The notes below the pieces were generated by a model that saw only the letters and a program-made list of their open reading frames with translations, had not been told where the DNA came from and made no database searches. Made by a program: the position numbers and the translations under genes. Source: Longimicrobiales bacterium (lineage in GTDB: Bacteria; Gemmatimonadota; Gemmatimonadetes; Longimicrobiales; Gaopeijiaceae). From it: a stretch of DNA of 64,000 nucleotides. Positions 1-64,000 of this stretch are shown piece by piece. Numbering within the stretch: the stretch's first letter is position 1; every line of letters begins with the position of its first letter. The DNA lies in contig OX638356.1 of the NCBI GenBank assembly GCA_951813395.1, forward strand, positions 3,918,501-3,982,500, given 5' to 3'.

Positions 1-1
1 C

Positions 2-121
2 GTAGCGACATGCGTGAACATGCCCGATATTCCCGGTGCGCTTCGAAAGCTTCAGCGTGGCGGGGCGCCTGTTCCGATTCCCCGGCGCCAACGACGCTGC
101 ATCGCCACTGCGAGTCCATGA
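2..121 (+). CDS. Possible 3' end of an upstream gene
   Basis: A reading frame is open from the left edge to a TGA at 119-121. That TGA overlaps the ATG of the following amidase in the ATGA arrangement that recurs through this window. The overlap is the only argument for a real gene. The 39 visible residues are rich in Arg and Pro and match no family I know, so this may equally be non-coding leader. Confidence 0.25.
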   Translation, partial: VATCVNMPDIPGALRKLQRGGAPVPIPRRQRRCIATASP

Positions 122-1569
122 CCCCAGAATCCCTCCGGCAGATCGCCGACCGCGTCCGGCGCGGCCACACTACCGCATTGAGCGTTGCCGAAGAGGCCAT
201 CCGTCGCCACGACGCGAGTGATCTCGGTGCCTATATCGTCTTCGACGCGGACGGTGCCCGCACCCAGGCCCGCGCGATCGACGCGGCGGTGGCGCGCGGT
301 GAGGATCCCGGACCGCTGGCCGGACTCACCGTCTCGGTCAAGGACCTGTACGGCGTCGATGGCCTGCCGATCCGTGCGGGAACCAGGCGGGAACTGCCCG
401 CGGAGTGGCGCCGCGAGGGCTTTCTGGTCCGCGCCATGCGTCAGCTCGGAGCCGTGATCGTCGGAAAGACGCATACGGTGGAGCTGGCGTTCGGAGGGGT
501 CGGCCTGAATCCCAACACGGGTACTCCCGTGAACCCCTGGGACGCTGGCGAACATCGCGCGCCGGGAGGCTCTTCGGCGGGTGCGGGGGTGAGTCTGTGG
601 GAAGGATCGGCCCTCATCGCACTGGGGAGCGACACGGGAGGATCGGTCAGGATACCGGCATCGGCGACGGGAGTAGTGGGGCACCGCCACACCACGGGAC
701 GGTGGCCGACCAGCGGTGTCGTCCCCCTGAGCACGACCCTCGACACGGTCGGGCTCCTGACGCGCACGGCCACAGATTCCCGCTACGTGTTCGGGCTGGT
801 CGACGTGCTTGCCGGCAACGCATCCGAACCGGATCGCGCTGCGGGGGCCAGCGGAGCCACCGCCGCACCAGCCGGCGACCCCGGTCACCCGGCGACGACC
901 GTCGCCGGCCTCCGGATCGGCCTACCCCGCTCGGGCCTGTGGAATCGCGCCGCACCGGACATCGCCGCCGCCGTCCGCCGCGCACTCGACGAACTGGTGG
1001 CGGCGGGTGCGCACCTCTTCGAAGTCGACGCCCCGGAACTGGAGGAGGCCGGCGAGCGGTACCTGGCGGGCGAACTGGTGCAGCCGGAGCGCTTCGAGTC
1101 GCTGGAACGGGATCTTCCCGGGTGGACTCCGATCCTCGACCCCACCGTGGGCAAGCGGCTGGAGTCCGCCCGGGACGTGAGCGCGGTGGACTACGTGGCC
1201 GTCCTGCGCGCGCGACGCCGACTCTCGAAGAGCATTCACGCCACGATCGAAGCCCGGAACATCGATCTGCTCGCCACTCCCACCCTCCCCATCACCCCGC
1301 CCCCGCTCTCCGCCCTGTCCCAACTGGACGTCTACCGCGCGGTCAACCGCGACATGCTGTCCGGCACCGGTCCGGCGAGCATGCTGGACATGTGCGCGGT
1401 GAGCCTCCCGGCCGGCCTCGACGAGCACGGCATCCCCGTCGGCCTGCAGCTCATCGGCCCCTCGGGTGGCGATTACCTTCTCCTGGAGCGGGCCTGCGCG
1501 GTGGAATCCGTGCTCGGGACGGCGGCCGAGCGGCTGGGTACGCCGCCTCGCCTCACTGCCTCACGCTGA
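118..1569 (+). CDS. Amidase-signature family hydrolase
   Basis: The 483-residue product belongs to the amidase-signature family of amide hydrolases (GatA, indoleacetamide and peptide amidases). The Ser-cisSer-Lys triad is visible: Lys75 in SVKDLYG, the Ser152-Ser153 pair in GGSSAGAG, and the nucleophile Ser176 in GSDTGGSVRIPAS. No signal peptide is evident, so it is probably cytoplasmic. The ATG at 118 is chosen because the family homology begins there; an in-frame ATG at 10 would add a low-complexity Arg/Ser-rich extension. It converges on the XdhC pair. GatA itself is less likely because no gatB or gatC is adjacent. The substrate cannot be read from the sequence. Confidence 0.85.
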   Translation: MTPESLRQIADRVRRGHTTALSVAEEAIRRHDASDLGAYIVFDADGARTQARAIDAAVARGEDPGPLAGLTVSVKDLYGVDGLPIRAGTRRELPAEWRREGFLVRAMRQLGAVIVGKTHTVELAFGGVGLNPNTGTPVNPWDAGEHRAPGGSSAGAGVSLWEGSALIALGSDTGGSVRIPASATGVVGHRHTTGRWPTSGVVPLSTTLDTVGLLTRTATDSRYVFGLVDVLAGNASEPDRAAGASGATAAPAGDPGHPATTVAGLRIGLPRSGLWNRAAPDIAAAVRRALDELVAAGAHLFEVDAPELEEAGERYLAGELVQPERFESLERDLPGWTPILDPTVGKRLESARDVSAVDYVAVLRARRRLSKSIHATIEARNIDLLATPTLPITPPPLSALSQLDVYRAVNRDMLSGTGPASMLDMCAVSLPAGLDEHGIPVGLQLIGPSGGDYLLLERACAVESVLGTAAERLGTPPRLTASR

Positions 1570-1600
1570 GTCCCTGGTGTCGTGTCCCAGGGGGCCGACA

Positions 1601-2281
1601 CTACAGACGCAGCGCACCGATCACCTCCGCCAGCACCGCCACCGCGATCTCCTCGGGGGTGCGCGCCCCGATCGGCAGACCGATTGGGCCGTGGATGCGG
1701 TCGAGGTCGGCGTCGGTGAAGCCGAGAGCGCCAAGCCGCTCCCGCCTGGCGCCCTGCGTCTTGCGGCTCCCCAGCGCGCCGACGTAGAACGCGTCGCTCT
1801 CCAGCGCGGCCACCAGCGCCGGGTCGTCGATCTTGGGATCGTGGGTAAGGGCGACGACGGCGGTGCGCCGGTCCGGCCGGAGGGTCGTCATCGCCTCGTC
1901 GGGCCAACGCCGCAGGAGCGCCGCTCCGGGGAACCGTTCCGCCGTGGCGAAGCCCTCCCGCGGATCGAGCACCGTCACGCGAAAGCCCGCCAGCGTCGCG
2001 ATCGCCACAAGCGCCTGGGCGATGTGGACCGCGCCCACGACGATTATCCGTGGTGCGCGAATGTAGGGACGCAGAAAAACGGTGCCCTGCGGCGTCTCCA
2101 GCGTCCGCGACTCGCCGACGCGCAACACCTCGGCGATCAGCGCGCCGTCGAGCATCGGCAGCCGGGATGCTTCTCCAGCCTCGATCAGTTCCTGCACACC
2201 GTCGGTCAAACAGGTCGCCAGCAACACGTCGCGCCCCGCCCTCTGCGCTTCGACCACGCGCCGCAACACCGCCGCCTTCAC
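1601..2281 (-). CDS. XdhC family protein, C-terminal Rossmann half
   Basis: About 226 residues matching the C-terminal Rossmann domain of XdhC/CoxI proteins, which insert the sulfurated molybdenum cofactor into xanthine dehydrogenase-type hydroxylases. Visible motifs are IIVVGAVHIAQAL (dinucleotide-type loop), VTVLDPREGFATAERFP, VVALTHDPKIDD and YVGALGSRKT. I place the start at the GTG at 2281, which follows GGGAGG with 7-nt spacing; an in-frame GTG at 2305 has no comparable site. It lies just downstream of the N-terminal-half gene, so one XdhC function is split between two genes. No molybdenum hydroxylase subunits lie in the window. Confidence 0.8.
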   Translation of the reverse strand: MKAAVLRRVVEAQRAGRDVLLATCLTDGVQELIEAGEASRLPMLDGALIAEVLRVGESRTLETPQGTVFLRPYIRAPRIIVVGAVHIAQALVAIATLAGFRVTVLDPREGFATAERFPGAALLRRWPDEAMTTLRPDRRTAVVALTHDPKIDDPALVAALESDAFYVGALGSRKTQGARRERLGALGFTDADLDRIHGPIGLPIGARTPEEIAVAVLAEVIGALRL

Positions 2282-2321
2282 CCGGCGGCCTCCCTGCCCA
2301 CCCACTCCCGCATCCGGGCGG

Positions 2322-2666
2322 CTACCCCGCGACCGGCTCGATGAACAGGTGCACCCTGCCTCCGCAGGCCAGCCCCACCTCCCACGCCATCTCGTTCGTG
2401 ACCCCGAATTCCATCGTGCGCGGCTCGCCCGTCTCGATCACTTCGAGCGCCGTCTGGATCACTGCGCCCTCGATACACCCGCCCGATACGGACCCCGAGA
2501 AGTCCCCGCTCGCGGCGATCGCCATGTGGCTTCCGGCGCGTCGCGGGGCCGATCCCCAGGTGCGCGTGACCGTGGCGAGCGCAACCCGGCGTCCCTCTTC
2601 CAGCCACGCGGCAGCTTGCGCGAGAACCGGATCCGCGTTCGTGTTCGTGCTGTTCGACTGGTCCAT
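2322..2666 (-). CDS. XdhC/CoxI family protein, N-terminal half
   Basis: 114 residues covering the XdhC_CoxI N-terminal domain. The motifs are VALATVTRTWGSAPRRAGS, GSVSGGCIEGAV and LACGGRVHLFIEP. The conserved Cys in GGCIE and CGG is typical of this domain in molybdenum-cofactor maturation proteins. The start ATG at 2666 (MDQSNS) is preferred; a longer form from 2714 would overlap the divergent SufU-like gene. It is followed by the C-terminal Rossmann-half gene, a common split form of XdhC. Partner hydroxylases must be encoded elsewhere. Confidence 0.8.
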   Translation of the reverse strand: MDQSNSTNTNADPVLAQAAAWLEEGRRVALATVTRTWGSAPRRAGSHMAIAASGDFSGSVSGGCIEGAVIQTALEVIETGEPRTMEFGVTNEMAWEVGLACGGRVHLFIEPVAG

Positions 2667-2704
2667 GGGACTGGAAGCTACCCCCGGCGGCACGGAACGC
2701 AACC

Positions 2705-3136
2705 TTGGCGGCAACCCCCACCGACGAGCTTCAACAGGCGGTCATCCGGGATCACTTCCGGCGGCCTCGCAATCGCGGCGCCCTCGATCCCCCCGCCACC
2801 GGCGGACACGCGCACAACCCCTTCTGCGGGGATACCGTGCGCATGTGGGCGCGCGTCGAAGACGGCCGCATTGTCGAGGCGACGTTCGACGGGCGCGGGT
2901 GCGCCATCTCGCAGGCCGCGGCTTCGATGCTCACCACCCTGGTGGGCGGCCGGGAGGTGGCGGAGGTGGCGGGCTTGCGGAAGACGTTCGCCGAGGGCCT
3001 GGCTCCGGATGGCCCCCGGTTGCCGAGCGCACTGGGCGATCTTCGGGCCCTGGCCGGGGTAAAGCGGTTCCCAAGCCGGGTCAGGTGCGCCGTACTGCCG
3101 TTCGACGCGCTGGAAGATGCATTGAGCGGCGAATAG
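2705..3136 (+). CDS. SufU-like iron-sulfur cluster assembly protein
   Basis: 143 residues of the NifU-N/SufU family, which accepts persulfide sulfur from SufS during Fe-S cluster assembly. The three metal/sulfur cysteines and the conserved Asp are present: NPFCGD, GRGCAISQAAASM and RCAVLPFDALEDAL near the C-terminus. The length matches SufU. The start is a TTG at 2705 behind a weak GGA; an alternative start further in is possible. It is divergent from the XdhC N-half, with only 38 nt between start codons. No sufBCDS genes are nearby, so this copy stands alone here. Confidence 0.82.
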   Translation: MAATPTDELQQAVIRDHFRRPRNRGALDPPATGGHAHNPFCGDTVRMWARVEDGRIVEATFDGRGCAISQAAASMLTTLVGGREVAEVAGLRKTFAEGLAPDGPRLPSALGDLRALAGVKRFPSRVRCAVLPFDALEDALSGE

Positions 3137-3246
3137 CGTGTCGTGTCCCGGAGGTTCCGGGGGCTTTCCCCGCCCAACGGGTCCGCGCTACTGTAGGCTG
3201 TGAGATCACACTCGCGACCCAGCCAGCCCGAAGATTCGAGGATCCC

Positions 3247-5991
3247 ATGACAGCAGGCCGCAGCAGACTTCCTGCACCCGGAATCGCAGCCCCCGTCGCC
3301 GCCCTTCTCACCATGGCGGCCCTGGCCGCGCCCCACGCACGCGCCGCCGCGCAGCTTACCACGCCGGAGCAGCAGTTCGGCTACCGCCTCGGCACCGACT
3401 ATCAGCTTGTCAACTACGAAGGGCTGACCGAGTACTGGCAGCTCCTCGCGGAGCAGTCGGACCGCATGACGCTGGAATCGATCGGTCTCTCCGAGGAGGG
3501 TCGCGAACAGTGGATGGCGACCATCACGTCGCCCGCAAACCGGCCCGATCTCGAACGCTACAGGGAGATCGCGCGCCGTCTTGCTCACGCCGAGGGCGTC
3601 AGCGAGGAGGAAGCCCGCGAGTTGTCCGCCGAAGGCAAGGCCGTCGTCTGGATCGACGGGGGCCTTCACGCCACCGAGGTGCTCGGCATCCAGCAACTCA
3701 TGGAACTCGTGTGGCAGATGGTCAGCCGGGACGACGCGGAGACGATGCGTTTCCTCGACGACGTGATCCTTCTGGCCACCCACGCCAACCCCGACGGCCA
3801 CGCCCTGGTCGCCAACTGGTACATGCGCCACGACGATCCCCTCGACCGCACCACGCAGGGTGTCCCGGTCCTCTACAACAAGTACGCCGGGCACGACAAC
3901 AACCGCGACTTCTACATGGCCTCGCTCTCCGAGTCCGAGAACATGAACCGGGTCGTCTACCGCGAGTGGTTCCCCCAGATCGTCTACAACCATCACCAGA
4001 CGGGCCCGCAGGGCACGGTCATGTTCGCCCCCCCGTTCCGGGATCCGCCGAACCACAACCTCGACCCCCTCATCATCACCAGCCTCGACCAGGTCGGTTC
4101 CGCCATGCACCACCGCATGGTCATGGAGGGCAAGGGCGGAACCACCATGCGGCGGGGCGCCAGCTACTCCACCTGGTGGAACGGCGGCCTGCGCACCACT
4201 CCTTACTTCAAGAACATGATCGGCCTCCTCACCGAGACGATCGGCCACCCCACGCCCATCGAGATCCCCTTCCTCCCGAACCGCCAGATCACGCACGCCG
4301 ACCTGCCCCTCCCGGTCACCCCGGGGCGCTGGCATTTCCGCCAGTCCGTCGACTATTCGCAGACGGCCAACCGCGCCGTACTCGACTACGCGTCGCGCAA
4401 CCGCGAACACCTTTTGTTCAACATCTGGCGCATGGGAATGAACTCGATCGAGCGGGGCAGCCGCGACTCCTGGACCGTTCTGCCGAAGTGGATCGACCAG
4501 GTGGCCGAGGATGTCGGCCCGCGCGGATCGCTGGAGGAGTTTGAGGCCCACCTGCGCGACCCCGCGAAGCGCGATGCCCGCGGGTACATTCTGCCGTCCG
4601 ACCAGCGAGGCTTCCCCACCGCCACGCGCTTCGTGAACGCGCTCCTCAAGAACGGCGTCACCGTGCACAGGGCCACCGCCGACTTCACCGTCGCGGGCAA
4701 GGACTACCCCGAGGGCTCGTACGTCGTGGTCACCGCCCAGGCCTTCCGGCCCCACGTGATCGACATGTTCGAGCCGCAGAACCACCCCAACGACTTCCAG
4801 TACCCGGGCGGTCCGCCGATCGCGCCCTACGACAACGCCGGCTGGACGCTCGCGCTCCAGATGGGCGTCGAATTCGACCGCGTGCTCGACGGCTTCAGCG
4901 GCCCCTTCGAGCCGATCGCGTGGCTGGCCGATGCGCCGCCCGGTACGGTGTCGGGGCCCGATTCTCCCACTGGCTACGTGGTCGATCACGTCAACGAGGC
5001 CTTTACGGCCGTCAACCGCGTGCTCGCCGCCGGAGGAGAGGTGCATTGGATCGAAGGGACGTTCGACGCGGCGGGCGTCTCGTTCGCGCCCGGTGCCTTC
5101 TACATTCCGGCGTCGGCCACCACGCGGTCCCGGCTGGAAGAATGGGCCGCTCAACTGGGAATCTCCTTCCACGGCGTCACCGCTGCCCCCGAGGCCGCGT
5201 TCGAACTGACCCACGCGCGAGTCGGCCTCTGGGACCGCTACGGCGGCTCGATGCCGTCGGGGTGGACCCGCTACGTGCTGGAGGATTTCGAGTTCAACTT
5301 CGAGGTCGTCTACCCGCCCGACATCGACGCGGGCAATCTGAACGATCGCTTCGACGTGATCATCCTGCCCGACGGCGCCCTGGGCGGCGGGCGGGGCTTC
5401 CGCTTCGGCGGCGGACCCAGCGAGGACTTCCTGGCCAGCCTGCCGGATTCGTTGCGCGGCCGGGTGGGCTCGCTGAGCGATGATACGAGCCTGCCCGCGC
5501 TCCGCGAGTTCGTGGAGAACGGTGGGGCGGTGGTCGCGGTCGGGTCGTCCACGGCCCTGGGTAGCCGGCTCGGCCTTCCCCTCACCAACTTCCTGGTCGA
5601 CGACGACGGAAACCCGCTGCCCCGGGACGACTACTTCACGCCGGGATCGATCCACGACATCCGGGTGGAGCACGGCAGCCCGATCACGCACGGTCTGGGC
5701 GAGCGTGTACATGTGCTGCACAGTCACAGCCCGGTCTTCCAGATCGACGACGGCGCGACGAACGTGCGGCGACTGGCGTGGTACGACTCCGCCGAGCCCC
5801 TGGTGAGCGGCTGGGCGTGGGGCCAGGAGCACCTCGAAGGCGGCACGAGCATGATCGAGGCGGACATCGGCGCGGGGAAGCTCTTCCTCTTCGGCCCCAA
5901 GATCACCTTCCGGTCGCAGCCGCACGGCACCTTCCCGCTTCTCTTCAACGGGATTCACTACGGGGCCGCGAACCGGAGGCCGGTGAGCTGA
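3247..5991 (+). CDS. Secreted M14 family zinc metallopeptidase
   Basis: 914 residues with an N-terminal signal peptide (hydrophobic run to about residue 35, Ala-rich cleavage region). The carboxypeptidase A-type fold is indicated by zinc ligands His141 and Glu144 in HATE, a later His at 249/250 in YNHHQTGPQG, and candidate catalytic Glu330 in LLTETIGHP. Residues from about 420 to 914 form a long C-terminal region typical of large M14 proteins in this type of bacterium. The ATG at 3247 follows GAGG. The stop overlaps the presumed start of the CPBP gene. It probably degrades peptides in the periplasm or outside the cell; specificity is unknown. Confidence 0.85.
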   Translation: MTAGRSRLPAPGIAAPVAALLTMAALAAPHARAAAQLTTPEQQFGYRLGTDYQLVNYEGLTEYWQLLAEQSDRMTLESIGLSEEGREQWMATITSPANRPDLERYREIARRLAHAEGVSEEEARELSAEGKAVVWIDGGLHATEVLGIQQLMELVWQMVSRDDAETMRFLDDVILLATHANPDGHALVANWYMRHDDPLDRTTQGVPVLYNKYAGHDNNRDFYMASLSESENMNRVVYREWFPQIVYNHHQTGPQGTVMFAPPFRDPPNHNLDPLIITSLDQVGSAMHHRMVMEGKGGTTMRRGASYSTWWNGGLRTTPYFKNMIGLLTETIGHPTPIEIPFLPNRQITHADLPLPVTPGRWHFRQSVDYSQTANRAVLDYASRNREHLLFNIWRMGMNSIERGSRDSWTVLPKWIDQVAEDVGPRGSLEEFEAHLRDPAKRDARGYILPSDQRGFPTATRFVNALLKNGVTVHRATADFTVAGKDYPEGSYVVVTAQAFRPHVIDMFEPQNHPNDFQYPGGPPIAPYDNAGWTLALQMGVEFDRVLDGFSGPFEPIAWLADAPPGTVSGPDSPTGYVVDHVNEAFTAVNRVLAAGGEVHWIEGTFDAAGVSFAPGAFYIPASATTRSRLEEWAAQLGISFHGVTAAPEAAFELTHARVGLWDRYGGSMPSGWTRYVLEDFEFNFEVVYPPDIDAGNLNDRFDVIILPDGALGGGRGFRFGGGPSEDFLASLPDSLRGRVGSLSDDTSLPALREFVENGGAVVAVGSSTALGSRLGLPLTNFLVDDDGNPLPRDDYFTPGSIHDIRVEHGSPITHGLGERVHVLHSHSPVFQIDDGATNVRRLAWYDSAEPLVSGWAWGQEHLEGGTSMIEADIGAGKLFLFGPKITFRSQPHGTFPLLFNGIHYGAANRRPVS

Positions 5992-6896
5992 CGACCGAGC
6001 CCGGAGACACGGCGCGGGACAATCCGTTCGAACGCGTACGCAGCCGCTGGCTCATCCCGTGCGTGTTCGCCGCGGGCGTGGCCATTCTGGTGGTGCTGCT
6101 CCTGGCGGCGAAGATCGTCGGCTTCGCCACTGGAAGCGCGTCCGACAACGACCTCGCGACCAGGCAGGTCCTGTCGATGCTTGCGGGCTACGGCGGCATG
6201 GTCGCATGGCTCCTCTGGGCGTGCCGCCGCGCCGGGGTCGACCTCGGACGACTGATCGGGCGTGTACCCGATGGGCACGACTGGGCCGTCACGGGCGCCC
6301 TGCTGGCCGTGACCATCGCGTTTTCATACGGGTCGTGGGAGCTCGTCGCCTGGATTCTGTCCCGCGTGGCGCCGGATCTGCTGACCTGGCTGGTGCAGAT
6401 GCTGCCCGAGAAGCCGGCAGGGAACGCGGGTCACGACATCTTCATGATCTTCATCGTGGTCGGCGCGGCTCCCGTCGTCGAGGAGCTGATCTTCCGGGGC
6501 GTTCTGGTCAGCCGCTGGGGAGTCAAGTGGGGTGTGCGGGCCGGGATCGTGGTTTCGGCCGTCGCGTTCGGGTTCCTGCACGCGAACGTCATCGGAATCG
6601 GCTTCGTCGGACTGGTCGCGGCCATCCTGTACCTCCAGACCCGCACGCTGATCGTCCCGATCGTATTCCACGCGACGAACAACGCGATCGCGACCGTCGG
6701 CTGGTACCTGCCCGGCGGTTCCGACACGACCGCGATCATGGAGGGTGATGGCTGGCTCGGGTTCCTCCTTGTCTTCGTTTCGCTGCCCGTGTTGATCTGG
6801 TACCTGTGGCGCTTCTGGCCGGCGCGCGATGCCGTGATCCCCTATCTGGGCGGCGGAGCGGAAAACGACGGCCAGGACGCCGAAGGACCTCCGTGA
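5988..6896 (+). CDS. CPBP family intramembrane glutamic protease
   Basis: About 302 residues with around seven membrane segments. The CPBP (Abi/CAAX protease) motifs are present: VVEELIFRGVL with the Glu165-Glu166 pair, FGFLHANVIGIGF, and FHATNNAIATVGW. Such enzymes cleave or process membrane proteins, and some give bacteriocin immunity. The start is uncertain. The last in-frame candidates are a CTG at 5988 overlapping the upstream stop and a GTG at 6063; an ATG at 5778 lies deep inside the M14 gene. The stop overlaps the GTG of the Ppx gene, so the three genes look like one operon. Confidence 0.8.
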   Translation: MTTEPGDTARDNPFERVRSRWLIPCVFAAGVAILVVLLLAAKIVGFATGSASDNDLATRQVLSMLAGYGGMVAWLLWACRRAGVDLGRLIGRVPDGHDWAVTGALLAVTIAFSYGSWELVAWILSRVAPDLLTWLVQMLPEKPAGNAGHDIFMIFIVVGAAPVVEELIFRGVLVSRWGVKWGVRAGIVVSAVAFGFLHANVIGIGFVGLVAAILYLQTRTLIVPIVFHATNNAIATVGWYLPGGSDTTAIMEGDGWLGFLLVFVSLPVLIWYLWRFWPARDAVIPYLGGGAENDGQDAEGPP

Positions 6897-7843
6897 CCGA
6901 ATCGGCGCCGTTCCCGGTGCGCGTAGCCGCCATCGACGCCGGTTCCAACGCCATCCGCTTCGTCGCAGCCGACTTCATCGGTCCGGGCTCGTACACCGTC
7001 GTCCACAAGATCCGCCAGCCGATCCGCCTGGGACACCGCGTCTTCACGCACGCGGAGCTGGACGAAGAAACCATGGAATGGGCCGTGGCCGCCTTCCGCC
7101 TCTTCCGGCGCGAGATGGACGCGCTGGGCGTCGACCGATACCGCGCGGTCGCAACCAGCGCGACCCGCGAGGCAGCCAACCGCAGCAGTTTCCTGGACAG
7201 AGTCCGGGAGGAATCCGGCATCGTGCTGGAGCCGATCAGCGGAGCGGAGGAGGCCCGCCTCGTCCACCTGGCCGTGCGCAGCCGCGTCGATCTCTCCCAG
7301 GGGCGCTGGATCCTGGTGGACCTGGGCGGCGGAAGCGTCGAAGTCTCGCTCGTGGACGACACGGGCATCCTGTGGAGCGAGTCCTACCGCGTCGGCACCG
7401 TGCGCCTCCTGGAAACCCTGGCCGAGGCCGAGGGCTGCCACGACTCGCTGCGCGCGTGGGTAGGGCGCCAACTCCGTTCCCTCACGATTCCGCCCCCGGA
7501 GGCCTACCCGGGTCCCACTGCATTCGCGGCGACCGGCGGCAACATCGAGGCCATCGCCGAACTCGCGCTCAGCTACGTCGATCCGCTCAAGCTCGCGCTG
7601 CTGCCCATCAACCGCCTCGACGCCGTCATCCACCTCCTCACGGCCATGACCGTCCCCGAGACGATCCACGAACTGCGGCTGCGTCCCGACCGGGCCGACG
7701 TCATCCTGCCGGCGGCGCTGGTCTATCGGCACTTCGCCGACGTTGCCCGCGCAAACCAGATCGTTGTGCCGAGCGTGGGCGTCAAGGAGGGAGTGCTGCT
7801 GGACGTGGCGACGGGCGCGGGCCTGCATTCAACCGTCAGCTGA
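6893..7843 (+). CDS. Ppx/GppA family exopolyphosphatase
   Basis: 316 residues of the Ppx/GppA phosphatase family (sugar kinase/Hsp70 fold), which hydrolyse polyphosphate or pppGpp. The first phosphate loop IDAGSNAIRFVAAD and the second WILVDLGGGSVEVSLV are both present. Length fits the short, two-domain form without the C-terminal HD-like domain of E. coli Ppx. The GTG at 6893 overlaps the upstream TGA (GTGA), indicating translational coupling to the CPBP protease. It converges on the glutamate dehydrogenase gene with a 37-nt gap. Whether polyphosphate or pppGpp is the main substrate cannot be decided. Confidence 0.85.
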   Translation: MTESAPFPVRVAAIDAGSNAIRFVAADFIGPGSYTVVHKIRQPIRLGHRVFTHAELDEETMEWAVAAFRLFRREMDALGVDRYRAVATSATREAANRSSFLDRVREESGIVLEPISGAEEARLVHLAVRSRVDLSQGRWILVDLGGGSVEVSLVDDTGILWSESYRVGTVRLLETLAEAEGCHDSLRAWVGRQLRSLTIPPPEAYPGPTAFAATGGNIEAIAELALSYVDPLKLALLPINRLDAVIHLLTAMTVPETIHELRLRPDRADVILPAALVYRHFADVARANQIVVPSVGVKEGVLLDVATGAGLHSTVS

Positions 7844-7880
7844 TCGGCCCGGCCGGAGTCCGGAGCGCCCTCCGTGGTGC

Positions 7881-10800
7881 CTACCGCCTCAACGCCAGAT
7901 AGCGGATCTGCTGGATCGCGACCGACAGCCCCGCCAGGCTGACCGGCTCCTCGGCCTCGACCTCGGTCAGGATGTCGTGGAACCGGGTCAGCTGCGACTC
8001 GTCCTCCTCGAAGCCGAGCGCCCCCGCAAGAGCTTTCTGCCCTGCAAGCGCGTTCTGCGTGAGGTTTCGCCGAATCGCACCCAGGTCGTTGATCAGCCCC
8101 AGCGCCCAGCGCTGCTGCCACTTGCCGTCGCCGCTCGCCCGCTCGATACAGCCGGTCAGCCACGGAATCCGGAGCTCCTCGGTGACCCAGTAGTAGACCC
8201 GCGCGGCGCTCATGGGATTCGTGCCGGTAGTTCGGGCCAGGCGGAGAATCTCGAGCAGGTGATCGAGGAAGCGCAGGGCGACGAGATTCCGGACAAAGGC
8301 CTCGTCCCCCGCCTGGGGCATCAGCGAGGCAACCCCCCCCTCGAAGATCTCCCGGTCCTCTCCGGCCACGATCTCGTGGAACTGCCCGCGCAGGGCTTCG
8401 AGACCGTTCAGACTTCCCTCGATGAGGGCGGTGGTCGACTCCTCCGGGTCGCAGTTGGTCAACACCCAGCGCGTCGTCCGTTCGAGCACCCGCGCCAGAC
8501 CCATCGTCCAACGATAGGTTACCGCCGCTGACACCTGCCCTTCGCGCGACCGGATGTCCGCGAGCAGCGAATCATGCCGGGTCAGCCGCGCGGCCACCAG
8601 CCACGCCCGCGCGACTTCCGCGGCGCCACGGCCGGTCTCGCGCATCAGGCGGTCGATGAACACGGATCCCATGAGGTCGACGAGGTCATTGGTCAGCTGA
8701 CAGGCCACGATCTCACGGCGCAGACGGTGGTTGGCAGCCCGCTCCAGACCCACCAGCTCCATGGCCTCGCGTGGGAAGTAACCGTGGAAATAGTCGGAGG
8801 CCGAGGGGTCGTCGGGGAGATCCGAAGCGAGCAGTGCCGACTTCAGGTACAGTTTTGCGTAGGCCAGCAGAACGGACAGTTCCGGTCGGGTGAGCGACTG
8901 GTTCGCCTCCCGGCGCGCGGTCAGTTCATCCCAGGAGGGCAGTCCCTCCGCGTCGCGGTCAAGGAGGCCGGCGCGCGCAAGGTGTCCCATCAGCGCCCAG
9001 TAGTGGTCCATGCCGCGGCGGGCGCGGTACTCGTCCAGCGACACCGCCTGGCAGCCGGACTCGTTGTCCGCGAGCACGAGCGAGGCGACCGTGTCCGTGA
9101 GGCGGTGCAGGAGCTCGTTGCGCTCCTCGCGCGTCACCAGCCCGCCGCCCAGGGCCTCGTTCAGGAGAATCTTGAGGTTGACTTCCCGATCCGAGAGGTT
9201 CACCCCACCCGAGTTGTCGAGCGCATCGGTGTTGATCCGCCCACCGCCGAGCGCGTACTCGACCCGGGCGGCCTGGGTGAATCCCAGGTTCCCCCCCTCG
9301 CCCACCACCTTGGCCCTGAGATCGCCGACGTCGATGCGGACCGCGTCGTTCGATGCGTCCCCGGCGTCGGCATGGCTCTCGGTGGACGCCTTCACGTAGG
9401 TGCCGATCCCACCGTTCCAGAGCAGGTCGACAGGCGCTGCCAGCACGGCCCGGATAAGACTCTCGCCGTCCAGGGTCGCCACATCGGTATCCAGGCCCAG
9501 TGCGGCCCGGACGTCGTCGTTCAGCTCGACCGACTTCACCCCGCGCGGGACGATCATCCCGCCCTGCGAGAGCTTGTCGCGGTCGTAGTCGTCCCAGGAG
9601 GAGCGGCCCAGCAGGAAGAGCCTCTCGCGCTCCCTGAAGGAGGCTTCCGCGTCCGGGTTCGGATCGAGGAAGACATGCCGGTGGTCGAACGCCGCCACGA
9701 GGCGGATCGCCCGCGAGAGCAGCATCCCGTTGCCGAACACATCGCCGCTCATGTCGCCGATGCCCGCCACCGTGAAGGGGGCCTCCTGGATGTTCCTGCC
9801 CATCTCCCGGAAATGCCGCTTCACCGACTCCCAGGCGCCGCCCGCCGTGATGCCCACCTTCTTGTGGTCGTAGCCGTTGGAGCCGCCCGAGGCGAAGGCG
9901 TCGTCCAGCCAGAAACCATAGTCCGCCGCCACCCCGTTTGCCGTGTCCGAGAACGGAGCGGTGCCCTTGTCCGCCGCGACGACGAGGTAGGGGTCGAAGC
10001 CGTCGTACCGGACCACGCGGGCGGGGGGCGCGGATTCGCCGTTGAGGTTGTCCGTGATGTCCAGCAGTCCGCGCATCAGGGTGCAGTACTGTTCACGGGC
10101 CTCGTGGGCCATGGCGTCCCTGTCGGGCAGTGACCTCAGGCAGACGAAGCCGCCCTTCGACCCGCTGGGCACGATCACCGCGTTCTTGACCATCTGCGTC
10201 AGGACCAGCCCCAACACCTCGGTCCGGAAATCGTCCGGGCGATCCGAGTGGCGTATCCCGCCGCGGGCAACCGACGCCCCGCGGAGGTGGATGCCCTCCA
10301 TCCTCGAAGACTGTACCCACACCTCGTACTTGAGACGGCTCCTGACCACGCTCTCCAGAAGCTCGGAGTCGAACTTGAACGAGATGTACGGGACTCCCCC
10401 CGACCGCACCGTCGGCGTCCGCCCACCGGTCCGATAGTAGTTCGTTCGCACCGTCGCCTCGATCACTTTCTGGAACGACCTGAGCGCACGATCGTGGGCG
10501 AGCGAGCTCACTCCGACCAGTTCTTCGGCGATGCGGCCGGCGAGTTCGGCGGCTCTGGCCTCGCGGATCTCCGCCTCCCCGGCCGCGGCGCCGTCCGGGT
10601 CGAACTTCGCCTCGAAAAGCCGGAACAGAAGCACGCCGATCCCCGGATGACTGTCGAGCGCGGCGCGCAACACCTGCCGGCTGGGCACCGCCCCGATCTG
10701 GAAGGCGTAGTGGGCGTATGCGCGCAGCACCTCGACCTCGCGCCAGGCCATCCCCGTGGGTCGGATCAGACGGTTGAATCCGTCGTTCGTGGCGTCGCCG

Positions 10801-12755
10801 TTGCGGATCGCCAGGATCGCTTCCGACAGAACCGCCCCGCGCGCGTCGGTGTCGATCCTGCTTCCGTCCGCCGTCTGTACGTCGAAGCTGTAGATCGACG
10901 AGTCGGCGTGACCGCCCCCCTCCTGCAGCTCGAACAGCGAAACGTTGATGATGCGGAGCCCGCAGTTCTCCAGAACCGGCATGAAATCGGACAGCACGAT
11001 CTGATGCTCACGGATATAGATCTTGAGTTCGCAGCCATCGACCGTCTCCGCGTGCTCGAAGAAGCGGACCGATTCCATGCGTCCGTCGACCTTCATGGCC
11101 TCGAGCTCGGCGATGTCCCTGACTGCCGCAGACGGCTCTGTGGCGGCACGGTATTCCGGCGCAAACGCACCCGCGTAGTGACGCGCCATGCGCCGGGCCT
11201 CGTCGGGTTGGCGCACCTCGCTCAAAAGGTCCCGCACCTCGTCCAGCCACGACCTGGTCAGGCTCGTTACGGTGGCCTTCAGATCGCGCCAGTCGATCTC
11301 CGCCAGTCGCTTCGCCGGACCGCCCAGGTAGAAGTGCAGGCGCGCCTGGTCGCCGGCGCTCAACGCCAGGTGGTAGTTGAGGACCTCGACCTTGTAGCGC
11401 TTCGCCAGCGATGCTTCGAATTCGCGCCGGAAGGCCCCCGAGAAGCGGGTTCGCGGCATGACGACCATGATCGACACACCGCGCCCCAGCGCGTCGTGAC
11501 GAACCGACACGAAAACCTCTGCGGTGTTGTACCGGGTCAGGATCGTGCGGATGTCCTTGGCAACCTCCTCCGCGGACGCAAGGAAGAGTTCCTCCTTGGG
11601 CAGCGATCCGAAGATCGTGATGATCTCCTTGTAGTCGTGCTGTCCCTCCGACACCCCGGCCAGCTCCAGCACCTCCGCAAGCTTCTGCCGCAGGATTGGA
11701 ATGTCCTGGGCGGGTTCCGAGTACGCCTGCGAGGTGAAAAGTCCCAGAAAGCGGTGCTCGCCAACGACCGACCCGTCGGCCCGCAGCTTCTTGACGCCGA
11801 TGTAGTCCATCCTCGCGCGACGGTGGACGGTGGATTCGGCATTGGTTTTGCTGATGATCAGGAGCGGCCCGGACAGCGCCCGCTCGCGCATCTGATCGGA
11901 CAGCTCGCTCATGGGCACGGGGCGTGCGAATGCCGACCCCTGCTCATCCTGGAGAATGCCCAGTCCCGACCCCACGTCGACCGCTACGGCGTCCTCGCGA
12001 CCCGGTTCGTGCGGGCCGAAGCTGTAGGACCGGTAGCCGAGGAAGACGAAGCCCCCGTCACGCAACCACCTCAGGAACGCCTGGATCTCGCGGAACTCGT
12101 CCCGGCGCTCGCGCACGTCGCGCATCCGGAAGCCCAACTCGGAGACCACATCGGAGATCTTGTCGACCATGAGACCGAAGTCGTCCGTGGCCTTGACCAC
12201 GTCTTCCAGTCGGCGGGCCGTCTCGGCGCGGAGGGACTCGCGAACCTCCTCGTCGGCGACTCGAGCCAGTTCGACGTATACGATCGACTCGGTGCCGGCG
12301 TCGTCGCCCGGCGGGTTCAGGTCCGTGATCCACCCGCCCTCGTCCCTCTCCACCGTCATCAGCGGGTACACGAAGTGCGCAATCTGGAGGTCCTGCGCCG
12401 ACAGGAACTCGCGGATCGTGTCCACGATGAACGGCCGCTCGGAAACGTTGGTCCGAATGATCGTAACCGGCGGCTGCCAGCCGGCCTTCTCCGGGCCGGG
12501 GTTCAGAACCTCCACATCGACCCGGTCCGGACGGCTGCGATTCAGGAAGTCGAGCGACTCCACGCACATTCGGGCCAGGTCCTCCGGCCTTCGCTCCTCG
12601 AAAAGCTCCATTGTCGCCTTGCCGAGGAAGAAAGGAACAAACTTCCCGAGGAGCCGATAGCTGTCGTCCTCCACCGAGTCCTTCAGGAACTCGAGCACCG
12701 CAGCGATTGCCTGGGCGCTGACCGGTGACTCGGAGGGATCGCCTGATTGGATCAT
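7881..12755 (-). CDS. gdhB: Large NAD-specific glutamate dehydrogenase (GDH-180 class)
   Basis: 1624 residues, the expected size of the roughly 180-kDa NAD-glutamate dehydrogenases that oxidise glutamate to 2-oxoglutarate and ammonium. The dehydrogenase core is in the second half: PSGSKGGFVCLRS, YGFWLDDAFASGGSNGYDHK, GITAGGAWESVKRHF, GIGDMSGDVFGNGM and LLWNGGIGTYVKAS. Long N- and C-terminal regulatory parts flank it, as in the Streptomyces and Pseudomonas enzymes. The ATG at 12755 has no clear Shine-Dalgarno. It is transcribed alone and divergent from the nuclease pair. It probably serves amino-acid catabolism, fitting the many peptidases here. Confidence 0.93.
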   Translation of the reverse strand: MIQSGDPSESPVSAQAIAAVLEFLKDSVEDDSYRLLGKFVPFFLGKATMELFEERRPEDLARMCVESLDFLNRSRPDRVDVEVLNPGPEKAGWQPPVTIIRTNVSERPFIVDTIREFLSAQDLQIAHFVYPLMTVERDEGGWITDLNPPGDDAGTESIVYVELARVADEEVRESLRAETARRLEDVVKATDDFGLMVDKISDVVSELGFRMRDVRERRDEFREIQAFLRWLRDGGFVFLGYRSYSFGPHEPGREDAVAVDVGSGLGILQDEQGSAFARPVPMSELSDQMRERALSGPLLIISKTNAESTVHRRARMDYIGVKKLRADGSVVGEHRFLGLFTSQAYSEPAQDIPILRQKLAEVLELAGVSEGQHDYKEIITIFGSLPKEELFLASAEEVAKDIRTILTRYNTAEVFVSVRHDALGRGVSIMVVMPRTRFSGAFRREFEASLAKRYKVEVLNYHLALSAGDQARLHFYLGGPAKRLAEIDWRDLKATVTSLTRSWLDEVRDLLSEVRQPDEARRMARHYAGAFAPEYRAATEPSAAVRDIAELEAMKVDGRMESVRFFEHAETVDGCELKIYIREHQIVLSDFMPVLENCGLRIINVSLFELQEGGGHADSSIYSFDVQTADGSRIDTDARGAVLSEAILAIRNGDATNDGFNRLIRPTGMAWREVEVLRAYAHYAFQIGAVPSRQVLRAALDSHPGIGVLLFRLFEAKFDPDGAAAGEAEIREARAAELAGRIAEELVGVSSLAHDRALRSFQKVIEATVRTNYYRTGGRTPTVRSGGVPYISFKFDSELLESVVRSRLKYEVWVQSSRMEGIHLRGASVARGGIRHSDRPDDFRTEVLGLVLTQMVKNAVIVPSGSKGGFVCLRSLPDRDAMAHEAREQYCTLMRGLLDITDNLNGESAPPARVVRYDGFDPYLVVAADKGTAPFSDTANGVAADYGFWLDDAFASGGSNGYDHKKVGITAGGAWESVKRHFREMGRNIQEAPFTVAGIGDMSGDVFGNGMLLSRAIRLVAAFDHRHVFLDPNPDAEASFRERERLFLLGRSSWDDYDRDKLSQGGMIVPRGVKSVELNDDVRAALGLDTDVATLDGESLIRAVLAAPVDLLWNGGIGTYVKASTESHADAGDASNDAVRIDVGDLRAKVVGEGGNLGFTQAARVEYALGGGRINTDALDNSGGVNLSDREVNLKILLNEALGGGLVTREERNELLHRLTDTVASLVLADNESGCQAVSLDEYRARRGMDHYWALMGHLARAGLLDRDAEGLPSWDELTARREANQSLTRPELSVLLAYAKLYLKSALLASDLPDDPSASDYFHGYFPREAMELVGLERAANHRLRREIVACQLTNDLVDLMGSVFIDRLMRETGRGAAEVARAWLVAARLTRHDSLLADIRSREGQVSAAVTYRWTMGLARVLERTTRWVLTNCDPEESTTALIEGSLNGLEALRGQFHEIVAGEDREIFEGGVASLMPQAGDEAFVRNLVALRFLDHLLEILRLARTTGTNPMSAARVYYWVTEELRIPWLTGCIERASGDGKWQQRWALGLINDLGAIRRNLTQNALAGQKALAGALGFEEDESQLTRFHDILTEVEAEEPVSLAGLSVAIQQIRYLALRR

Positions 12756-12875
12756 TTGTCGCGGATTCGCTCAGCGTGGACAGTGGCGGGATTCGATGGC
12801 AATCTCGGACAACCCGACCGGTGCCGCCAGACGTTACCTTTGAACGGTCGGCTACCCGTACACCGAGGCGACGCA

Positions 12876-14135
12876 TTGCGTTTCATCCACATCGCCGATG
12901 TTCACCTCGACACCGCCTTCGCGGGCCGGTCGGAAGAAGTGCGAAGCCGGCTGCGCGAAGCCGCTCGCGAGGCGTTTGCGCGTTGCGTGGATACCGCGGT
13001 ATCGGAACGGGTTCACGCGGTTCTCATCGCGGGCGACCTCTTCGACGGGCCGCGTCTGTCGTTCGGCAGCGAGGGCGTCCTGTTGCGGCAGCTGGCGGTT
13101 CTGGCCGAGGCGGGAATCCAGGTGGTCTACGCAACCGGGAACCACGACCCGGGAAGCGGACCGAGCGTGCAGGATCTGGCCTGGCCGGACAACGTCACGG
13201 TCATTGCCGGGGCTGAATCCGTCACGGTGACCATTGTGAACCGGGGGGGCGATCCGGTGGGATACGTCACCGGCGCGGGGCACGGGACCGCCCGCGAGAC
13301 CGCCGACCTGGCCGGGGGTCTCCGCCCCCCCACCGCGACCCGGCTGCCCCGGGTGGCCCTGCTGCACACCCAGGTCACCTCGGCCAGCGGCAGCGAGCCC
13401 CACCAGGCATATGCGCCCTCGAATCCGGAAACCCTGCGCGGGGCGGGCTTCGACTACTGGGCGCTCGGGCACGTCCACCAGCGTCAGGCGCTGTCGGCCG
13501 ACCCGCCCGTCCACTACCCCGGCAACCTCCAGGGGCGCAACGCCCGCGAGACGGGTCCCAAGGGCGGCCTGCTCGTCAGCCTTCACGACTCGCGGCACCC
13601 CGTGGTGGAATTCAGGGAGTTCACGCGGGTGCGGTGGGAGACGCTGGCCGTCACGGGGCTCGAACGCGCGCGCACGATGGATGCGCTCGTGGAACGGGTC
13701 GTCGATTCGTGGGAACGTGCGCGGTCGCCCGACCCGGGCAGCGACCGGACGGAGTGGATGGTGACCGTGGACCTGTCGGGCCCATCGCCGGTCTGGCGCA
13801 AGCTGCGCGAACAGGAGGAGCTGGAGGCGCTGGAACAGGAGTGCGCCGACTGCCTCGGCGCGATGTCGGTCCGGATCCGGGCGGGCGGCACGCACGCGAC
13901 GGTAAGGCTGGAGGACCATATCGACCGCCAGGACGCGCTGGGCGCCTCGCTCCGCCTGTGCAGGCGCGTGGCGGCGGGCGACGAACGCCTGGGCCTCGCA
14001 GAGGCGGATCTCGCCGGCTTCGACCGGGAGCGCCACGGGTCTCTCGAGGCGTACCTGCGACGGCTGCTCGACGGAGCGGACGCCGAGATCATGGCGAGGA
14101 TGCTCACGGACGCGGCCGGGACGGGCGCGCCATGA
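12876..14135 (+). CDS. YhaO/SbcD-like metallophosphoesterase DNA-repair nuclease
   Basis: 419 residues of the Mre11/SbcD calcineurin-like phosphoesterase family. All metal motifs are visible in order: HIADVHLDTAF, IAGDLFDG, ATGNHDPGSG, LLHTQV and GHVHQRQ. The C-terminal domain resembles YhaO more than E. coli SbcD. The start is a TTG at 12876 behind a GAGG; no in-frame ATG lies closer than 12747, which would add unconserved sequence. Its stop overlaps the ATG of the ATPase gene, so the two subunits of one nuclease complex are translationally coupled. Expected role: processing of DNA ends or hairpins. Confidence 0.87.
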   Translation: MRFIHIADVHLDTAFAGRSEEVRSRLREAAREAFARCVDTAVSERVHAVLIAGDLFDGPRLSFGSEGVLLRQLAVLAEAGIQVVYATGNHDPGSGPSVQDLAWPDNVTVIAGAESVTVTIVNRGGDPVGYVTGAGHGTARETADLAGGLRPPTATRLPRVALLHTQVTSASGSEPHQAYAPSNPETLRGAGFDYWALGHVHQRQALSADPPVHYPGNLQGRNARETGPKGGLLVSLHDSRHPVVEFREFTRVRWETLAVTGLERARTMDALVERVVDSWERARSPDPGSDRTEWMVTVDLSGPSPVWRKLREQEELEALEQECADCLGAMSVRIRAGGTHATVRLEDHIDRQDALGASLRLCRRVAAGDERLGLAEADLAGFDRERHGSLEAYLRRLLDGADAEIMARMLTDAAGTGAP

Positions 14136-16627
14136 GATTCGAGTCGATCGAGGTCGTGCGCTACGGCTGCCTGACCAACCTCTCGACCGGCGACGATCCA
14201 CTCCCGAACATCGTGGTCGTACTTGGCCCCAACGAGAGCGGAAAGTCAACTTTATTTGACTTAATGTCAACTTTACTTTACGGTTTTCGCCCAGCCACAC
14301 GCTCCAGGCACCCGTTCACGCCGTGGGCGGGGGGAGATCCCGAGGGGCGGGCCCGAATCCGTTTGGACCATGGCGCGGACGCTGCCTTGATCGAGGTCCG
14401 CCGCCGCCTCCGGTCGCAGGCATGGGGAAAGCTGCACGCGGGCGAACGCGTGGACGACATCCGCAATCAGCCCCTTCCCGCCGTCGGGCACGTAACCCGC
14501 GTCGTCTTCCGACAGGTGTACGCGCTGACCCTGGCCGAGCTTGCCGGTCTCGAGGGCGAGAGCTGGGACCTGGTGCAGGATCGGTTGGTGGGGGCGATGG
14601 CCGCGCCGGATCTGCAGTCTGCCCGCGCCGTGGCTGCAGGCCTCGAGGACGAAGCAAGGCGACTGTGGCGACCCGACCGCCGCGGCCGGCCCCGTGCGCG
14701 TGTGCTGGCGGCCGAATTGAACGGCTTGAACGAGCGCAAGCGCGATGCGCTGTACAGGGACCGCGCGGTGCGCGAGAAGGTGGCGGAGCGGGCGGACGCC
14801 GAGACCAGACTCAAGGCGCTTCGCGAGGAGAGGTCCCGCGAGCAGCAGCGCCACGGCGTGATCGAGTACCGGCTGAACCGGTTGCTCCCCGTGCGGCGGG
14901 CGCTGTCGCGGATCGACGAACTTCGGGCCGAGGCGGGAGCCGCGAGCGACCTGGAGGCACTCCCGAACAAGCCGGCGGCACGGCTGAGCGAGTTGCGCGA
15001 GGAGGTGCGGGCCGTGAAGGATCGGGTGGCCCTCCTCGAACGGAGGCGGCGGGAAACGGCCGCGGCCGGGGAGGAAGGCGAGCGCCTCGACGCGCGTTGC
15101 GAAGAGCATGCCGGGGCGCTGTTCGCGGAGCCGTTGGACGAGGGTGGCCGTGAGGCGCTCGCCGCGGTTTCCATGGAGGCGTTCCGCGGCCGCGTGCGGG
15201 CGTATCAGGCCGCCCGCGAGGAGCGCCGCGTGGCGGAGGAAAGTCTCCTGCGCCGACGAGATGCGGGCTTGCCGGTAGCGCTGAAGCCCGGCAGGGGCCG
15301 ACTGGTCGCAGGAGTCCTCCTGCTCCTGGCGGGGGTCGCCACGGCGGCCCTTACGCTGCCGCAGGTCGGCTTGCAACTGCCGCTGGGCAATGCGGTCGCG
15401 CTCCGCGTGGGCGCCGTCGCCGCGATCGCGGGGTTCATCCTGACGATTCTGTGGTGGGACGCCGATCGGCGCGCCCGGCGATACAGCAAGGCCACGAGCG
15501 ACGCAAAGGGGCACCTGTCCGGAGAAGTGGCCCGGCTCCGGGAGGCCGAGGAGGCGGTGCGCGCCGAGGCCGTGCGTCTCGTCGTCGATCTGCCCATCCG
15601 CGACTCCATTCTGGACGCCCCGGACCTGGATCTTCCGGCCCGGATCGAGCGCATGCTGGAGCTTCTGGCCACGCGCGACGAGCGCGCCACCGCCGCGCGC
15701 CGCGACATGGAGCGTACGGAGGACGACCTGGCAGCCGCCCGGCGGGAGAACGAGGCCGTGACCACCCGCCTGCGCGACCTCGAGACGAGGCTGGCGACGC
15801 TGGGTGGCGGTGACGCCGAACGCGGCGCCAGTCTGGCGGTTGCGCGGATCGAGGCCGCGCGCAGAGCCGATCAGATACGGGGCGAACTGGAGCGGGAGCG
15901 GCCCGAGCTGGAACGGGTCGAGGCCGAAATCCGGGAAGCGGACGCGGCCGGCGCGGCCTGGGAGTCGCTTGCCGAGTCCCTGCGGGACGCATCCGGACGG
16001 CGTGACGCGCTCACCGAGGAGGGAGAGGAGCTGCGCAGCACAATCACCAGGCTCGACACCGAGATACGCCACCTGCAGGAGGGGGACACTCCCGACCGCG
16101 TCGAGGGGCGCATCCAGGCGGTCAAGGAGCGGATCCGCGACGCAAAGGAAGCCCGGGACCGATCGTTTGTGCTCGCGAGAATCGTCCGCGAAGCCGAACG
16201 CCGTTTCCGGGACGAGCACCAGCCCGACCTGCTTCGCCGGGCCGCGGACCACCTCCGGCACATTACGGCCGGCCGCTACGAGGACATCGAGATGGGAGAG
16301 ACTGGCGACGAGTCCTTCTACCTGACCGGCCCCGCCGCCTCCACGCCCCGAAAGGTGGGCCAGGCGCTCTCGCAGGGGACCAGGGAGCAGGTGTATCTGG
16401 CCCTGCGGCTGGCAATCATCGATCACCTTGACGCCGGCGAAGAGCGCCTCCCGCTGTTCATGGACGAGACCCTGGTCAACTGGGACGCCTGGCGTCGCGA
16501 TCGCGCCTTCGGACTGCTGGAGCGCATGGCCGGGAAGCGCCAGGTTTTCGTCTTCACCTGCCACCCGGCCATGGCCGCCGAGCTGGAGGACCGGGGCGGC
16601 CGGATCGTGCCGCTGGGCGAACGGTAG
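14132..16627 (+). CDS. YhaN/SbcC-like SMC-type ATPase with internal TM hairpin
   Basis: 831 residues; partner of the upstream phosphoesterase. The N-terminal half-ATPase has Walker A GPNESGKST. The middle is long coiled coil rich in Arg, Glu and Ala. The C-terminal half has a signature ALSQGTREQVYLALRLA and Walker B LPLFMDETLVNWDAW. Around residues 390-440 two hydrophobic segments interrupt the coiled coil, as in Bacillus YhaN, suggesting membrane tethering. The ATG overlaps the upstream TGA. Immediately after Walker A the codons turn AT-rich, including three TTA leucines (see findings). It is followed by a glycosyltransferase gene 46 nt away with no obvious functional link. Confidence 0.87.
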   Translation: MRFESIEVVRYGCLTNLSTGDDPLPNIVVVLGPNESGKSTLFDLMSTLLYGFRPATRSRHPFTPWAGGDPEGRARIRLDHGADAALIEVRRRLRSQAWGKLHAGERVDDIRNQPLPAVGHVTRVVFRQVYALTLAELAGLEGESWDLVQDRLVGAMAAPDLQSARAVAAGLEDEARRLWRPDRRGRPRARVLAAELNGLNERKRDALYRDRAVREKVAERADAETRLKALREERSREQQRHGVIEYRLNRLLPVRRALSRIDELRAEAGAASDLEALPNKPAARLSELREEVRAVKDRVALLERRRRETAAAGEEGERLDARCEEHAGALFAEPLDEGGREALAAVSMEAFRGRVRAYQAAREERRVAEESLLRRRDAGLPVALKPGRGRLVAGVLLLLAGVATAALTLPQVGLQLPLGNAVALRVGAVAAIAGFILTILWWDADRRARRYSKATSDAKGHLSGEVARLREAEEAVRAEAVRLVVDLPIRDSILDAPDLDLPARIERMLELLATRDERATAARRDMERTEDDLAAARRENEAVTTRLRDLETRLATLGGGDAERGASLAVARIEAARRADQIRGELERERPELERVEAEIREADAAGAAWESLAESLRDASGRRDALTEEGEELRSTITRLDTEIRHLQEGDTPDRVEGRIQAVKERIRDAKEARDRSFVLARIVREAERRFRDEHQPDLLRRAADHLRHITAGRYEDIEMGETGDESFYLTGPAASTPRKVGQALSQGTREQVYLALRLAIIDHLDAGEERLPLFMDETLVNWDAWRRDRAFGLLERMAGKRQVFVFTCHPAMAAELEDRGGRIVPLGER
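14245..14275 (+). repeat. AT-rich islet with direct and inverted repeats
   Basis: A 10-bp direct repeat GTCAACTTTA occurs at 14245-14254 and 14266-14275. It is interleaved with a TTGAC at 14256-14260, so GTCAA and TTGAC arms alternate. The stretch lies inside the YhaN-like gene just behind Walker A and is strikingly AT-rich for this region. It may simply be protein-coding (it encodes a repeated Ser-Thr-Leu), but it could also act as an internal binding site. Confidence 0.5.
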
Positions 16628-16673
16628 GCCTGCCCGGTTGGCGCAGCGCCGGTGGCCGGGGGTATGCTGCCGC

Positions 16674-18107
16674 ATGCAATCACCCGTGCGCGTGCTGCTC
16701 CTCCTCGGGCTTCTGGAAGTGGCGGCGCTGGCGGCCTTCGGATGGCTGACCGGGGCCGCGCTGCCCCTGCCCCGCCTCCTCCTTCCCGCGGCCGCCTTTC
16801 TCTGTTACGGCGCCGCCGGAATCGCCGCGACGAAACGGCCGCTCTCAATCCCCCTCATCTGGGGCATCGGGATACTTGCCCGGCTCGCTCTTCTGCCCCT
16901 GGCGCCGGAGCTGTCCGACGACATCTACCGCTACCTCTGGGACGGCCATGTGCTCACAGAGGGCTTCAACCCCTACGGCCACGCGCCCGCGCACGAGGCG
17001 TACGCCTCAATCCACACACCGTGGCACGACAGGATCAACCACCCCGAGGTCCCGACCATCTATCCGCCGCTGGCTCAGCTTCTGTTCGGGATGATCGGGA
17101 CGCTTGGCGGAACGATCCTGAGCGCCAAGCTGGTCTGGCTGTGCTTCGATCTCGGCTGCGGGCTGCTGCTGGGCCGGATCGCCGAACGTACGGGCCGCAA
17201 TCCGGGCGCCGTGCTGGTCTGGTACCTGTGGTCGCCGCTGCTGATCGTGGAAACGGCCTGGAGCGCACATTTCGATGCTGCGGGGCTCTTCTTCATGGCG
17301 GGTCTCCTATGGGTCGCGTCCGGTCGCCCGCATCGCCCGCATCGCCCGCGTCGCCCGCGTCGCCCGCGTCGCCCGCCCAGGCGTCACCTCCGTGCGGCGA
17401 CGCTCGGCTCGCTGCTTGGCCTGGCCGCCCTGACCAAGCTCGCCCCCGCCGCCGTCCTGCCGCCCCTTGTCCGCCGCCATGGAGCCGCCGCGGCCCTCGC
17501 CTTCGCCGCCGTCTGCACCGTCCTCTACCTGCCCTTCGCCGACGTCGGCCTCGGCGCGCTCACCCAGGGGCTGCGCACCTATGCAGAGCACTGGACGGCC
17601 AACCAGGGCGCCTTCACGCTCATCGCGCGACTGTTCCCCGATCCCGTTCAGGCCCGCGCCGCGGCCGCCGTGCCGGTGCTCGCGGTCATCGCGTACGCGA
17701 CATGGCGAAGGTTTCCCGTCGAGCGTGCCCTGCTGTGGATCATCGGGACCGGATTGCTCCTCTCGCCCACGTTCCACCCCTGGTACGCGCTCTGGGCGCT
17801 CCCGATGGCCGCGCTGTGCGGGAATCCGCCGTTCCTGCTCCTGAGCGGCCTTGCGTTTCTTGGCTACTGGGGACTCGCGGCATACCAGCTGACCGGCGCC
17901 TGGCCCGAGCCTGCATGGACCCGCGTGGCCATGTGGCTGCCGGTGTGGATCCTTCTCCTCGCCGGCACGCGTGCCCGGCGTGGGGACACCCGTGGGGACA
18001 CCCTCAGGGACACGACCGGTTGCGGAGATTCACGAATGCCGCGTTCGCCCCGCGTTCAGGCCCAGCGCCAGGTATCCCGAGGCGAAGAGCGCCACGAAGG
18101 GCAGTGA
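16674..18107 (+). CDS. GT-C fold polyprenyl-linked sugar glycosyltransferase (mannosyltransferase-like)
   Basis: 477 residues, about ten membrane segments. Near residue 80 the motif SDDIYRYLWDGHV carries the paired acidic residues of GT-C glycosyltransferases that use polyprenyl-phosphate sugars, including actinobacterial alpha-mannosyltransferases. A hydrophilic loop encoded at 17325-17378 is an Arg-Pro-His repeat. The last ~40 residues are low-complexity and overlap the end of the GT2 gene on the other strand by 78 nt; the true end may have drifted. The ATG at 16674 was chosen because the hydrophobic N-terminus follows at once. It probably builds an envelope glycan; donor and acceptor are unknown. 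Confidence 0.75.
   Translation: MQSPVRVLLLLGLLEVAALAAFGWLTGAALPLPRLLLPAAAFLCYGAAGIAATKRPLSIPLIWGIGILARLALLPLAPELSDDIYRYLWDGHVLTEGFNPYGHAPAHEAYASIHTPWHDRINHPEVPTIYPPLAQLLFGMIGTLGGTILSAKLVWLCFDLGCGLLLGRIAERTGRNPGAVLVWYLWSPLLIVETAWSAHFDAAGLFFMAGLLWVASGRPHRPHRPRRPRRPRRPPRRHLRAATLGSLLGLAALTKLAPAAVLPPLVRRHGAAAALAFAAVCTVLYLPFADVGLGALTQGLRTYAEHWTANQGAFTLIARLFPDPVQARAAAAVPVLAVIAYATWRRFPVERALLWIIGTGLLLSPTFHPWYALWALPMAALCGNPPFLLLSGLAFLGYWGLAAYQLTGAWPEPAWTRVAMWLPVWILLLAGTRARRGDTRGDTLRDTTGCGDSRMPRSPRVQAQRQVSRGEERHEGQ
17325..17378 (+). repeat. 9-bp tandem repeat inside the GT-C gene
   Basis: Six copies of the unit CGCCCGCRT, the last one imperfect, run head to tail. Because the unit is three codons long, it encodes a repeating Arg-Pro-His/Arg tripeptide in a cytosol-facing or periplasmic loop without breaking the frame. 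Copy number is expected to vary by slippage. Confidence 0.9.
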
Positions 18108-19538
18108 CGCCCAGTATCCCCTCGCGATCGCGACGGTTCCCGACACGATCATGAAGGACCCCGCGGCCACCGCCAGCGCCCGTCCGCTGAATGCGCGCCG
18201 GGACCTCTCGTAGCTGGAACGGCCCGTGGCCCCCGCCTTCGGCGTCCGTTCGAACGGGTCCCGGAACCGTCCCAGGCCGCGCAGCACCGCTCGGCTGAGC
18301 AGTACGGACATGCCGGCGCCGAGCGTGAGCGTGCCCGCCGCGCCGCGCATCGCACCCGCCCAGCGACGGCCCCGTTTCCGGGCGGCGGTCAGGTAGAAGC
18401 ACAGGAACGGGCCCGTTGCCCCGGCGAACACGGCCAGGTCCAGCCACCACAGGCGGTCGACCCCCAGCACGCTCCTGGCAATCGCGGAGGGGACGATGAG
18501 CACCGCGAGGACGAAGGTGAGCGGGTGGGCCAGGTGGCCGCTCAGGTGCAGGAGGGCCTCGAGCTTCACGGCGGGGCGAAACCGGCCTCGCAACAGACCC
18601 GGGAGCACCTTGCGCGCCGTCTGGATTCCGCCCTGGGCCCACCGCCGCTGCTGCACGAGAAGCGACGCCGCGGTCCCGGGAAGCTCGGCCGGGACGCCGA
18701 TGTCGTCGCGGAGCACGAACCGCCATCCCGCCATTTGCGCCCGGTAGCTGATGTCGAGGTCCTCGGTAAGGGTGTCGTGTTGCCAGCCGCCCGCGTCCAG
18801 GAGCGCCTGCCTGCGCCATAGCCCGGCGGTGCCGTTGAAGTTGAAGAAGCGGCCGCCGAGGTAGCGTCCCCGCTGCTCCACCAGGAAGTGTCCGTCCAGA
18901 AGCAGGGCCTGGGCCCGGGTCAGCCACGAGTCGTGTTCGTTGATGTGGTCCCACCGGGCCTGCACCAGGCCGACGCCCGGATCCTGCATGACGGGAAGCA
19001 GCGACTCCAGCAAACACGGAGCGGGCACGAAATCGGCGTCCAGTATGAGGATGAAGTCCCCGGTCGCCTCGTCGAGGCCCGCCGCCAGCGCGCCGGCCTT
19101 GTAGCCCGTCCGAATGGAGCGGTGGATGACGCCGACCTCCACCCCCCTGCGACGCCACTTCAGGGCGCATCGCTCCGCCAGGGCCGTGGTCTCGTCGGTG
19201 GAATCGTCGAGCACCTGGATCTGCAGAAGCGCGGCCGGATGCCTCAACCGGCAGGCCGCGTCGATCAGGCGTTCCACGACATGCTTTTCGTTGAAGACGG
19301 GCAACTGGACCGTGACGCGCGCCGTCGACACGGGGGCCGGGTCCGCCAAAGGCGCCGGGCTGGACGCCGAAACGGGCCCGGCGGGGTGCGTCGGCCGGGG
19401 CTCCGCCAGCTCTCCGGTCTCTCCGCGCCCTCTGCGCGACAGGATGAGGAGCACGATGCGATGCCCGGCGAAGGGAAGAAGAAGGGCCAGGACGCCTGCG
19501 TACAGCGACACCGCGAGGACACTGAGCAGATCGATCAT
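18030..19538 (-). CDS. Membrane GT2 glycosyltransferase (cellulose/mannan synthase-like)
   Basis: 502 residues. An N-terminal membrane segment is followed by a GT-A domain with VTVQLPVFNE, QVLDDSTDET, the DADF metal site and QQRRW. Several C-terminal membrane segments follow. This layout matches processive beta-glycan synthases of the CslA/cellulose synthase group. The ATG at 19538 overlaps the stop of the 66-residue gene upstream by 4 nt. It converges with the GT-C gene, the two overlapping tail to tail. A secreted polysaccharide is the likely product, but the sugar cannot be told. It resembles glucomannan synthases more than BcsA because no PilZ domain is visible. Confidence 0.85.
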   Translation of the reverse strand: MIDLLSVLAVSLYAGVLALLLPFAGHRIVLLILSRRGRGETGELAEPRPTHPAGPVSASSPAPLADPAPVSTARVTVQLPVFNEKHVVERLIDAACRLRHPAALLQIQVLDDSTDETTALAERCALKWRRRGVEVGVIHRSIRTGYKAGALAAGLDEATGDFILILDADFVPAPCLLESLLPVMQDPGVGLVQARWDHINEHDSWLTRAQALLLDGHFLVEQRGRYLGGRFFNFNGTAGLWRRQALLDAGGWQHDTLTEDLDISYRAQMAGWRFVLRDDIGVPAELPGTAASLLVQQRRWAQGGIQTARKVLPGLLRGRFRPAVKLEALLHLSGHLAHPLTFVLAVLIVPSAIARSVLGVDRLWWLDLAVFAGATGPFLCFYLTAARKRGRRWAGAMRGAAGTLTLGAGMSVLLSRAVLRGLGRFRDPFERTPKAGATGRSSYERSRRAFSGRALAVAAGSFMIVSGTVAIARGYWASLPFVALFASGYLALGLNAGRTRHS

Positions 19539-19735
19539 TCGGGCGGGGGCACGGGATTCGGGTCAAAGCCCCGGCACTGAAGCACCGGGAGTGGAGGGTA
19601 CTTGCGGAAGGTAGGGTCGTGGCGGTGCCGGCCACAGAGGTAGAAGTGCGAGCCTCGCCGCGAGACGATTCGGCGCATCCAGGCGCAGCGGAGGCAGAGA
19701 CCGACGCCGTCCCTGTCGCCCGGCTCCCGGGTCAT
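19535..19735 (-). CDS. Conserved 66-residue Cys-rich protein
   Basis: A small protein with four Cys: CLRC near residue 14, then YLCGR and LQCRGF. The SRRGSHFYLC and FRKYPPLPVLQC stretches recall a family of very short conserved bacterial proteins that I recognise only as hypothetical. The cysteines could bind zinc. The ATG at 19735 overlaps the YfiH stop by 4 nt and its own stop overlaps the GT2 ATG by 4 nt, so it sits in a three-gene coupled chain. That placement, with the conserved motif, argues it is real despite its size. Confidence 0.7.
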   Translation of the reverse strand: MTREPGDRDGVGLCLRCAWMRRIVSRRGSHFYLCGRHRHDPTFRKYPPLPVLQCRGFDPNPVPPPE

Positions 19736-20481
19736 CCGCTTCCCGCCCCTGTCCGCGGCAGTATGCCCATGTAGCCCCGATGCCTGCCACGGTCCCCGCG
19801 TCGGTGCGAATAGTACCGGCCATCCCCACAGAGTGTGCATTCGCCGCTCACCGTCACCTCCTCGTTCCGCACCCCGGCCGCGACGGCCCGGCGCCGGATC
19901 ACCGACCTGAGATCGATGGCGGCGGGAGTGCGGGGCGCCACCTCGTCCAGAGCGCGGAAGACCTCCGGGCCGACCTCGTAGCAGCATCCGCAAATGGCCG
20001 GTCCGAGATGGACCAGGAGCTCCTTCGGATGGGTTTCAAAGGCTCCGGAAAGCGTATCCAGCCCCGCTTCGACCACGCCCGCCGCCGTTCCACGCCAGCC
20101 CGCGTGCAGAAGGGCCACGATCCGCCGGAGGGGATCCACCACAAACACCGGCACGCAGTCGGCCAGGGTGACGGTCAGGAGCACCCCGGAAGCACCGGTC
20201 GCATGGCCGTCGCCCTCGCCGGTCACGCACACGCCGCGGGGGAGCCGACCATGCACGCGAATCGACCGACCGTGCACCTGCCGGCTCCTCACGACCGACC
20301 GCCAGCCGGCGGCCAGGGCCCGGTCGACGTCGTCGGGTGTCTCTGTTGGCGTCGAAGACGCTCGCGCTGCCGCCGATGAGCCACCGTCACGGGTTCGTCT
20401 GGTCGTTCCAGCGCGCAACCAGGGGAACCGGCGCTCCCAGGCGGCGACGGGGGTCGTCCGCAATGATCGTGTCTCCATCAC
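19732..20481 (-). CDS. YfiH/LACC1 family purine nucleoside phosphorylase (multicopper-oxidase-like fold)
   Basis: 249 residues of the YfiH family, formerly called polyphenol oxidase or laccase domain proteins and now known to act on purine nucleosides. The metal-site motifs are present: SRQVHGRSIRVH, LADCVPVFVVDP and LLHAGWRGTAAGV. Also present are GPAICGCCYEVGPEV and YYSHRR near the C-terminus. It is first in a coupled chain with the 66-residue protein and the GT2 enzyme, and diverges from the 2-oxoglutarate dehydrogenase gene. The family link is firm. The reason for pairing with a glycan synthase is unclear. Confidence 0.88.
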   Translation of the reverse strand: MMETRSLRTTPVAAWERRFPWLRAGTTRRTRDGGSSAAARASSTPTETPDDVDRALAAGWRSVVRSRQVHGRSIRVHGRLPRGVCVTGEGDGHATGASGVLLTVTLADCVPVFVVDPLRRIVALLHAGWRGTAAGVVEAGLDTLSGAFETHPKELLVHLGPAICGCCYEVGPEVFRALDEVAPRTPAAIDLRSVIRRRAVAAGVRNEEVTVSGECTLCGDGRYYSHRRGDRGRHRGYMGILPRTGAGSG

Positions 20482-20581
20482 CTTCCGGGATTGTGCGGAT
20501 CGCGCCCTGGCTGCCCGTGGACGGAATCCCCCGATGCTCGGGCGGCTCTGTCCACGGACCGAACGCAGCGCCTTACTCGAA

Positions 20582-20607
20582 TGCCAAAAATAACTACCTT
20601 AGTGGCA
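20582..20607. promoter_or_regulatory. Inverted repeat just upstream of the 2-oxoglutarate dehydrogenase gene
   Basis: TGCCA at 20582-20586 and TGGCA at 20603-20607 flank a 16-nt AT-rich spacer containing TACCTT, directly before the ATG at 20611. No Shine-Dalgarno is seen, so a short or absent leader is possible. The arms are only 5 bp and may be chance. Confidence 0.25.
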
Positions 20608-20610
20608 ATC

Positions 20611-23427
20611 ATGAGCAGCACCCATTTCGACGCCCAGAACGCGGCCTACGTTCAGGCGCTCTACGAGGACTTCACCCGGAACCCCGAAGCGGTGCATCCG
20701 GAGTGGCGGAAGTTGTTCGAGCGCGGCCACAGCGCGCTCGTGGATGCGGGGCTTCTCGCGGCGGAGGACGAATCGAACGGGTCCGCCGCGATCACCACGC
20801 CCACCGCTCCCGAGCCCGTGACGCCCGCCAGGCCCGACGCGCACCTTCTGTCCCTGGTCGCGCGGGCCGCGAATCTCCTGCAGGCGTTTCGCGAACACGG
20901 CCACCAGGCGGCGCGCATCGACCCGCTCGGGAGCGAGCCCCCCGGCCATCCGCAGCTCGATCCGGCCTACTTCGGCACCACCATGGAAGAGCTGTCAGAA
21001 ATCCCCACCTCGGTGCTCCTCCACGACGGCGACGAAACGCCGCTCGCCGCCACCCTGGACCGTCTCAAGGCCACCTACAGCGGCGCGCTCGGCTACGAGT
21101 TCGAGCACCTCGAGGATCCCCGCAAGGTCGCGTGGCTGTGGGAGCAGGTGGAACGCGGGTCGCACTTCGCCGGCTACACGGACGAGGATCGCCTGCACAC
21201 GCTCGACCGACTCACGCAGGTGGAGGGGCTGGAGCAGTTCCTGCACCGCGCCTACCTCGGGCAGAAGCGCTTCTCGATCGAGGGCACGGACATGGTCGTG
21301 CCCATGCTCGACGAGGCGATCGAGATCGCGGCCGCCGATGGCGCCACCGAAGTCGTGGTCGGCATGGCCCACCGTGGCCGTCTCAACGTCCTCGCCCACA
21401 TCCTCGGCGTCTCGTACGGCGAGATTCTGGGCGAGTTCGAGGGCCGGGCCACCCCGGGGAGCGCCCTGTGGGTCCCCGATCCCGGTACCGGCGACGTCAA
21501 GTACCATCACGGCGCCACGGCCGACTACCAGCTCCGCTCCGGCGACTTGATTCGGGTCACGCTGGCGCCCAATCCCAGCCATCTCGAATACGTCAATCCG
21601 GTCATTCTGGGCATGGCGCGCACGCAGCAGTACCCGGACGACAACGGCCACACCGACCGTGACACGTCCCGGGTCGTTCCGGTGCTCATCCACGGGGACG
21701 CGGCCTTCGCCGCCGAGGGCGTTGTGGCCGAGACCCTGAATCTGGCGCGCCTGCGCGGCTATGAGGTGGGAGGGAGCGTCCACATCATCGCCAACAACCA
21801 GGTCGGCTTCACCACCAATCCGAGCGACGGGCGCTCCACGCGATACGCCAGCGATCTGGCCAAGGGCTACGACATTCCGGTCATTCACGCAAACGGCGAC
21901 GCGCCCGAAGAGTGTCTCGCCGCCGTCCGTCTGGCCATGGCGTACCGCAAGAGATTCCACGACGACGCCGTGATCGACCTCGTAGGGTACCGCCGCCACG
22001 GGCACAACGAAGCCGACGAGCCGGGCTATACGCAGCCGACGCTGTATACCACGATCTCCGACCACCCGACGCCGCGCGCGCGCTGGGCGCAGTCGCTGAC
22101 GGAAAGGGGCCTGGTGACCGGCGATGAGGTCGCGCAGGGAGCCCGGGCGCTGTCCGACGAGCTCCGGCAGGCCCAGGACCATCGCCGGGAGGCCCCCGAC
22201 GAAGAGGTCATGCTCCCCTGGACCCATCCGGATTTCGGGGCCGTGATGCAGGACTTCGATCCCTATACGCAGGTGCCGTTCGAGCAGCTCGAAGGAATCA
22301 ACCAGGCGCTGCTGACGGTCCCGGAGGGGTTCACCGTCCACCCCAAGCTCAAGCGGCAGCTCGATCGGCGCGGCAACGAGTTCGGTCACGATTTCGCGCT
22401 CGACTGGGCGCACGCCGAGGCGCTTGCCGTCGGGTCGCTCCTGCAGGACGGGATTCCGGTGCGGCTCTCGGGCCAGGACTGCGAGCGAGGCACGTTCAGC
22501 CATCGGCATCTCGTCCTCAACGATGCGGTAACGGGTGCGAAGCACACCCCGTTGGCCCAGGTCGCCGATACGCGCCTCGAGGTCTACAACTCGCCGCTCA
22601 CCGAGGCGGCCGTGATCGGGTTCGAGTACGGCGTCGCCGTCGCGGCCGACCGGGACCTGGTCCTTTGGGAAGCCCAGTTCGGCGACTTCGTCAACGTGGC
22701 CCAGGTCATGATCGACCAGTTCCTCTCGGCGGGATGGTCCAAGTGGGGACAGCGTTCGCGCCTGACCCTGCTCCTGCCGCACGGCTATGAAGGTCAGGGG
22801 CCCGAGCATTCGAGCGCCCGGCTGGAGCGATTCCTCCAGCTGTGCGCCGAGGACAACATGCGCGTCGTCTACCCGACCACGCCGGCGCAGTACTTCCACC
22901 TGCTCCGCGTCCAGGCGTTCAGCGAACCGGAGCGGCCGCTCATCGTGATGTCGCCGAAGAGCCTCCTGCGCCATCCGATGGCGACGTCGCCGGTCAGCGA
23001 GCTGGTGGAGGGCGGATTCGAGCGCGTGATCGACGACCCCGCGCTCCAGGACTGGGAGGGTGCCGAGCGGATCCGCCGGCTCATTCTGTGCAGCGGCAAG
23101 GTGTACTACGACCTCGCGGCGTCCGGTGCGCGCGCCGCCGCCCAAACCACCGCCATCGCGCGGGTCGAGGCCCTCTACCCGTTCCCGGACGACGAAATCC
23201 GTGCCCTGGACGCTCGGTACCCCAACATCGAAGAGGTCGTCTGGGTCCAGGAGGAGCCGATGAACATGGGCGCCCTGACCTACATGCTGCCCCGCCTCGC
23301 CGACGCGATGCCCGGCTCGGTCGAGATCGGGCACGTCTCCCGGCCGGAGCGGGCCAGTCCGGCGGAGGGGAGCGCGGCCGACCACCAGGCCGAACAGAAG
23401 CGCATCGTGGCGAAGGCGCTGGCCTGA
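20611..23427 (+). CDS. sucA: 2-oxoglutarate dehydrogenase E1 component
   Basis: 938 residues, the standard length of the thiamine-diphosphate E1 subunit that decarboxylates 2-oxoglutarate in the TCA cycle. Motifs include VVGMAHRGRLNVLAHILG, GDVKYHHGAT, APNPSHLEYVNPV, the TPP region GDAAFAAEGVVAETLNL with NNQVGFTT, and the transketolase-like C-half with LPHGYEGQGPEHSSARLER. The N-terminal E2-interaction segment YVQALYEDFTRNP is present. ATG 20611 is preferred over an in-frame ATG at 20581. E2 (sucB) is not adjacent. It converges on the MFS gene across a GC-rich hairpin. Confidence 0.95.
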   Translation: MSSTHFDAQNAAYVQALYEDFTRNPEAVHPEWRKLFERGHSALVDAGLLAAEDESNGSAAITTPTAPEPVTPARPDAHLLSLVARAANLLQAFREHGHQAARIDPLGSEPPGHPQLDPAYFGTTMEELSEIPTSVLLHDGDETPLAATLDRLKATYSGALGYEFEHLEDPRKVAWLWEQVERGSHFAGYTDEDRLHTLDRLTQVEGLEQFLHRAYLGQKRFSIEGTDMVVPMLDEAIEIAAADGATEVVVGMAHRGRLNVLAHILGVSYGEILGEFEGRATPGSALWVPDPGTGDVKYHHGATADYQLRSGDLIRVTLAPNPSHLEYVNPVILGMARTQQYPDDNGHTDRDTSRVVPVLIHGDAAFAAEGVVAETLNLARLRGYEVGGSVHIIANNQVGFTTNPSDGRSTRYASDLAKGYDIPVIHANGDAPEECLAAVRLAMAYRKRFHDDAVIDLVGYRRHGHNEADEPGYTQPTLYTTISDHPTPRARWAQSLTERGLVTGDEVAQGARALSDELRQAQDHRREAPDEEVMLPWTHPDFGAVMQDFDPYTQVPFEQLEGINQALLTVPEGFTVHPKLKRQLDRRGNEFGHDFALDWAHAEALAVGSLLQDGIPVRLSGQDCERGTFSHRHLVLNDAVTGAKHTPLAQVADTRLEVYNSPLTEAAVIGFEYGVAVAADRDLVLWEAQFGDFVNVAQVMIDQFLSAGWSKWGQRSRLTLLLPHGYEGQGPEHSSARLERFLQLCAEDNMRVVYPTTPAQYFHLLRVQAFSEPERPLIVMSPKSLLRHPMATSPVSELVEGGFERVIDDPALQDWEGAERIRRLILCSGKVYYDLAASGARAAAQTTAIARVEALYPFPDDEIRALDARYPNIEEVVWVQEEPMNMGALTYMLPRLADAMPGSVEIGHVSRPERASPAEGSAADHQAEQKRIVAKALA

Positions 23428-23494
23428 GGTCCATATCCCGGGCTACGCCCACTACGGCTGCGCGCTGAGGGGCGGACCCGCGGGGACCCCCGGC

Positions 23495-23543
23495 GCTGAC
23501 CCCCGGGGACCCCCGGACCCCGGGGCAGTCCCCCGGCGTCAGC
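23495..23543. terminator. GC-rich hairpin between convergent genes
   Basis: The arms 23495-23516 and 23522-23543 pair over about 22 positions with roughly four mismatches; the outermost block is GCTGAC/GTCAGC. It lies between the sucA stop and the MFS stop, slightly overlapping the latter. No long T-run follows, so Rho-independent function is plausible but not certain. The sequence is also a cluster of GGGGACCCCC-type repeats. Confidence 0.5.
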
Positions 23544-24855
23544 CCCTTTCGGGCACCGCGATCCCGTATTGCGACAGCGTCGCCCTCAGCGTGGGACGGC
23601 CGAGGCGGACCCGGCTGTCGTCGAGCAGGAACGAGAAGACATAGCCGGCACCGAGCATCAGGATTCCGATCAGGAAGCAGTACATGACCGCCCGGTCCGG
23701 GTAGGTATCCTTCAGGTACCCCACATACATCGGTCCGATGATCCCCGCCGCGGACCAGGCCGTGAGCACGGCCCCGTAGATCTTCGACATGTTCCTGGAG
23801 CCGAAGACGTCGACGATGAACGACGGCATCGTCGCGAAACCGCCCCCGAAGCAAAGCAGCACGTAGCAGACGAGAACCGAGAAAATCCAGGGGTTGGAAT
23901 TGGTCATCAGGATGCCGAACACCACCATCTGGCTGGAGAGCAGGATCCTGAACACCGCGACGCGGCCAAGGCGGTCGGACAGCAGTCCCCAGAAAATCCG
24001 ACCTGCCCCGTTGCACAGGGAGCTGACCGCGATGAGCGTGGCTCCGTATTCGGCAAGGGTCGCGGGATCGATCGAGGGGTCGGCCAGCCCCCAGACCTCC
24101 TGAAGCAGTTCGGACTGGAAGCTGATGACGGAAATGCCCGCGGCGATGTTGAAGAAGAACACGATCCACATGATCGCGAACTGGCTGGTGCGCAGGTACG
24201 GCGCCGCGGGCTCCACCTTCGGCGCCGGCGCCCGCGGGGAGGTTGGCCGCCGCTCGGATGCGGGCTCCGGCGGATCGCGCAGCACCAGGCTGCTCGGAAT
24301 CAGGATGCAGGCGAAGACGATTCCCAGCCACAGGAAGACAGCCTGCAGGTCCCCCTGAGCCTGTACCACGAGAAGCGGGGCGAGACCCTTGCTGAGCAGG
24401 AAGGCCCCCACGCCGAACCCCATCACCACGATGCCGGTGACCAGCCCCTTCCGGTCGGGGTACCACTTGGCCGCCGTCGCTACCGGCGTGACGTACCCCA
24501 GGCCGATCCCCGCCCCGCCGATCACGCCGTACCCCAGGTAGAAAAGCCAGATCGAGTCCAGTGACAACGCCAGGCTCGCGACCAGGTAGCCGGCCGAAAA
24601 AAGGCAGCTGCCCGTTACGGCGAGGAACCTGGGGCCGACCCTGGGCAATGCCTGCCCCGCCAGGGCCGCCGACACTCCCAGAGTGAAGATGGTGATGCTG
24701 AACGCGGCGGCCGTCTGGCTGAAGGTCCAGCCCGAGTCCCGCACCAGCATCGTCTGGAAAAAGCTCCAGGCATACACGGTCCCCAGACATACCTGCAGAA
24801 CGGTACAGAAGAACGCGATGACGCTCCTCGGCACCCGGGTGGCCTGTGCGGGCAC
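23539..24855 (-). CDS. OFA-type MFS transporter
   Basis: About 438 residues and twelve predicted membrane segments, with the central loop rich in Pro, Ala and Ser. The N-terminal stretch LQVCLGTVYAWSFF and the GYGVIGGAGIGLGYVTPVATAAKWYPDRKGL region are characteristic of the oxalate/formate antiporter (OFA) family, which moves small carboxylates. I place the start at GTG 24855, one nucleotide after the stop of the receptor-like gene; a TTG at 24897 would overlap it by 41 nt. The coupling to a substrate-binding protein and receptor suggests all three respond to the same compound. The substrate is unknown. Confidence 0.82.
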   Translation of the reverse strand: MPAQATRVPRSVIAFFCTVLQVCLGTVYAWSFFQTMLVRDSGWTFSQTAAAFSITIFTLGVSAALAGQALPRVGPRFLAVTGSCLFSAGYLVASLALSLDSIWLFYLGYGVIGGAGIGLGYVTPVATAAKWYPDRKGLVTGIVVMGFGVGAFLLSKGLAPLLVVQAQGDLQAVFLWLGIVFACILIPSSLVLRDPPEPASERRPTSPRAPAPKVEPAAPYLRTSQFAIMWIVFFFNIAAGISVISFQSELLQEVWGLADPSIDPATLAEYGATLIAVSSLCNGAGRIFWGLLSDRLGRVAVFRILLSSQMVVFGILMTNSNPWIFSVLVCYVLLCFGGGFATMPSFIVDVFGSRNMSKIYGAVLTAWSAAGIIGPMYVGYLKDTYPDRAVMYCFLIGILMLGAGYVFSFLLDDSRVRLGRPTLRATLSQYGIAVPERG

Positions 24856-24856
24856 G

Positions 24857-25633
24857 CTAGTCGTCGCCTCCAGCTCCTCTCCCCTCGTCCTTCGCAAAAG
24901 CGAGGTCGTCGGCTACATACCGCATCAGCCGGGCCATGTCACCGATCTCGTCGTCGCGGACCAGGACGTCGCCGTGCGTGCTCCTGTCGCTCTCCCTTTC
25001 GCGGGCCAGCGCCACCACGTACTCCAGCAGTTCGGTCAAGGGCCTCGACGCGAGGTTGACCAGCCAGATCGACGCAAGGACACCGGTGACCAGGATGATG
25101 CACAGGAGGTAGATCTGCTGGCCCACCGCGCGCTGGATCTTGAGCCCCAGGCGTTCCAGGTCCATTCCCACGTGAACCGTTCCCGCCACGCCCGACAGGA
25201 TCGGACTCCCCACCTCGACGAAATCCCCCAACCCCGGCAGGCTGTGCTCAACGGGCTCGGTGGCCGACGGGTCGCTGGCCAGAATCTCCTCGGGAATCCC
25301 GGGAATGAAGGTGTGGGCCAGGTACTCCCCGGTGTCGCTGGTGATGTAGATGTACCGGATGCTCTCGATCTGGACGAACTGGTCGATCAGGGACTGCAGT
25401 GTAGCGAGGTTTCGATTGAGCAGTATGTCCACGCTGGAATCGGCAATGTTCTTCGCGATGCTCTCACTGTTGCTCACGTACTCGTCCCGCAACTCGCGGG
25501 AGACCGACGAGATCGACAGGATCGAGATCGCCAGCACCACTATCCCGAAGAGGGCGAAGAAACCGAACCGCGTCTTGCGAAAGAGCTTTCGAACCTTGAG
25601 GGTTTCCTCGCCCTTCTGGATCACGGGTGTCAT
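24857..25633 (-). CDS. Two-TM receptor-like protein with HAMP-like linker and no output domain
   Basis: 258 residues. TM1 lies at about residues 20-40 (FGFFALFGIVVLAISIL). A periplasmic domain of some 125 residues with Cache-like features follows (IRYIYITSDTGEYLAH, GTVHVGMDL). TM2 is at about 166-190, then a HAMP-like segment (RPLTELLEYV, DEIGDMARLM) to the C-terminus. No kinase, cyclase or methyl-accepting domain follows. ATG 25633 overlaps the stop of the binding-protein gene (ATGA) and the stop is 1 nt from the MFS start. It may sense ligand with the binding protein and gate the carrier or a distant kinase; this is inference. Confidence 0.75.
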   Translation of the reverse strand: MTPVIQKGEETLKVRKLFRKTRFGFFALFGIVVLAISILSISSVSRELRDEYVSNSESIAKNIADSSVDILLNRNLATLQSLIDQFVQIESIRYIYITSDTGEYLAHTFIPGIPEEILASDPSATEPVEHSLPGLGDFVEVGSPILSGVAGTVHVGMDLERLGLKIQRAVGQQIYLLCIILVTGVLASIWLVNLASRPLTELLEYVVALARERESDRSTHGDVLVRDDEIGDMARLMRYVADDLAFAKDEGRGAGGDD

Positions 25634-27030
25634 GAGACGGGGAACCTGCCTTCCCAATCGTCGAGAGGAACGAAGCGCTCACCCTCGGGGACGGTGTAGT
25701 AGACCCTTTGCAGCCCCTGGCGGCGGTTGGGACCGAAGCGCACCTGCTCGCCGACCCCGAGGTCGTAGTTGCGCACGGCGAAGACGGCCTCCTGGATCCC
25801 GGATCGCTGTGGGTTGTCACCCATGCGCCGAATGATCTCGGTGATCAGCTTGGCGTTGACGAACCCCTCCAGGCTCACGAAGCTCTGGGGAAAAGTGGTA
25901 TACGGTTCGCCGGGAGTAATCCGCTCCACGTCCTCCGGCGGCGGAGGATCGTAGCGTGCCATCAGTTCGTGGTACTCGCGAACGGCGGGGAGTGAGGTAT
26001 CCTCGTAGCTCGGGACCACCTGCGAGTTGACCAGGAAACGGGTGTGTGCATCGGCATCCGCGCGTCCCTCGCGCATCAGCGCCAGGAGGTTCTCGCTGCC
26101 CACGAAAGACACGTTGGCGACCGGAATGTGGAGTCCGAGATCCTCGGCATCCCGGGCGAAGGCCGCGCAGGCCTGGTAGGCGCCGATGCAGATCACCGCG
26201 TCCGGAGACCGCGCCTGCAGGATCTCCACCTGCCTGCGCATGCTTGCCCCGAACTGCGTGCCGCGCATGTAGGTCGCCTCGCCGGCGATGGTTTCGCTGT
26301 GCCGTGCAAGTGCCTCCCGCACCCCCGCCCAGCCGCTGCGCCCGTAAGCGTCGTTCTGGTAGAAGACCGCAACCCGGCGGCGCCCGATGTTCAGAAAGTT
26401 GTCGACCAGACCGGCCGTCTCCTGCCGGTAGGATGCACGCAGGTTGAAGGCGAACTCGCCATACGGAGGCTCCCGCTGGGGTTCGGCTCCGGTGAAGGGG
26501 AAGAAGAGGTAGACCTGCTGGTCGCGGAATTTCTTCAGCACCGGGAGCGCCCTGGTGACTGTCGGAGTGCCAACGTAGTTGAAGAGCAGGAAGACCGTCT
26601 CGTCCTGGATGAGCTCGATCGTGTTGGCGACGCAGGGATCGGGCTGGTATCCGTCGTCGAGGAGCTTCATCACGATCCGCCGACCGTTGACCCCGCCGTT
26701 CTCGTTGACGTGGGTGAAGTACGCCATGGCGCCGCGGTAGAGTTCGGTGCCAAGTCCGCGCGAAGGCCCGGAGAACGCAGCGGACACACCCAATACGATC
26801 TCGTCGTCCTGTAGCGTGGCGGCCGCACGGTCGTGCGGTCCCGGATACGGGCGGGCCCCGATCGCCCCGAGCTTTCCCGCCCATGGGGCCGCCATCAGCG
26901 CCCCGAGACCCGAGCGCACAAGTGACCTGCGGGTCAGCGTGCCCGGCCGTTTCTGTCGCACCTCGCCCTCTCCTCCGCCGCCAATGCGAGTCTTCACCTC
27001 AGAATCCTCTTTTCCCGAGAACAAGCTCAT
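25630..27030 (-). CDS. Tat-exported Leu/Ile/Val-type periplasmic substrate-binding protein
   Basis: 466 residues of the type I periplasmic binding-protein fold (LivJ/urea/amide-binding group). The N-terminus holds a twin-arginine motif TRRSLVRSGLGAL, implying export of a folded protein. The core reads IVLGVSAAFSGPSRGLG, NENGGVNGRRIVMKLLDDGY, FLLFNYVGTPTVTRALP and VAVFYQNDAYGRSGW. No ABC permease or ATPase genes are adjacent; instead a receptor-like protein and an MFS carrier follow with overlapping or abutting ends. It therefore may feed a sensor rather than an ABC importer. The ligand is probably an amino acid, amide or small carboxylate. Confidence 0.85.
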   Translation of the reverse strand: MSLFSGKEDSEVKTRIGGGGEGEVRQKRPGTLTRRSLVRSGLGALMAAPWAGKLGAIGARPYPGPHDRAAATLQDDEIVLGVSAAFSGPSRGLGTELYRGAMAYFTHVNENGGVNGRRIVMKLLDDGYQPDPCVANTIELIQDETVFLLFNYVGTPTVTRALPVLKKFRDQQVYLFFPFTGAEPQREPPYGEFAFNLRASYRQETAGLVDNFLNIGRRRVAVFYQNDAYGRSGWAGVREALARHSETIAGEATYMRGTQFGASMRRQVEILQARSPDAVICIGAYQACAAFARDAEDLGLHIPVANVSFVGSENLLALMREGRADADAHTRFLVNSQVVPSYEDTSLPAVREYHELMARYDPPPPEDVERITPGEPYTTFPQSFVSLEGFVNAKLITEIIRRMGDNPQRSGIQEAVFAVRNYDLGVGEQVRFGPNRRQGLQRVYYTVPEGERFVPLDDWEGRFPVS

Positions 27031-27154
27031 CTCGCAAATGGTTGCAGGCGCAATAAGGCACCAGCGCCACAGGAACGTAAGCCATGAACCGCGCCTCGAT
27101 CAACGAGTCCGGCCCCAATTGCCGTCAACCCGGAACAGGAACGTCGGGTCCTAT

Positions 27155-28551
27155 CTATCGCCGTGGAATCTGGGCCGTCGGGAAGGCGATAACGCTCTCG
27201 TTGCCGTCCCGTCCGACCGCCGCGACCCCGAACAGATAGTTGTCGATCACGAGTCCCTCGAGCGTGTGGCGGGTCGCATCGCCGACCCAGCGGGAGTGCT
27301 GCCACTGAGGCGCCGTGGTGTCGCGCCAGTACACCTTGTAGCCCGCCAGCCGGGGATCGTCGACCGCTTCCCATTCCAGGGTGGTGGAGGGCCGGACCGC
27401 GCCACCGATCCTTACCTCCGCGGGAGCGGGAGGGGCCCAGGCCAGGCGCGCCAGCACGGCCGCGTTGACCGCGGTCATGCGGGCGGCGTAGTCGAAGTCG
27501 ACGCCATCGACCACGTCTCCGTACTCGATGCCGTTCTCGGTGCGGATGTTCTGGTGCTGCCTCGTGTAGTTCTCGTGCGTCTCCATGATTCGCACGGCCG
27601 CGAATCCCTGGTCGTTGAAGGGGCGATGGTGCCCGCCGCGCCCGAACCGGTCGAGGCGGTAGATCATGATCGGCTCCAGGTTGGCGATGTAGGCGTCCGC
27701 CGTGGCGGCGACGTAGCGGGCGAGCTGCCGCGAAGGTCCGTCCACCTCTCCGCCGAAGACCCGGTAGCGCCGCCGCTCCGCCTCCGTGTCGGTCACCGGC
27801 GTGGGCTCGGAGAAGACGCGGAAGGTGTTGTTCTCGATCACCCCGTCAACGCCCTCGATGTTGCCGATCATGTCGTTGTTGAGGACCCCGACGATGTCCC
27901 AGCCCTGTTCCCGCGCGACCGCGGCCATGTGCTGTCCCCCCCACAGGCCCTGCTCCTCCCCGGACAGCCCCGCCAGGATCACCGAGTTTCCGAACTCGTA
28001 GCCGGCGAGCAGTCTGGCGGCCTCGATCGCGCCGGCCATTCCCGACGCGTTGTCGTTGGCTCCGGGAGCGTCCGATCCCCGTCCGAGCCGTTCGACGCGC
28101 GCGAGTCGATGTCTCCGGACATGATCACGTAGGTGTTCGGGTTCACGGTACCCCGCTTGATGGCGAGCACGTTCACGACCCAGGTGTCCTGCGGGATGCG
28201 GGGACTGTCTTCGGCGGTGACGAGATTTCGCTGGTACACGACCTCGTAACACCCGCCGCACGCTTCGGAGATGCGCTCGAACTCGGCCTTGATCCAGCGG
28301 CGCGCGGCCCCGATCCCCCGCGTCGCGGATAGCGTGTCGGAGAACGTGTTGCGGGTGCCGAAGCCCGCGAGGGTGCGGATGTCCACTTCGACGCGCGTGG
28401 CGGACGCCGCCCCGACGATGTCGTAGACGCGGGCGTCGGACTGGGGCGGCGCCTGCGCTGTCAGGACGGGCGGCACAAACGTGGCCAGGATCGCCAACGG
28501 CGCGATGGCGGCAGCCGCGAGGGCCGGACGCCGACCGACACGAAGCGGCAA
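27155..28551 (-). pseudogene. Frameshifted M28 family aminopeptidase
   Basis: Two frames together make one secreted M28 zinc peptidase. The first (from a TTG near 28551) carries a signal peptide and runs to SGDIDSRASNGSD. The frame then shifts by one near 28077-28083, in a run of G on the coding strand, and the other frame continues with APGANDNASGMAG, LSGEEQGLWGG, LNNDMIGNIEGVDG and a fibronectin-like C-terminal domain after about residue 370. Metal residues (Asp of SGDID, Asp of GANDN, Glu-Glu of SGEEQ) sit on both sides. Either the gene is inactive or the base count is wrong; the rest of both frames is intact. Confidence 0.75.
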
Positions 28552-28577
28552 CCGCTCACACGTGCGGCTTGCAGCTC

Positions 28578-28760
28578 CTATTCCGCGTCCTCCCGCCCCG
28601 CCAGCCACCGGTTCGTCCGTCGCATCAGCGGGATCGCTTCGGCGATGAAGCGGCGAGTATCCAGCAGCACCACGATCACAAGCGCAATGAGCGCGATCTG
28701 CAGCAGGCCCACCACAGCGCCGATCCACACGAAGGAGCCGAAGCCCGTTCCGAAGTCCAT
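28578..28760 (-). CDS. Small single-span membrane protein, 60 residues
   Basis: A 60-residue protein with a hydrophobic segment at about residues 8-34 (FVWIGAVVGLLQIALIALVI) and a basic cytoplasmic tail (RRFIAEAIPLMRRTNRWL). The ATG at 28760 follows an excellent GGGAGG at good spacing, which supports real translation. It lies just upstream of the frameshifted M28 peptidase and may share its transcript. I recognise no family. Confidence 0.6.
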   Translation of the reverse strand: MDFGTGFGSFVWIGAVVGLLQIALIALVIVVLLDTRRFIAEAIPLMRRTNRWLAGREDAE

Positions 28761-28817
28761 TCCGTATGCCTCCCGATTGCGTGTGCGGCAGCCCGGATTC
28801 GCGCCTTTGGGCTCCCG

Positions 28818-29215
28818 CTACTTTCGATTTCCGTTGCGAGCCCGGCGGCGGTCTTCCAGAGCCTTCCGAAGCTGTCCCTCGTCGGCCCTCTGGTAGCACC
28901 GAAGCACCGTCTTGGCCGTCTTCCACCCGCCGAGTTGGCAGAGAACCTTCAACGGCTGATCCATCAGGTCGCTGGCGGACTTCCGCCTCAGCGAGTGCCA
29001 GCCCCTGCCGGCCTTCGGCTCCAGTCCCGCAAGAATCCTAGCCTTGCTCCACCAAGCGGGCAACCGGGCGGCATCCACACCCACCCGCGGATTCCTGGAC
29101 GCGGGCAGCACCGGAGCCTCCCCGGTTTCGGACCCCATCGCCCGCGCGTCTTCCAACGCGTCGAGTGCCTCATCGGTCACGGGCGTGATGTGTCCGAGAG
29201 GGTCTTGGTGAGGCT
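28818..29215 (-). pseudogene. Truncated tyrosine recombinase (integrase C-terminal fragment)
   Basis: Only the C-terminal catalytic part of a phage-type integrase is present. The His-x-x-Arg box is visible in WHSLRRKSASDL, the LGG box in LCQLGGWKTAKT, and the presumed nucleophile Tyr in VLRCYQRADE. Upstream, ITPVTDEALDALEDARA resembles the segment before the catalytic Arg box, but the Arg box and the DNA-binding N-terminus are missing. The frame runs into the end of the beta-propeller gene. A GTG at 29180 could still start a 120-residue product. This is a remnant of a mobile element, not an active integrase. Confidence 0.7.
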
Positions 29216-30360
29216 CAGTCGCATCGTTCGTCTCCTGTATTGTGTGATGGTGGTCCACGCAGTGCCAGCCGCCAAAGTTGCTGCGTGGGGCTTCCGCGTT
29301 CGTCTTCGCGGTAGGATACCGCCCATCCCGGTCCCACGAAGAAAGGCACTCGATCATCTAAAGTCGCGGTCGCTAGAACGCATCTCGCGATTGGATCTAT
29401 GACTTCCACTACAGTGTCGTACGAGACATTCCAGTCATCGAGCGCAAAATCACCCAGTTCCGGATGTGCTCCCTCGGGTGTCTCGATAAAGCCCTCTGCC
29501 CAGCGCGCAGACGCTACGCCGACCAGCACCCACAGCCTCCCTTCGGAATCCACCTCAAGATCCAGCAAGTGTGGCTTGGGGGGGCGTTCGGGATCAAGCG
29601 ATCCCCATTCACTGTGGGGGGCGAACCAGTCTGCTTCACGAATAAGAGAGAGGGTGAGTCTGCCACGTTCAAGGTCCCACAAGTCAATTTGATATCGAGT
29701 TCGGTGTGCCGCCCACAGCGTACCGTCCCCCGCTGCCAACACGGAGCGATACCGCGTGATTCCCGCGCCCGGAGTACCGTATCCGTCAGGCGACTCGTCG
29801 AAAGAGCGGATGACTTCCCCTCCTGGACCAAAGTGATGTAACACGTAGCCGACGCGGTTGGAGGTAGGGATCGATCCGTTGACGACATAGGTTGAATCTT
29901 GGAGTATCGCGGCGCCGCCAGCCGGATCGAGATACAGCGGATTGGTGTGCATAGTCTCGAAACTGGCGTCGAGGACGGTGCGGCGTCTGGCTACCGCGTC
30001 GAACACATGCAGACTGCCCTCGTGAGGAACGACCCATCGGATGTAGCTGTATTCCCCCGGTCCTTGCCCGTCCCGACCGACTCGCTCCCACCTGGACCCG
30101 TCCACTGCGGCCACGACAAAGGCGTCGGCGGGCCGCCCGGGTACGAAGAGAACACGTGCGGAGTCGAGACGCTGAATATCCGCAGCCTGCTCAACCCAGT
30201 CCCCCCTCAGCGCGACATCCAACGACACATCGATGGACCAAGTGCCTGTATTGTCCATTTGCAATTCGGTCTCGACCTGCATAGCTGCGGCCGTCCCACC
30301 TACGAAAGGCACAGTGGCCAGCATGACTATGGCTGTGGGGCAGTTTCGATGTCGATACAT
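29215..30360 (-). CDS. Exported six-bladed beta-propeller-like protein
   Basis: 381 residues. The N-terminus is a signal peptide (basic start, then IVMLATVPFVGGTAAA). The rest has repeated propeller-type strands such as GSLHVFDAVARRRTVLD, YVLHHFGPGGEVIRSF, GTLWAAHRTRYQIDLWD and GRLWVLVGVASAR, as in the 6-bladed beta-propeller proteins common in Bacteroidota and Gemmatimonadota. ATG 30360 is fixed by a GGAAGG Shine-Dalgarno. Base composition looks less GC-rich than its neighbours and it abuts an integrase fragment, so it may have been acquired. Function is unknown; probably a periplasmic binding or sensing protein. Confidence 0.7.
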   Translation of the reverse strand: MYRHRNCPTAIVMLATVPFVGGTAAAMQVETELQMDNTGTWSIDVSLDVALRGDWVEQAADIQRLDSARVLFVPGRPADAFVVAAVDGSRWERVGRDGQGPGEYSYIRWVVPHEGSLHVFDAVARRRTVLDASFETMHTNPLYLDPAGGAAILQDSTYVVNGSIPTSNRVGYVLHHFGPGGEVIRSFDESPDGYGTPGAGITRYRSVLAAGDGTLWAAHRTRYQIDLWDLERGRLTLSLIREADWFAPHSEWGSLDPERPPKPHLLDLEVDSEGRLWVLVGVASARWAEGFIETPEGAHPELGDFALDDWNVSYDTVVEVIDPIARCVLATATLDDRVPFFVGPGWAVSYREDERGSPTQQLWRLALRGPPSHNTGDERCD

Positions 30361-30484
30361 GCTTTTTCCTTCCAGATGCCAACTTGCCGGGCCCATTCCG
30401 TCCGTGTCGGTAGTTCGCCTACCCATCATTTGTTCCAGCAATGCCATGGTTAGGGAACGGCGACGGCGGCGCAGGGAAGGGGGC

Positions 30485-31486
30485 CTAGTAGCCTCCGCCC
30501 CACCCTTCCGCACCCCACGCCATCACGATCTTCCCGAAGTTCTCGTTCGCCTCCATGCGGCGGTGCGCGTCGGCGGCGCGGGACGCGGGGAAGACCCGGT
30601 CTATCGCAGGCGCAAGTGTGCCGTCCGCGAAGCCGGGGAGCACCGAGGCGGTGAATTCGCGGGCCAGGTCGGCCTTTTCCCCCACCCCCCTCGCCCGCAG
30701 CACCGTCCCGAAGAGGCGCGCGCGCCGCACCATCAGGGACCGCAGATCGATCTCCGCGCGGCTGCCCCCCGGCACACCCACCACCACGTGCCGCCCCCCC
30801 ACCGCGATCGCGGCCTGGTTCCTCGCCAGGTAGGGCGCCCCCACGAGATCCAGGATCACGTCCGCGCCCCTGCCGCCCGTCGCCGCCCTGACGGCCTCGT
30901 CCCACGCGTCTCCACCGTCCAGGCCCAGCCCGAGACCCAGTTCGGCGGCCCGTTCCAGCTTGGACGGCGTGCGCGACGTCCCGATCGTCCGCGCGCCCGC
31001 CCGCCGCGCCAACTGCACCGCCGCGGTCCCGACACCGCTTCCCACCGCGTGGACCAGCAGAGTCTCCCGCCGTTTCAGCCCGGCCTGGCGGAAGACCGCG
31101 TCGCAGGCGGTCATGTAGACTTCGGGAATCGCCCCGGCCACGGTGAGGTCCATTCCGGGGGGTACGCTCACGGCGACCCGCTCGTCCACCACCACGCGCT
31201 CGGCGTATCCTCCGCCCGCGACGATGCCCATCACCCGGTCACCGGACCTCCACCGCGTCACGGCGGCCCCCACCCGCTCAACCACGCCCGCGAACTCGAG
31301 CCCCGGCACCTCGGATTCGCCCGGGGGTGGAGGATACAGGCCACGGCGCTGGAGCAGGTCCGCCCGGTTCACACCGGACGCGCTCACCCTGACCAGCACT
31401 TCGCGGCTTGACGGCTCGGGGTCCGGCACGGATTCGAGCCGCAAGACGTCCGGCTCGCCGAATTCGGGGATTACGACGGCGCGCAT
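30485..31486 (-). CDS. Zinc-independent quinone oxidoreductase (PIG3/TP53I3-like MDR family)
   Basis: 333 residues of the medium-chain dehydrogenase/reductase superfamily, close to the NAD(P)H quinone oxidoreductase PIG3. Features are GVNRADLLQRRGLYPPPPG near the N-terminus, VPGLEFAGVVERVG, the catalytic-domain loop, the nucleotide loop VHAVGSGVGTAAVQLARR, and GRGADVILDLVGAPY. The zinc-ligand cysteines of alcohol dehydrogenases are absent, as expected. ATG 31486 is preferred because homology starts there; upstream in-frame codons add unconserved residues. It diverges from the exonuclease gene and has a TATACA 9 nt before the ATG, hinting at a leaderless transcript. Confidence 0.88.
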   Translation of the reverse strand: MRAVVIPEFGEPDVLRLESVPDPEPSSREVLVRVSASGVNRADLLQRRGLYPPPPGESEVPGLEFAGVVERVGAAVTRWRSGDRVMGIVAGGGYAERVVVDERVAVSVPPGMDLTVAGAIPEVYMTACDAVFRQAGLKRRETLLVHAVGSGVGTAAVQLARRAGARTIGTSRTPSKLERAAELGLGLGLDGGDAWDEAVRAATGGRGADVILDLVGAPYLARNQAAIAVGGRHVVVGVPGGSRAEIDLRSLMVRRARLFGTVLRARGVGEKADLAREFTASVLPGFADGTLAPAIDRVFPASRAADAHRRMEANENFGKIVMAWGAEGWGGGY

Positions 31487-31495
31487 GGGTGGTAA

Positions 31496-31501
31496 TGTAT
31501 A
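31496..31501 (-). promoter_or_regulatory. -10-like element for a possible leaderless oxidoreductase transcript
   Basis: TATACA on the minus strand ends 9 nt before the ATG at 31486. No Shine-Dalgarno is seen between them. This spacing would start transcription at or next to the ATG. No convincing -35 is visible. Confidence 0.4.
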
Positions 31502-31530
31502 CGTGCTCGCGAACCTCCCGGACACGACAT

Positions 31531-31536
31531 TAGAAT
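31531..31536 (+). promoter_or_regulatory. -10-like element for a possible leaderless exonuclease transcript
   Basis: TAGAAT matches the -10 consensus at five of six positions and ends 8 nt before the ATG at 31545. The spacer lacks a Shine-Dalgarno. Together with the divergent element at 31496 it suggests two leaderless promoters in the same 58-nt intergenic space. Confidence 0.45.
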
Positions 31537-31544
31537 AGTCCGCC

Positions 31545-32324
31545 ATGAAACTGCCCTTCGATCTTGACCGGCCGGTCACCTTCTTCGACCTCGAAACCAC
31601 GGGCCTGAGCCTGTCCCGCGACCGAATCGTCGAGCTGGCGATCATCAGGGTGTCTCCGCAGGGCGATGTCTTCGAGAAGGTCCGGCGCTACAACCCCGAG
31701 ATGCCGATTCCTCCCGAGGCCGCTGACATCCACGGGATCACCGACGACCTCGTGGCCGACGAACACCCCTTCCGCGCGACGGCAAAATCCCTGGCCAGCC
31801 TGTTGGAGCCGTGCGATCTCGCGGGCTTCAACATCCGGCGCTTCGACCTGCCGATCCTGCTCGCCGAGTTTCGTCGGGCCGGGGTGGCCTTCGAGGTGAA
31901 GGACCGGCGCCTGATCGACATGAAGATGATCTTCCACCGCGAGGAGCCGCGCGACCTGTCGGCGGCGGCGCGCTTCTACCTGGGGCGGGACCACGCGGAC
32001 GCCCACACCGCGCTGGGCGACATCCGCACGACGGCGGCCGTGCTGACCGCACAACTGCAGAGGTACGGCCACCTCCCGCGCAGCATGGACGGCCTGCACG
32101 CCTACTGCGACGAAATGGGCCCCTACCTCTCCGAGTTCGACCGCTGGTTCTCCGACACACCGGACGGCCTGACGTTCAACCGGGGCAAGCACAAGGGCAC
32201 GCTTCTGGGCGAAGTCGCCCAGTCGGCTCCCGATTACCTGGAATGGATGCTGGGCGCCGACGACATGCCGGCCGAAGTGCTGGAGGCGGTCGGACAGGCG
32301 CTCGCCATAACCGGCCGGGCATGA
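31545..32324 (+). CDS. DnaQ-like DEDDh 3'-5' exonuclease
   Basis: 259 residues. The DEDDh exonuclease motifs are clear: FFDLETTGL (Asp and Glu), LAGFNIRRFDLPIL (Asp) and DHADAHTALGD (His and Asp). The C-terminal FNRGKHKGTLLGEVA plus the SAPDYLEWML segment is a short domain also seen behind exonuclease X-type proteins. The protein may act in proofreading, mismatch repair or RNA trimming; it lacks a polymerase-epsilon clamp motif that I can recognise. The start ATG has no Shine-Dalgarno but a -10-like TAGAAT 8 nt upstream. Confidence 0.87.
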   Translation: MKLPFDLDRPVTFFDLETTGLSLSRDRIVELAIIRVSPQGDVFEKVRRYNPEMPIPPEAADIHGITDDLVADEHPFRATAKSLASLLEPCDLAGFNIRRFDLPILLAEFRRAGVAFEVKDRRLIDMKMIFHREEPRDLSAAARFYLGRDHADAHTALGDIRTTAAVLTAQLQRYGHLPRSMDGLHAYCDEMGPYLSEFDRWFSDTPDGLTFNRGKHKGTLLGEVAQSAPDYLEWMLGADDMPAEVLEAVGQALAITGRA

Positions 32325-32380
32325 CAAGCGGTCCGCGCCACCACCAATCGAACCCCCCTCCGCCAGGAGCAGGCAAAGCA

Positions 32381-35287
32381 ATGATCGCGCCGAAACCAGC
32401 CACCATCCGCCATCCGCTGGCCCTGCTCGGCCTCGTCGGACTGGCCCTGACACATCCCCTGGCCGCCCAGCAGGCGATCACCGAAGCCGAGCTTGGCGCG
32501 TTCCATCCGCGGCACGTCGGGCCGGCGATGACCGGCGGGCGCATTCACGATGTCGAGGCGCTTCCGCACGACCCCTCCACCATCTACGTCGCGTCGGCAT
32601 CGGGCGGGCTGTGGAAGAGCGTCAACCGGGGGATCACCTGGACCAACCTGTGGGAGCACATGCCGGTCAGCACGTTCGGCGACGTGGCCATCGCGCGCTC
32701 CAACCCGGACGTGGTCTACGCCGGCACGGGCGAGCAGCAGAACCGGCAGAGCACGTCGTGGGGCAACGGCGTGTACCGCTCCGACGACGCGGGCGCCACC
32801 TGGCGTCACCTGGGGCTCGAAGAGACGCACCACACGGGCCGCGTGCGGGTCCACCCCACCGATCCCGACGTCGTGTACGTGGCCGCGCTGGGGAACCTGT
32901 GGCGCTCCACCCCCGACCGCGGCGTCTATCGCTCGCGCGACGGCGGACGCACCTGGGACAGGGTGCTGTACGTCGACGAGCACACCGGCGCGATCGACCT
33001 CGCGATGGACCCGTCCGACCCCGACGTGCTCTACGCGGCGATGTATCAGCGGCAGCGCCGCGCATGGGGCTTCAACGGCGGCGGGCCCGGCAGCGGCATG
33101 TACAAGACCACCGACGGCGGCGACACCTGGCGGGAGCTCACCAACGGGCTGCCCGAGGGCGACAAGGGCCGCATCGGGATCGCGGTCGCGCCCACAAACC
33201 CGCGAATACTTAACATTCTTGTTCAGCATTCCACCGAGTCGGGGGGCTACCGCAGCGAGGACGGCGGCGAGAGCTGGGAGAAGGTGAGCGACCGGAACAT
33301 CCGGCCGATGTACTACTCCCACGTCTTCATCGACCCGACCGACGAGGACCGCGTATACACGCTGGCCACGTCTTCGCATCGCAGCGAGGACGGCGGACGC
33401 ACCTTCGTCGAGATCGCGGAGCGCCCGACCTACGACGTGGGCGTGCACGCCGACCACCACACGATGTGGATCAATCCGGACAACCCCGACCACTTCTACC
33501 TCGCGGGCGACGCCGGACTGCACGAGACCTACGACCGCGGCGTGACCTTCCGGCGCATCAACAACCTTCCCATCGGGCAGTTCTACGGGATTACCGTGGA
33601 CAACCGGGATCCGTACTGGATCTACGGCGGCATGCAGGACAACCACTCCTGGATGGGCCCCTCCGCGACTCGCTCGTGGGAGGGGATCGTGGACGACGAG
33701 TGGCGGCAGAGCGGCTTCGGCGACGGCATGTACCAGCAGGCCGACCCGGATGGACGCACGATCTACATCAACGCCCAGAACGGTTCGTGGACTCGTTTTG
33801 ACAACAGGACGGGCGACATGATGAGCCTGCGCCTGACCGCGCCCGAGGGCGAGGAGCCGTACCGCTGGGACTGGGCAAGCCCGAGTCTGATATCCCGGCA
33901 CGACCCCAACACGGTCTACCTGGGCGGCAACCGCCTGTTCATATCGCGCGACCGGGGCGACAGCTTCACCCGCACCGAGGACCTCACGCGGCAACGGGAC
34001 CGCGACGAGCTGGAGATCATGGGCGTGCGCGGCGCCGACATCACGCTCTCCCGCAACGACGGCACCTCGTCGTACGGCGAGATCATCACGATCTCCGAGT
34101 CGCCCCTCGACCCGGCGGTGCTCTGGGTCGGCACCGACGACGGCAACGTGCAGGTCTCCGTGGACGGCGCCCGCACCTGGAACGAGGTCGCCCGCAATGC
34201 CCCCGGCCTCCCGGACGGCACATACGTCAGCCGCGTCCTCGCCTCGGGTCAGGCGCCCGGTACCGCCTACGCCACCTTCGACGCGCACCGGGACGGCGAC
34301 TTTCGCCCGTTCGTCTACCGCACCGAGGACTACGGCGCCACCTGGACCCCGCTGCACGGCGGCCTGCCCTCCGGGTCCGTCAACGTGATCGTCGAGCACC
34401 CCGACAACCCGGAGGTGCTCTTCATCGGCACCGAGCATCACGTCTTCGCCAGCACGGACCGCGGCGCGTCCTGGGCGAGGTTCCCGACGCTCCCCACCAC
34501 GGCGTACGACGACATGGTGGTCCACCCGCGCGAGAAGGATCTCGTTCTCGGCACGCACGGCCGCTCGATCATCATCGTCGACGACGTGGGGCCGCTCGCC
34601 GGCTACGGCGCCACCGCCGCCGACGCGGTCGCGCTGTACGCCGCGGGTCCCGGCAGGATCATGAACTACTGGAAGGACACGTCCTACCGGGCCCAGTCCG
34701 TCTTCATGGGCGACAACCCCGTGGACGGCACGGTGGTCACCTACCGTCTCGGACCGGGTTCGGGCCCCGCCCGTCTTACCGTGCGCAACGCGGCCGGCGA
34801 GGTGGTCCGCAGCATGACCGTCCCCTCCGAGCCCGGCCTGCACCGGGTCGACTGGGATCTGCGTCACGGGCTGCCGGGCGAAGGAGACGACGCCGAGTGG
34901 TCCGCCCACGATCCCTCGGTCGTGCCGCGCCCGCTGGGCCAGCGCGGTCCCTTCGTTTCGCCCGGCGTCTACACGGTGGAGCTCTCGGCGCGAGGCGAGA
35001 TGCACTCCGGCAACGTGTCGGTCGGCGGCGACCCCGATCTGCCCCTCACGGTCGAGGACTACCGGGAACGCGAAGCCTTCCTGCTGGAGATCCTGGAGCT
35101 GGGCCGCCAGCTCGAAGGCGCCGGGGACGCCGCCTCCGACCACCGCCGCGATCTCATGCAACTGTACGGCGCCATCAACGGCGGCGGGGTCCGGCAGGGC
35201 ACGCTCCATCCCCCGACGGCCACGCAGCGCGAGCAGCTGGAGCGGATCCGGCGCGCTTTGCGCCGGCAGGGGCTGGTGGCGCAGTGA
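32381..35287 (+). CDS. Secreted sortilin/VPS10-like BNR-repeat protein
   Basis: 968 residues with a signal peptide ending near LTHPLAAQQ. The body is a ten-bladed-type propeller of BNR/Asp-box repeats, for example GVYRSDDAGATW, GVYRSRDGGRTWD, GMYKTTDGGDTW, HVFASTDRGASW. Such proteins are annotated as glycosyl hydrolases or sortilin-like and are abundant in Gemmatimonadota and Acidobacteriota. The C-terminal ~250 residues form separate beta domains (for instance VTYRLGPGSGPARLTVRN). ATG 32381 follows AGGAG. Codons at about 33207-33232 are unusually AT-rich. Enzyme activity cannot be assigned; it may bind or cleave glycans or peptides outside the cell. Confidence 0.82.
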   Translation: MIAPKPATIRHPLALLGLVGLALTHPLAAQQAITEAELGAFHPRHVGPAMTGGRIHDVEALPHDPSTIYVASASGGLWKSVNRGITWTNLWEHMPVSTFGDVAIARSNPDVVYAGTGEQQNRQSTSWGNGVYRSDDAGATWRHLGLEETHHTGRVRVHPTDPDVVYVAALGNLWRSTPDRGVYRSRDGGRTWDRVLYVDEHTGAIDLAMDPSDPDVLYAAMYQRQRRAWGFNGGGPGSGMYKTTDGGDTWRELTNGLPEGDKGRIGIAVAPTNPRILNILVQHSTESGGYRSEDGGESWEKVSDRNIRPMYYSHVFIDPTDEDRVYTLATSSHRSEDGGRTFVEIAERPTYDVGVHADHHTMWINPDNPDHFYLAGDAGLHETYDRGVTFRRINNLPIGQFYGITVDNRDPYWIYGGMQDNHSWMGPSATRSWEGIVDDEWRQSGFGDGMYQQADPDGRTIYINAQNGSWTRFDNRTGDMMSLRLTAPEGEEPYRWDWASPSLISRHDPNTVYLGGNRLFISRDRGDSFTRTEDLTRQRDRDELEIMGVRGADITLSRNDGTSSYGEIITISESPLDPAVLWVGTDDGNVQVSVDGARTWNEVARNAPGLPDGTYVSRVLASGQAPGTAYATFDAHRDGDFRPFVYRTEDYGATWTPLHGGLPSGSVNVIVEHPDNPEVLFIGTEHHVFASTDRGASWARFPTLPTTAYDDMVVHPREKDLVLGTHGRSIIIVDDVGPLAGYGATAADAVALYAAGPGRIMNYWKDTSYRAQSVFMGDNPVDGTVVTYRLGPGSGPARLTVRNAAGEVVRSMTVPSEPGLHRVDWDLRHGLPGEGDDAEWSAHDPSVVPRPLGQRGPFVSPGVYTVELSARGEMHSGNVSVGGDPDLPLTVEDYREREAFLLEILELGRQLEGAGDAASDHRRDLMQLYGAINGGGVRQGTLHPPTATQREQLERIRRALRRQGLVAQ

Positions 35288-35343
35288 CGCTTCTCCGCAC
35301 CGCGCTACCGGATCACCTTGAAGGCACGGCGCTCACACGCCGA

Positions 35344-36708
35344 TCAGCGGAACCACCACCATCCGCCGCCACCGCCGCTGAAGCGGTTGTTGACGACGTT
35401 GTTGTAGATGGAGCCGAACTGGAACGAGAAGCCGAGCTGGAGGGAGTAATTGAAGTCCTGAGCGCGCTGCTGGAGGTTCAGGAGCGCTTCGGCGTCGGTC
35501 GCGCCCTCGGCCGACAGGTAGATCTGGTCGTTGACCCAGGAGATGTTGCCCTCGGCGTTGACGCTGACTCCCCGCGCGATGCGGAAATCGATTTCACCCC
35601 GCAGCCTCACGTTGTAGAGGCCGATGTCGTGGAGGAAGTGGGACCCGGTCATGCTGATCGAAGCGTCGCCCCACTGCTGCCTCTGTGAGAGTTCGAACTC
35701 GAGCGACTGCTCCCAGCGGGTCTCGGATGTCTGCAGGAAGCGCGTCTGCTCGATGTAGCTGCGGTAGGCGGGTCCTATCTTGTAGAACAGCGTGAGCGCA
35801 TGCCGGGTCGCCTCTTCGTACGGGAAGAAGCTGTACTCCAGAGCCGGGGTGATCTCGGCCCGGAGACGCTGGTTGAAGCGGACGATCCTGCGAACCTCTC
35901 CCTGTACGCCGACCGACCAGTGCTCGGCCAATGAGTAGGCGATCAGTTCGCTGAAGCCCCAGTCGGTCCTGGAATCGATGAAGGTGGGCGCGTCGGTGAG
36001 GTCGATCTCGCGTCGATTGTAGTTCACGTTGCCGCGGAAGTTCATTTTCCACGTCGGCGTCACCCGCGAGGCGCTGAAGTTGCCGTCGACCCGCTGAGTG
36101 CGCCGGGTCTGCTCGCCATTGAGTTCGGTGCGCCCCCCCAGCCGGAAGACCCAGAAGTCCCAGGGATCGTCGACCTCCTCCTGCGCGACGACGCGTTCAC
36201 CCGGATCGGGTCCCTGTCCGTTCAGCAGGACGGTGCTGACTTCCTGAAAGGCGGCGACGTCGTCGAAAAACCCGTTGACCGTGGCGAAGTGCAGCAGCCC
36301 GACGCCGATCGTGCGGGCGACTTCGTCCAGCGTTTCCCGGTCCGTGTTGGTGGGCGGCGCCTGATACGACAGCTGCCGCTCGTACCCGAAGTCTCCCGAG
36401 CCTATGTAGTCCAGCCGGTACTCACGCCCTCCCGCACCCGTGGCCTGGCTCGTCATGATGACGTGGACGTCCGAGTCGTCGGGAAGGCGCACCCAGTTCA
36501 CCCACGGCAGTTCGGTGCGGAAGTAGTTCAGGTTGCAGTTTCGGCTCGCGCAGTCGAGGAAGACGCTGATCCAGTTGCCGCCCTCCTCGGCCTCCTCCTG
36601 CCCGGCAGCGGGTGTGGCCACCAGGGCCAGCGCCAGGACGGGGGCAATACACGCGCCCAGAATGGCAGGACCGCGTACATGACGCGGCGCTCGCGTACGG
36701 TTCAGCAC
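35344..36708 (-). CDS. Outer-membrane beta-barrel protein of unknown function
   Basis: About 454 residues: a signal peptide (ILGACIAPVLALALVATPAAG), a short domain with two cysteines (FLDCASRNC), then regular amphipathic strands with aromatic ends such as FGFSELIAYSLAEHWS-type segments and a C-terminal region ending in a Gly/Trp-rich tail (GGGGGWWWFR). No TonB box or plug is seen. The start is uncertain: GTG 36708 avoids overlap with the plug-like lipoprotein upstream, while GTG 36768 would overlap it by 32 nt. The two genes are adjacent on the same strand and probably co-transcribed. Transport or anchoring roles are both possible. Confidence 0.65.
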   Translation of the reverse strand: MLNRTRAPRHVRGPAILGACIAPVLALALVATPAAGQEEAEEGGNWISVFLDCASRNCNLNYFRTELPWVNWVRLPDDSDVHVIMTSQATGAGGREYRLDYIGSGDFGYERQLSYQAPPTNTDRETLDEVARTIGVGLLHFATVNGFFDDVAAFQEVSTVLLNGQGPDPGERVVAQEEVDDPWDFWVFRLGGRTELNGEQTRRTQRVDGNFSASRVTPTWKMNFRGNVNYNRREIDLTDAPTFIDSRTDWGFSELIAYSLAEHWSVGVQGEVRRIVRFNQRLRAEITPALEYSFFPYEEATRHALTLFYKIGPAYRSYIEQTRFLQTSETRWEQSLEFELSQRQQWGDASISMTGSHFLHDIGLYNVRLRGEIDFRIARGVSVNAEGNISWVNDQIYLSAEGATDAEALLNLQQRAQDFNYSLQLGFSFQFGSIYNNVVNNRFSGGGGGWWWFR

Positions 36709-36736
36709 AAACGATGCCGATCGGCCAATGGCGGCA

Positions 36737-37132
36737 TCAGCGGCGCCACGTGGTGACGACGATCGCACCGGCGATATGGTTGGTGCCGAAACGCGTCGTC
36801 GCGTCCGACGCGCTCATGAAGCGAATCTCCTCGACCTCGTGCGGCGCCAGCCTTGTCAATTCATCGATTTCCCCGCGAAACTGGCCGTCCACGTAGACCC
36901 GCGGAGTATGCCGTTGCTGGTTCCGAAGCGATGCCATGTTGCGTGGCAGAAGCCACCGGGGGCGCAACGCTCTAACCGCCTCGAAGGTGGTGTTGTGCGG
37001 GACCGCCATCAGTTCCTCTGCAGTGATCAGGTCTCTGGAACGGCCGGCACCGCTTGATTCGCCCGACGACACGCATCCCGTCGAGAGGAGGACCGCCACC
37101 AAAAGCAGGGGTGAATGGGCTCGCGTCAGCAT
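36737..37132 (-). CDS. Plug-domain-like lipoprotein (orphan TonB plug C-half), copy A
   Basis: 131 residues with a lipobox LLSTGC, so an exported lipoprotein. The mature part resembles only the second half of a TonB-dependent receptor plug: RVYVDGQFRGEID, then LAPHEVEEIRF, DATTRFGT and AGAIVVTT. These correspond to the IYVDG, DIERMEVIKG, ATTLYGTEASSG and VIQIFTKRG stretches of the SusC genes nearby. No barrel follows. ATG 37132 follows GGAGG. A second such gene lies beside the other SusC/SusD pair. It may cap or assist a receptor; this is inference. Confidence 0.7.
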   Translation of the reverse strand: MLTRAHSPLLLVAVLLSTGCVSSGESSGAGRSRDLITAEELMAVPHNTTFEAVRALRPRWLLPRNMASLRNQQRHTPRVYVDGQFRGEIDELTRLAPHEVEEIRFMSASDATTRFGTNHIAGAIVVTTWRR

Positions 37133-37223
37133 CGTGGACCTCCGTCTTGCCTTCCGTTCCGGGCCGGCAATTGCGGAATACCGGTCGAATCCGTTTCTTC
37201 AAGTTGATACCGGCAGTCCTGTA

Positions 37224-37229
37224 TTGACA
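37224..37229 (+). promoter_or_regulatory. Possible -35 element upstream of small lipoprotein
   Basis: A perfect TTGACA sits about 60 nt before the TTG start of the lipoprotein gene. The hexamer 17 nt downstream (TGTTGA) is a poor -10, so support is weak. Confidence 0.25.
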
Positions 37230-37289
37230 CCCACAGTCCCCATGGCTGTTGACGGAAGCAAGTTCCCAAGGTAGAACGAAAGGGCCGCA

Positions 37290-37724
37290 TTGAGAAAGCC
37301 CAAAGCCGTACTGGCCGCGGTCGTCGCGGTCGCGTTCCTGGTGTCGAGTTGCATGTCCGTACAGCGGATGCCTCTCCCCGGACCCGAGGTGCGGGACGGC
37401 CTCGACATTCACGGTGTGATTGTGGGCGACTGCTCCCCGGACGGGACCGGGTGCGAGACGCTCGAGTATTCCGAGGTGCACGATGTGCGGTGGACGGAAA
37501 CGAGCCTGGTGGTCACCGGGGTCGTGCACGCGCCCGGAGAAGATGGTCACGGGCGGATCACCACGACTGCCTTCCCCCTGGGGGACATAAGCGAAGTGCT
37601 GGTCGGGAATACGGACGGAACCCGCAGCTCGATCATTGTCGCGGGCATTCTCATGGGGGCTTCCATCCTCATCTCCTTCCTGGTGACCGGCAAGTCGAAG
37701 GACGGCGTGCCGCTCGGCAGGTAA
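37290..37724 (+). CDS. Small lipoprotein with C-terminal hydrophobic segment
   Basis: 144 residues. The lipobox is FLVSSC after a hydrophobic signal sequence, so it is lipid-anchored. The middle is beta-rich, with FPLGDISEVLVGN before a C-terminal hydrophobic stretch (SSIIVAGILMGASILISFL). The layout matches the lipoprotein at 51591-52115 (IPAQGLADIEIRS then an AGILGVVVGAI stretch), so the two may be distant paralogues beside the two SusC/SusD loci. The start is a TTG at 37290 behind AAAGGG. It converges on the SusD gene with a hairpin between. Function unknown. Confidence 0.65.
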   Translation: MRKPKAVLAAVVAVAFLVSSCMSVQRMPLPGPEVRDGLDIHGVIVGDCSPDGTGCETLEYSEVHDVRWTETSLVVTGVVHAPGEDGHGRITTTAFPLGDISEVLVGNTDGTRSSIIVAGILMGASILISFLVTGKSKDGVPLGR

Positions 37725-37741
37725 ACGGTACCGAACGCAAA

Positions 37742-37775
37742 GCGCCCCCGCCGACCGACTGGCCGACGAGGGCAC
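37742..37775. terminator. Hairpin between convergent lipoprotein and SusD genes
   Basis: Arms 37742-37756 and 37761-37775 pair over 15 positions with about four mismatches or wobbles and a 4-nt loop GACT. A short CTTGT follows on the plus strand. Position between two convergent stops supports a shared terminator. Confidence 0.45.
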
Positions 37776-37840
37776 CTTGTCCGTTCGCGGCAGGGGAACG
37801 CTCACAAGATTGTCAGCGCTTCCCTACGCTTTCCCGATCC

Positions 37841-39172
37841 CTACGTGCACACCGATGAGTTCTGGATCTCCGGGTTCAAGGTGCATTCGATCTCGGGAAC
37901 CGGCATGCACGACACGCGTGGCTCCGCCCCCGGACCGATGAGCGTCCCACCCTGCAGGAAGGGATGCTGCCATCGGTCAAGATCGAACAGGCGCCGACCT
38001 TCGATCCACAGCGTCAGGTAGCGTTCCCGGTCCAGGATGGACCAGGCGTCGTCCTGAGCGTTGGGGAATTCCAGCGCTCCGACCGAAGTCGGCTGCTCGA
38101 TCGGCTCCGCCCCGTAGAACGCACGCACTTCGTTGACCTTGGCCGTGAAGGTCGCGAGGTCTCCACCAAGCAATGCGGCCTCGGCCTCGATGAGCCTCAT
38201 CTCGGTTCCGGTGACGATCGGAACGTCGCTGCCGGACTCCGGGTATTTGTTCTGCCTGTAATGCGCGGTCAGCCCGTCAGCGCCCTGGTGTGCACCGCTG
38301 CCCTGGCCCGTGCAGACTCCCGTCGGCGTCACGCCCTGTGACGGGTCGTTCGGGTCGTTCCAGGCACCGCAGATCGTGTAAGGCGCACGCGGATCACCGT
38401 CAAAGGCCCGTTGGGCCGGCGTCGCCCAGACGCCCACCTCCGCGCGGCCCCAGGATTCGTTCCACACCTGGTTGCTGTTGGCAGTCAGGTGGTAGACGGC
38501 GCTATGCATGAAGTTCGTGGGCACCATGGACGCCGACTGCACGGCCGCCGACCAGTTGCCCAGCCCCACGTTCGCCTGGGCAATGCCGCCATGGGCCGCT
38601 GTCACGAAGTCGCTCGCGCCGGCCGCCGTGCCGATCGACACTGCCTGATTCAGCGCGACGATCGCGCTGTCGAAGGCAGCCTCACGCGGTTGCAGCGGGC
38701 CCTTGTCATAGACGAGGTCACAGAAATTCTCGCCGAGCATCCTGTGGGCCAGCCCCATCAGCAGGAAAACCCGCGCGGAACCATCGAAACTGTTGGCCTC
38801 CGCTTCAAGCACATTCTGGAGCCGCTCCCACGCACCTCCGGCGGCCCAGGCCGCCTCGTGGGCCTGTTCCCAGTGCCCTTCCGAATTCTCGTTGTCGAAG
38901 ACGCCCCGCCGGTACTGTCCGGTGGAAAAGTAGCTTCCCGTGCCGGCAAGGTCGTCCGTAAGGCGGGCGATATCGAAGGCGTAGAAGTCGCCGATGTCGT
39001 TGAACTCGGCCGAAACCCCGGAAACCAGGATCGGCATGAGTTCCCGCGTGGTGAGGTCCTCGTCCAGGATCCTGCCCGGGTTCAGGACCTCGAGTTGGCA
39101 CCCCGCAGACGCCATCCCGCATAGCAGGACGGCAACGCCCAGGGGCCCCGTGCCTCTCATTGGTCTGATCAT
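37841..39172 (-). CDS. SusD/RagB-like outer-membrane nutrient-binding lipoprotein, locus A
   Basis: 443 residues with a lipobox (MASAGC) and the SusD helical repeat fold. Diagnostic stretches are NPGRILDEDLT near the N-terminus, LLMGLAHRMLGENFCDLV, GTEMRLIEAEAALLGGD and LWIEGRRLFDLDRW. SusD proteins lie on the cell surface over a SusC channel and bind oligosaccharides, peptides or other nutrients. ATG 39172 follows a GAGGGGGG stretch; homology begins here, so longer in-frame extensions are rejected. It is 14 nt downstream of SusC, with the usual C-D order. The ligand is not predictable. Confidence 0.9.
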   Translation of the reverse strand: MIRPMRGTGPLGVAVLLCGMASAGCQLEVLNPGRILDEDLTTRELMPILVSGVSAEFNDIGDFYAFDIARLTDDLAGTGSYFSTGQYRRGVFDNENSEGHWEQAHEAAWAAGGAWERLQNVLEAEANSFDGSARVFLLMGLAHRMLGENFCDLVYDKGPLQPREAAFDSAIVALNQAVSIGTAAGASDFVTAAHGGIAQANVGLGNWSAAVQSASMVPTNFMHSAVYHLTANSNQVWNESWGRAEVGVWATPAQRAFDGDPRAPYTICGAWNDPNDPSQGVTPTGVCTGQGSGAHQGADGLTAHYRQNKYPESGSDVPIVTGTEMRLIEAEAALLGGDLATFTAKVNEVRAFYGAEPIEQPTSVGALEFPNAQDDAWSILDRERYLTLWIEGRRLFDLDRWQHPFLQGGTLIGPGAEPRVSCMPVPEIECTLNPEIQNSSVCT

Positions 39173-39186
39173 CTTATGTCCCCCCC

Positions 39187-42114
39187 TCAGAAGTTCACGG
39201 AGAAGTTCAGGATGAGGATCCTCGGTGGCGCCATGTTGTAGTACTCGTTCGGAGTGGAGTCCCCGAACCCGTTGTCGTTCGCCTCGGGGTCCAGACCGCG
39301 GTAGTTGGTCCAGGTCATCAGGTTCTTGCCGGCAATCCCGACCTGGGCGCTCCGCGCACCCGGCACCAATCCGTCGGGCAGGCGGTACGTGACCGAAGCC
39401 GAGCGGATCTTGAAAAAGTCCGCCAGATCGGTCCACATGCCCTGGTCGGAGTACGGGCCGATGCACCGGGCGATGTCGCGTGCCGGCAATCCCATCTGCG
39501 CGACCCGCGAGGAACCCGACCCACTGAGCGAATAGTACATGTCCTGAATGGCTGGACACCCGTCACCGGGCCACACGCGCCTGCGCACATTCTGATACGC
39601 GATTCCGATGGGCCGGACCATGCCGTACTGGCCCTCGCCAACCAGGTCGATCGTCAACGCACGCCAGAGGGTCAGCCGAGTGTTGAGACCTACCGTCTCG
39701 GTGGGAAACAGGTTGCCAATCATCCCCTTCTCGTAGTCGGGAAGCTCACCGATCGCATCGGCATTCGTGAGCGTATCGTCCCAGCGGATCCATAGCGGAT
39801 AGCCCAGCTGACGCGAGGTTCCCAGATCCTCCAGGGGACCGAGATCGGTGATTTCGCTGTCGTTCGTTGTGAAGTTGACACCGACGTCCCACTCGATGTT
39901 CTCGGTCCGGACGGGCACGAAGTTCACCATGGTCTCGGTGCCCCAGTTCTTGACCTCGCCGAGGTTGCGCCAGGTGCATTCCTCCGTCCCGCCGGACGGT
40001 GCCTCCTGCACGCAGATCAGCGCGTCCCGCGTTGTCTGGTCGAACGCCGTGAAATCGACGATCAGACGTCCGCCCAGGAACGACGCGTCCGCTCCGAACT
40101 CCAGCTCCGTAGACACTTCGGGCCCCAGATCCGCGTTGCCGAGATTGGCGATAATGACGGCGGGCACCTGCTCGTCGGCGGATGTCGCCTCGTAGGTGCG
40201 CTTGGCGTCGAATGCACCGGGCGCCTTGCCGGACTGGCCCCATGCGGCCCGCAACTTGAAGGTTTCGGTCCAGTCGAAGGGGAAGAAGTCCTCGTCAGAG
40301 ATGGTGTAGGCAGTTTGTAGCTTGGGATAGGCGGCGAGACCGAAGCCCTCGCCGAACGTGCTGAAGCCGTCCCACCGGATCCCGCCGGTCACGAAGAGCT
40401 TGTCGTTGAGCCCCAGGACTTCCTGCACGAAGAAACCGCCGCTTCTCTCAATGATTCGGTTCTCGAAAACCCGCGGGTTGTTGCCATCGCCCAGAACCTG
40501 CTCACCGGGTCCGGCGAACAGTTCGTCGAAGCCGTTGAGCGTGTAGTTGAACTCCTCGTATACCTGGCCTCCCCACGAGAAGTCCGAACTGACGTTGTTC
40601 AGCGGACTGTACGAGAAGGTGCCGCTGTAGTCGAAGGTCAGATTGCGGTCGAATTGCTGATCGATCTCGCGGTCCCCGGTCGCTTCCTCATAGAAGCCCC
40701 AGCCCTTGAAGTCCACGAAGTCCGACGAAGTGTAGTCGATTCCCACGTTCATCCGGTGGGAGAACAGACTGTTCGGCGACCATCCAACCGAGAGGCTGGT
40801 CACATACTGATCGAGATACGTGAAGATCTGGTTTTCCAGGACCAGGGAGTCGTCGTTGCCCGGGGTGTAGCCCCGGTCCCCGCGCAGCACGTTCAGGTAC
40901 AGACCCGACGCGTTGTTCCCGTTGGGAATCCAGGTGATGTTCCGGCGCGCATAGCTGCTGTTCAACTGCAGGTTGAGCCCCTCGGCCGGCTGGAATGTGA
41001 TGTTGGCGCGGACGTTGTAGTTGTCCGCCCCCTGCGGCTCGACCACGCCTTGCCGGTCGCCGTACTGCCCCGACACGAAATAGGTCGCGTTCTGTCCGCC
41101 GCCCCGCACGCTCAGGTTGTACACCTGGTGGTGGGCGTTTCGGAACCAGCTTCCGCTTTCCGGACAGCCCGGTTCATCAACACCGATCTCACCGGTCTGG
41201 TGGTTGAGGATGCCGGGATCACGGCAGGTGTTGAGGAACAGCCCCGAGGGATTCACGTCGGCGGCGGGCCCCTGATGCGGCATCATGCTGATACCCTGCT
41301 CGAGGGTGGCGGACCATGCCGGAGCCCCCGCGACGCCGCGCTTGGTGAAGATCTGGATCACGCCACTCGAGGCCTCGGTGCCGTACAGCGTCGTGGCGGC
41401 GGGCCCCTTGATCACCTCCATGCGCTCGATATCCGCCGGGTTGATCATGTCGAAGGCAGAAGGAGTCTGAGCGCCTTCGTCGTCCGCGCCGATCGGGTTG
41501 TTCTCGAGACGGATCCCATCGACGTAGATGAGCGGGTTGTTGCCCTGCTGCAGGGAGTTGTTGCCGCGCAGCCGGATCTGGCTGGCCGCGCCGACCTGCC
41601 CGCTGTGGTCGTTCACCTGGATCCCGGTGGTGCGTCCCTGCAACACGTCGCCGAAGTCGGTCACAGCCGTGTACTGAATGTCTTCGGCGACGATCGAGCT
41701 GATGCTGTTGCCGACCTCGCGCCTGCGCGCCTGCCCCGCCGTGCCGGTCACGACAACGCCCTCGAGAGCGATCGCGTCCTGGCGGATGTTGAAATCCGCC
41801 GTCGCTGCCCCTCCGGAGGGAACCGTCACCGTAAGTTCCGTGCTGCCGTAACCGATGAGATCGACTCGCACGGTCTGCTCGCCGGCAGGGACGTTCACGA
41901 GCAGGTAGCGACCCACGTTGTTGGTCAGCATCCCCAGCGTCGTCCCGGCGATGGAGATCTGGGCGCCAGCCAGCGGCGCCTGGCTGACCGCGTCTCTGAC
42001 GCTCCCCGTCACCGTTCCGATCTGCGCGGCCAATTGGGCGCTGCCGACGGTGAGGAGGAACGCGGCCCCGAGCGCCGCCATGCGCACGGTGCCTTTCGGT
42101 GGAAGAAGCCGCAT
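39187..42114 (-). CDS. SusC/RagA-like TonB-dependent receptor, locus A
   Basis: 975 residues: signal peptide, a carboxypeptidase-regulatory-like beta sandwich (about 33-115, GTVTGSVRDAVSQAPLAGAQ), a plug domain (about 120-245, with REVGNSISSIVAEDIQ, NPLIYVDGIRLENNP and TLYGTEASSGVIQIF), and a beta barrel ending in Phe (LNFSVNF). It imports large ligands through the outer membrane with energy from TonB. ATG 42114 follows AAGGAGGG at good spacing. It lies 197 nt downstream of a hypothetical gene and 14 nt upstream of SusD. No anti-sigma or ECF sigma gene is beside it. Confidence 0.93.
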   Translation of the reverse strand: MRLLPPKGTVRMAALGAAFLLTVGSAQLAAQIGTVTGSVRDAVSQAPLAGAQISIAGTTLGMLTNNVGRYLLVNVPAGEQTVRVDLIGYGSTELTVTVPSGGAATADFNIRQDAIALEGVVVTGTAGQARRREVGNSISSIVAEDIQYTAVTDFGDVLQGRTTGIQVNDHSGQVGAASQIRLRGNNSLQQGNNPLIYVDGIRLENNPIGADDEGAQTPSAFDMINPADIERMEVIKGPAATTLYGTEASSGVIQIFTKRGVAGAPAWSATLEQGISMMPHQGPAADVNPSGLFLNTCRDPGILNHQTGEIGVDEPGCPESGSWFRNAHHQVYNLSVRGGGQNATYFVSGQYGDRQGVVEPQGADNYNVRANITFQPAEGLNLQLNSSYARRNITWIPNGNNASGLYLNVLRGDRGYTPGNDDSLVLENQIFTYLDQYVTSLSVGWSPNSLFSHRMNVGIDYTSSDFVDFKGWGFYEEATGDREIDQQFDRNLTFDYSGTFSYSPLNNVSSDFSWGGQVYEEFNYTLNGFDELFAGPGEQVLGDGNNPRVFENRIIERSGGFFVQEVLGLNDKLFVTGGIRWDGFSTFGEGFGLAAYPKLQTAYTISDEDFFPFDWTETFKLRAAWGQSGKAPGAFDAKRTYEATSADEQVPAVIIANLGNADLGPEVSTELEFGADASFLGGRLIVDFTAFDQTTRDALICVQEAPSGGTEECTWRNLGEVKNWGTETMVNFVPVRTENIEWDVGVNFTTNDSEITDLGPLEDLGTSRQLGYPLWIRWDDTLTNADAIGELPDYEKGMIGNLFPTETVGLNTRLTLWRALTIDLVGEGQYGMVRPIGIAYQNVRRRVWPGDGCPAIQDMYYSLSGSGSSRVAQMGLPARDIARCIGPYSDQGMWTDLADFFKIRSASVTYRLPDGLVPGARSAQVGIAGKNLMTWTNYRGLDPEANDNGFGDSTPNEYYNMAPPRILILNFSVNF

Positions 42115-42311
42115 GGGCCCTCCTTTTCGCTTGCGGGGAAACGTCGAATCGGACGCCTCCCCTGGAATTCCTCAACTGCCATCATGGGGCGCGTCTTCGC
42201 CTGCCGCAAGCAGAAACTGCCCTGTTCCGGCCCGTTTCCGCGGGTTTCCAGCGCCATCCGATCGGGGCTTCCTCATCGGCGAGCACCCCCGGCGAACTGG
42301 CCCGACAACTC

Positions 42312-43028
42312 TCAGCGGGCAGACCGAGGCGCCACCGAGCAGTCGGTAAGCGTGCGGCACGTCACCCTCAGGCGCGCCCTGTCCGCCTCGGGCACCGCCA
42401 GTATCGAGACCGCAGCGACGGCCTCCCGCACATCGACCTCCAGCGGCGGACGGAAGGTGATGTGCACACGCCATCCTCGTCTGCCGGCCGCCTCGTAGCC
42501 CTCCAGCTCGGCATCGCCGATCCACGGCACGGCGAGCAGTTCGCGGCGCAGTAGCGAGGCATCGGCCTGGGTGCGCGGCCCGGTCCCGAGCCCGAGGGTC
42601 AGCGTCTCGTTCGAGAAGGGGTAGTTGTCCCGCCAGTGGTTCATGGCTTCGTTCACTTCGCGCCATCCCGCCCCCGATTCAAGCAGGTGCTGCGCGTAGT
42701 CGTGCAGCAGGAACTCGTTGTGCTTGACGTCGGCCCGCAGCGCGTCCTCGAAGTGCGTCACGAAGCCCGGCTGGTCCCCCTGCATGATCGACTGCACGCC
42801 CTTGAGGAAATCCGTGTCCGGGTCCTCCGGATTGACCTCGGAGAGGACTTCGGTCATATCGGCCCACTCCTCGCTGTCCCAGTCGACGGGTTCGCCGGAG
42901 CGGGCCAGGTGGAGCTCCCGCAGCCCCGCGGCAGCCCCCACGCCGTAGAGGACGAAGAGGATCCGGTAGCGCTGGAAGACGGCAAGAGCGCGCCGACCTG
43001 CCGACCTGGCGGGCTTCCTCCGGGCCAT
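42312..43028 (-). CDS. Membrane-anchored hypothetical protein, helical (TPR-like)
   Basis: 238 residues: a basic N-terminus, one membrane segment at about residues 18-36 (YRILFVLYGVGAAAGL), then a mostly helical region (ADMTEVLSEVNPEDPDTDF, HFEDALRADVKHNEFLLHD) with tetratricopeptide-like spacing. The last ~60 residues are strand-rich and contain RVHITFRPPLEVD. The ATG lies 3 nt after the stop of the histidine-rich membrane protein, so these two form one unit. I recognise no family for the C-terminal part. A role linked to the SusC/SusD locus downstream is only suggested by position. Confidence 0.5.
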   Translation of the reverse strand: MARRKPARSAGRRALAVFQRYRILFVLYGVGAAAGLRELHLARSGEPVDWDSEEWADMTEVLSEVNPEDPDTDFLKGVQSIMQGDQPGFVTHFEDALRADVKHNEFLLHDYAQHLLESGAGWREVNEAMNHWRDNYPFSNETLTLGLGTGPRTQADASLLRRELLAVPWIGDAELEGYEAAGRRGWRVHITFRPPLEVDVREAVAAVSILAVPEADRARLRVTCRTLTDCSVAPRSAR

Positions 43029-43031
43029 TCG

Positions 43032-44114
43032 CTACAACCCCCCCTGCACCTGCTTGTCGCGCACCTTCCAGATGAAGGAATCGACATAGTAGTGCAGGAG
43101 CGCGTAGGCGTACAGCATCATCTGCGACCACAGCTCGTAGCCTCCGGCGTAGTCGAGCGCCGGGATGTTGAACTGGGGAATCGCGGGGTACGGAGCGAAG
43201 TTGACGACCCCGAACCCGAATTCGTCCAGGGGACGGTTGATAAGCAGCTGGAAGACGACCGCGTAGGCGCCGCCCAGGATCAGGAACCAGCGCAGGCGTC
43301 CCGTACCGACCAGGCGGCTCCAGAATCCGGGCCGCGAAGTGCCGGTGGCCTGGGACCGCTGCATGAAGGCGTATACCATCACGATGTACTGCACCCCGTG
43401 CATGACCCTGTGGGCCACCGCGTACAGCAGGATCGAATTGGTGTGCCACGCGACGAAGTACCAGAGGAAATAGCTCGACGCGATGAACCCGTACTTGACG
43501 GGGTTGATGGGCTGTCCGGCCGCGACGGTCCTGCGCAGGTGCAGGAGGTAGAGGACCACGTACCCGAACGTGACGATCCAGCTGAGCGTCAGGAGCGTCT
43601 CCACGAACCCCACGGAAAGGGGGATTTGCATGCGGTGGAGTTCACGGATCCACAGGCCCCGGAACATGGGCGCCTGCAGGAACATGTTCCCGTACAGGAT
43701 CCAGTGGAGAGCGAGGTCGTACTTGCGGGTGCTCTCCAGTCCGGTCCGCGCCTTGAAGTCGTAGACGCGGCTGAATCCGTGCTGCTGCATGATGCTGTGC
43801 TGGTGGTCCCACGCCGACACCAGGAGCAGCAGCGTGATGGGCGCCCAGATCAGGCCCGCTGCAGTGAGGGAGAAGATGGCGATCGGGCCCACGATCAGCC
43901 GTGCCTTGAAGCGCTGCCACACCTCGGGCATGCCGTAGCTGCGTACCCAGGTGGCGTAGTGGTGGGGCGTCGTTACCCACAGGTTGATCGAGGCGACCGC
44001 CACGTACGGAAGCCACGCCTGGAAGCCGAGCGCGAGCGCGACCGCTGCGAACGGCAGTCCCAGGAACCAGACCGCGTCGGCGCGGGGACTCAGGATATAG
44101 CCCGTCCTGAACAT
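43032..44114 (-). CDS. Polytopic membrane protein with conserved histidine motifs
   Basis: 360 residues with about nine membrane segments. Clustered histidines look like metal ligands: VTTPHHYATW, AWDHQHSIMQQHGF, YAVAHRVMHGVQY and LLHYYVDSFIWKVRD near the C-terminus. This pattern recalls di-iron membrane oxygenases such as the Brp/Blh carotenoid-cleaving group, but the match is by motif style only and I do not claim that activity. It is first in a unit with the 238-residue anchored protein and lies upstream of SusC/SusD locus A. Confidence 0.55.
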   Translation of the reverse strand: MFRTGYILSPRADAVWFLGLPFAAVALALGFQAWLPYVAVASINLWVTTPHHYATWVRSYGMPEVWQRFKARLIVGPIAIFSLTAAGLIWAPITLLLLVSAWDHQHSIMQQHGFSRVYDFKARTGLESTRKYDLALHWILYGNMFLQAPMFRGLWIRELHRMQIPLSVGFVETLLTLSWIVTFGYVVLYLLHLRRTVAAGQPINPVKYGFIASSYFLWYFVAWHTNSILLYAVAHRVMHGVQYIVMVYAFMQRSQATGTSRPGFWSRLVGTGRLRWFLILGGAYAVVFQLLINRPLDEFGFGVVNFAPYPAIPQFNIPALDYAGGYELWSQMMLYAYALLHYYVDSFIWKVRDKQVQGGL

Positions 44115-44195
44115 GCGTTGACGGTATGCGCGGACCGGGCACGTAGCAATGAGCCCTGTGGTACCTGTGCCCTGCGGACATATGCCCGCGTGAGC

Positions 44196-45353
44196 TCAGA
44201 GGGGTTTGATCTCGGTCAGGATGTGCCGGCCCGCCACCGCACGAATTCCTTCTGCCATCGGGTAGGTGTCGCGTCCGACATGAACGATGTCGAGGCTGGT
44301 CAGGCCGAGCAGTTCCATGGCCGACCGCATCGACCGGGTGACTCCGGGAGTGTCCGTGCGCTTGAACTCGTAGCCGCGTCTCTCCCGTCCCCTGACAACG
44401 AGAAGGTCCAGCTCGGGGCCGCCGTGCACAGACCAGAAATGGCACTCTTCGGGACGAGCCTTCACCTGCCGTACGATCTGCTCGAGAGCGAAGCCCTCCC
44501 AACTCGCTCCGACTTTTGGATGTCCCCGGAGGTCCTGCAGGGTCTCGATCCCCAGGAGCGCATGTAGCAGACCGGTGTCCGCGATGTAGATCTTGCTGGC
44601 CTTGACGATGCGCTTCCCGAGATTCTCCCGCCACGGGCGCAGTTGGCGTACGACATATGCCCCCGTCATGATGTCCAGGTATCGGCGCACCGTGGTGTGG
44701 GCAAGCCCGAAGGCGCGCGCCAACTCGGATCCGTTCCAGGTCTGGCCGTGGTAGTGGGCCAGCATCGTCCAGAAGTCATGCAGGAGCCTGGAGGGCAGCG
44801 TAATCCCGAAGCCGGGCAGATCGCGTTCGACGAACGAGCGAATGAAGTCGCGCCGCCACTCCTGGCTTGCGGCTTCGTCCGGAGCGAGCCAGGAGCGGGG
44901 GAAACCCCCGCGAAGCCATAGCTTGTCCCACTTGTCCGTCCCGACTTCGGCCAGGTCGAAGCCCCCCAGCTCGTGATACCCCAGGCGCCCGGCCAGAGAC
45001 TCCGATCCCTGCCGCAACAACGCCGGCGACGCACTGCCGAGGACCAGGAACCGAGCCGGCGCCGGTGTGCGGTCGGCAAGCACCCGCAGCACCGGAAAGA
45101 GGTCGGGCCGACGTTGCACCTCGTCGATAACCACAAGACCCCGGAGTGGCTCAAGGGTGAGTGTCGGCTCGTCGAGGCGCACAAGATCCCGCGGATCCTC
45201 CAGGTCGAAGTGAGTTGCGGCACCCAGTCCGGTGGCCAGGGCCTTGGCCAAGGTGGTTTTCCCCACTTGTCGAGCCCCGAGGAGTGCGACGACGGGATTG
45301 TTGTCCAGCTTGCGGCCGATTTCGGCCAAGTGGGAGGGGCGGAGTATCATCAT
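44196..45353 (-). CDS. AAA ATPase with DUF4143 C-terminal domain
   Basis: 385 residues. Walker A is GARQVGKTT, Walker B is GLVVIDEVQRRPD, and the LVLGSASPALLRQGSESLAGR sensor region follows. The C-terminal half holds a winged-helix segment (LARAFGLAHTTVRRYLDIM) and the DUF4143 nuclease-like part (GASWEGFALEQIVRQV, ELDLLVVRGRERRGYEFK) with the Asp/Glu-x-Lys pattern of restriction-fold domains. Such proteins occur singly and are widely scattered by transfer. ATG 45353 (MMILRP) is chosen from homology. It is divergent from a small membrane protein gene. Function is unproved; DNA-related or toxin-related roles are suggested for relatives. Confidence 0.82.
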   Translation of the reverse strand: MMILRPSHLAEIGRKLDNNPVVALLGARQVGKTTLAKALATGLGAATHFDLEDPRDLVRLDEPTLTLEPLRGLVVIDEVQRRPDLFPVLRVLADRTPAPARFLVLGSASPALLRQGSESLAGRLGYHELGGFDLAEVGTDKWDKLWLRGGFPRSWLAPDEAASQEWRRDFIRSFVERDLPGFGITLPSRLLHDFWTMLAHYHGQTWNGSELARAFGLAHTTVRRYLDIMTGAYVVRQLRPWRENLGKRIVKASKIYIADTGLLHALLGIETLQDLRGHPKVGASWEGFALEQIVRQVKARPEECHFWSVHGGPELDLLVVRGRERRGYEFKRTDTPGVTRSMRSAMELLGLTSLDIVHVGRDTYPMAEGIRAVAGRHILTEIKPL

Positions 45354-45550
45354 TTGTGAAAAATGAGTACTGGATACACATATTTCAAGATCTCCAGCCA
45401 ATCCGAGAGCGGCCAGCCCAATCCGCCGACCTGCCGCACATTGCCTGCCGAACACGGAAGCGACAGACTCCTGAAAGCCGAAAGCCGGACGCACACCGAA
45501 TGCGACGGACCGGCCGGTACCCGCTACTCGGACCCCCGGAGTCACAATCC

Positions 45551-45943
45551 ATGCTCTTCGCAGCTCACTCGGGCCTGCGCTACCTGGTTCTGGTGGCCGG
45601 CCTCTTTGTCGTCCTGTACGCGCTCGTTGGCTACTTCGGCAAGCGCGAATACTCCACGGCGATGGCCCGGCTGGCCACGGTCTTCACCGGACTGCTCCAC
45701 CTGCAGGTGCTGACGGGCGTGGCCACGCTCTTTTCGCGGCCGTTCTACACGCAGCTGATCGGCCACTTCTTCCTGATGCTCCTGGCGGCGGGCGTGGCAC
45801 AGCTCACCACCAGCGTGACCAGGCGCCGCCCACCCGAGCAGAGAAGCTACGGGCCCCACCTGGTCGGCGGGCTGGCGGCGCTCGCGCTCGTTGCCGCGGG
45901 GGTCATGGCGATCGGGCGCGGCGTGCTGCAGAGCACGATGTAG
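45551..45943 (+). CDS. Small four-TM membrane protein
   Basis: 130 residues with four hydrophobic segments (LVLVAGLFVVLYALVGYF, LATVFTGLLHLQVLTGV, FFLMLLAAGVAQL and LVGGLAALALVAAGVMAIG). The N-terminal AAHSGLRY and histidines at LLHLQ and IGHFF are reminiscent of small heme- or cytochrome b-associated membrane proteins, but no clear family is recognised. It stands alone and converges on the plug-like lipoprotein gene across a palindromic hairpin. The ATG at 45551 is chosen because upstream sequence in this frame is not hydrophobic or conserved. Confidence 0.55.
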   Translation: MLFAAHSGLRYLVLVAGLFVVLYALVGYFGKREYSTAMARLATVFTGLLHLQVLTGVATLFSRPFYTQLIGHFFLMLLAAGVAQLTTSVTRRRPPEQRSYGPHLVGGLAALALVAAGVMAIGRGVLQSTM

Positions 45944-45945
45944 AA

Positions 45946-45973
45946 GAGGGCCCCCCGCGAAGGAGGGGCCCTC
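45946..45973. terminator. Palindromic hairpin between convergent genes
   Basis: A 9-bp perfect stem GAGGGCCCC/GGGGCCCTC (45946-45954 and 45965-45973) lies 3 nt after the stop of the small membrane protein and about 35 nt before the lipoprotein stop. It can work on both strands. No T-run follows. Confidence 0.5.
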
Positions 45974-46007
45974 CCGGCCTGGCTGCTGTACAGGACCCCT
46001 CGAACGC

Positions 46008-46391
46008 TTAGCGAAGAGTAACGACAATGGCCCCGTTGAAGAATCCGGTTCCGAAGCGGGTGGTGGCGTCCGACGGGCTCAAGAAGGTGACCCGTGCGAC
46101 CGATCCAATCGGGACCTGAGCAAGTCGATCCCGGTCGCTGCGCTGACCGTTGATGACCACTGTGGCGGATCCGTTGCGCGCCCGGAGCCATTGCGGCCGT
46201 AGGAGCATGAGGGCATCCATCGTGTGAGTAGCCGGAATCCCCTCTAACTGGACCGGGGTGATGTCACCCGTGCTTCTCGGAAGCGCCGTTCCCTCGCCCA
46301 ACGACGAGCAGGCGTGGGAAGTCACGGCGACTACTGCCACAAGCGCGAGGCTGGCGGCGTTCGCTCTTGTGGTTTTCCGTAGTCTCGTCAA
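46008..46391 (-). CDS. Plug-domain-like lipoprotein (orphan TonB plug C-half), copy B
   Basis: 127 residues. A TTG at 46391 follows AAGGAGAG and gives a basic N-terminus, hydrophobic core (ASLALVAVVAVTSHAC) and a lipobox-like cysteine. The mature protein has LRPQWLRARNGSATVVINGQ, then a helix-like spacer, VARVTFLSPSDATTRFGT and NGAIVVTLR, matching copy A and the second half of SusC plug domains. Copy A shares DATTRFGT exactly. It is downstream of SusC/SusD locus B, separated by a strong hairpin. No barrel is present. Confidence 0.68.
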   Translation of the reverse strand: MTRLRKTTRANAASLALVAVVAVTSHACSSLGEGTALPRSTGDITPVQLEGIPATHTMDALMLLRPQWLRARNGSATVVINGQRSDRDRLAQVPIGSVARVTFLSPSDATTRFGTGFFNGAIVVTLR

Positions 46392-46449
46392 CTCTCCTTC
46401 TCCCTTGGTGCAGCGGTTGAAGCGGCGATCGCGGCAACAATACGCTCGC

Positions 46450-46487
46450 GCGCGGTCGGAGGGGGATCCGTCCCCCTCCGACCGCGC
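46450..46487. terminator. Perfect 17-bp inverted repeat with tetraloop
   Basis: Arms 46450-46466 and 46471-46487 are perfectly complementary over 17 bp with a TCCG loop. It lies in the 241-nt gap between the SusD gene of locus B and the plug-like lipoprotein, both transcribed leftward. It could end the SusC/SusD transcript, act as an attenuator, or stabilise the upstream mRNA. There is no U-run on the minus strand, so simple termination is not certain. Confidence 0.7.
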
Positions 46488-46632
46488 CAGCATCGGCCGA
46501 GGCATTCAGCCTGATCCCGGCGGGCCCAAGTCGCCGAAACCCCCAACCGAAAACCGGCACCTCGGCACTACTCGTCACACCCCTTCTCGGGGCCGTCGTC
46601 GCCCTTGCACCCGTTAGACCCTTGCCGGGGCA

Positions 46633-47931
46633 TCAGCCCGTTGGCCCGTTGATATTCGGGTTCGTGTCTACCTCGCCGCGCGCGATCGGGAAGCACAGGT
46701 CCTGCTGGACGAGGTGCGAGCCCTCGTTCTGGCTCCCGGACGGCTGCTCGAGTGGATCAAGGGCGCCCGGCGTGTTGTCGCGGTTCCAGCGGAAGAAATC
46801 GCCGAGACGGCGTCCTTCCAGCCACAGCACCACGCCGCGCTCGAACTTGAGCGCCGTCCACGCCTCGGCCGTGTTCGTCGCCATCGCGGGCTCCACCCCT
46901 GCAGCCATGCGCAGGGCGTTGATCTTGCCCATGGCGCCCTGCCAGTCACCCGCCACCAGCATGGCCTCGGCCTCGATCAGCCGCATCTCCGTACCCTTGG
47001 AGAGCGGAATGTCAGAGCCCGGATCCGGGTACTTCTGCTGCGGCCACCACGGAACCTGGCCGCAGCACTGCACCGCGGCGTCGCCGGTCTCGTTTGTTAT
47101 CCGGAACGGGATCCGTGGGTCGCCGTCCGCGTTGTTGTCGCTCATACCGTAGTCCTCGTACTTCGTATACCTCTGGGTATGAGCCTTGTACGGCTCGGCC
47201 TGGCTCGCGAACTGGATCCGGTTGCGGGTCGGATCTCCGTAGCCTTCGTGATAGGGCATGTTGAAGACGAAGTCGTCCGGCACGCCGGCCGCGTCCGCCA
47301 TTGCACCGGACCAGTCGCCCATGAACGCCTTGACGGAAGCCCGCGCCGCAACCGCGGCCATCGCCACGTCCCCCGACCCAAGCGAGGACGCCTGGTCGAG
47401 CCGCGCGATTGCGCGGTCGTAGTAGACGCTGCGCGCACCGGCCCCCTCGCCGTCGATCACCGACACGCAGAAGTTCTCGCCAAGCAGGCGGTACGCGTAC
47501 CCGGTCCACAGGTACGCTTCGGCCAGGTCGGCCTGGCTCTCGGCCCCCGTCTCCATGATCTTGGCGACCCCGTCGTCGCCCCACCAGCGGGCGCGCTGGG
47601 AGAGGTTCCAGTGGGTGCCGATCGTCTCGTAGTCGAGTTCGCCGTTCTGCCACTCGACGGTAATCCCGAAGCTGCCCGTGGAACCGGACGGATGGACCTC
47701 GCGCGTGACCGCCGCTCCGGTGTATCCGACCCAGTTCTGGGCCTCCGCGGCTGCACGTCCGATTCCCTTGACGATCGCCCGCTGGGCCTCGGTCTCAAAC
47801 AGGAAGACCTCCTGAACGCGTCCCGGGTTGACGACCGTGGTATCACAGGCCGTCAGCAACCCGAGCAACGCGGCGGAGAGGAGGGCGCCCCGCCGCGTGA
47901 CGTACGATGTAATCATCGAAATGTTTTTCAT
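46633..47931 (-). CDS. SusD/RagB-like surface lipoprotein, locus B
   Basis: 432 residues with a lipobox (LLTAC) and SusD-like repeats. It has NPGRVQEVFLFE at the start, AYLWTGYAYRLLGENFCVSV, GTEMRLIEAEAMLVAGDW and LWLEGRRLGDFFRW. It is a diverged paralogue of the SusD gene in locus A. ATG 47931 follows a GGGGGGAAGAG stretch, 15 nt after the SusC stop, so the two are co-translated. It should bind ligand for the SusC channel; the ligand is unknown. A perfect hairpin lies downstream before the plug-like lipoprotein. Confidence 0.9.
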   Translation of the reverse strand: MKNISMITSYVTRRGALLSAALLGLLTACDTTVVNPGRVQEVFLFETEAQRAIVKGIGRAAAEAQNWVGYTGAAVTREVHPSGSTGSFGITVEWQNGELDYETIGTHWNLSQRARWWGDDGVAKIMETGAESQADLAEAYLWTGYAYRLLGENFCVSVIDGEGAGARSVYYDRAIARLDQASSLGSGDVAMAAVAARASVKAFMGDWSGAMADAAGVPDDFVFNMPYHEGYGDPTRNRIQFASQAEPYKAHTQRYTKYEDYGMSDNNADGDPRIPFRITNETGDAAVQCCGQVPWWPQQKYPDPGSDIPLSKGTEMRLIEAEAMLVAGDWQGAMGKINALRMAAGVEPAMATNTAEAWTALKFERGVVLWLEGRRLGDFFRWNRDNTPGALDPLEQPSGSQNEGSHLVQQDLCFPIARGEVDTNPNINGPTG

Positions 47932-47946
47932 TCGTCTCTTCCCCCC

Positions 47947-50900
47947 TTAGAAGACGAGCTGCATTGAGAACGTGTAGAACGCCGGCGGCGGAACGTGCTC
48001 GGTCATGCTGCGCACCCGCGTATTGTAGCCGACGTTGCCGCCAACCTCGGGATCCAGCGTCCGCATGAGCGGATCCACCCACCGGAAGAAGTTCCGGCCC
48101 GAGAACGTGACGGTCGCGCGCGACGCACCAACCATGTTCGCCCACGCGTCCGGGAGAGGCGCCTGTGCGCTCACCTCGCGGATCTTGAAGAAGTCGGCAG
48201 GCTGCACGGCGAAGTCGGACTGATAGAACTTCAGGTCACAACGCGCCCGCTCCTCGGCGGTCAGAGCCGCGTACCCCTGGGTCTCCCAGGTGTTGTACGC
48301 CTCGAAGCATCCCGCCCACCTCACCGAACGGCGGGTCGCGGCGGCCTGCGGCCCGTTGTACATGAACGCTCCGCCCTGATACTCCCCGCGCGCGGTCAGG
48401 AGAATGCCCGCCGGAAGCCCGAAGGTCATGCCGAAGCCCGCGATGGTGGTTGCCTGGTTCGGTCCGTGGACGCACTGCTCATCGGTCCGGTCAAGGATGA
48501 TCGGGTCGGCGCGTTCGTCAGGATTGGCAACGCAGTCGGACCGGATGACCGGCGCCGGATAGCCTTCCGACACCCAGCCGAAGCCGCCGATCGAGAACTC
48601 GGGCGATCCGCCGAGCGAAACGATTTCGGAGTCGGTCAGGGAAAGGGTCCCGTTGACGTCCCAGGTCCACGTGTCGTTCCGGACAATGCTGTAGTTCAAG
48701 CCGAGCTCCAACCCGTTGTTGACGAGTTCGCCCACGTTGGAGAGCTGGGAACTCGTAAAGCCCAGCGACGGGACCTGGAGCACGCTGAAGAGCGCGTCCT
48801 GGGTCGTCTGGGCGAAGTAGGTGAAGTCGAGGGCGAGCCTGTCGTCCACGAACGAACCCTCGAAGCCGAGTTCCAGCTCGGAGGTGGTCTCGGGACCGAT
48901 CGTCGCGTTGCCCACGTTGCTGGGCAGGAAGGCGGGCACCCCGCCCCAGCCGGCCGCGGAGAAGGTCCGGACCGCGTCGAAGGCGCCGGGAGCGCGTCCC
49001 GCCTGACCCCAGGCGGCGCGCAGCTTCATGCTGCCCCAACCGTCCTCCCAGAAGTCCTCGTCGGAGATGACGTAGGAACCCGAAACCTTCGGGTAGGCCT
49101 GCAGCCCGAAGTCGGCACCGAATGCGGAGTTGCCGTCAACCCGCAGGCCGAACGTGACAAAGTACTTGTTGGAGATGTCGAAGACGTTCTGCACGAACAG
49201 GCCGGCGTTCACAATCCGGGTACGGTCCTCGAAGCCCAGTGTGTTGCCCGCGTTGTCCACGTCGGGATCGCCGGGCCCGGGGAAGTTGTCCCCGTAGGCG
49301 GTCGTGCGCTCACTGCGGGTGGTCACGCTCTGCCCGCCGAAGGAAAGCGCCGAACGGATTCCCATGGGAAGGCTGAAGTCCAGGGATCCGACGTAGTCCG
49401 CCGTGAGCGTATTGAACTCGTAGCGTGACGTGGCGAGGATCCCCGTGGGGGCCCGGATGAAACCGAAGGGCCGCAGGTTGCGGTTGTCCTGCTGGGCCAG
49501 GTCGTACCCGACGCTGAAGCGGTTGGAGAAGTTCGCCAGCGGCGAGTACGTGGCCGTCAGCCCCGTGATCAGGTGATCGATCTGAGTAGTGATCTCCTGG
49601 TTGAGGAAGGGGTTGATGGCGTTGAAGGACTCGTCGTTGAGGTAGTTGCGGTCGCGCCGGAAGGTGTTGAGCGTCATCCCGTGCGCGTTGTTTCCGCCCG
49701 CCGTGTGCGCCAGCTGGTCGTTCGTGTACGACGTATTCCACTGGAGCTGCAGTGATTCCATGGGATTGAAGGTGAAGTTGCCCCTGAGGATGACCTTCTT
49801 CTCGTTGTCGTTGGGCAGAACACCGTCGTCGTCCTCGTAGGAGGCCGACACGAAGTACCTCACGGTCTCGGCACCGCCGCCCACGTTGAGCGCGTACTTC
49901 TGCTGGTACGCGCCCATGTCGCTGAAGAGGCCGCTGTCGCACGGCTGGTCCTGAACCACGATCGCGTCGCCGCACATCGGCTTGTGGCCGCGGAGCCAGG
50001 GATTGATGAAGAGGAAATCGGAACGCCCGCCGGACAGCGAGGTCGGATTCTCCGACGGCGGCCTCAGCGCCGGATCCGGGCCGAAGGTCAGGTTGCGCGA
50101 TACCCCCTGCTCCAGCTGGCCCGTCCAGGTGGCGTCGCCGACGCTTCCGCGCTTGGTGAAGATCTGGATCACCCCGGCGGAAGCCTCGGTGCCGTAGAGT
50201 GTGGTGGCGGCCGCGCCCTTGATCACCTCCACCCGCTCGATGTCCTGCGGGTTAACGCTGTTGAGCGGGCTGGAGACGTCGTTGTTGCTGCGCCCGGAAT
50301 AGCCAACAGGCGGCACGTTCTTGGCAAAGCCCTCGCTGCGGACCCGTACCCCGTCGATGTAGATGAGGGGCTGGTTGGACTGGGTCATCGACACGTTGCC
50401 GCGCAGGCGGATCATCGCCCCGCCGCCGGAGCTCGCCGAACTCTGCGTGATCGACATGCCGGGAATGCGGGCCTGCAGCAGCGCGTCGACGTTGGTCGGC
50501 GGTCCCACTACCTCCTGCTCCACATCGAGCTGCGAGATCGAGTTGCCGACCTCGCGGCGGCGCGCAGCCCCGGCCGTCCCGGTCACGACGATCTCGTCGA
50601 GGCCCAGGGCCTGGGCCGCGATCGCGAAGTCGTGCTGCGTGGTCGCACCCGAGGTGACCGTGATCGTCGCCTCGGCCGACGCGTACCCGATGCGCTCGGC
50701 GCGGATCGTGTAGTCTCCCGCCGGCACGTTGAGGATGACGAAGCGGCCGTTGTCACGGGAGAGGGTTCCCAGTCCGGTGCCATCCAGGTACACCTGGACG
50801 GATCCCACCGGCTGGCCACTCGTCCCGTCGGTGACCGTGCCCGTAACCGCCCCGTCCTGCGCCTGGGCGGCGCCCGGGATGGCGAACGCGGCCGCGAGGA

Positions 50901-50967
50901 GGATGACCCCCGCCACGCCCACTCCGCCCACACGGGAACGGAGTGCATCGAACAATCGGATTGTCAT
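47947..50967 (-). CDS. SusC/RagA-like TonB-dependent receptor, locus B
   Basis: 1006 residues: signal peptide (cleaved near GAAQAQDG), a carboxypeptidase-regulatory-like domain (AVTGTVTDGTSGQPVGSV), a plug (about 125-270, RRREVGNSISQLDVEQEV, QPLIYIDGVRV, TLYGTEASAGVIQIF) and a beta barrel ending in Phe (FSMQLVF). ATG 50967 follows AAGGAG. The first ~150 residues are close to those of locus A while the barrel diverges, which suggests different ligands. It is 213 nt downstream of a PKD lipoprotein and may share its transcript. Confidence 0.93.
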   Translation of the reverse strand: MTIRLFDALRSRVGGVGVAGVILLAAAFAIPGAAQAQDGAVTGTVTDGTSGQPVGSVQVYLDGTGLGTLSRDNGRFVILNVPAGDYTIRAERIGYASAEATITVTSGATTQHDFAIAAQALGLDEIVVTGTAGAARRREVGNSISQLDVEQEVVGPPTNVDALLQARIPGMSITQSSASSGGGAMIRLRGNVSMTQSNQPLIYIDGVRVRSEGFAKNVPPVGYSGRSNNDVSSPLNSVNPQDIERVEVIKGAAATTLYGTEASAGVIQIFTKRGSVGDATWTGQLEQGVSRNLTFGPDPALRPPSENPTSLSGGRSDFLFINPWLRGHKPMCGDAIVVQDQPCDSGLFSDMGAYQQKYALNVGGGAETVRYFVSASYEDDDGVLPNDNEKKVILRGNFTFNPMESLQLQWNTSYTNDQLAHTAGGNNAHGMTLNTFRRDRNYLNDESFNAINPFLNQEITTQIDHLITGLTATYSPLANFSNRFSVGYDLAQQDNRNLRPFGFIRAPTGILATSRYEFNTLTADYVGSLDFSLPMGIRSALSFGGQSVTTRSERTTAYGDNFPGPGDPDVDNAGNTLGFEDRTRIVNAGLFVQNVFDISNKYFVTFGLRVDGNSAFGADFGLQAYPKVSGSYVISDEDFWEDGWGSMKLRAAWGQAGRAPGAFDAVRTFSAAGWGGVPAFLPSNVGNATIGPETTSELELGFEGSFVDDRLALDFTYFAQTTQDALFSVLQVPSLGFTSSQLSNVGELVNNGLELGLNYSIVRNDTWTWDVNGTLSLTDSEIVSLGGSPEFSIGGFGWVSEGYPAPVIRSDCVANPDERADPIILDRTDEQCVHGPNQATTIAGFGMTFGLPAGILLTARGEYQGGAFMYNGPQAAATRRSVRWAGCFEAYNTWETQGYAALTAEERARCDLKFYQSDFAVQPADFFKIREVSAQAPLPDAWANMVGASRATVTFSGRNFFRWVDPLMRTLDPEVGGNVGYNTRVRSMTEHVPPPAFYTFSMQLVF

Positions 50968-51180
50968 GCTTCTGCTCCTTGCCAAACCTGGTTTTGCAGC
51001 CGGCCCGGCACCGGGACGCTCCCGGCCCGCCCGTCCCGCCAACAACTACATGGCAGAACGATCCGGCTGCCGATCAACATAGTATCGCCGATTCACGCCA
51101 CGCCACCGGCGTGACGCGCAACGGCAAGGATACCGCCGTCCGAATACATCCACACTTGGCGATGCGGATGCCACGCCCGA

Positions 51181-51594
51181 TCAGCGGCCTTGAACATTGA
51201 TGGAAACTGTCGCGCTCGCCACCCCCTCGACGGCGTCTTCCGCCCGCGCCGTGACCGTGAACAGGCCCGGCATCTCGTACGTGTGCTGCATCGAACCGGA
51301 CGCGGTCTGGGCGCCCACCGTGCCCAGGGAGTCGGTCGCGCCATCTCCCCAGGTGAAGATGATCCCGTTCAGGCTTCGTCCACTGACGTTGTAGAGCACC
51401 GACAGCTGGTCCCCGACCAGTCCCGTTTCGGGCCCGATCAGTTCCACCGACAGGGGACTCCCGATCTCGCCGTCGGTGATGCAGCCGGCCGCGAGGACGA
51501 ACAGGCACACCAGGAGGGCCGGAAGCGTTCGGCGCGTCCGGGGGCTGAAGCGAGGGCGCGAGGGCAGCGGGGTGGGGGTGGGCCGCGGGTTCAT
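51181..51594 (-). CDS. PKD-domain lipoprotein
   Basis: 137 residues with a lipobox VLAAGC and, from about residue 45, a PKD-like beta-sandwich: SVELIGPETGLVGDQLSV, IIFTWGDGATDS, MQHTYEMPGLFTVTARAED. PKD domains usually mediate protein or carbohydrate contacts outside the cell. Its ATG overlaps the stop of the 174-residue lipoprotein (ATGA), so it is coupled to it, and the SusC gene lies 213 nt downstream. Probably a surface accessory of locus B. Confidence 0.75.
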   Translation of the reverse strand: MNPRPTPTPLPSRPRFSPRTRRTLPALLVCLFVLAAGCITDGEIGSPLSVELIGPETGLVGDQLSVLYNVSGRSLNGIIFTWGDGATDSLGTVGAQTASGSMQHTYEMPGLFTVTARAEDAVEGVASATVSINVQGR

Positions 51595-52115
51595 TGGAAG
51601 GAAATGCGGATGACCACCGCTATGTCCTCTTCGGGCGGTATGGGCGGCCGGGCGTCGCCCCTGCGCGAACCCCGGAACTGGTCCCACGCGATCGCGCCTA
51701 CCACAACGCCGAGGATGCCGGCAAGGCCGTAGGTCCGGCCGCGCGACAGCGATCGGATCTCGATGTCGGCCAGCCCCTGGGCGGGGATCCGCAGCCGCTG
51801 ATGGTACGATTCGACCCGAATGCCCTCGGCGACCGTGACGACGGGGACCTCCAGCAGCATCGTGCCGGCGTCCGCCTCCACAACCGTTCCCTCCATGACC
51901 CGGTCGCCGCCGAACAGGAGCTCGTCGAACTCCTCGTACTGAGCCTGCGTCACCAGCGTGCGCACCCGGTCGCCCGGGGTCACGTCGGTCAGGCTCACGG
52001 GGGAATACGTGTGGCAGGCGCCGGCAAAGAGGGTCGCGCACAGGGCTGCGACAACCGCCGTGAAGCGGTGGTGTGCGCCGGCAGCGGACAAGGCGTGGTG
52101 CTGGGTTCCGGTCAT
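51591..52115 (-). CDS. Lipoprotein, beta-rich, with hydrophobic segment
   Basis: 174 residues with a lipobox (LFAGAC) after a hydrophobic signal. The body is strand-rich (DRVRTLVTQAQYEEFDEL, VVEADAGTMLLEVPVV) and contains IPAQGLADIEIRSLSRGR followed by a hydrophobic AGILGVVVGAIAW. The same strand-then-hydrophobic arrangement is in the small lipoprotein at 37290, beside locus A. It starts 4 nt after the cytochrome stop and its stop overlaps the PKD gene. The similarity is weak by eye and needs a structure comparison. Confidence 0.7.
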   Translation of the reverse strand: MTGTQHHALSAAGAHHRFTAVVAALCATLFAGACHTYSPVSLTDVTPGDRVRTLVTQAQYEEFDELLFGGDRVMEGTVVEADAGTMLLEVPVVTVAEGIRVESYHQRLRIPAQGLADIEIRSLSRGRTYGLAGILGVVVGAIAWDQFRGSRRGDARPPIPPEEDIAVVIRISFQ

Positions 52116-52119
52116 GGCA

Positions 52120-54441
52120 CTAGTAACGTAACACGGCCTCCACCTGGCGGATCACGTCCTGGATTTCGGTGTCCCCGGGGGCGAACTCGAGCGCGTCGTA
52201 GAGCGAGGGCAGCGCCTCCGCCACGCGACCGGTGTTGGCGAGGGATACGCCCAGGTAGAAATGGGCGCGGGAAAGCCCGGCGTCGCTGCGGACCGCGGCG
52301 CGATACGCGGTGATCGCGCCCTCGAAGTCGCCGCGCCGGAACCGGACGTTGCCCAGGTTGAGGTGCGCCAGAGCCTCCGTGGGCCGGACGCGGACGGCCT
52401 CCTCGTACATGGCCGCCGCGTCGTCCTCGCGGCCGAGCGTTTCGAGCGCGAGCCCCGCGTTGACGAGCGCGACGGGGTCTCCGGGTCCGTGACGCAGCGC
52501 TTCCAGGTACACCTGCACGGCCTGCGCCACATCTCCCACCGCCGCGAGCCCCGCCCCCAGCGCGACGAGCACCTCGGGCGCCGTGGGACGCACCTCCTGC
52601 GCGCGCCGCAGAAACGGCAGCGCCGCCGCGGGGCCCTCCACCCTCTCCGCCGCGGCCGCCCACTGCGTCAGCGCCGCCGCCCACCGCGCCCGGAACGCGT
52701 CCTCGTCCAGGGCCCCGCGCGTCACGGCGTCCAGGAGCGCGCGCACATCGGGGTCGTCGCCCCGGGTAGCGTGCAGCGCGGCCGCGGCGGCGGTGCGCAC
52801 GTCCTCGTCGTCGTCGCGGGCGAGGGTGGCCAGGGCGCGCCCCGCAACGTCATCGAGCCCGCCCGCGTCGGGGCCCGCCCGCGCGTCACGTCCCCGCACC
52901 CACGTGTCCACCGCCATCACCTTGGCGATGCCGTGCCGCGGTCCCCGCGCGGCAGCCGCGGCCAGGGCGCGGTCGAGGTCGCCGGGTGAGGCGGTGGGCG
53001 CGGTCGCCGCGACCAGGGCCGCCACCTCCGGGCGGTGCGGCGCGATCTCGCCCCACCACGCGGTGGCCTGAGCGGCCAGCTCGGCGGGCGATCGGTCGCT
53101 GTGACATCCCGCACACGCCGACTGCAGCCCGGCGTCCTCGTCGAAACCCGGGCGCGGAATCGAGATCGTGTGGTCCGCCCGCGCATACGGTATGGCGGCC
53201 GAGAGCTCCGGGTGCTGCACGTAGGGCATGTGGCACGACGTGCAGGCCGCCCCGGGAGATCCGGCGGGATGAAAGGTGTGCGCCTCGGGGTCCGCGACCT
53301 TGCTGGCGTGGCAGGCCGTGCACTGGCGATCGTCGAATCTGCCCTCCAGCGGGTTGCCGAAGACGTCGCGGTAGCCCTGACCGTGCGGGTCGTGGCAGTC
53401 GACGCACGTCATCGAGCCGAAGAGGTAGCACGCGCTGGAGCGATGGGTCTGCTGGTAGCCGAACGTGGCGATCCGGCCATCGGGCAGGTAGGGCGAGTCC
53501 CCGATGAGCGGGAGGCCGAGGCTGTACCGCCGGGGACCGTCGCCCGAATCGTCGCCAAGCGCGCGCTTGAGGGCATGGCACTCGAAGCACACGCGCAGCG
53601 ACGCGTCCGTGTCCAGCGTGGTGAGCGAGGCCACGCCCGGGCCGCGGCCGGTCGCCGGGTTGCCGGGCAGCGGCTGCTGTGCCCGTGACGCGTTGGCGGC
53701 GGCCGCGCGTGCCTGTTCCACATGCGCGAGGGCCGGCCCGTGACAGGATTCGCAGTTGATCGTGAGCGACGTCGTGCGCGTCTCGTAGCGCGCCAGGTCC
53801 GCCCGGTACTCAACCTCGACCTGGCTGCCGTGACAGTTCTGGCAGTTCGCGAATCGGCGGTTGGTCCCGAGGATTCGCACCGGCGGCCAATCGCCGCACT
53901 CCGTGAGGCGCATCGCTTCGGTTATGGGAAGCCATCCGGCATCGGCCCGCAGCCGCGCCCGATCCGCCCCCGGCACCCAGAATCCGCCCACGAAGGCGGT
54001 GTTGCAGAACCAGGCGTCGCCGTCTTCCGAGTAGTCGAAGGGCAGAAACCGCTCGGTGCCGTCGGGGAACAGCGACGCGAAGCCCTGCGTCCCGCCTCCA
54101 ACCATGTGCCCCCTCCCGATCACCCCCGTTACCTCGAGTTCCATCGGTGCGCGCCCTCTGCGCTCGACGACAAAGACGTACCGGCCGCCTTCCCGCACCA
54201 CCGGCGACACGACGGCATCTGCAAAGCGAATCGGCGGTCCGCCAAAGGGGGCGATGACCGTGGCCGGGCCGGGCGGTCCGCCGGCCTGGCCGTGCGTGGA
54301 CTGCGCCCATGCGTCGTACTGCGCCTGGTGACAGGTCCGGCAGGTGGCGGAACCCGCAATGCCCTGGGCACCCGGTGGTGCCTGGGGCGCGGCGCCGGTC
54401 GCGAGGATCAGTCCCGCCGCGCCAAGCCTTACCGTGTTCAT
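52120..54441 (-). CDS. Octaheme cytochrome c with C-terminal TPR region
   Basis: 773 residues. A signal peptide (AAGLILATGAAPQA) is followed by eight CxxCH heme sites: CRTCH, CQNCH, CESCH, CFECH, CVDCH, CTACH, CTSCH and CAGCH, all in the first ~450 residues, as in cytochrome c554-type proteins. A HEAT-like stretch then leads to TPRs from about residue 590 (EVLVALGAGLAAVGDVAQAV, AHLNLGNVRFRRGDFEGAI). Start ATG 54441 follows GGAG. It is periplasmic or surface-exposed and could carry electrons. It heads a run of genes that ends in SusC/SusD locus B. Confidence 0.88.
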   Translation of the reverse strand: MNTVRLGAAGLILATGAAPQAPPGAQGIAGSATCRTCHQAQYDAWAQSTHGQAGGPPGPATVIAPFGGPPIRFADAVVSPVVREGGRYVFVVERRGRAPMELEVTGVIGRGHMVGGGTQGFASLFPDGTERFLPFDYSEDGDAWFCNTAFVGGFWVPGADRARLRADAGWLPITEAMRLTECGDWPPVRILGTNRRFANCQNCHGSQVEVEYRADLARYETRTTSLTINCESCHGPALAHVEQARAAAANASRAQQPLPGNPATGRGPGVASLTTLDTDASLRVCFECHALKRALGDDSGDGPRRYSLGLPLIGDSPYLPDGRIATFGYQQTHRSSACYLFGSMTCVDCHDPHGQGYRDVFGNPLEGRFDDRQCTACHASKVADPEAHTFHPAGSPGAACTSCHMPYVQHPELSAAIPYARADHTISIPRPGFDEDAGLQSACAGCHSDRSPAELAAQATAWWGEIAPHRPEVAALVAATAPTASPGDLDRALAAAAARGPRHGIAKVMAVDTWVRGRDARAGPDAGGLDDVAGRALATLARDDDEDVRTAAAAALHATRGDDPDVRALLDAVTRGALDEDAFRARWAAALTQWAAAAERVEGPAAALPFLRRAQEVRPTAPEVLVALGAGLAAVGDVAQAVQVYLEALRHGPGDPVALVNAGLALETLGREDDAAAMYEEAVRVRPTEALAHLNLGNVRFRRGDFEGAITAYRAAVRSDAGLSRAHFYLGVSLANTGRVAEALPSLYDALEFAPGDTEIQDVIRQVEAVLRY

Positions 54442-54585
54442 GGCTCCGAACCTCTCTCGAGTCGTGTCCCGAAAACATCGCAGCTGTTCGAGCACCGTTG
54501 ACGCTGCCGGATCCAATCGGCGACAATCCCCTCCGCCAATCTTTATACGCGACCGAGGCGCCCGTTTCAAACGGCACACGATCCG

Positions 54586-55767
54586 ATGACACCAGATTCC
54601 AGCACCGAGAACCCGGGAGACCTGGCCTTCGTGATGGGCGGCGGGGGCGCCAGGGCCGCCTACCAGGCCGGTGTCGTCAAGTACCTCTCCCGGCGCTTTC
54701 CGGACCTCAGAGTGCCGATCCTGACGGGGGTCAGCGCCGGGGCCATCAACGCGGCCCATCTGGCGGCTCACCACGGAACGTTTGCCCAGTGCGCCGAGGA
54801 ACTCACGCACCTCTGGTCGAACCTGCAGGTGGACAAGGTCTTCAGAACGGACCTCAGGACCCTGCGCAACCACGTCATGCGCTGGGGCCGACAGCTGCTG
54901 TCCGGTGGTGTCGGAGGCGAACCCAGGGTTCGGGGTCTCCTGGATACGCAGCCCCTGCGGGAGTACCTGACCGACACGATGCACGCGATCGACGGGGAGC
55001 TGACGGGTATCCGCTACAACCTGAAGACGGGCCGGCTCAAGGCGGCCGCTCTCAGCACCACCAACTACTCTACCGGTCAGTCCGTTCTGTGGATCCAGGG
55101 TCGCGGCGTGCAGGAGTGGGAGCGCCCCAACCGGCGTTCCCGGATCACCACCCTGTCGGTGGACCACGTAATGGCGTCGTCGGCGCTACCCATCGTGTTC
55201 CCGGCCGTTCAGATCGGTCAGCACTGGTACGGAGACGGCGGTATCCGGCTTGCAGCGCCGCTCTCTCCGGCTCTCCACCTGGGTGCGAAGCGCATCCTGG
55301 CCATCAGCACCAGGCGCGCACGCACGTTCCGGGAAGCGGACGAGCCTACGGTCAGCGGCTATCCGCCTCCGGTCCAGGTCGCGGGAACGCTCATGAACTC
55401 CGTCTTCCTGGACCTCCTCGACGAGGACGGCATGCGGCTCGACCGCTTCAACCAGCTTCTGCGCCGGCTGGAATCGGAGGCCCGAATGGGCATGCGAATC
55501 GTCCGGCGGGTGACCATCCGGCCGTCGGTGGACCTGGGCAAGCTGGCCAACAAATACGAGCCGCAGCTGCCACGCGCCTTCCGGTTCCTGACCCGGGGAC
55601 TTGGTACCAGGAACACCGAAGCCCCAGACTTCCTTAGTCTGATCATGTTCCAGCCGGACTACCTGGCCGAGCTGATACGTGTCGGGGAGGCCGATGCCGC
55701 GGCGCGCGAGGCCGAACTCGTGGCCCTGCTGGAACCCGAACGCGAGGTGCATCATGACAGCCGGTAG
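54586..55767 (+). CDS. Patatin-like phospholipase
   Basis: 393 residues of the patatin family of Ser-Asp lipid acyl hydrolases. The oxyanion loop GGGGARAAYQ, the nucleophile elbow GVSAG (Ser at about residue 47) and the Asp motif YGDGGIRLAAP are all present. It likely deacylates phospholipids in the cytoplasm or at the membrane. No signal peptide is seen. Its end overlaps the acyl-CoA dehydrogenase start by 14 nt, so released fatty acids could pass to that enzyme. Confidence 0.9.
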   Translation: MTPDSSTENPGDLAFVMGGGGARAAYQAGVVKYLSRRFPDLRVPILTGVSAGAINAAHLAAHHGTFAQCAEELTHLWSNLQVDKVFRTDLRTLRNHVMRWGRQLLSGGVGGEPRVRGLLDTQPLREYLTDTMHAIDGELTGIRYNLKTGRLKAAALSTTNYSTGQSVLWIQGRGVQEWERPNRRSRITTLSVDHVMASSALPIVFPAVQIGQHWYGDGGIRLAAPLSPALHLGAKRILAISTRRARTFREADEPTVSGYPPPVQVAGTLMNSVFLDLLDEDGMRLDRFNQLLRRLESEARMGMRIVRRVTIRPSVDLGKLANKYEPQLPRAFRFLTRGLGTRNTEAPDFLSLIMFQPDYLAELIRVGEADAAAREAELVALLEPEREVHHDSR

Positions 55768-57706
55768 GGAAAACACCCGGGGCTTGAGCAACGCACAGGA
55801 ATCCCGCGATGTCGCCGAGAGCGCTCGTGAGGCCCGTTGGGAGAAGCGAAGCTTCATGCGGGAGCTGTTTGGAGGCCGGCTCTCGCTGGACCTCGTCCAT
55901 CCGCACCCCGTCCAGGATCCGGAGGAGGAGGCGCGCGCGGCTCCGTTTCTGGAGCGGATACGACGCTTCACGGAGGAGAACATCGACGGCGACGCCTTCG
56001 ACCGCGAGGGCTGGGTGCCGGACGAGGTGCTCAAGGGCCTGGCAGATCTCGGCGCTTTCGGGATCAAGATTCCCCGGGAATACGGCGGCCTCGGGCTGTC
56101 CCAGACCTCCTACAACCGGGCCCTGGCCATCGTCGCCAGCCGCTGTGCCTCGACGGGCGCATTCCTGTCGGCGCATCAGTCCATAGGCGTCCCTACGCCC
56201 CTGGTCCTCTTCGGCACCGAGCAGCAAAAGCGCGAATACCTGCCCAGGGCGGCGGGCGGCGAACTGTCGGCCTTTGCGCTGACGGAATCCATGGTGGGGT
56301 CGGATCCGGCCAACATGTCCACGTTCGCGGAGCCATCGGAAGACGGGTCCCACTATGTCCTGAACGGTGAGAAGCTCTGGACGACCAACGGCCCGCGCGC
56401 CGACCTGCTCGTCGTCATGGCGCGCACGCCGCCGCGACCGGGTGTCAGGGGGAGGCGTCCGATCAGCGCGTTCATCGTGGAGACGGCGTGGCCCGGAGTG
56501 GAAATCGGCCCCATTTGCCGGTTCATGGGGTTGAAGGGGATCTCCAACGGAGTGCTTCGTTTTCGGGACGTGAAGGTTCCCCGGGAGAACCTGCTCTGGG
56601 GAGAAGGACTGGGGCTGAAGCTCGCGCTGATTACGCTGAACACCGGCCGGCTGGCGTTGCCCGCGTTCTGCACGGCCGCGTGCAAGTCCGTCCTGGCGGC
56701 GTGTCGGAAGTGGGCGGTCGAGCGGGTGCAATGGGGCGCCCCCATCGGGAAGCACGACGCCGTGGCCCAGAAGCTGGGAAGGATCGCCGCCGAGACCTAC
56801 GCCATGGAGGCTGTCGTGGAGCTCGCGGCGGCCATGTCCGGTCTCGGGACCCTCGACATCCGGCTCGAAGCAGCGATGGCCAAGCTGTGGCACAGCGAGA
56901 AGGCGTGGAGGCTGATCGACGACGGCGTGCAGATACGCGGCGGTCGCGGCTACGAGTCCGCCGATTCGCTGCGGCAGCGCGGAGAGGACCCGATACCCGT
57001 GGAGCGCGCCATGCGCGATGCGCGGATCAACCTCATTTTCGAGGGGTCGAGCGAGATCATGCGTCTCTTCATCGCCCGCGAAGCCGTGGACGACCATCTG
57101 ACCGTGGCGGGGGCCGTGATCGACCCGCGGCAACCGGCCGGCAAGCGCGCCGCGACGTTCCTGAAGGCGGCCGCGCACTATGCCGTATGGTATCCGGGGC
57201 GCTGGCTGGGATGGGGTCGCTGGCCCCGTTACAGCGCCTTCGGAAGCCTGGCCGGGCATATGCGCTACGTCGACCGCAAGTCCCGGAAGCTCGCGCGCAC
57301 CCTCTTCCACGCGATGGTAGGGCATGGACCCCGACTGGAACAGCGACAGGCCGTCCTGGGGCGCCTCGTGGACAACGGCGGCGACCTTCTGGCCATGATC
57401 GCATGCTGCGTGCGCGCCATGAAGCTCGTGAAGGAGAACCCTGCAGACCGGACGCCGTTCGAACTGGCCGACGCCGCTTGCAAGCTGGCCCGGCGGCGGA
57501 TCGACGGCCGATTCAGGGCCGTCTTCCGGAACGACGACAAAGCCGTCTACAAGGTGGCGCGCGGCGCGATGGCTGACCGCTACGAATGGCTGGAGGCGGG
57601 TGTCATCCTGACGCCGCCAGCCGCCCCGGACCAGCCATCCCGCGACGCGGAGGGCACCTCTGCCGAGGCAGCCCGTCCCCGGCCGAAGAGCGCCGTGCCG
57701 GCCTGA
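55754..57706 (+). CDS. Acyl-CoA dehydrogenase, long form
   Basis: 650 residues, longer than the usual ~380. The first ~430 residues are a standard acyl-CoA dehydrogenase: REYGGLGLSQTSYNRAL, FALTESMVGSDPANM, GVLRFRDVKVPRENLL and IRGGRGYE, with FEGSSEIMRLFIARE near the end. This closes with a C-terminal extension of about 180 residues, rich in Arg and Lys, of the kind seen in very-long-chain acyl-CoA dehydrogenases. It oxidises an acyl-CoA with FAD. The ATG at 55754 overlaps the patatin end, and its TGA overlaps the ctaA ATG. Confidence 0.9.
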   Translation: MTAGRENTRGLSNAQESRDVAESAREARWEKRSFMRELFGGRLSLDLVHPHPVQDPEEEARAAPFLERIRRFTEENIDGDAFDREGWVPDEVLKGLADLGAFGIKIPREYGGLGLSQTSYNRALAIVASRCASTGAFLSAHQSIGVPTPLVLFGTEQQKREYLPRAAGGELSAFALTESMVGSDPANMSTFAEPSEDGSHYVLNGEKLWTTNGPRADLLVVMARTPPRPGVRGRRPISAFIVETAWPGVEIGPICRFMGLKGISNGVLRFRDVKVPRENLLWGEGLGLKLALITLNTGRLALPAFCTAACKSVLAACRKWAVERVQWGAPIGKHDAVAQKLGRIAAETYAMEAVVELAAAMSGLGTLDIRLEAAMAKLWHSEKAWRLIDDGVQIRGGRGYESADSLRQRGEDPIPVERAMRDARINLIFEGSSEIMRLFIAREAVDDHLTVAGAVIDPRQPAGKRAATFLKAAAHYAVWYPGRWLGWGRWPRYSAFGSLAGHMRYVDRKSRKLARTLFHAMVGHGPRLEQRQAVLGRLVDNGGDLLAMIACCVRAMKLVKENPADRTPFELADAACKLARRRIDGRFRAVFRNDDKAVYKVARGAMADRYEWLEAGVILTPPAAPDQPSRDAEGTSAEAARPRPKSAVPA

Positions 57707-58590
57707 TGGCCCGACCGTTCCTGCTGCTGGTTCTCCTCTGGACCCTGGCCCTGATCCTCCTCGGGAGCATCGTGCACGCGACGGAATCGAGTCTCGCGTG
57801 CCCCGACTGGCCCACGTGCTTCGGCACCATGATGCCCGAAATGACCGGCGGTGTGTTCTGGGAGCACCTGCACCGTCTCTGGGCCGGCGCTCTATTGGTA
57901 CTGTTTCCGGTCGCGGTCGTGCTCGCGCGGCGCTCCCACCCCGAGCGGAAGGCGCTCTTTCGCCTGGGGCTTGGGGGCATCGCACTCCTTGTCTTTCAAG
58001 CTGTGCTGGGCGGCCTTACAGTGATCTATCGGCTACCCGACGCGATTTCCACGTCTCATCTCGCGATGGCGCTCATCTTCCTGGGCCTCGTGACGGTGAT
58101 GCTGGTGCGAACCGCGCCGCGGGTCACGGAACGGCGGGGGGTCACGGGCACCGCGCGACGCACTGCGTGGCGGCTCGGCTGCTGGATCGCCGGCCTCGTG
58201 TTCCTGCAGTCGCTGGTGGGGGCCCTGGTTCGCCACACCGACGCCGGCATGGCGTGCCCCGACGTTCCGCTTTGCCTGGGCAGGGTGATTCCGCCGCTAC
58301 AGTACCCGGCCGTGCAGCTGCACTTCGCACACCGGGCCCTGGGAATCGGGGTGGCGGTTGCCGTGGTGATGTTCGCACGCACGATCCTGAGGCGCAGCCG
58401 GGACGCCTTTTCGAGACGACTGGCGGTGGCCGCGGCGCTGGGCGTCGTGGGACAGGTGTTGCTGGGCTTCGTTTCGGTGGCGTTTCGACTCGGCGTACCC
58501 TGGGTTTCCGCCCACAGCGTGCTGGCCGCGACGCTCGTGGCGCTCGGCGTTGCCATGGCGGCGCACAACCGGGAGCGGGCCCCGCAATGA
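57706..58590 (+). CDS. ctaA: Heme A synthase, CtaA/COX15 family
   Basis: 294 residues with eight membrane segments. It oxidises heme O to heme A for the terminal oxidase. The four conserved His are placed as in the family: WEHLHRLWAG, ISTSHLAMAL, HFAHRALGIG and SAHSVLAATL. The paired Cys loops ACPDWPTC and ACPDVPLC are also present. ATG 57706 overlaps the acyl-CoA dehydrogenase stop, and the stop overlaps the next gene's ATG. The cytochrome oxidase structural genes are not in the window. Confidence 0.92.
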   Translation: MARPFLLLVLLWTLALILLGSIVHATESSLACPDWPTCFGTMMPEMTGGVFWEHLHRLWAGALLVLFPVAVVLARRSHPERKALFRLGLGGIALLVFQAVLGGLTVIYRLPDAISTSHLAMALIFLGLVTVMLVRTAPRVTERRGVTGTARRTAWRLGCWIAGLVFLQSLVGALVRHTDAGMACPDVPLCLGRVIPPLQYPAVQLHFAHRALGIGVAVAVVMFARTILRRSRDAFSRRLAVAAALGVVGQVLLGFVSVAFRLGVPWVSAHSVLAATLVALGVAMAAHNRERAPQ

Positions 58591-59018
58591 ACAGCCAGGC
58601 GATCGGCGACGGCCTGGCCCACTTCAACGCCGCTCTCAACCTGACCAGCGCGATGCTGCTCCTGGCAGGTCTGATCTACATTCGCCGCAGGGACATCCGC
58701 GCGCACCGGCGATGCATGCTGGGAGCGGTGGCGTCGTCGGCCCTCTTCCTCGTCTTCTACCTGCTACGCGCCGCACTTACGGGTACCCACACCTTCCCCG
58801 GCCCGGATTCGGTGCGCCGCGTGTATCTGGTCGTCCTTTTCAGCCACATGATTCTGGCGGTGGTGGTCGTGCCACTGGTCATCCGCCTTCTGTACCTCGC
58901 CGGACACCGCCGATTCAAGGCGCACCGGCGGCTGGCGCGGTGGACCTACCCGGCGTGGCTGTATACCTCGATCACCGGCCTGTTCGTGTATTTCATGCTC
59001 TACCACGCGTACGCGTAG
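58587..59018 (+). CDS. DUF420/CtaM-like membrane protein for oxidase assembly
   Basis: 143 residues and four membrane segments: NAALNLTSAMLLLAGLIYI, MLGAVASSALFLVFYLL, VYLVVLFSHMILAVVVVPL and TYPAWLYTSITGLFVYFML. The DUF420 family includes Bacillus CtaM/YozB, needed for heme-copper oxidase function; histidines are seen at AHFN, IRAHRR and SHMIL. ATG 58587 overlaps the ctaA TGA, a pairing that fits a shared role in making the terminal oxidase. The patatin and acyl-CoA dehydrogenase genes upstream extend this unit. Confidence 0.82.
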   Translation: MNSQAIGDGLAHFNAALNLTSAMLLLAGLIYIRRRDIRAHRRCMLGAVASSALFLVFYLLRAALTGTHTFPGPDSVRRVYLVVLFSHMILAVVVVPLVIRLLYLAGHRRFKAHRRLARWTYPAWLYTSITGLFVYFMLYHAYA

Positions 59019-59063
59019 CGGCTGTCCGAGAGTTGGCCGCCAATCCGCACCCAGTGCACGGAG

Positions 59064-59750
59064 CTACTTGGCGAGCGTCCATCGGCAGCACCGATCGCCC
59101 CAGGTCTCGCAGCTGCTCTTGATGATCTCCAGGTCGTCCCCCACCCCTCTGGCGAGGGCACGCTGACAGAATCCGGTCAGTATCTGACAGGCCGTGCCGC
59201 TGGAATCGAGCTGCACCAGTGGCGAAGCCGACACTTGCAGCGTGAACGGGCCGGATACAAAGCCACCGAGACGGCGGCCAAAAAGTTTCGGGAACGCGCG
59301 GGCCACTGAGCGCTTGACACGAAACAGACGCACGCGACGCGGAAAAAGGCGACCGCGCGTAGTCCCCGCCGAGTCCGCAAGATGACTTCCCATCTCCAGG
59401 AACACCTTGGCTGCGTCGGTCCGCTTGTTGACCAGACGCAGGAACTCGGCGAGTTCGTCGAGAGTCAGCTTCCTGCCCTCCCGAACGTACGCCTCGTGCA
59501 GCCGGATCTGCCGTTCGACAACGGTGCTCAGGCCAAGTCTGCGCGGCATGGTGCGAGAAAACACCTCGTCATCGATCCACTCGGAGGGCCGGTCCACCGA
59601 ACGGATGGCTTGGAGCAGCGCGAGAGCGACTTTCGCTGCTATCGACGGCTTTTCGGCTTTTGTCAAACGGTGGGTCCTGTTGCGTGCAAGACGAAGCCGC
59701 ACTGTTGCGGCCAACCGTTCGAATTTCGTCACGGAACGGCGCAGTGGCAA
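59064..59750 (-). CDS. Protein with V4R-like Cys-rich C-terminus
   Basis: Up to 228 residues. The N-terminal half is basic and helical with no family that I recognise. The C-terminal ~50 residues resemble the V4R (4-vinyl reductase) domain used for small-molecule and heme sensing: ACQILTGFCQRAL, then EIIKSSCETWGDRCCRW, with Cys in the usual places. Start choice is open: TTG 59750 or GTG 59732. It is divergent from an E1-alpha gene and follows the ctaA unit convergently. Confidence 0.5.
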   Translation of the reverse strand: MPLRRSVTKFERLAATVRLRLARNRTHRLTKAEKPSIAAKVALALLQAIRSVDRPSEWIDDEVFSRTMPRRLGLSTVVERQIRLHEAYVREGRKLTLDELAEFLRLVNKRTDAAKVFLEMGSHLADSAGTTRGRLFPRRVRLFRVKRSVARAFPKLFGRRLGGFVSGPFTLQVSASPLVQLDSSGTACQILTGFCQRALARGVGDDLEIIKSSCETWGDRCCRWTLAK

Positions 59751-59831
59751 ACGGCCGGGTTTGCCGAACGCGAGCCCGTTCTCCTAGCTTCCGCGCCAGA
59801 TCGACTCCAGGACAGGACACGTGGACGACCC

Positions 59832-60950
59832 TTGAAGCGATACCGCGCCTTCGACCCCCCCGAATACCGGGACTGGACCCCGGACGCCGCGTTGGCGCGC
59901 GAGTACCGGCGTCGGATCGAGCAGGATCCCGAGAGAGCCACGGCGGTCGGACGTCTGGAGACCTCCGCGCTATTGGAGCTGTATCGCGACCTCCTCGTCA
60001 CGCGGCTGCAGGACATCGGCCTCAAGCGCTGGGTTCGGCAGGGTGTGATCAGCAAGGCGTGGCTGGGCGTGGGCGAGGAAGCGGTCACGGTCGGGTGCGT
60101 GGCGGCGCTGGAACGCGGCAGGGACGTGGTCATCCCGATGATCCGCAACGCGGGCGCCGGGCACATGATGGGCTTGCCGTTGCATCACGGCTTCACGAGC
60201 TACCTGGCCGCGGCGGACAGCCCCAGTGGCGGCAGGGACTTTCACTACGGCGACCTGGACAGAGGGGTGATCCAGCCCGTCAGCCACATGGGGACCAGCG
60301 TTCCCGTCGCGACCGGCGCAGCGCTCGCCTTCAGGAATCGGGGCGAGCCGCGCGTCGCGCTGACATGGACGGGAGACGGCGCGACCCGTACCGCCGCATG
60401 CCACGAGGGGCTGGTCGTGGCGGCCCGCCTTCGCGTGCCCGCGATCGTAGTCATCCAGAACAATCAGGTGGCCCTGGGAACACGCCTGGACCAGCACGGC
60501 GCCGGTCGCCTGGAGCACATTCCGCGAGCACACGGCATCCGCGCGCTCAATTGCGACGGGAACAACGTGCTGGACGTGTACGCCGCCACCGCGGTTGCGC
60601 GTGGACTGTGTCTCGGCGGGGATGGGCCCGTGGTCCTCGTCGCCGAGACCTTCCGCATGGGTGGCCACGCGACCCACGACGGGCGCGAAGCACGGGAGAC
60701 ATTCCCGGCCGAGCTGTTCGAGCATTGGGGTCGTCGCGATCCCGTCGGGCTGTACGAGTCATACCTGCTCGAAGAGGGGGTGCCGGTCGAAACCCTTGCC
60801 GAGGTCGAGGCGGGCGCGACCGCGGCCGTCGAAGCCGCTGCCGAGCGGGCGCTGAAGTCGCGCGCCCAGTTGCCGGAACCACGACACGCGCTCTTCGAGG
60901 GGGTGTCACAGGGCGGCGTACTGCACGGGCTCGCCGGGAGGCTGGACTGA
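59832..60950 (+). CDS. 2-oxo acid dehydrogenase E1 component, alpha subunit (branched-chain/pyruvate type)
   Basis: 372 residues of the thiamine-diphosphate E1-alpha family. The ThDP motif GDGATRTAACHEG (Gly181-Asp182-Gly183) ends with Asn210 in IQNNQVALG. YRDWTPDAAL and RLQDIGLKRW near the start and HATHDGREARE near the end resemble branched-chain E1-alpha (BkdA1). No E1-beta, E2 or E3 lies beside it, so the complex must be assembled from distant genes. TTG 59832 is the first start codon of the frame after the last upstream stop region that fits the family; it lacks a strong Shine-Dalgarno. Confidence 0.85.
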   Translation: MKRYRAFDPPEYRDWTPDAALAREYRRRIEQDPERATAVGRLETSALLELYRDLLVTRLQDIGLKRWVRQGVISKAWLGVGEEAVTVGCVAALERGRDVVIPMIRNAGAGHMMGLPLHHGFTSYLAAADSPSGGRDFHYGDLDRGVIQPVSHMGTSVPVATGAALAFRNRGEPRVALTWTGDGATRTAACHEGLVVAARLRVPAIVVIQNNQVALGTRLDQHGAGRLEHIPRAHGIRALNCDGNNVLDVYAATAVARGLCLGGDGPVVLVAETFRMGGHATHDGREARETFPAELFEHWGRRDPVGLYESYLLEEGVPVETLAEVEAGATAAVEAAAERALKSRAQLPEPRHALFEGVSQGGVLHGLAGRLD

Positions 60951-61004
60951 ATGGCCGGCGTATTCCCGGGAACGTCGAGGGCGGCGACGTGCGTGGCTGA
61001 ATGC

Positions 61005-61010
61005 TACATT
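61005..61010 (+). promoter_or_regulatory. -10-like element before PspA-like gene
   Basis: TACATT preceded by TGC ends 7 nt before the ATG at 61018, matching the extended -10 form TGnTAnnnT. No Shine-Dalgarno lies between. A leaderless start is therefore plausible. Confidence 0.35.
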
Positions 61011-61017
61011 TGAAGCC

Positions 61018-61668
61018 ATGTTCGAGAATCTCCGCCGGGCCTTCAGAGAGGCCGTCGACAATTTCAACCGCGAATTGGAACGGGACGCTGTCCCGGAGGC
61101 CGTGGACGGCCTGATCCGGGGCATGCAAAAGGAGGCCGTGGCGACCAGGGCCGGCCTCGAGGGACTCAAGGAACAGCTGGCGAAGGCGCGCAAGCGGGCC
61201 GAGGCGGAAGCCCGGGAGGCCAGGGTTTGCCGGCGGCGCGAAGAACTCGCCCGAAAGATCGGTGACGCGGGCACGGCGGAGGTCGCGGCCGAGTTTGCGG
61301 AAAAGCACGCCGCGAGACAACGCGTGTTGAGCGACAAGGCAAAGGCCATCGACGCTGAAATCCGCCTGCAGGAAACCGAGTACGCCGAGATGCTGGCTCA
61401 GATCAAGAAGGCGCGGGCCGACCGGAGCACCATGGCGGCGCAGGCGGGCAGGACCAGCGCGCGCGAATCGGTTCGCGGTGCCGACGACCTCTTCGGGGAA
61501 CTGGACCGCATGGCGGACAAGATCGGCGACACCGAGGCACGCGCCGAGGCCGATGGCTCGCTCTTTGACGATGCGCGCGAGTTTGACCAGGAGCTCGAGC
61601 AGTCGCGCAGGGAAGAAGCGATCGATTCGCGGCTCGACGAGTTGAAGCGCCGCATGGGAAGAGAGTAG
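61018..61668 (+). CDS. PspA/IM30-like coiled-coil protein
   Basis: 216 residues, nearly all helical coiled coil. The N-terminus (MFENLRRAFREAVDNF) and the long heptad region rich in Ala, Arg, Glu and Lys recall PspA/Vipp1 proteins that bind and stabilise the inner membrane under stress. It is somewhat shorter and more diverged than PspA, so the family assignment is moderate. It is 10 nt upstream of a small membrane protein, and the M20 dipeptidase follows, possibly in one transcript. Confidence 0.6.
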   Translation: MFENLRRAFREAVDNFNRELERDAVPEAVDGLIRGMQKEAVATRAGLEGLKEQLAKARKRAEAEAREARVCRRREELARKIGDAGTAEVAAEFAEKHAARQRVLSDKAKAIDAEIRLQETEYAEMLAQIKKARADRSTMAAQAGRTSARESVRGADDLFGELDRMADKIGDTEARAEADGSLFDDAREFDQELEQSRREEAIDSRLDELKRRMGRE

Positions 61669-61678
61669 ATTTGGGGTC

Positions 61679-61957
61679 ATGGAAAACTGGATCGGTGTAG
61701 GAATCTGGATCGTGATGGGCGCGACCGTCGGTCTCGCCATGAAGCTGGTGGTAAAGCGTCCCGATACGACTCCGGGACACACGCGACTCCTCTGCCTGCT
61801 CGGCGCCTTCGCCGCCGTCATCGGCGGCATGCTGGGCGTGGGCATCCTGGAGTTCGACGACCCGGTCGCGCTCAGTATCGGCGGAATGGCCGGCGCGGCC
61901 GGCTTTGCCGCGCTCATGACCTGGGTCTATCGATGGGGGATCAGGGGCCTCACCTGA
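61679..61957 (+). CDS. Small three-TM membrane protein (YeaQ/GlsB-like)
   Basis: 92 residues with three hydrophobic segments (GVGIWIVMGATVGLAM, LLGAFAAVIGGMLGVGIL, GGMAGAAGFAALMTWVY). Glycine-rich spans and length fit the transglycosylase-associated YeaQ/GlsB group, whose true function is uncertain. The short gaps to the PspA-like gene (10 nt) and to the dipeptidase (16 nt) suggest one operon. Confidence 0.6.
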   Translation: MENWIGVGIWIVMGATVGLAMKLVVKRPDTTPGHTRLLCLLGAFAAVIGGMLGVGILEFDDPVALSIGGMAGAAGFAALMTWVYRWGIRGLT

Positions 61958-61973
61958 AAAACGGAGGCAACCC

Positions 61974-63353
61974 TTGTCCGACGTGACCAACAACCCCATT
62001 GACTTCGCCGCGCGGGAACGTGTGAGGTTCTACCGGGAACTCGACGAGTTCCTGCGCATTCCGTCCGTCTCGGCGAAATCGGAGCACGACGGCGACACGG
62101 CGCGTGCGGCCGACTGGGTACGAGAGCAACTGGCAAGCGCGGGGCTGGTCGCCGAGGTCATCGCAACCCCGGGCCACCCGGTGGTAGTCGGAGAGTGGCG
62201 AGGCGCCGGACCACGAGCCCCAACGGTCCTCATCTACGGCCACTATGACGTGCAGCCGGCGGAGCCGCTGGAGTTGTGGGAGACGCCTCCGTTCGAACCC
62301 GACATCCGCAACGGACGCATCTACGCTCGTGGTTCCGCGGACGACAAGGGACAGCTCTTCCTGCATATCAAGGCGCTGGAAGCGCACCTCGCCACCCACG
62401 GCCGGCTGCCGGTCAACGTCGTCGTACTGGCCGAGGGGGAAGAAGAGGTGGGTTCGCCCAACCTCGTTCCGTTCGTCAGGGAACACAGCGAGCGTCTCGC
62501 GGCCGACACGGTCGTCATCTCCGACTCGGCCATGTTCGCCCCCGGGATTCCTTCCCTCCTCTTCTCCCTCCGGGGACTGGCCTACTTCGAGATCCACGCG
62601 ACCGGACCCGCCTCGGACCTGCACTCCGGCGCCTACGGCGGAGCAGTCGTCAACCCGGCCAATGCGCTGGCCCGGGTCATCGGAGGGCTGCACGACGAGA
62701 CCGGACGGATCACCATTCCCGGGTTCTACGACGACGTGCTGACCACGCCGCAGGAGACCCTGGACGGCATCCTCGGCCTACCGTTCGACGCCGACGACTA
62801 CGCCCGCGAGGTCGGTACGATACCCGCGGGCGGGGAGCACGCCTTCTCTCCCCTCGAACGGCTCTGGACAAGGCCGTCCTGCGATGTCAACGGCATGTGG
62901 TCGGGGTACACGGGCGAAGGCGCCAAGACCGTTCTGCCGGCAAAGGCCTCCGCCAAAGTCAGTTTCCGGCTGGTCCCGGATCAGTCTCCCGACCGCGTAA
63001 AGGTGCTGCTGGAGGAGCACCTGACGCGCGTCGCACCCCCCGGCGTCCGGATGACGGTCGTCGAACTGCACGGCGGACGACCGTGGCTGGCCCAGCTGGA
63101 GGGACCGCTGTTCACCGCGGCGGCCAATGCGCTGGAGCGCTCCTTCGGCACGCGTCCGGTGCTCACGGGCGAAGGCGGCAGCATCCCCATCGTCGTGGAA
63201 CTCGAGGAGATCCTCGGTGCCAGCTCGCTACTCCTCGGATTCGCGCTTCCGGGCGCGAACATGCACGCACCCAACGAATGGTTCGCGACGGACTGCTTCG
63301 AAAGGGGGATCGACACGCTGATCCGCCTCTACGACGAACTGGCGCAGATCTAG
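61974..63353 (+). CDS. M20 family dipeptidase
   Basis: 459 residues of the M20 zinc dipeptidase family (CNDP-type). Zinc and catalytic motifs are in order: IYGHYDVQPAE, ARGSADDKGQLF, AEGEEEVGS (catalytic Glu and ligand), SDSAMF and, near the end, HAPNEWF. The dimerisation domain sits in between with ASDLHSGAYGG. The start is a TTG at 61974, seven nucleotides behind a perfect GGAGG. It converges on trpE; the stops are separated by 6 nt. It fits the amino-acid economy suggested by the other peptidases. Confidence 0.93.
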   Translation: MSDVTNNPIDFAARERVRFYRELDEFLRIPSVSAKSEHDGDTARAADWVREQLASAGLVAEVIATPGHPVVVGEWRGAGPRAPTVLIYGHYDVQPAEPLELWETPPFEPDIRNGRIYARGSADDKGQLFLHIKALEAHLATHGRLPVNVVVLAEGEEEVGSPNLVPFVREHSERLAADTVVISDSAMFAPGIPSLLFSLRGLAYFEIHATGPASDLHSGAYGGAVVNPANALARVIGGLHDETGRITIPGFYDDVLTTPQETLDGILGLPFDADDYAREVGTIPAGGEHAFSPLERLWTRPSCDVNGMWSGYTGEGAKTVLPAKASAKVSFRLVPDQSPDRVKVLLEEHLTRVAPPGVRMTVVELHGGRPWLAQLEGPLFTAAANALERSFGTRPVLTGEGGSIPIVVELEEILGASSLLLGFALPGANMHAPNEWFATDCFERGIDTLIRLYDELAQI

Positions 63354-63359
63354 CTTAGC

Positions 63360-63365
<6 letters not shown>
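63351..63365. repeat. Three tandem TAGCT units spanning two convergent stops
   Basis: Three copies of TAGCT run from 63351 to 63365. The first supplies the TAG stop of the dipeptidase and the second and third supply the reverse-strand TAA of trpE. Short enough to be chance, but it guarantees stops in several frames. Confidence 0.6.

Positions 63366-64000
<635 letters not shown>

Follow-up and report, generated by a model that had tools for sequence, protein, structure and literature searches.

The window, by which we mean the whole 64,000-nucleotide stretch of Longimicrobiales bacterium DNA that was analysed, contains three translationally coupled genes on its minus strand. BP (25630..27030) encodes a 466-residue binding protein of the Peripla_BP_6 family (LivJ-type, type I) with a Tat-type N-terminus, SCH (24857..25633) encodes a 258-residue protein comprising a transmembrane (TM) helix, an sCache_3_2 ectodomain, a second TM helix, and a HAMP-like segment with no output domain, and MFS (23539..24855) encodes a 438-residue carrier of the OFA/SfMCT monocarboxylate type that begins at GTG. 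All three frames are real at these coordinates. The BP stop codon and an SCH ATG share the sequence ATGA (25630..25633), so SCH probably starts at 25633 rather than at the TTG at 25657. The GTG of MFS lies one base past the SCH stop, and an alternative TTG at 24897 overlaps SCH. The frames, Pfam, and NCBIfam agree with the layout proposed in a sequence-only reading of this DNA (a LivJ-type binding protein overlapping an outputless two-TM protein that abuts an OFA-type MFS carrier), and the coordinates given there stand except for the start of SCH, which had been placed at the TTG.

The BP sequence matched Peripla_BP_6 (PF13458) with 128.8 bits against a cut-off of 31.7, and its predicted fold was nearest to 4kv7 (Z 42.1, rmsd 3.3 over 362 residues); together these matches point to a LivJ-type binding protein fold. 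The N-terminus contains TRRSL, which is Tat-like. By motif, 103 of the 136 BP N-termini that could be read carry [ST]RRxx, and the 25 inspected among the other 33 have TRK. Tat is the probable export route. BP is not confined to the cassette. A close paralogue, BP2, precedes a TonB receptor gene in 11 genomes, one of which (G012) lacks the cassette, and a distant homologue in the window's own genome adjoins a full HAMP sensor kinase with an RR-SpoIIE protein; similar neighbours are found in other phyla. Taken alone, BP may be read as part of a branched-chain amino acid importer. PMC10581226 reports that transporters for these amino acids are common among Gemmatimonadota that are marine or live with hosts, and part of that signal could be due to this cassette.

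For SCH, the Pfam match to sCache_3_2 (37.7 bits, cut-off 28.4) was accompanied by a HAMP match of about 15.3-15.4 bits, below the cut-off of 25. Among 52 SCH members, sCache_3_2 was matched in all 52 and HAMP in 18 at E<=0.1, which makes the earlier label of HAMP-like a fair one, and Pfam detected no output family (HisKA/HATPase, MCP signal, or GGDEF) in any of them. SCH thus has the periplasmic Cache domain of a sensor kinase or chemoreceptor but lacks the output domain. The frame measured 238-283 residues at 79 of 80 genome_contigs loci (the best 80 of 192 relatives, which also served for the spacing and neighbour-group counts below), so the missing output domain is not a sequencing error; the sole exception, L107, has a 358-residue SCH frame with a shortened MFS frame and looks like a frameshift. 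Conservation, expressed as mean majority fraction, was 0.70-0.87 in the TM, Cache, and HAMP helices and 0.28-0.32 in the linker and tail, and in the HAMP helices the P and R-x-D-x-x-G positions do not vary, down to members that are only 42-49% identical. The predicted SCH fold resembled the N-terminal half of WalK (Z 13.5, rmsd 4.1 over 237 residues), and thus the TM-Cache-TM-HAMP order of a WalK-type sensor, but SCH stops after the HAMP-like helix, a segment that was modelled poorly (pLDDT 48-68). Resemblance to CitA/DcuS-type sensors was also seen. L063 and L253, two full-length relatives whose match covers the Cache region, are kinases, each with a gene for a PhnD-type binding protein next to it; this would suit a Cache domain in SCH that docks a binding protein. 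The SCH profile found no match at E<=1 among PDB sequences and no relative on viral contigs; on plasmids SCH retrieved one chemotaxis protein (31% identity) and no triad, and the L063 kinase retrieved only general kinases.

The carrier matched MFS_1 (112.7 bits) and the NCBIfam model NF049980, "L-lactate MFS transporter" (333.8 bits, equivalog cut-off 320). This cut-off was passed by 5 of 11 cassette carriers scanned (the window, L125, L210, L217, and L252) and the other six fell at 272.9-319.2 bits, so for the clade as a whole the assignment to this model is borderline. The cassette carrier belongs to the same family as the OFA L-lactate carrier SfMCT (6G9X), which was characterised alone in E. 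coli (PMC6573034). In an HMM alignment of 76 sequences (75 of the 80 loci plus the window, the set also used for the tree), the carboxylate-binding residues R280, N276, and Y119 of SfMCT correspond to R286, N282, and Y121, which are invariant in 76/76. The two differ at Cys362, which is Trp in the cassette carrier, and at the proton-site His250, which is Phe in all 76, with an alignment gap just after it; energy coupling may therefore differ from that of SfMCT. From these residues the substrate is most likely a monocarboxylate; the family name alone suggests lactate, and no lactate enzyme was seen among 20 triad neighbours scanned. The MFS clade is confined to cassettes: 52 of 53 high-scoring places accompany SCH and the remaining one lies at a contig edge. 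Searches of relatives gave 34 places at 745-864 bits (33 with SCH, and the one at the contig edge). In one order of Gammaproteobacteria the scores were bimodal, with 19 places at 500-803 bits, all 19 in triads, and 20 places at 197-230 bits outside triads.

The genes BP, SCH, and MFS occurred in the same order and on the same strand at 146 of 146 loci with an SCH relative (42-100% SCH identity), representing 108 distinct SCH stretches, with some genomes present twice. Fourteen weak rows (L063, L064, L226-L235, L237, and L253) had been dropped before counting, and none showed BP or MFS. Such constancy is more than chance. The distance from BP to SCH was -4 or +1 nt at 70 of the 80 best loci (-4 at 34, +1 at 36), and that from SCH to MFS was -4 to +15 nt at 70 of 80. 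Homologous triplets, which the sequence-only reading had proposed to look for, thus occur at all of these loci, and their conservation lends support to its core idea that a secondary carrier is linked to a binding protein and a receptor lacking any output domain. That reading had also named two arrangements that would speak against it: an ABC permease in place of MFS was absent from every triad examined, and a receptor frame continuing into a kinase was sought among SCH relatives at the loci examined and not found, so kinase continuation is rejected.

Flanking genes vary between clades. No neighbour group was common to more than 16 of the 80 best loci, and no conserved neighbour beyond related clades offered a clue to the substrate. 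A scan of 20 neighbours covered the window and 13 other loci; these neighbours belonged to unrelated Pfam families (among them peptidases, a zinc dehydrogenase, an isocitrate/isopropylmalate-type dehydrogenase, an aminotransferase, a glutamate synthase domain, and a xanthine/uracil permease) or, in four cases, to none; no ABC gene was among them. Neither a linked kinase nor a linked ABC permease was seen at the triad loci examined. At L141, a TonB-dependent receptor gene related to the partner of BP2 lies directly after MFS.

There is good support for the three proteins acting as a unit. We propose that this unit is a binding-protein-dependent, receptor-gated MFS carrier, an interpretation to which we assign an even chance. 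BP, probably exported by Tat, would catch a small solute in the periplasm and, once loaded, dock onto the sCache ectodomain of SCH; SCH would use its two TM helices and HAMP-like segment to relay the change to MFS, which would open or take up more of the solute, most likely a monocarboxylate. No kinase would be needed, because the output of SCH would be the carrier itself. If true, the HAMP-like end acting on the carrier would give a Cache sensor an output that is direct and free of phosphorylation. The sub-threshold and poorly modelled HAMP segment, the occurrence of BP outside the cassette, and the replacement of His250 by Phe count against this reading.

Conserved linkage alone cannot separate gating from delivery or scaffolding. 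SCH might be a docking subunit that places loaded BP over MFS with no signalling, so that BP passes its substrate to the carrier in the way that TRAP and TTT binding proteins supply theirs; the cassette would then be a third type of tripartite secondary importer that depends on a binding protein. The fixed triad at 146/146 loci suits this arrangement, and BP2 beside a TonB-dependent receptor in 11 genomes, together with the receptor gene after MFS in L141, fits a capture-and-import chain; a pure dock, however, would have no need of HAMP helices, which are conserved (P and R-x-D-x-x-G) at 42-49% identity, and we consider this explanation rather unlikely. It is more doubtful still that SCH reports BP occupancy through its HAMP-like end to a kinase or chemotaxis protein encoded elsewhere, with MFS the regulated transporter of the same operon. 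The WalK- and CitA/DcuS-like predicted fold and the full HAMP kinase with RR-SpoIIE beside a distant BP homologue in the same genome, with similar neighbours in other phyla, favour such reporting, but no kinase or chemotaxis partner is linked in the triads inspected. The genes around the cassette also change from phylum to phylum, so that one and the same unlinked partner would be required everywhere, which makes one less likely.

The membership of BP in Peripla_BP_6 and the LivH/LivM-family permeases of the window's own genome could indicate that BP supplies a LivHMGF-type ABC importer encoded elsewhere and that MFS is an unrelated carrier. Each of the two permease pairs has its own binding protein nearby, however (a Peripla_BP_6 protein at L300:275-1570, approximately 4 kb from LivM, and a Bmp protein at L299:8867-9952), and the scanned neighbours contained no ABC gene, so an ABC importer in trans is weakened to the point of being highly improbable. 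Degradation of a kinase to a remnant that is carried along between BP and MFS with no present role would account for the weak HAMP match, but SCH is conserved in length and residues and is enclosed by the triad in each of the 108 distinct stretches; we regard this as the most improbable of the four.

Compared with HAAT/LivJ ABC importers, the cassette has SCH and MFS after BP in 146/146 loci rather than ABC permease and ATPase genes. The TRAP (DctPQM) and TTT (TctCBA) systems are three-gene, ATP-independent sets of a binding protein, a secondary carrier, and a further membrane protein. The cassette shares this composition but differs in its MFS carrier, LivJ-type binding protein, and sensor-derived third protein (Cache, HAMP-like); Pfam detected no TRAP or TTT family in the window's triad, only Peripla_BP_6, sCache_3_2, and MFS_1. 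Since TRAP and TTT secondary carriers use binding proteins (PMC9602780), the earlier statement that such proteins normally serve ABC importers or full sensors is too narrow. An MFS-based type would lengthen the short list of binding-protein-using secondary carriers (TRAP and TTT) named in that source.

With respect to sensing, SCH may be compared with membrane receptors that respond to a binding protein. In TorT-TorS and LuxP-LuxQ, the binding protein acts on the receptor ectodomain, and by analogy BP may act on SCH in the same manner. A further parallel is BctC-BctE, in which a TTT binding protein signals to a kinase and sensing is coupled to the carrier (PMC9602780). The receptors of all three systems have a kinase domain and work at the level of gene expression, whereas SCH has no such domain. 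Direct control of MFS carriers by a partner is documented for EIIA-Glc on LacY and for MFS proteins fused to CBS, PAS, or UspA (PMC10710835); those partners are cytoplasmic or fused, whereas a periplasmic BP and a transmembrane receptor are proposed here. No description of a BP-receptor-MFS triad was found in the literature searched, a body that leaves most subscription journals outside its coverage. The cassette may represent a new means of assembling or switching a transporter and, being compact and self-contained, is testable in a laboratory host. In its broadest form, the proposal is that BP switches MFS through a sensor-kinase-derived receptor whose sole output is the carrier, so that a self-contained cassette, passed between phyla and with many apparently sponge-associated hosts, senses, gates, and imports without phosphorylation or transcription and constitutes a new transporter class; we hold this tentatively, at somewhat below an even chance.

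Record titles place the triad loci in Gemmatimonadota, Acidobacteriota, Gammaproteobacteria, Binatota, Latescibacterota, and Verrucomicrobiota. GenBank titles are partly wrong (L077, titled Gammaproteobacteria, matches contig G083:C27 from a genome of the window's family), so changes of phylum label on the tree only suggest transfer of the cassette. The cassette is rare across Pseudomonadota as a whole, where the only one of 398 genomes to have it was the centre genome of the search, and Acidobacteriota gave 14 strong matches in 297 genomes. At least some of the hosts come from marine sponges.

The cassette described by the sequence-only reading was borne out in the window as three consecutive frames on the minus strand, with slightly changed start codons. 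A Tat-type LivJ-like binding protein (BP, 25630-27030; Peripla_BP_6, N-terminus TRRSL) is followed by an outputless receptor-like protein (SCH, 24857-25633; two TMs around sCache_3_2 and, at the protein's end, a weak match to HAMP) and by an OFA-type carrier (MFS, 23539-24855; MFS_1, above the NCBIfam L-lactate carrier cut-off). An ATGA overlap joins BP and SCH, and a GTG for MFS lies one base past the SCH stop. The cassette is flanked by an M28 peptidase upstream and by a convergent 978-aa frame downstream, which we take to be 2-oxoglutarate dehydrogenase E1.

Homologous triplets, which that reading proposed to seek in other genomes, were found at every locus pooled: including the window, BP, SCH and MFS stand in order on one strand in 146 of 146 loci (108 distinct SCH stretches, some genomes having been fetched from two collections). 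SCH was matched in 35 of 148 related genomes (33 strongly, including the window's own, and two weakly), and the triad was in order at 32 of the 34 places fetched outside that genome, the exceptions being the two weak matches, L063 and L064. When each species was represented by one genome, the scan gave 192 relatives, and all of the best 80 lie in ordered triads, some cut by contig ends. In a gammaproteobacterial order (196 genomes), all 19 strong SCH places among the 30 listed are triads, including members with SCH identity down to 42-49%; one genome there (G283) carries three diverged cassette copies, on contigs C60, C61 and C72. In Acidobacteriota (297 genomes) the same holds for all 14 strong places among the 15 listed. 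Among 398 genomes sampled across Pseudomonadota, the cassette was present in the sample's centre genome only, and its distribution is therefore patchy.

In a tree of the joined proteins, Gammaproteobacteria (L129, L135 and L141) sit beside Acidobacteriota, and Latescibacterota titles sit among Gemmatimonadota titles. These placements are read as a hint at transfer between phyla, since GenBank titles are unreliable; L130 and L135 are, by title, chromosome-level records. One locus (L077, G083:C27) is titled Gammaproteobacteria in GenBank, yet its genome belongs to the window's own family, and the same error may affect several SB and RHO MAG titles that the tree places close by. Isolate names of the jk18x type occur in 20 titles of the best 80 of the 192 relatives, and many other titles (SB06.., RHO, COS, APA, IRC, Plut) presumably denote sponge or coral MAGs. 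In PMC9531527, jk18x names are used for Ircinia sponge MAGs, and jk18x7bins.13, named there, is L122.

Gene spacing is tight across the same 80 loci, with start codons picked nearest to the preceding stop: BP and SCH are spaced by -4 nt at 34 loci and by +1 nt at 36, SCH and MFS by -4 to +15 nt at 70. Conservation does not extend to the flanks, where the most widely shared neighbour group is found at 16 of 80 loci. Twenty neighbours scanned from 14 loci belong to unrelated families or to no family, and the sole signalling protein among them is one LuxR-type regulator. Distance matrices of BP, SCH and MFS correlate at 0.83-0.89, which shows co-inheritance, as joint inheritance predicts, and is no demonstration of contact. 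The BP frames of L072 / G005:C41 and L238 appear broken (one internal TGA; two frames), with SCH and MFS open.

The carrier clade is exclusive to the cassette. In the gammaproteobacterial order, each of the 19 MFS places scoring 500-803 bits lies in a triad, and none of the 20 scoring 197-230 bits lies at an SCH place. Among the relatives, 34 places scored 745-864 bits, of which 33 are in SCH genomes and the remaining one, in G145, lies at the edge of a contig, and a further 10 scored 147-251 bits; the window's own genome, a single contig of 4.09 Mb, has one MFS matching the cassette profile. Residues were mapped by alignment with SfMCT, a characterised L-lactate carrier, using binding residues from PMC6573034. 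On this mapping, the counterparts of SfMCT Y119, N276 and R280 are Y121, N282 and R286, which all 76 cassette carriers aligned possess; K377 and D378 are retained, and H250, F359 and C362 are replaced in all 76 by F, L and W, respectively. Because the equivalent binding residues are invariant, the substrate is likely a carboxylate and the same one across the main group, lactate or another. The NCBIfam L-lactate carrier cut-off was passed by 5 of the 11 cassette carriers scanned.

At E<=0.1, sCache_3_2 was detected in all 52 SCH members and HAMP in 18. The predicted SCH model has a mean pLDDT of 73.2 (48-68 in the HAMP region) and a pTM of 0.51; it matches WalK along 237 residues with Z 13.5, and its Cache part matches CitA and DcuS. 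The Cache motif H-T-F-x-P-x-x-P is present in 17 of 17 rows of a set including the most divergent members. Weak relatives with a similar motif, over the Cache part, are the sCache-HAMP kinases of L063 (1741-4509 with its upstream gene) and L253, in two phyla; since a PhnD-type binding protein gene (assigned by Pfam in L063, by eye from the translation in L253) lies directly upstream of each, these two cases suggest that binding proteins dock on Caches of this type. The Cache region of SCH aligns (Z 10.0) with residues 352-507 of PDB entry 5ere, a solved 'extracellular ligand binding receptor'; judged from these residues alone, 5ere may be a naturally occurring fusion between a binding protein and a Cache domain.

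SCH might merely dock BP at the carrier, or it might gate the carrier. We favour gating because the HAMP helices and key positions are conserved beside an unconserved linker and tail, which speaks against a mere dock, and because no other signal-taking protein is linked in the triads examined. Of the earlier proposal that a solute-sensing chain may regulate the carrier directly, the conserved three-gene unit stands, and gating by SCH is a step that we infer beyond it. There is a real chance that the cassette is a new class of transporter.

The solved structures nearest BP are 4kv7 and 3lop, whose titles name no ligand; some of the further matches are entries with a keto acid, an aromatic acid or an amino acid, a range that does not fix the ligand. 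In 11 Gemmatimonadota genomes (L178-L188) there is a second BP, sharing 68-74% identity with the window BP over the match and directly followed in all 11 by a TonB-dependent receptor (in one case split into two frames, in another truncated by a contig end), as at L180:4000-11662; L180 and L181 have an additional such receptor before it. One genome (G012) has the second BP and lacks both SCH and the cassette MFS. The own-genome member of a third, distant class, 38% identical to the window BP, has a HAMP histidine kinase on one side and a SpoIIE-phosphatase response regulator (RR-SpoIIE) on the other (L148:6545-11222), and comparable sets occur in further phyla. Neighbours were scanned for seven further BP relatives (eight genomes reached via cassette loci): a HAMP protein adjoins those of L197, L198, L200 and L203, and three of these HAMP proteins carry a TorS-type sensor domain (that of L198 just below the cut-off); L200, with a TorS-type kinase, also has RR-SpoIIE and anti-sigma-type (RsbW-like) ATPase neighbours; and the neighbours at L205, L206 and L207 are unrelated. 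Since second and distant BPs adjoin TonB-dependent receptors or HAMP proteins, this line often accompanies receptors, beyond ABC importers. The own-genome LivH/LivM-type locus has a Peripla_BP_6 protein of its own, and a Bmp protein accompanies the other permease pair. Window stretches at 41170-42087 and 50137-50862 (minus) show 26-30% similarity to the TonB-dependent receptors accompanying the second BP, and in a gammaproteobacterial MAG (L141:9176-11791) a TonB-dependent receptor gene, at 39% to those same receptors, lies directly 3' of the cassette MFS.

Follow-up and report, generated by a model that had tools for sequence, protein, structure and literature searches.

Introduction

Accessory surface lipoproteins of Sus-like systems are exposed on the cell surface, bear an acidic export signal and have folds other than that of a plug. 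In Bacteroidetes, acidic residues following the lipid-bearing cysteine act as a surface export signal, a motif which was not found in periplasmic lipoproteins (PMC5080379). SusC plugs can leave their barrel entirely, and in the levan transporter BT1762-63 those barrels which are closed and empty lack the plug altogether, the step by which it is reset being unclear (PMC7782687). Two arginines conserved in the plug of FhuA, R93 and R133, would lock it to the barrel through predicted salt bridges, and the transporter is inactivated when their partner glutamates in the barrel are changed (PMC11658791). Plugs can also be reached from the periplasm, as by the phage T5 lipoprotein Llp, which binds the FhuA plug and alters its state (PMC9586334).

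The gene considered here, copy A, lies in a 64,000-nucleotide stretch of DNA, analysed as a whole and called the window, from a genome consisting of a single contig of 4.09 Mb. Like the Sus-like accessory proteins, it encodes a lipoprotein within a SusCD locus. It resembles Llp and Cor, the lipoproteins by which phages T5 and T1 exclude superinfection, in being a small lipoprotein, and the role proposed below would likewise be exerted from the periplasmic side, from which Llp acts on a TonB-dependent transporter. Llp and Cor differ in being phage-encoded and inhibitory; homology between them and the family of copy A was neither detected nor expected, and no relative of copy A was found among phage or plasmid records. 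A free-standing, lipid-anchored transporter plug here constitutes a protein family under strong selection, which bears on the open question of the fate of the SusC plug in the course of transport and of the way in which the pore is closed again.

Results

Copy A (36737..37132, minus strand, as are all features of the window unless stated otherwise) encodes 131 amino acids and begins with an ATG, 6 nt upstream of which stands a GGAGG motif; neither promoter nor terminator patterns were found around the gene. The first-pass annotation of the window had taken it for a lipoprotein carrying four plug motifs (VYVDG, EVEEIRF, DATTRFGT and AGAIVVTT) and no barrel. All four motifs were confirmed in the reading frame, and the lipoprotein assignment is borne out by a signal peptide (residues 1-20; 37073..37132) ending in the lipobox LSTGC, with Cys20 as the lipid-bearing residue, as delineated by the family alignment and a lipobox survey. 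A short G/S-rich linker follows (residues 21-33; 37034..37072), devoid of a TonB box and of acidic residues at positions +2 to +5, and leads into the plug domain (residues 34-131; 36740..37033). The polypeptide stops at residue 131, right after the plug, and lacks the barrel as well as the N-terminal extension (carboxypeptidase-like domain) and the TonB box. Copy A is a genuine lipoprotein gene under selection, with dN/dS values of 0.11-0.18 against its orthologues; its nearest relative, 91% identical, is on a contig named Gemmatimonadota.

Only the second half of a plug had been recognised in the first-pass annotation. The N-terminal part of the domain (ITAEEL...ALRPRWL..R), however, corresponds in alignment to the first half of a SusC plug, and AlphaFold modelled the entire fold, with a pLDDT of about 95 over residues 31-128. 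The best structural match of this model in the PDB is the plug of SusC BT1763 (VIA-align, Z 8.7, 2.2 Å over 90 residues), and the PDB sequence matches are of the SusC/RagA type without exception. A profile-profile comparison by hhalign between the lone-plug family and the SusC plugs of the same loci covered 100 columns with 98.7% probability. Taken together, the full-length profile alignment, the confident model and the BT1763 match indicate a complete, compact domain, and copy A, as modelled, holds the whole plug fold of SusC type. Copy A itself scores 13.1 bits against PF07715 (TonB plug), for which the gathering score is 23.9. Of 96 family members aligned, which came from the window and 79 loci elsewhere, 52 matched PF07715 at E<=0.1 and 43 matched the SusC model TIGR04056. 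The paralogue C1:359707 (match C1:359725) exceeds the PF07715 cut-off, and C1:485980 (match C1:485998) does so only together with its frame neighbours.

The likeness to the SusC/RagA plug (PF07715, TIGR04056) thus extends in fold over the whole domain, and the RG arginine, VYVDG, A-T-x-x-[FY]-G and G-[AV]-I motifs are common to both. Unlike SusC/RagA proteins, the lone plugs have no barrel, no carboxypeptidase-like N-terminal domain and no TonB box; the pattern used for the latter was found in 0/95 family linkers and in 31/41 SusC proteins. Two loops are deleted relative to SusC plugs, one a 14-residue hairpin and the other of about 20 residues. The RG arginine is retained in 91/100 lone plugs, whereas the position of the KGP lysine is occupied by K or R in none of the 100 and in all 41 SusC plugs. 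We take these RG and K/RGP positions to be those of FhuA R93 and R133. A new arginine, two positions before the invariant glycine, is present in 94/100 lone plugs and in 0/41 SusC plugs. In the 96-member alignment A111 and G116 show no variation, and L56, R57, W60, L61, R64, T112, R114, T117, G122 and I124 hardly any. The residues R57, W60, R114 and H119, which together with the lipid anchor are gains of the lone plugs, are strongly family-specific and suggest an interaction surface different from that of an ordinary plug in its barrel.

The lipobox cysteine is conserved in 95/96 aligned members, the remaining one having a gap there. In 45/45 SusD proteins with a recognisable lipobox from the same loci, at least one of the positions +2 to +5 is acidic. 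In contrast, the lone-plug lipoproteins have no acidic residue at +2 to +4, and only 1/95 has one at +5. If the Bacteroidetes rule is valid in Gemmatimonadota, which is an assumption, and bearing in mind that the SusD pattern could be partly structural, these missing residues place the plug lipoproteins on the periplasmic face; they are probably located in the outer membrane, on its periplasmic side. The surface location which the first-pass annotation had also entertained is disfavoured by the same residues. As a separate observation, the occurrence of acidic +2 to +5 residues in every SusD examined (L022-L126 and the window) hints at a surface export signal in Gemmatimonadota resembling that of Bacteroidetes.

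At locus A, SusC A (39187..42114; CarbopepD_reg_2, Plug and TonB barrel by Pfam profile match) is followed by SusD A (37841..39172, start inferred; PF07980 above cut-off). Copy A had been described as sitting beside this pair. It does lie downstream of it, but a conserved gene for a small lipoprotein, read from the opposite strand (37290..37724, plus; a listed ORF of uncertain start), diverging from copy A and converging on SusD A, intervenes here and in most relatives too, and a further gene follows copy A downstream. This gene (35344..36708) encodes a DUF481-like outer-membrane beta-barrel, with sub-threshold Pfam matches to DUF481 and OMP_b-brl_3, and an orthologue is present in 12/12 loci of the copy-A clade, window included. 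Its conserved GTG start lies 28 nt past the plug stop (29 in L068) in ten loci. This fixed spacing, together with the presence in all 12 loci, ties copy A more closely to the barrel gene than to SusCD. The barrel protein, which always accompanies copy A and is 70-92% identical across loci, has an N-terminal cysteine-containing domain; AlphaFold gave no confident model of it (pLDDT 32). A large gene on the plus strand (31811-35287), which we take from the appearance of its sequence to encode a BNR/sortilin-like secreted protein, is conserved beside the copy-A unit, and the minus-strand ORF 32234-35209 is its likely antisense.

The sister gene announced for locus B was confirmed. Copy B (46008..46391), a paralogous plug lipoprotein with a TTG start after AAGGGAGAAGGAG, comes right after SusD B on the same strand, about 245 bp downstream. 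SusD B (46633..47931) is above the PF07980 cut-off, and SusC B (47947..51045, start uncertain) was identified by Pfam profile match. The source genome holds six full-length copies, namely copy A and its paralogues copy B, C1:359707, C1:408826, C1:485980 and C1:1737011, besides a divergent one at C1:409385.

The recurrence at two loci had been judged unlikely to be due to chance. The linkage does exceed chance: 6/20 full-length copies in six complete genomes are no more than 3 kb away from a SusD where 0.27 would be expected (P<=5e-5), for random placement, with SusD detected by Pfam and chromosome lengths partly rounded. A seventh copy, C1:1737011, is preceded by a SusC and a SusD-like gene which Pfam missed. 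On the other hand, 14/20 copies, most of this unbiased sample, are more than 3 kb from any Pfam-detected SusD, and the two window copies are 2/6 in their genome, the others being only partly SusC-linked. Among homologues, with clade membership read off the FastTree order, the copy-A clade has its plug gene behind SusC-SusD, with all three on one strand, in 11/12 loci (copy A and 10/11 relatives). A second clade has the plug gene 63-205 bp upstream of SusC, giving two linked gene orders, SusC-SusD-plug and plug-SusC-SusD; in L087, L104, L105 and L120, lone-plug copies lie between SusCD pairs. About half of the 96 members, in contrast, have no SusC or SusD within flanks of up to 10 kb, and the large clade II has none at all within its flanks, so that the association with SusC genes assumed in the first-pass annotation holds for one part of the family and fails for another. 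In 24/25 clade II loci the plug gene adjoins a convergent gene which, by the look of its product, we presume to encode an M20-type peptidase; the source-genome paralogue C1:359707 has this neighbour as well. SusCD linkage is therefore real but partial.

Among 150 genomes of the phylum, matches were found in 130, some of them full SusC proteins, and nearly all fall within the class of the source organism; most complete genomes counted carry one to six full-length copies. The lone plugs form a large, ancient family of Gemmatimonadota, widespread in one class. The family is apparently undescribed, as a search of the literature on barrel-less plugs, Gemmatimonadetes plug lipoproteins and plug lock residues retrieved no publication on it. 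A hit on a contig titled Ignavibacteriales (L133) is the sole match among 198 genomes of that phylum. Two others, L126 (titled Deltaproteobacteria) and L128 (titled Bacteroidetes), lie near contig ends in single-copy genomes with a GC content of 64-66% and are probably mis-binned. L091, L104 and L105 (RHO1_bin_70, RHO2_bin_50), whose Gammaproteobacteria titles may be wrong, have a GC content of 67-68% and carry lone-plug genes as well as SusCD pairs.

A tree was built from 100 lone plugs, 41 SusC plugs and four other plug proteins of the source genome. One branch with a support of 0.988 parts all lone plugs from the rest, on 97 columns and with long-branch effects possible; such a clean separation from SusC plugs argues against repeated truncation. 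dN/dS within the copy-A clade is <=0.27 for every computable pair, indicating purifying selection.

Discussion

Copy A is a detached, shortened SusC-type plug domain on a lipid anchor, which would be held in the outer membrane facing the periplasm, with a flexible linker of about 15 residues keeping it directly beneath the membrane. The tethered plug would bind the periplasmic face of a beta-barrel as an accessory, assembly or gating factor. In clades linked to SusCD its partners would be SusC-type transporters, and copy A might pair with the adjacent DUF481-like barrel. The plug-free barrels of BT1762-63 (PMC7782687) and the action of Llp on FhuA (PMC9586334) make binding from the periplasmic side plausible, and the tethered domain might contact either barrels or plugs. 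We infer both the binding and the partner, and a periplasm-facing accessory which binds a barrel from below is the reading we tentatively favour, while stopping short of calling it probable. More speculatively, the lone plugs could be phylum-specific, trans-acting devices which cap, chaperone or reset SusC-type pores while TonB extracts their own plug, a proposal which we consider unlikely. With its SusCD-linked and its unlinked clades, the family provides a ready test set.

It is also conceivable, if rather doubtful, that the plug fold has been redeployed in the periplasm as a general module for binding or scaffolding, with partners varying by clade (peptidase-, barrel- or SusCD-linked), the SusCD neighbourhood then reflecting descent from a SusC locus instead of a shared function. 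The half of the family without SusC/SusD in its flanks, the peptidase gene of clade II and the plug core rebuilt around new near-invariant residues all speak for such a module, and the unlinked clade and the rebuilt residues in particular bring it close behind the favoured reading. Descent from a single locus, however, does not readily account for a SusCD linkage which turns up repeatedly, across several clades and with two gene orders.

The first-pass annotation had suggested a competitor entering the SusC barrel. A lone plug might do so in trans, either to compete with the cis plug or to close the pore once that plug has been drawn out, in line with the ability of SusC plugs to exit and with the retained RG arginine. 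This is improbable, since the KGP-lysine position has lost its basic residue in every lone plug, the FhuA precedent has such plug residues in predicted salt bridges with barrel partners whose alteration inactivates the transporter, and the hairpin and loop are deleted. The TonB box being absent as well, TonB could not exert its usual pull on copy A, which would not simply be a second cork. We see equally little prospect for a lipoprotein binding a glycan or ligand at the cell surface as part of a Sus-like complex; the gene position in SusCD loci fits it, but the acidic residues present in all SusD examined are missing. Nor is the plug fold known to serve as a glycan-binding module. That the lone plugs are functionless, decaying SusC gene fragments, as plug homology without a barrel could suggest, is scarcely credible and was rejected on selection and conservation, given the low dN/dS, the tree separation and the conserved lipobox and neighbour genes.

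Other arrangements of the plug domain were noticed besides the lipid-anchored family. Two short plug proteins, L021 and L024 (G000 C1:383198 and C1:1617606), group with SusC plugs in the tree. In L045 a lone plug is fused to an apparent long TPR-like repeat protein (599 aa frame). Finally, L025 and L027 (G000 C1:1648343 and C1:2987767) represent a second barrel-less architecture in the source genome, adjoining SusCD genes, with frames of 447-520 aa comprising a carboxypeptidase-like domain, a plug and a hydrophobic C-terminus.
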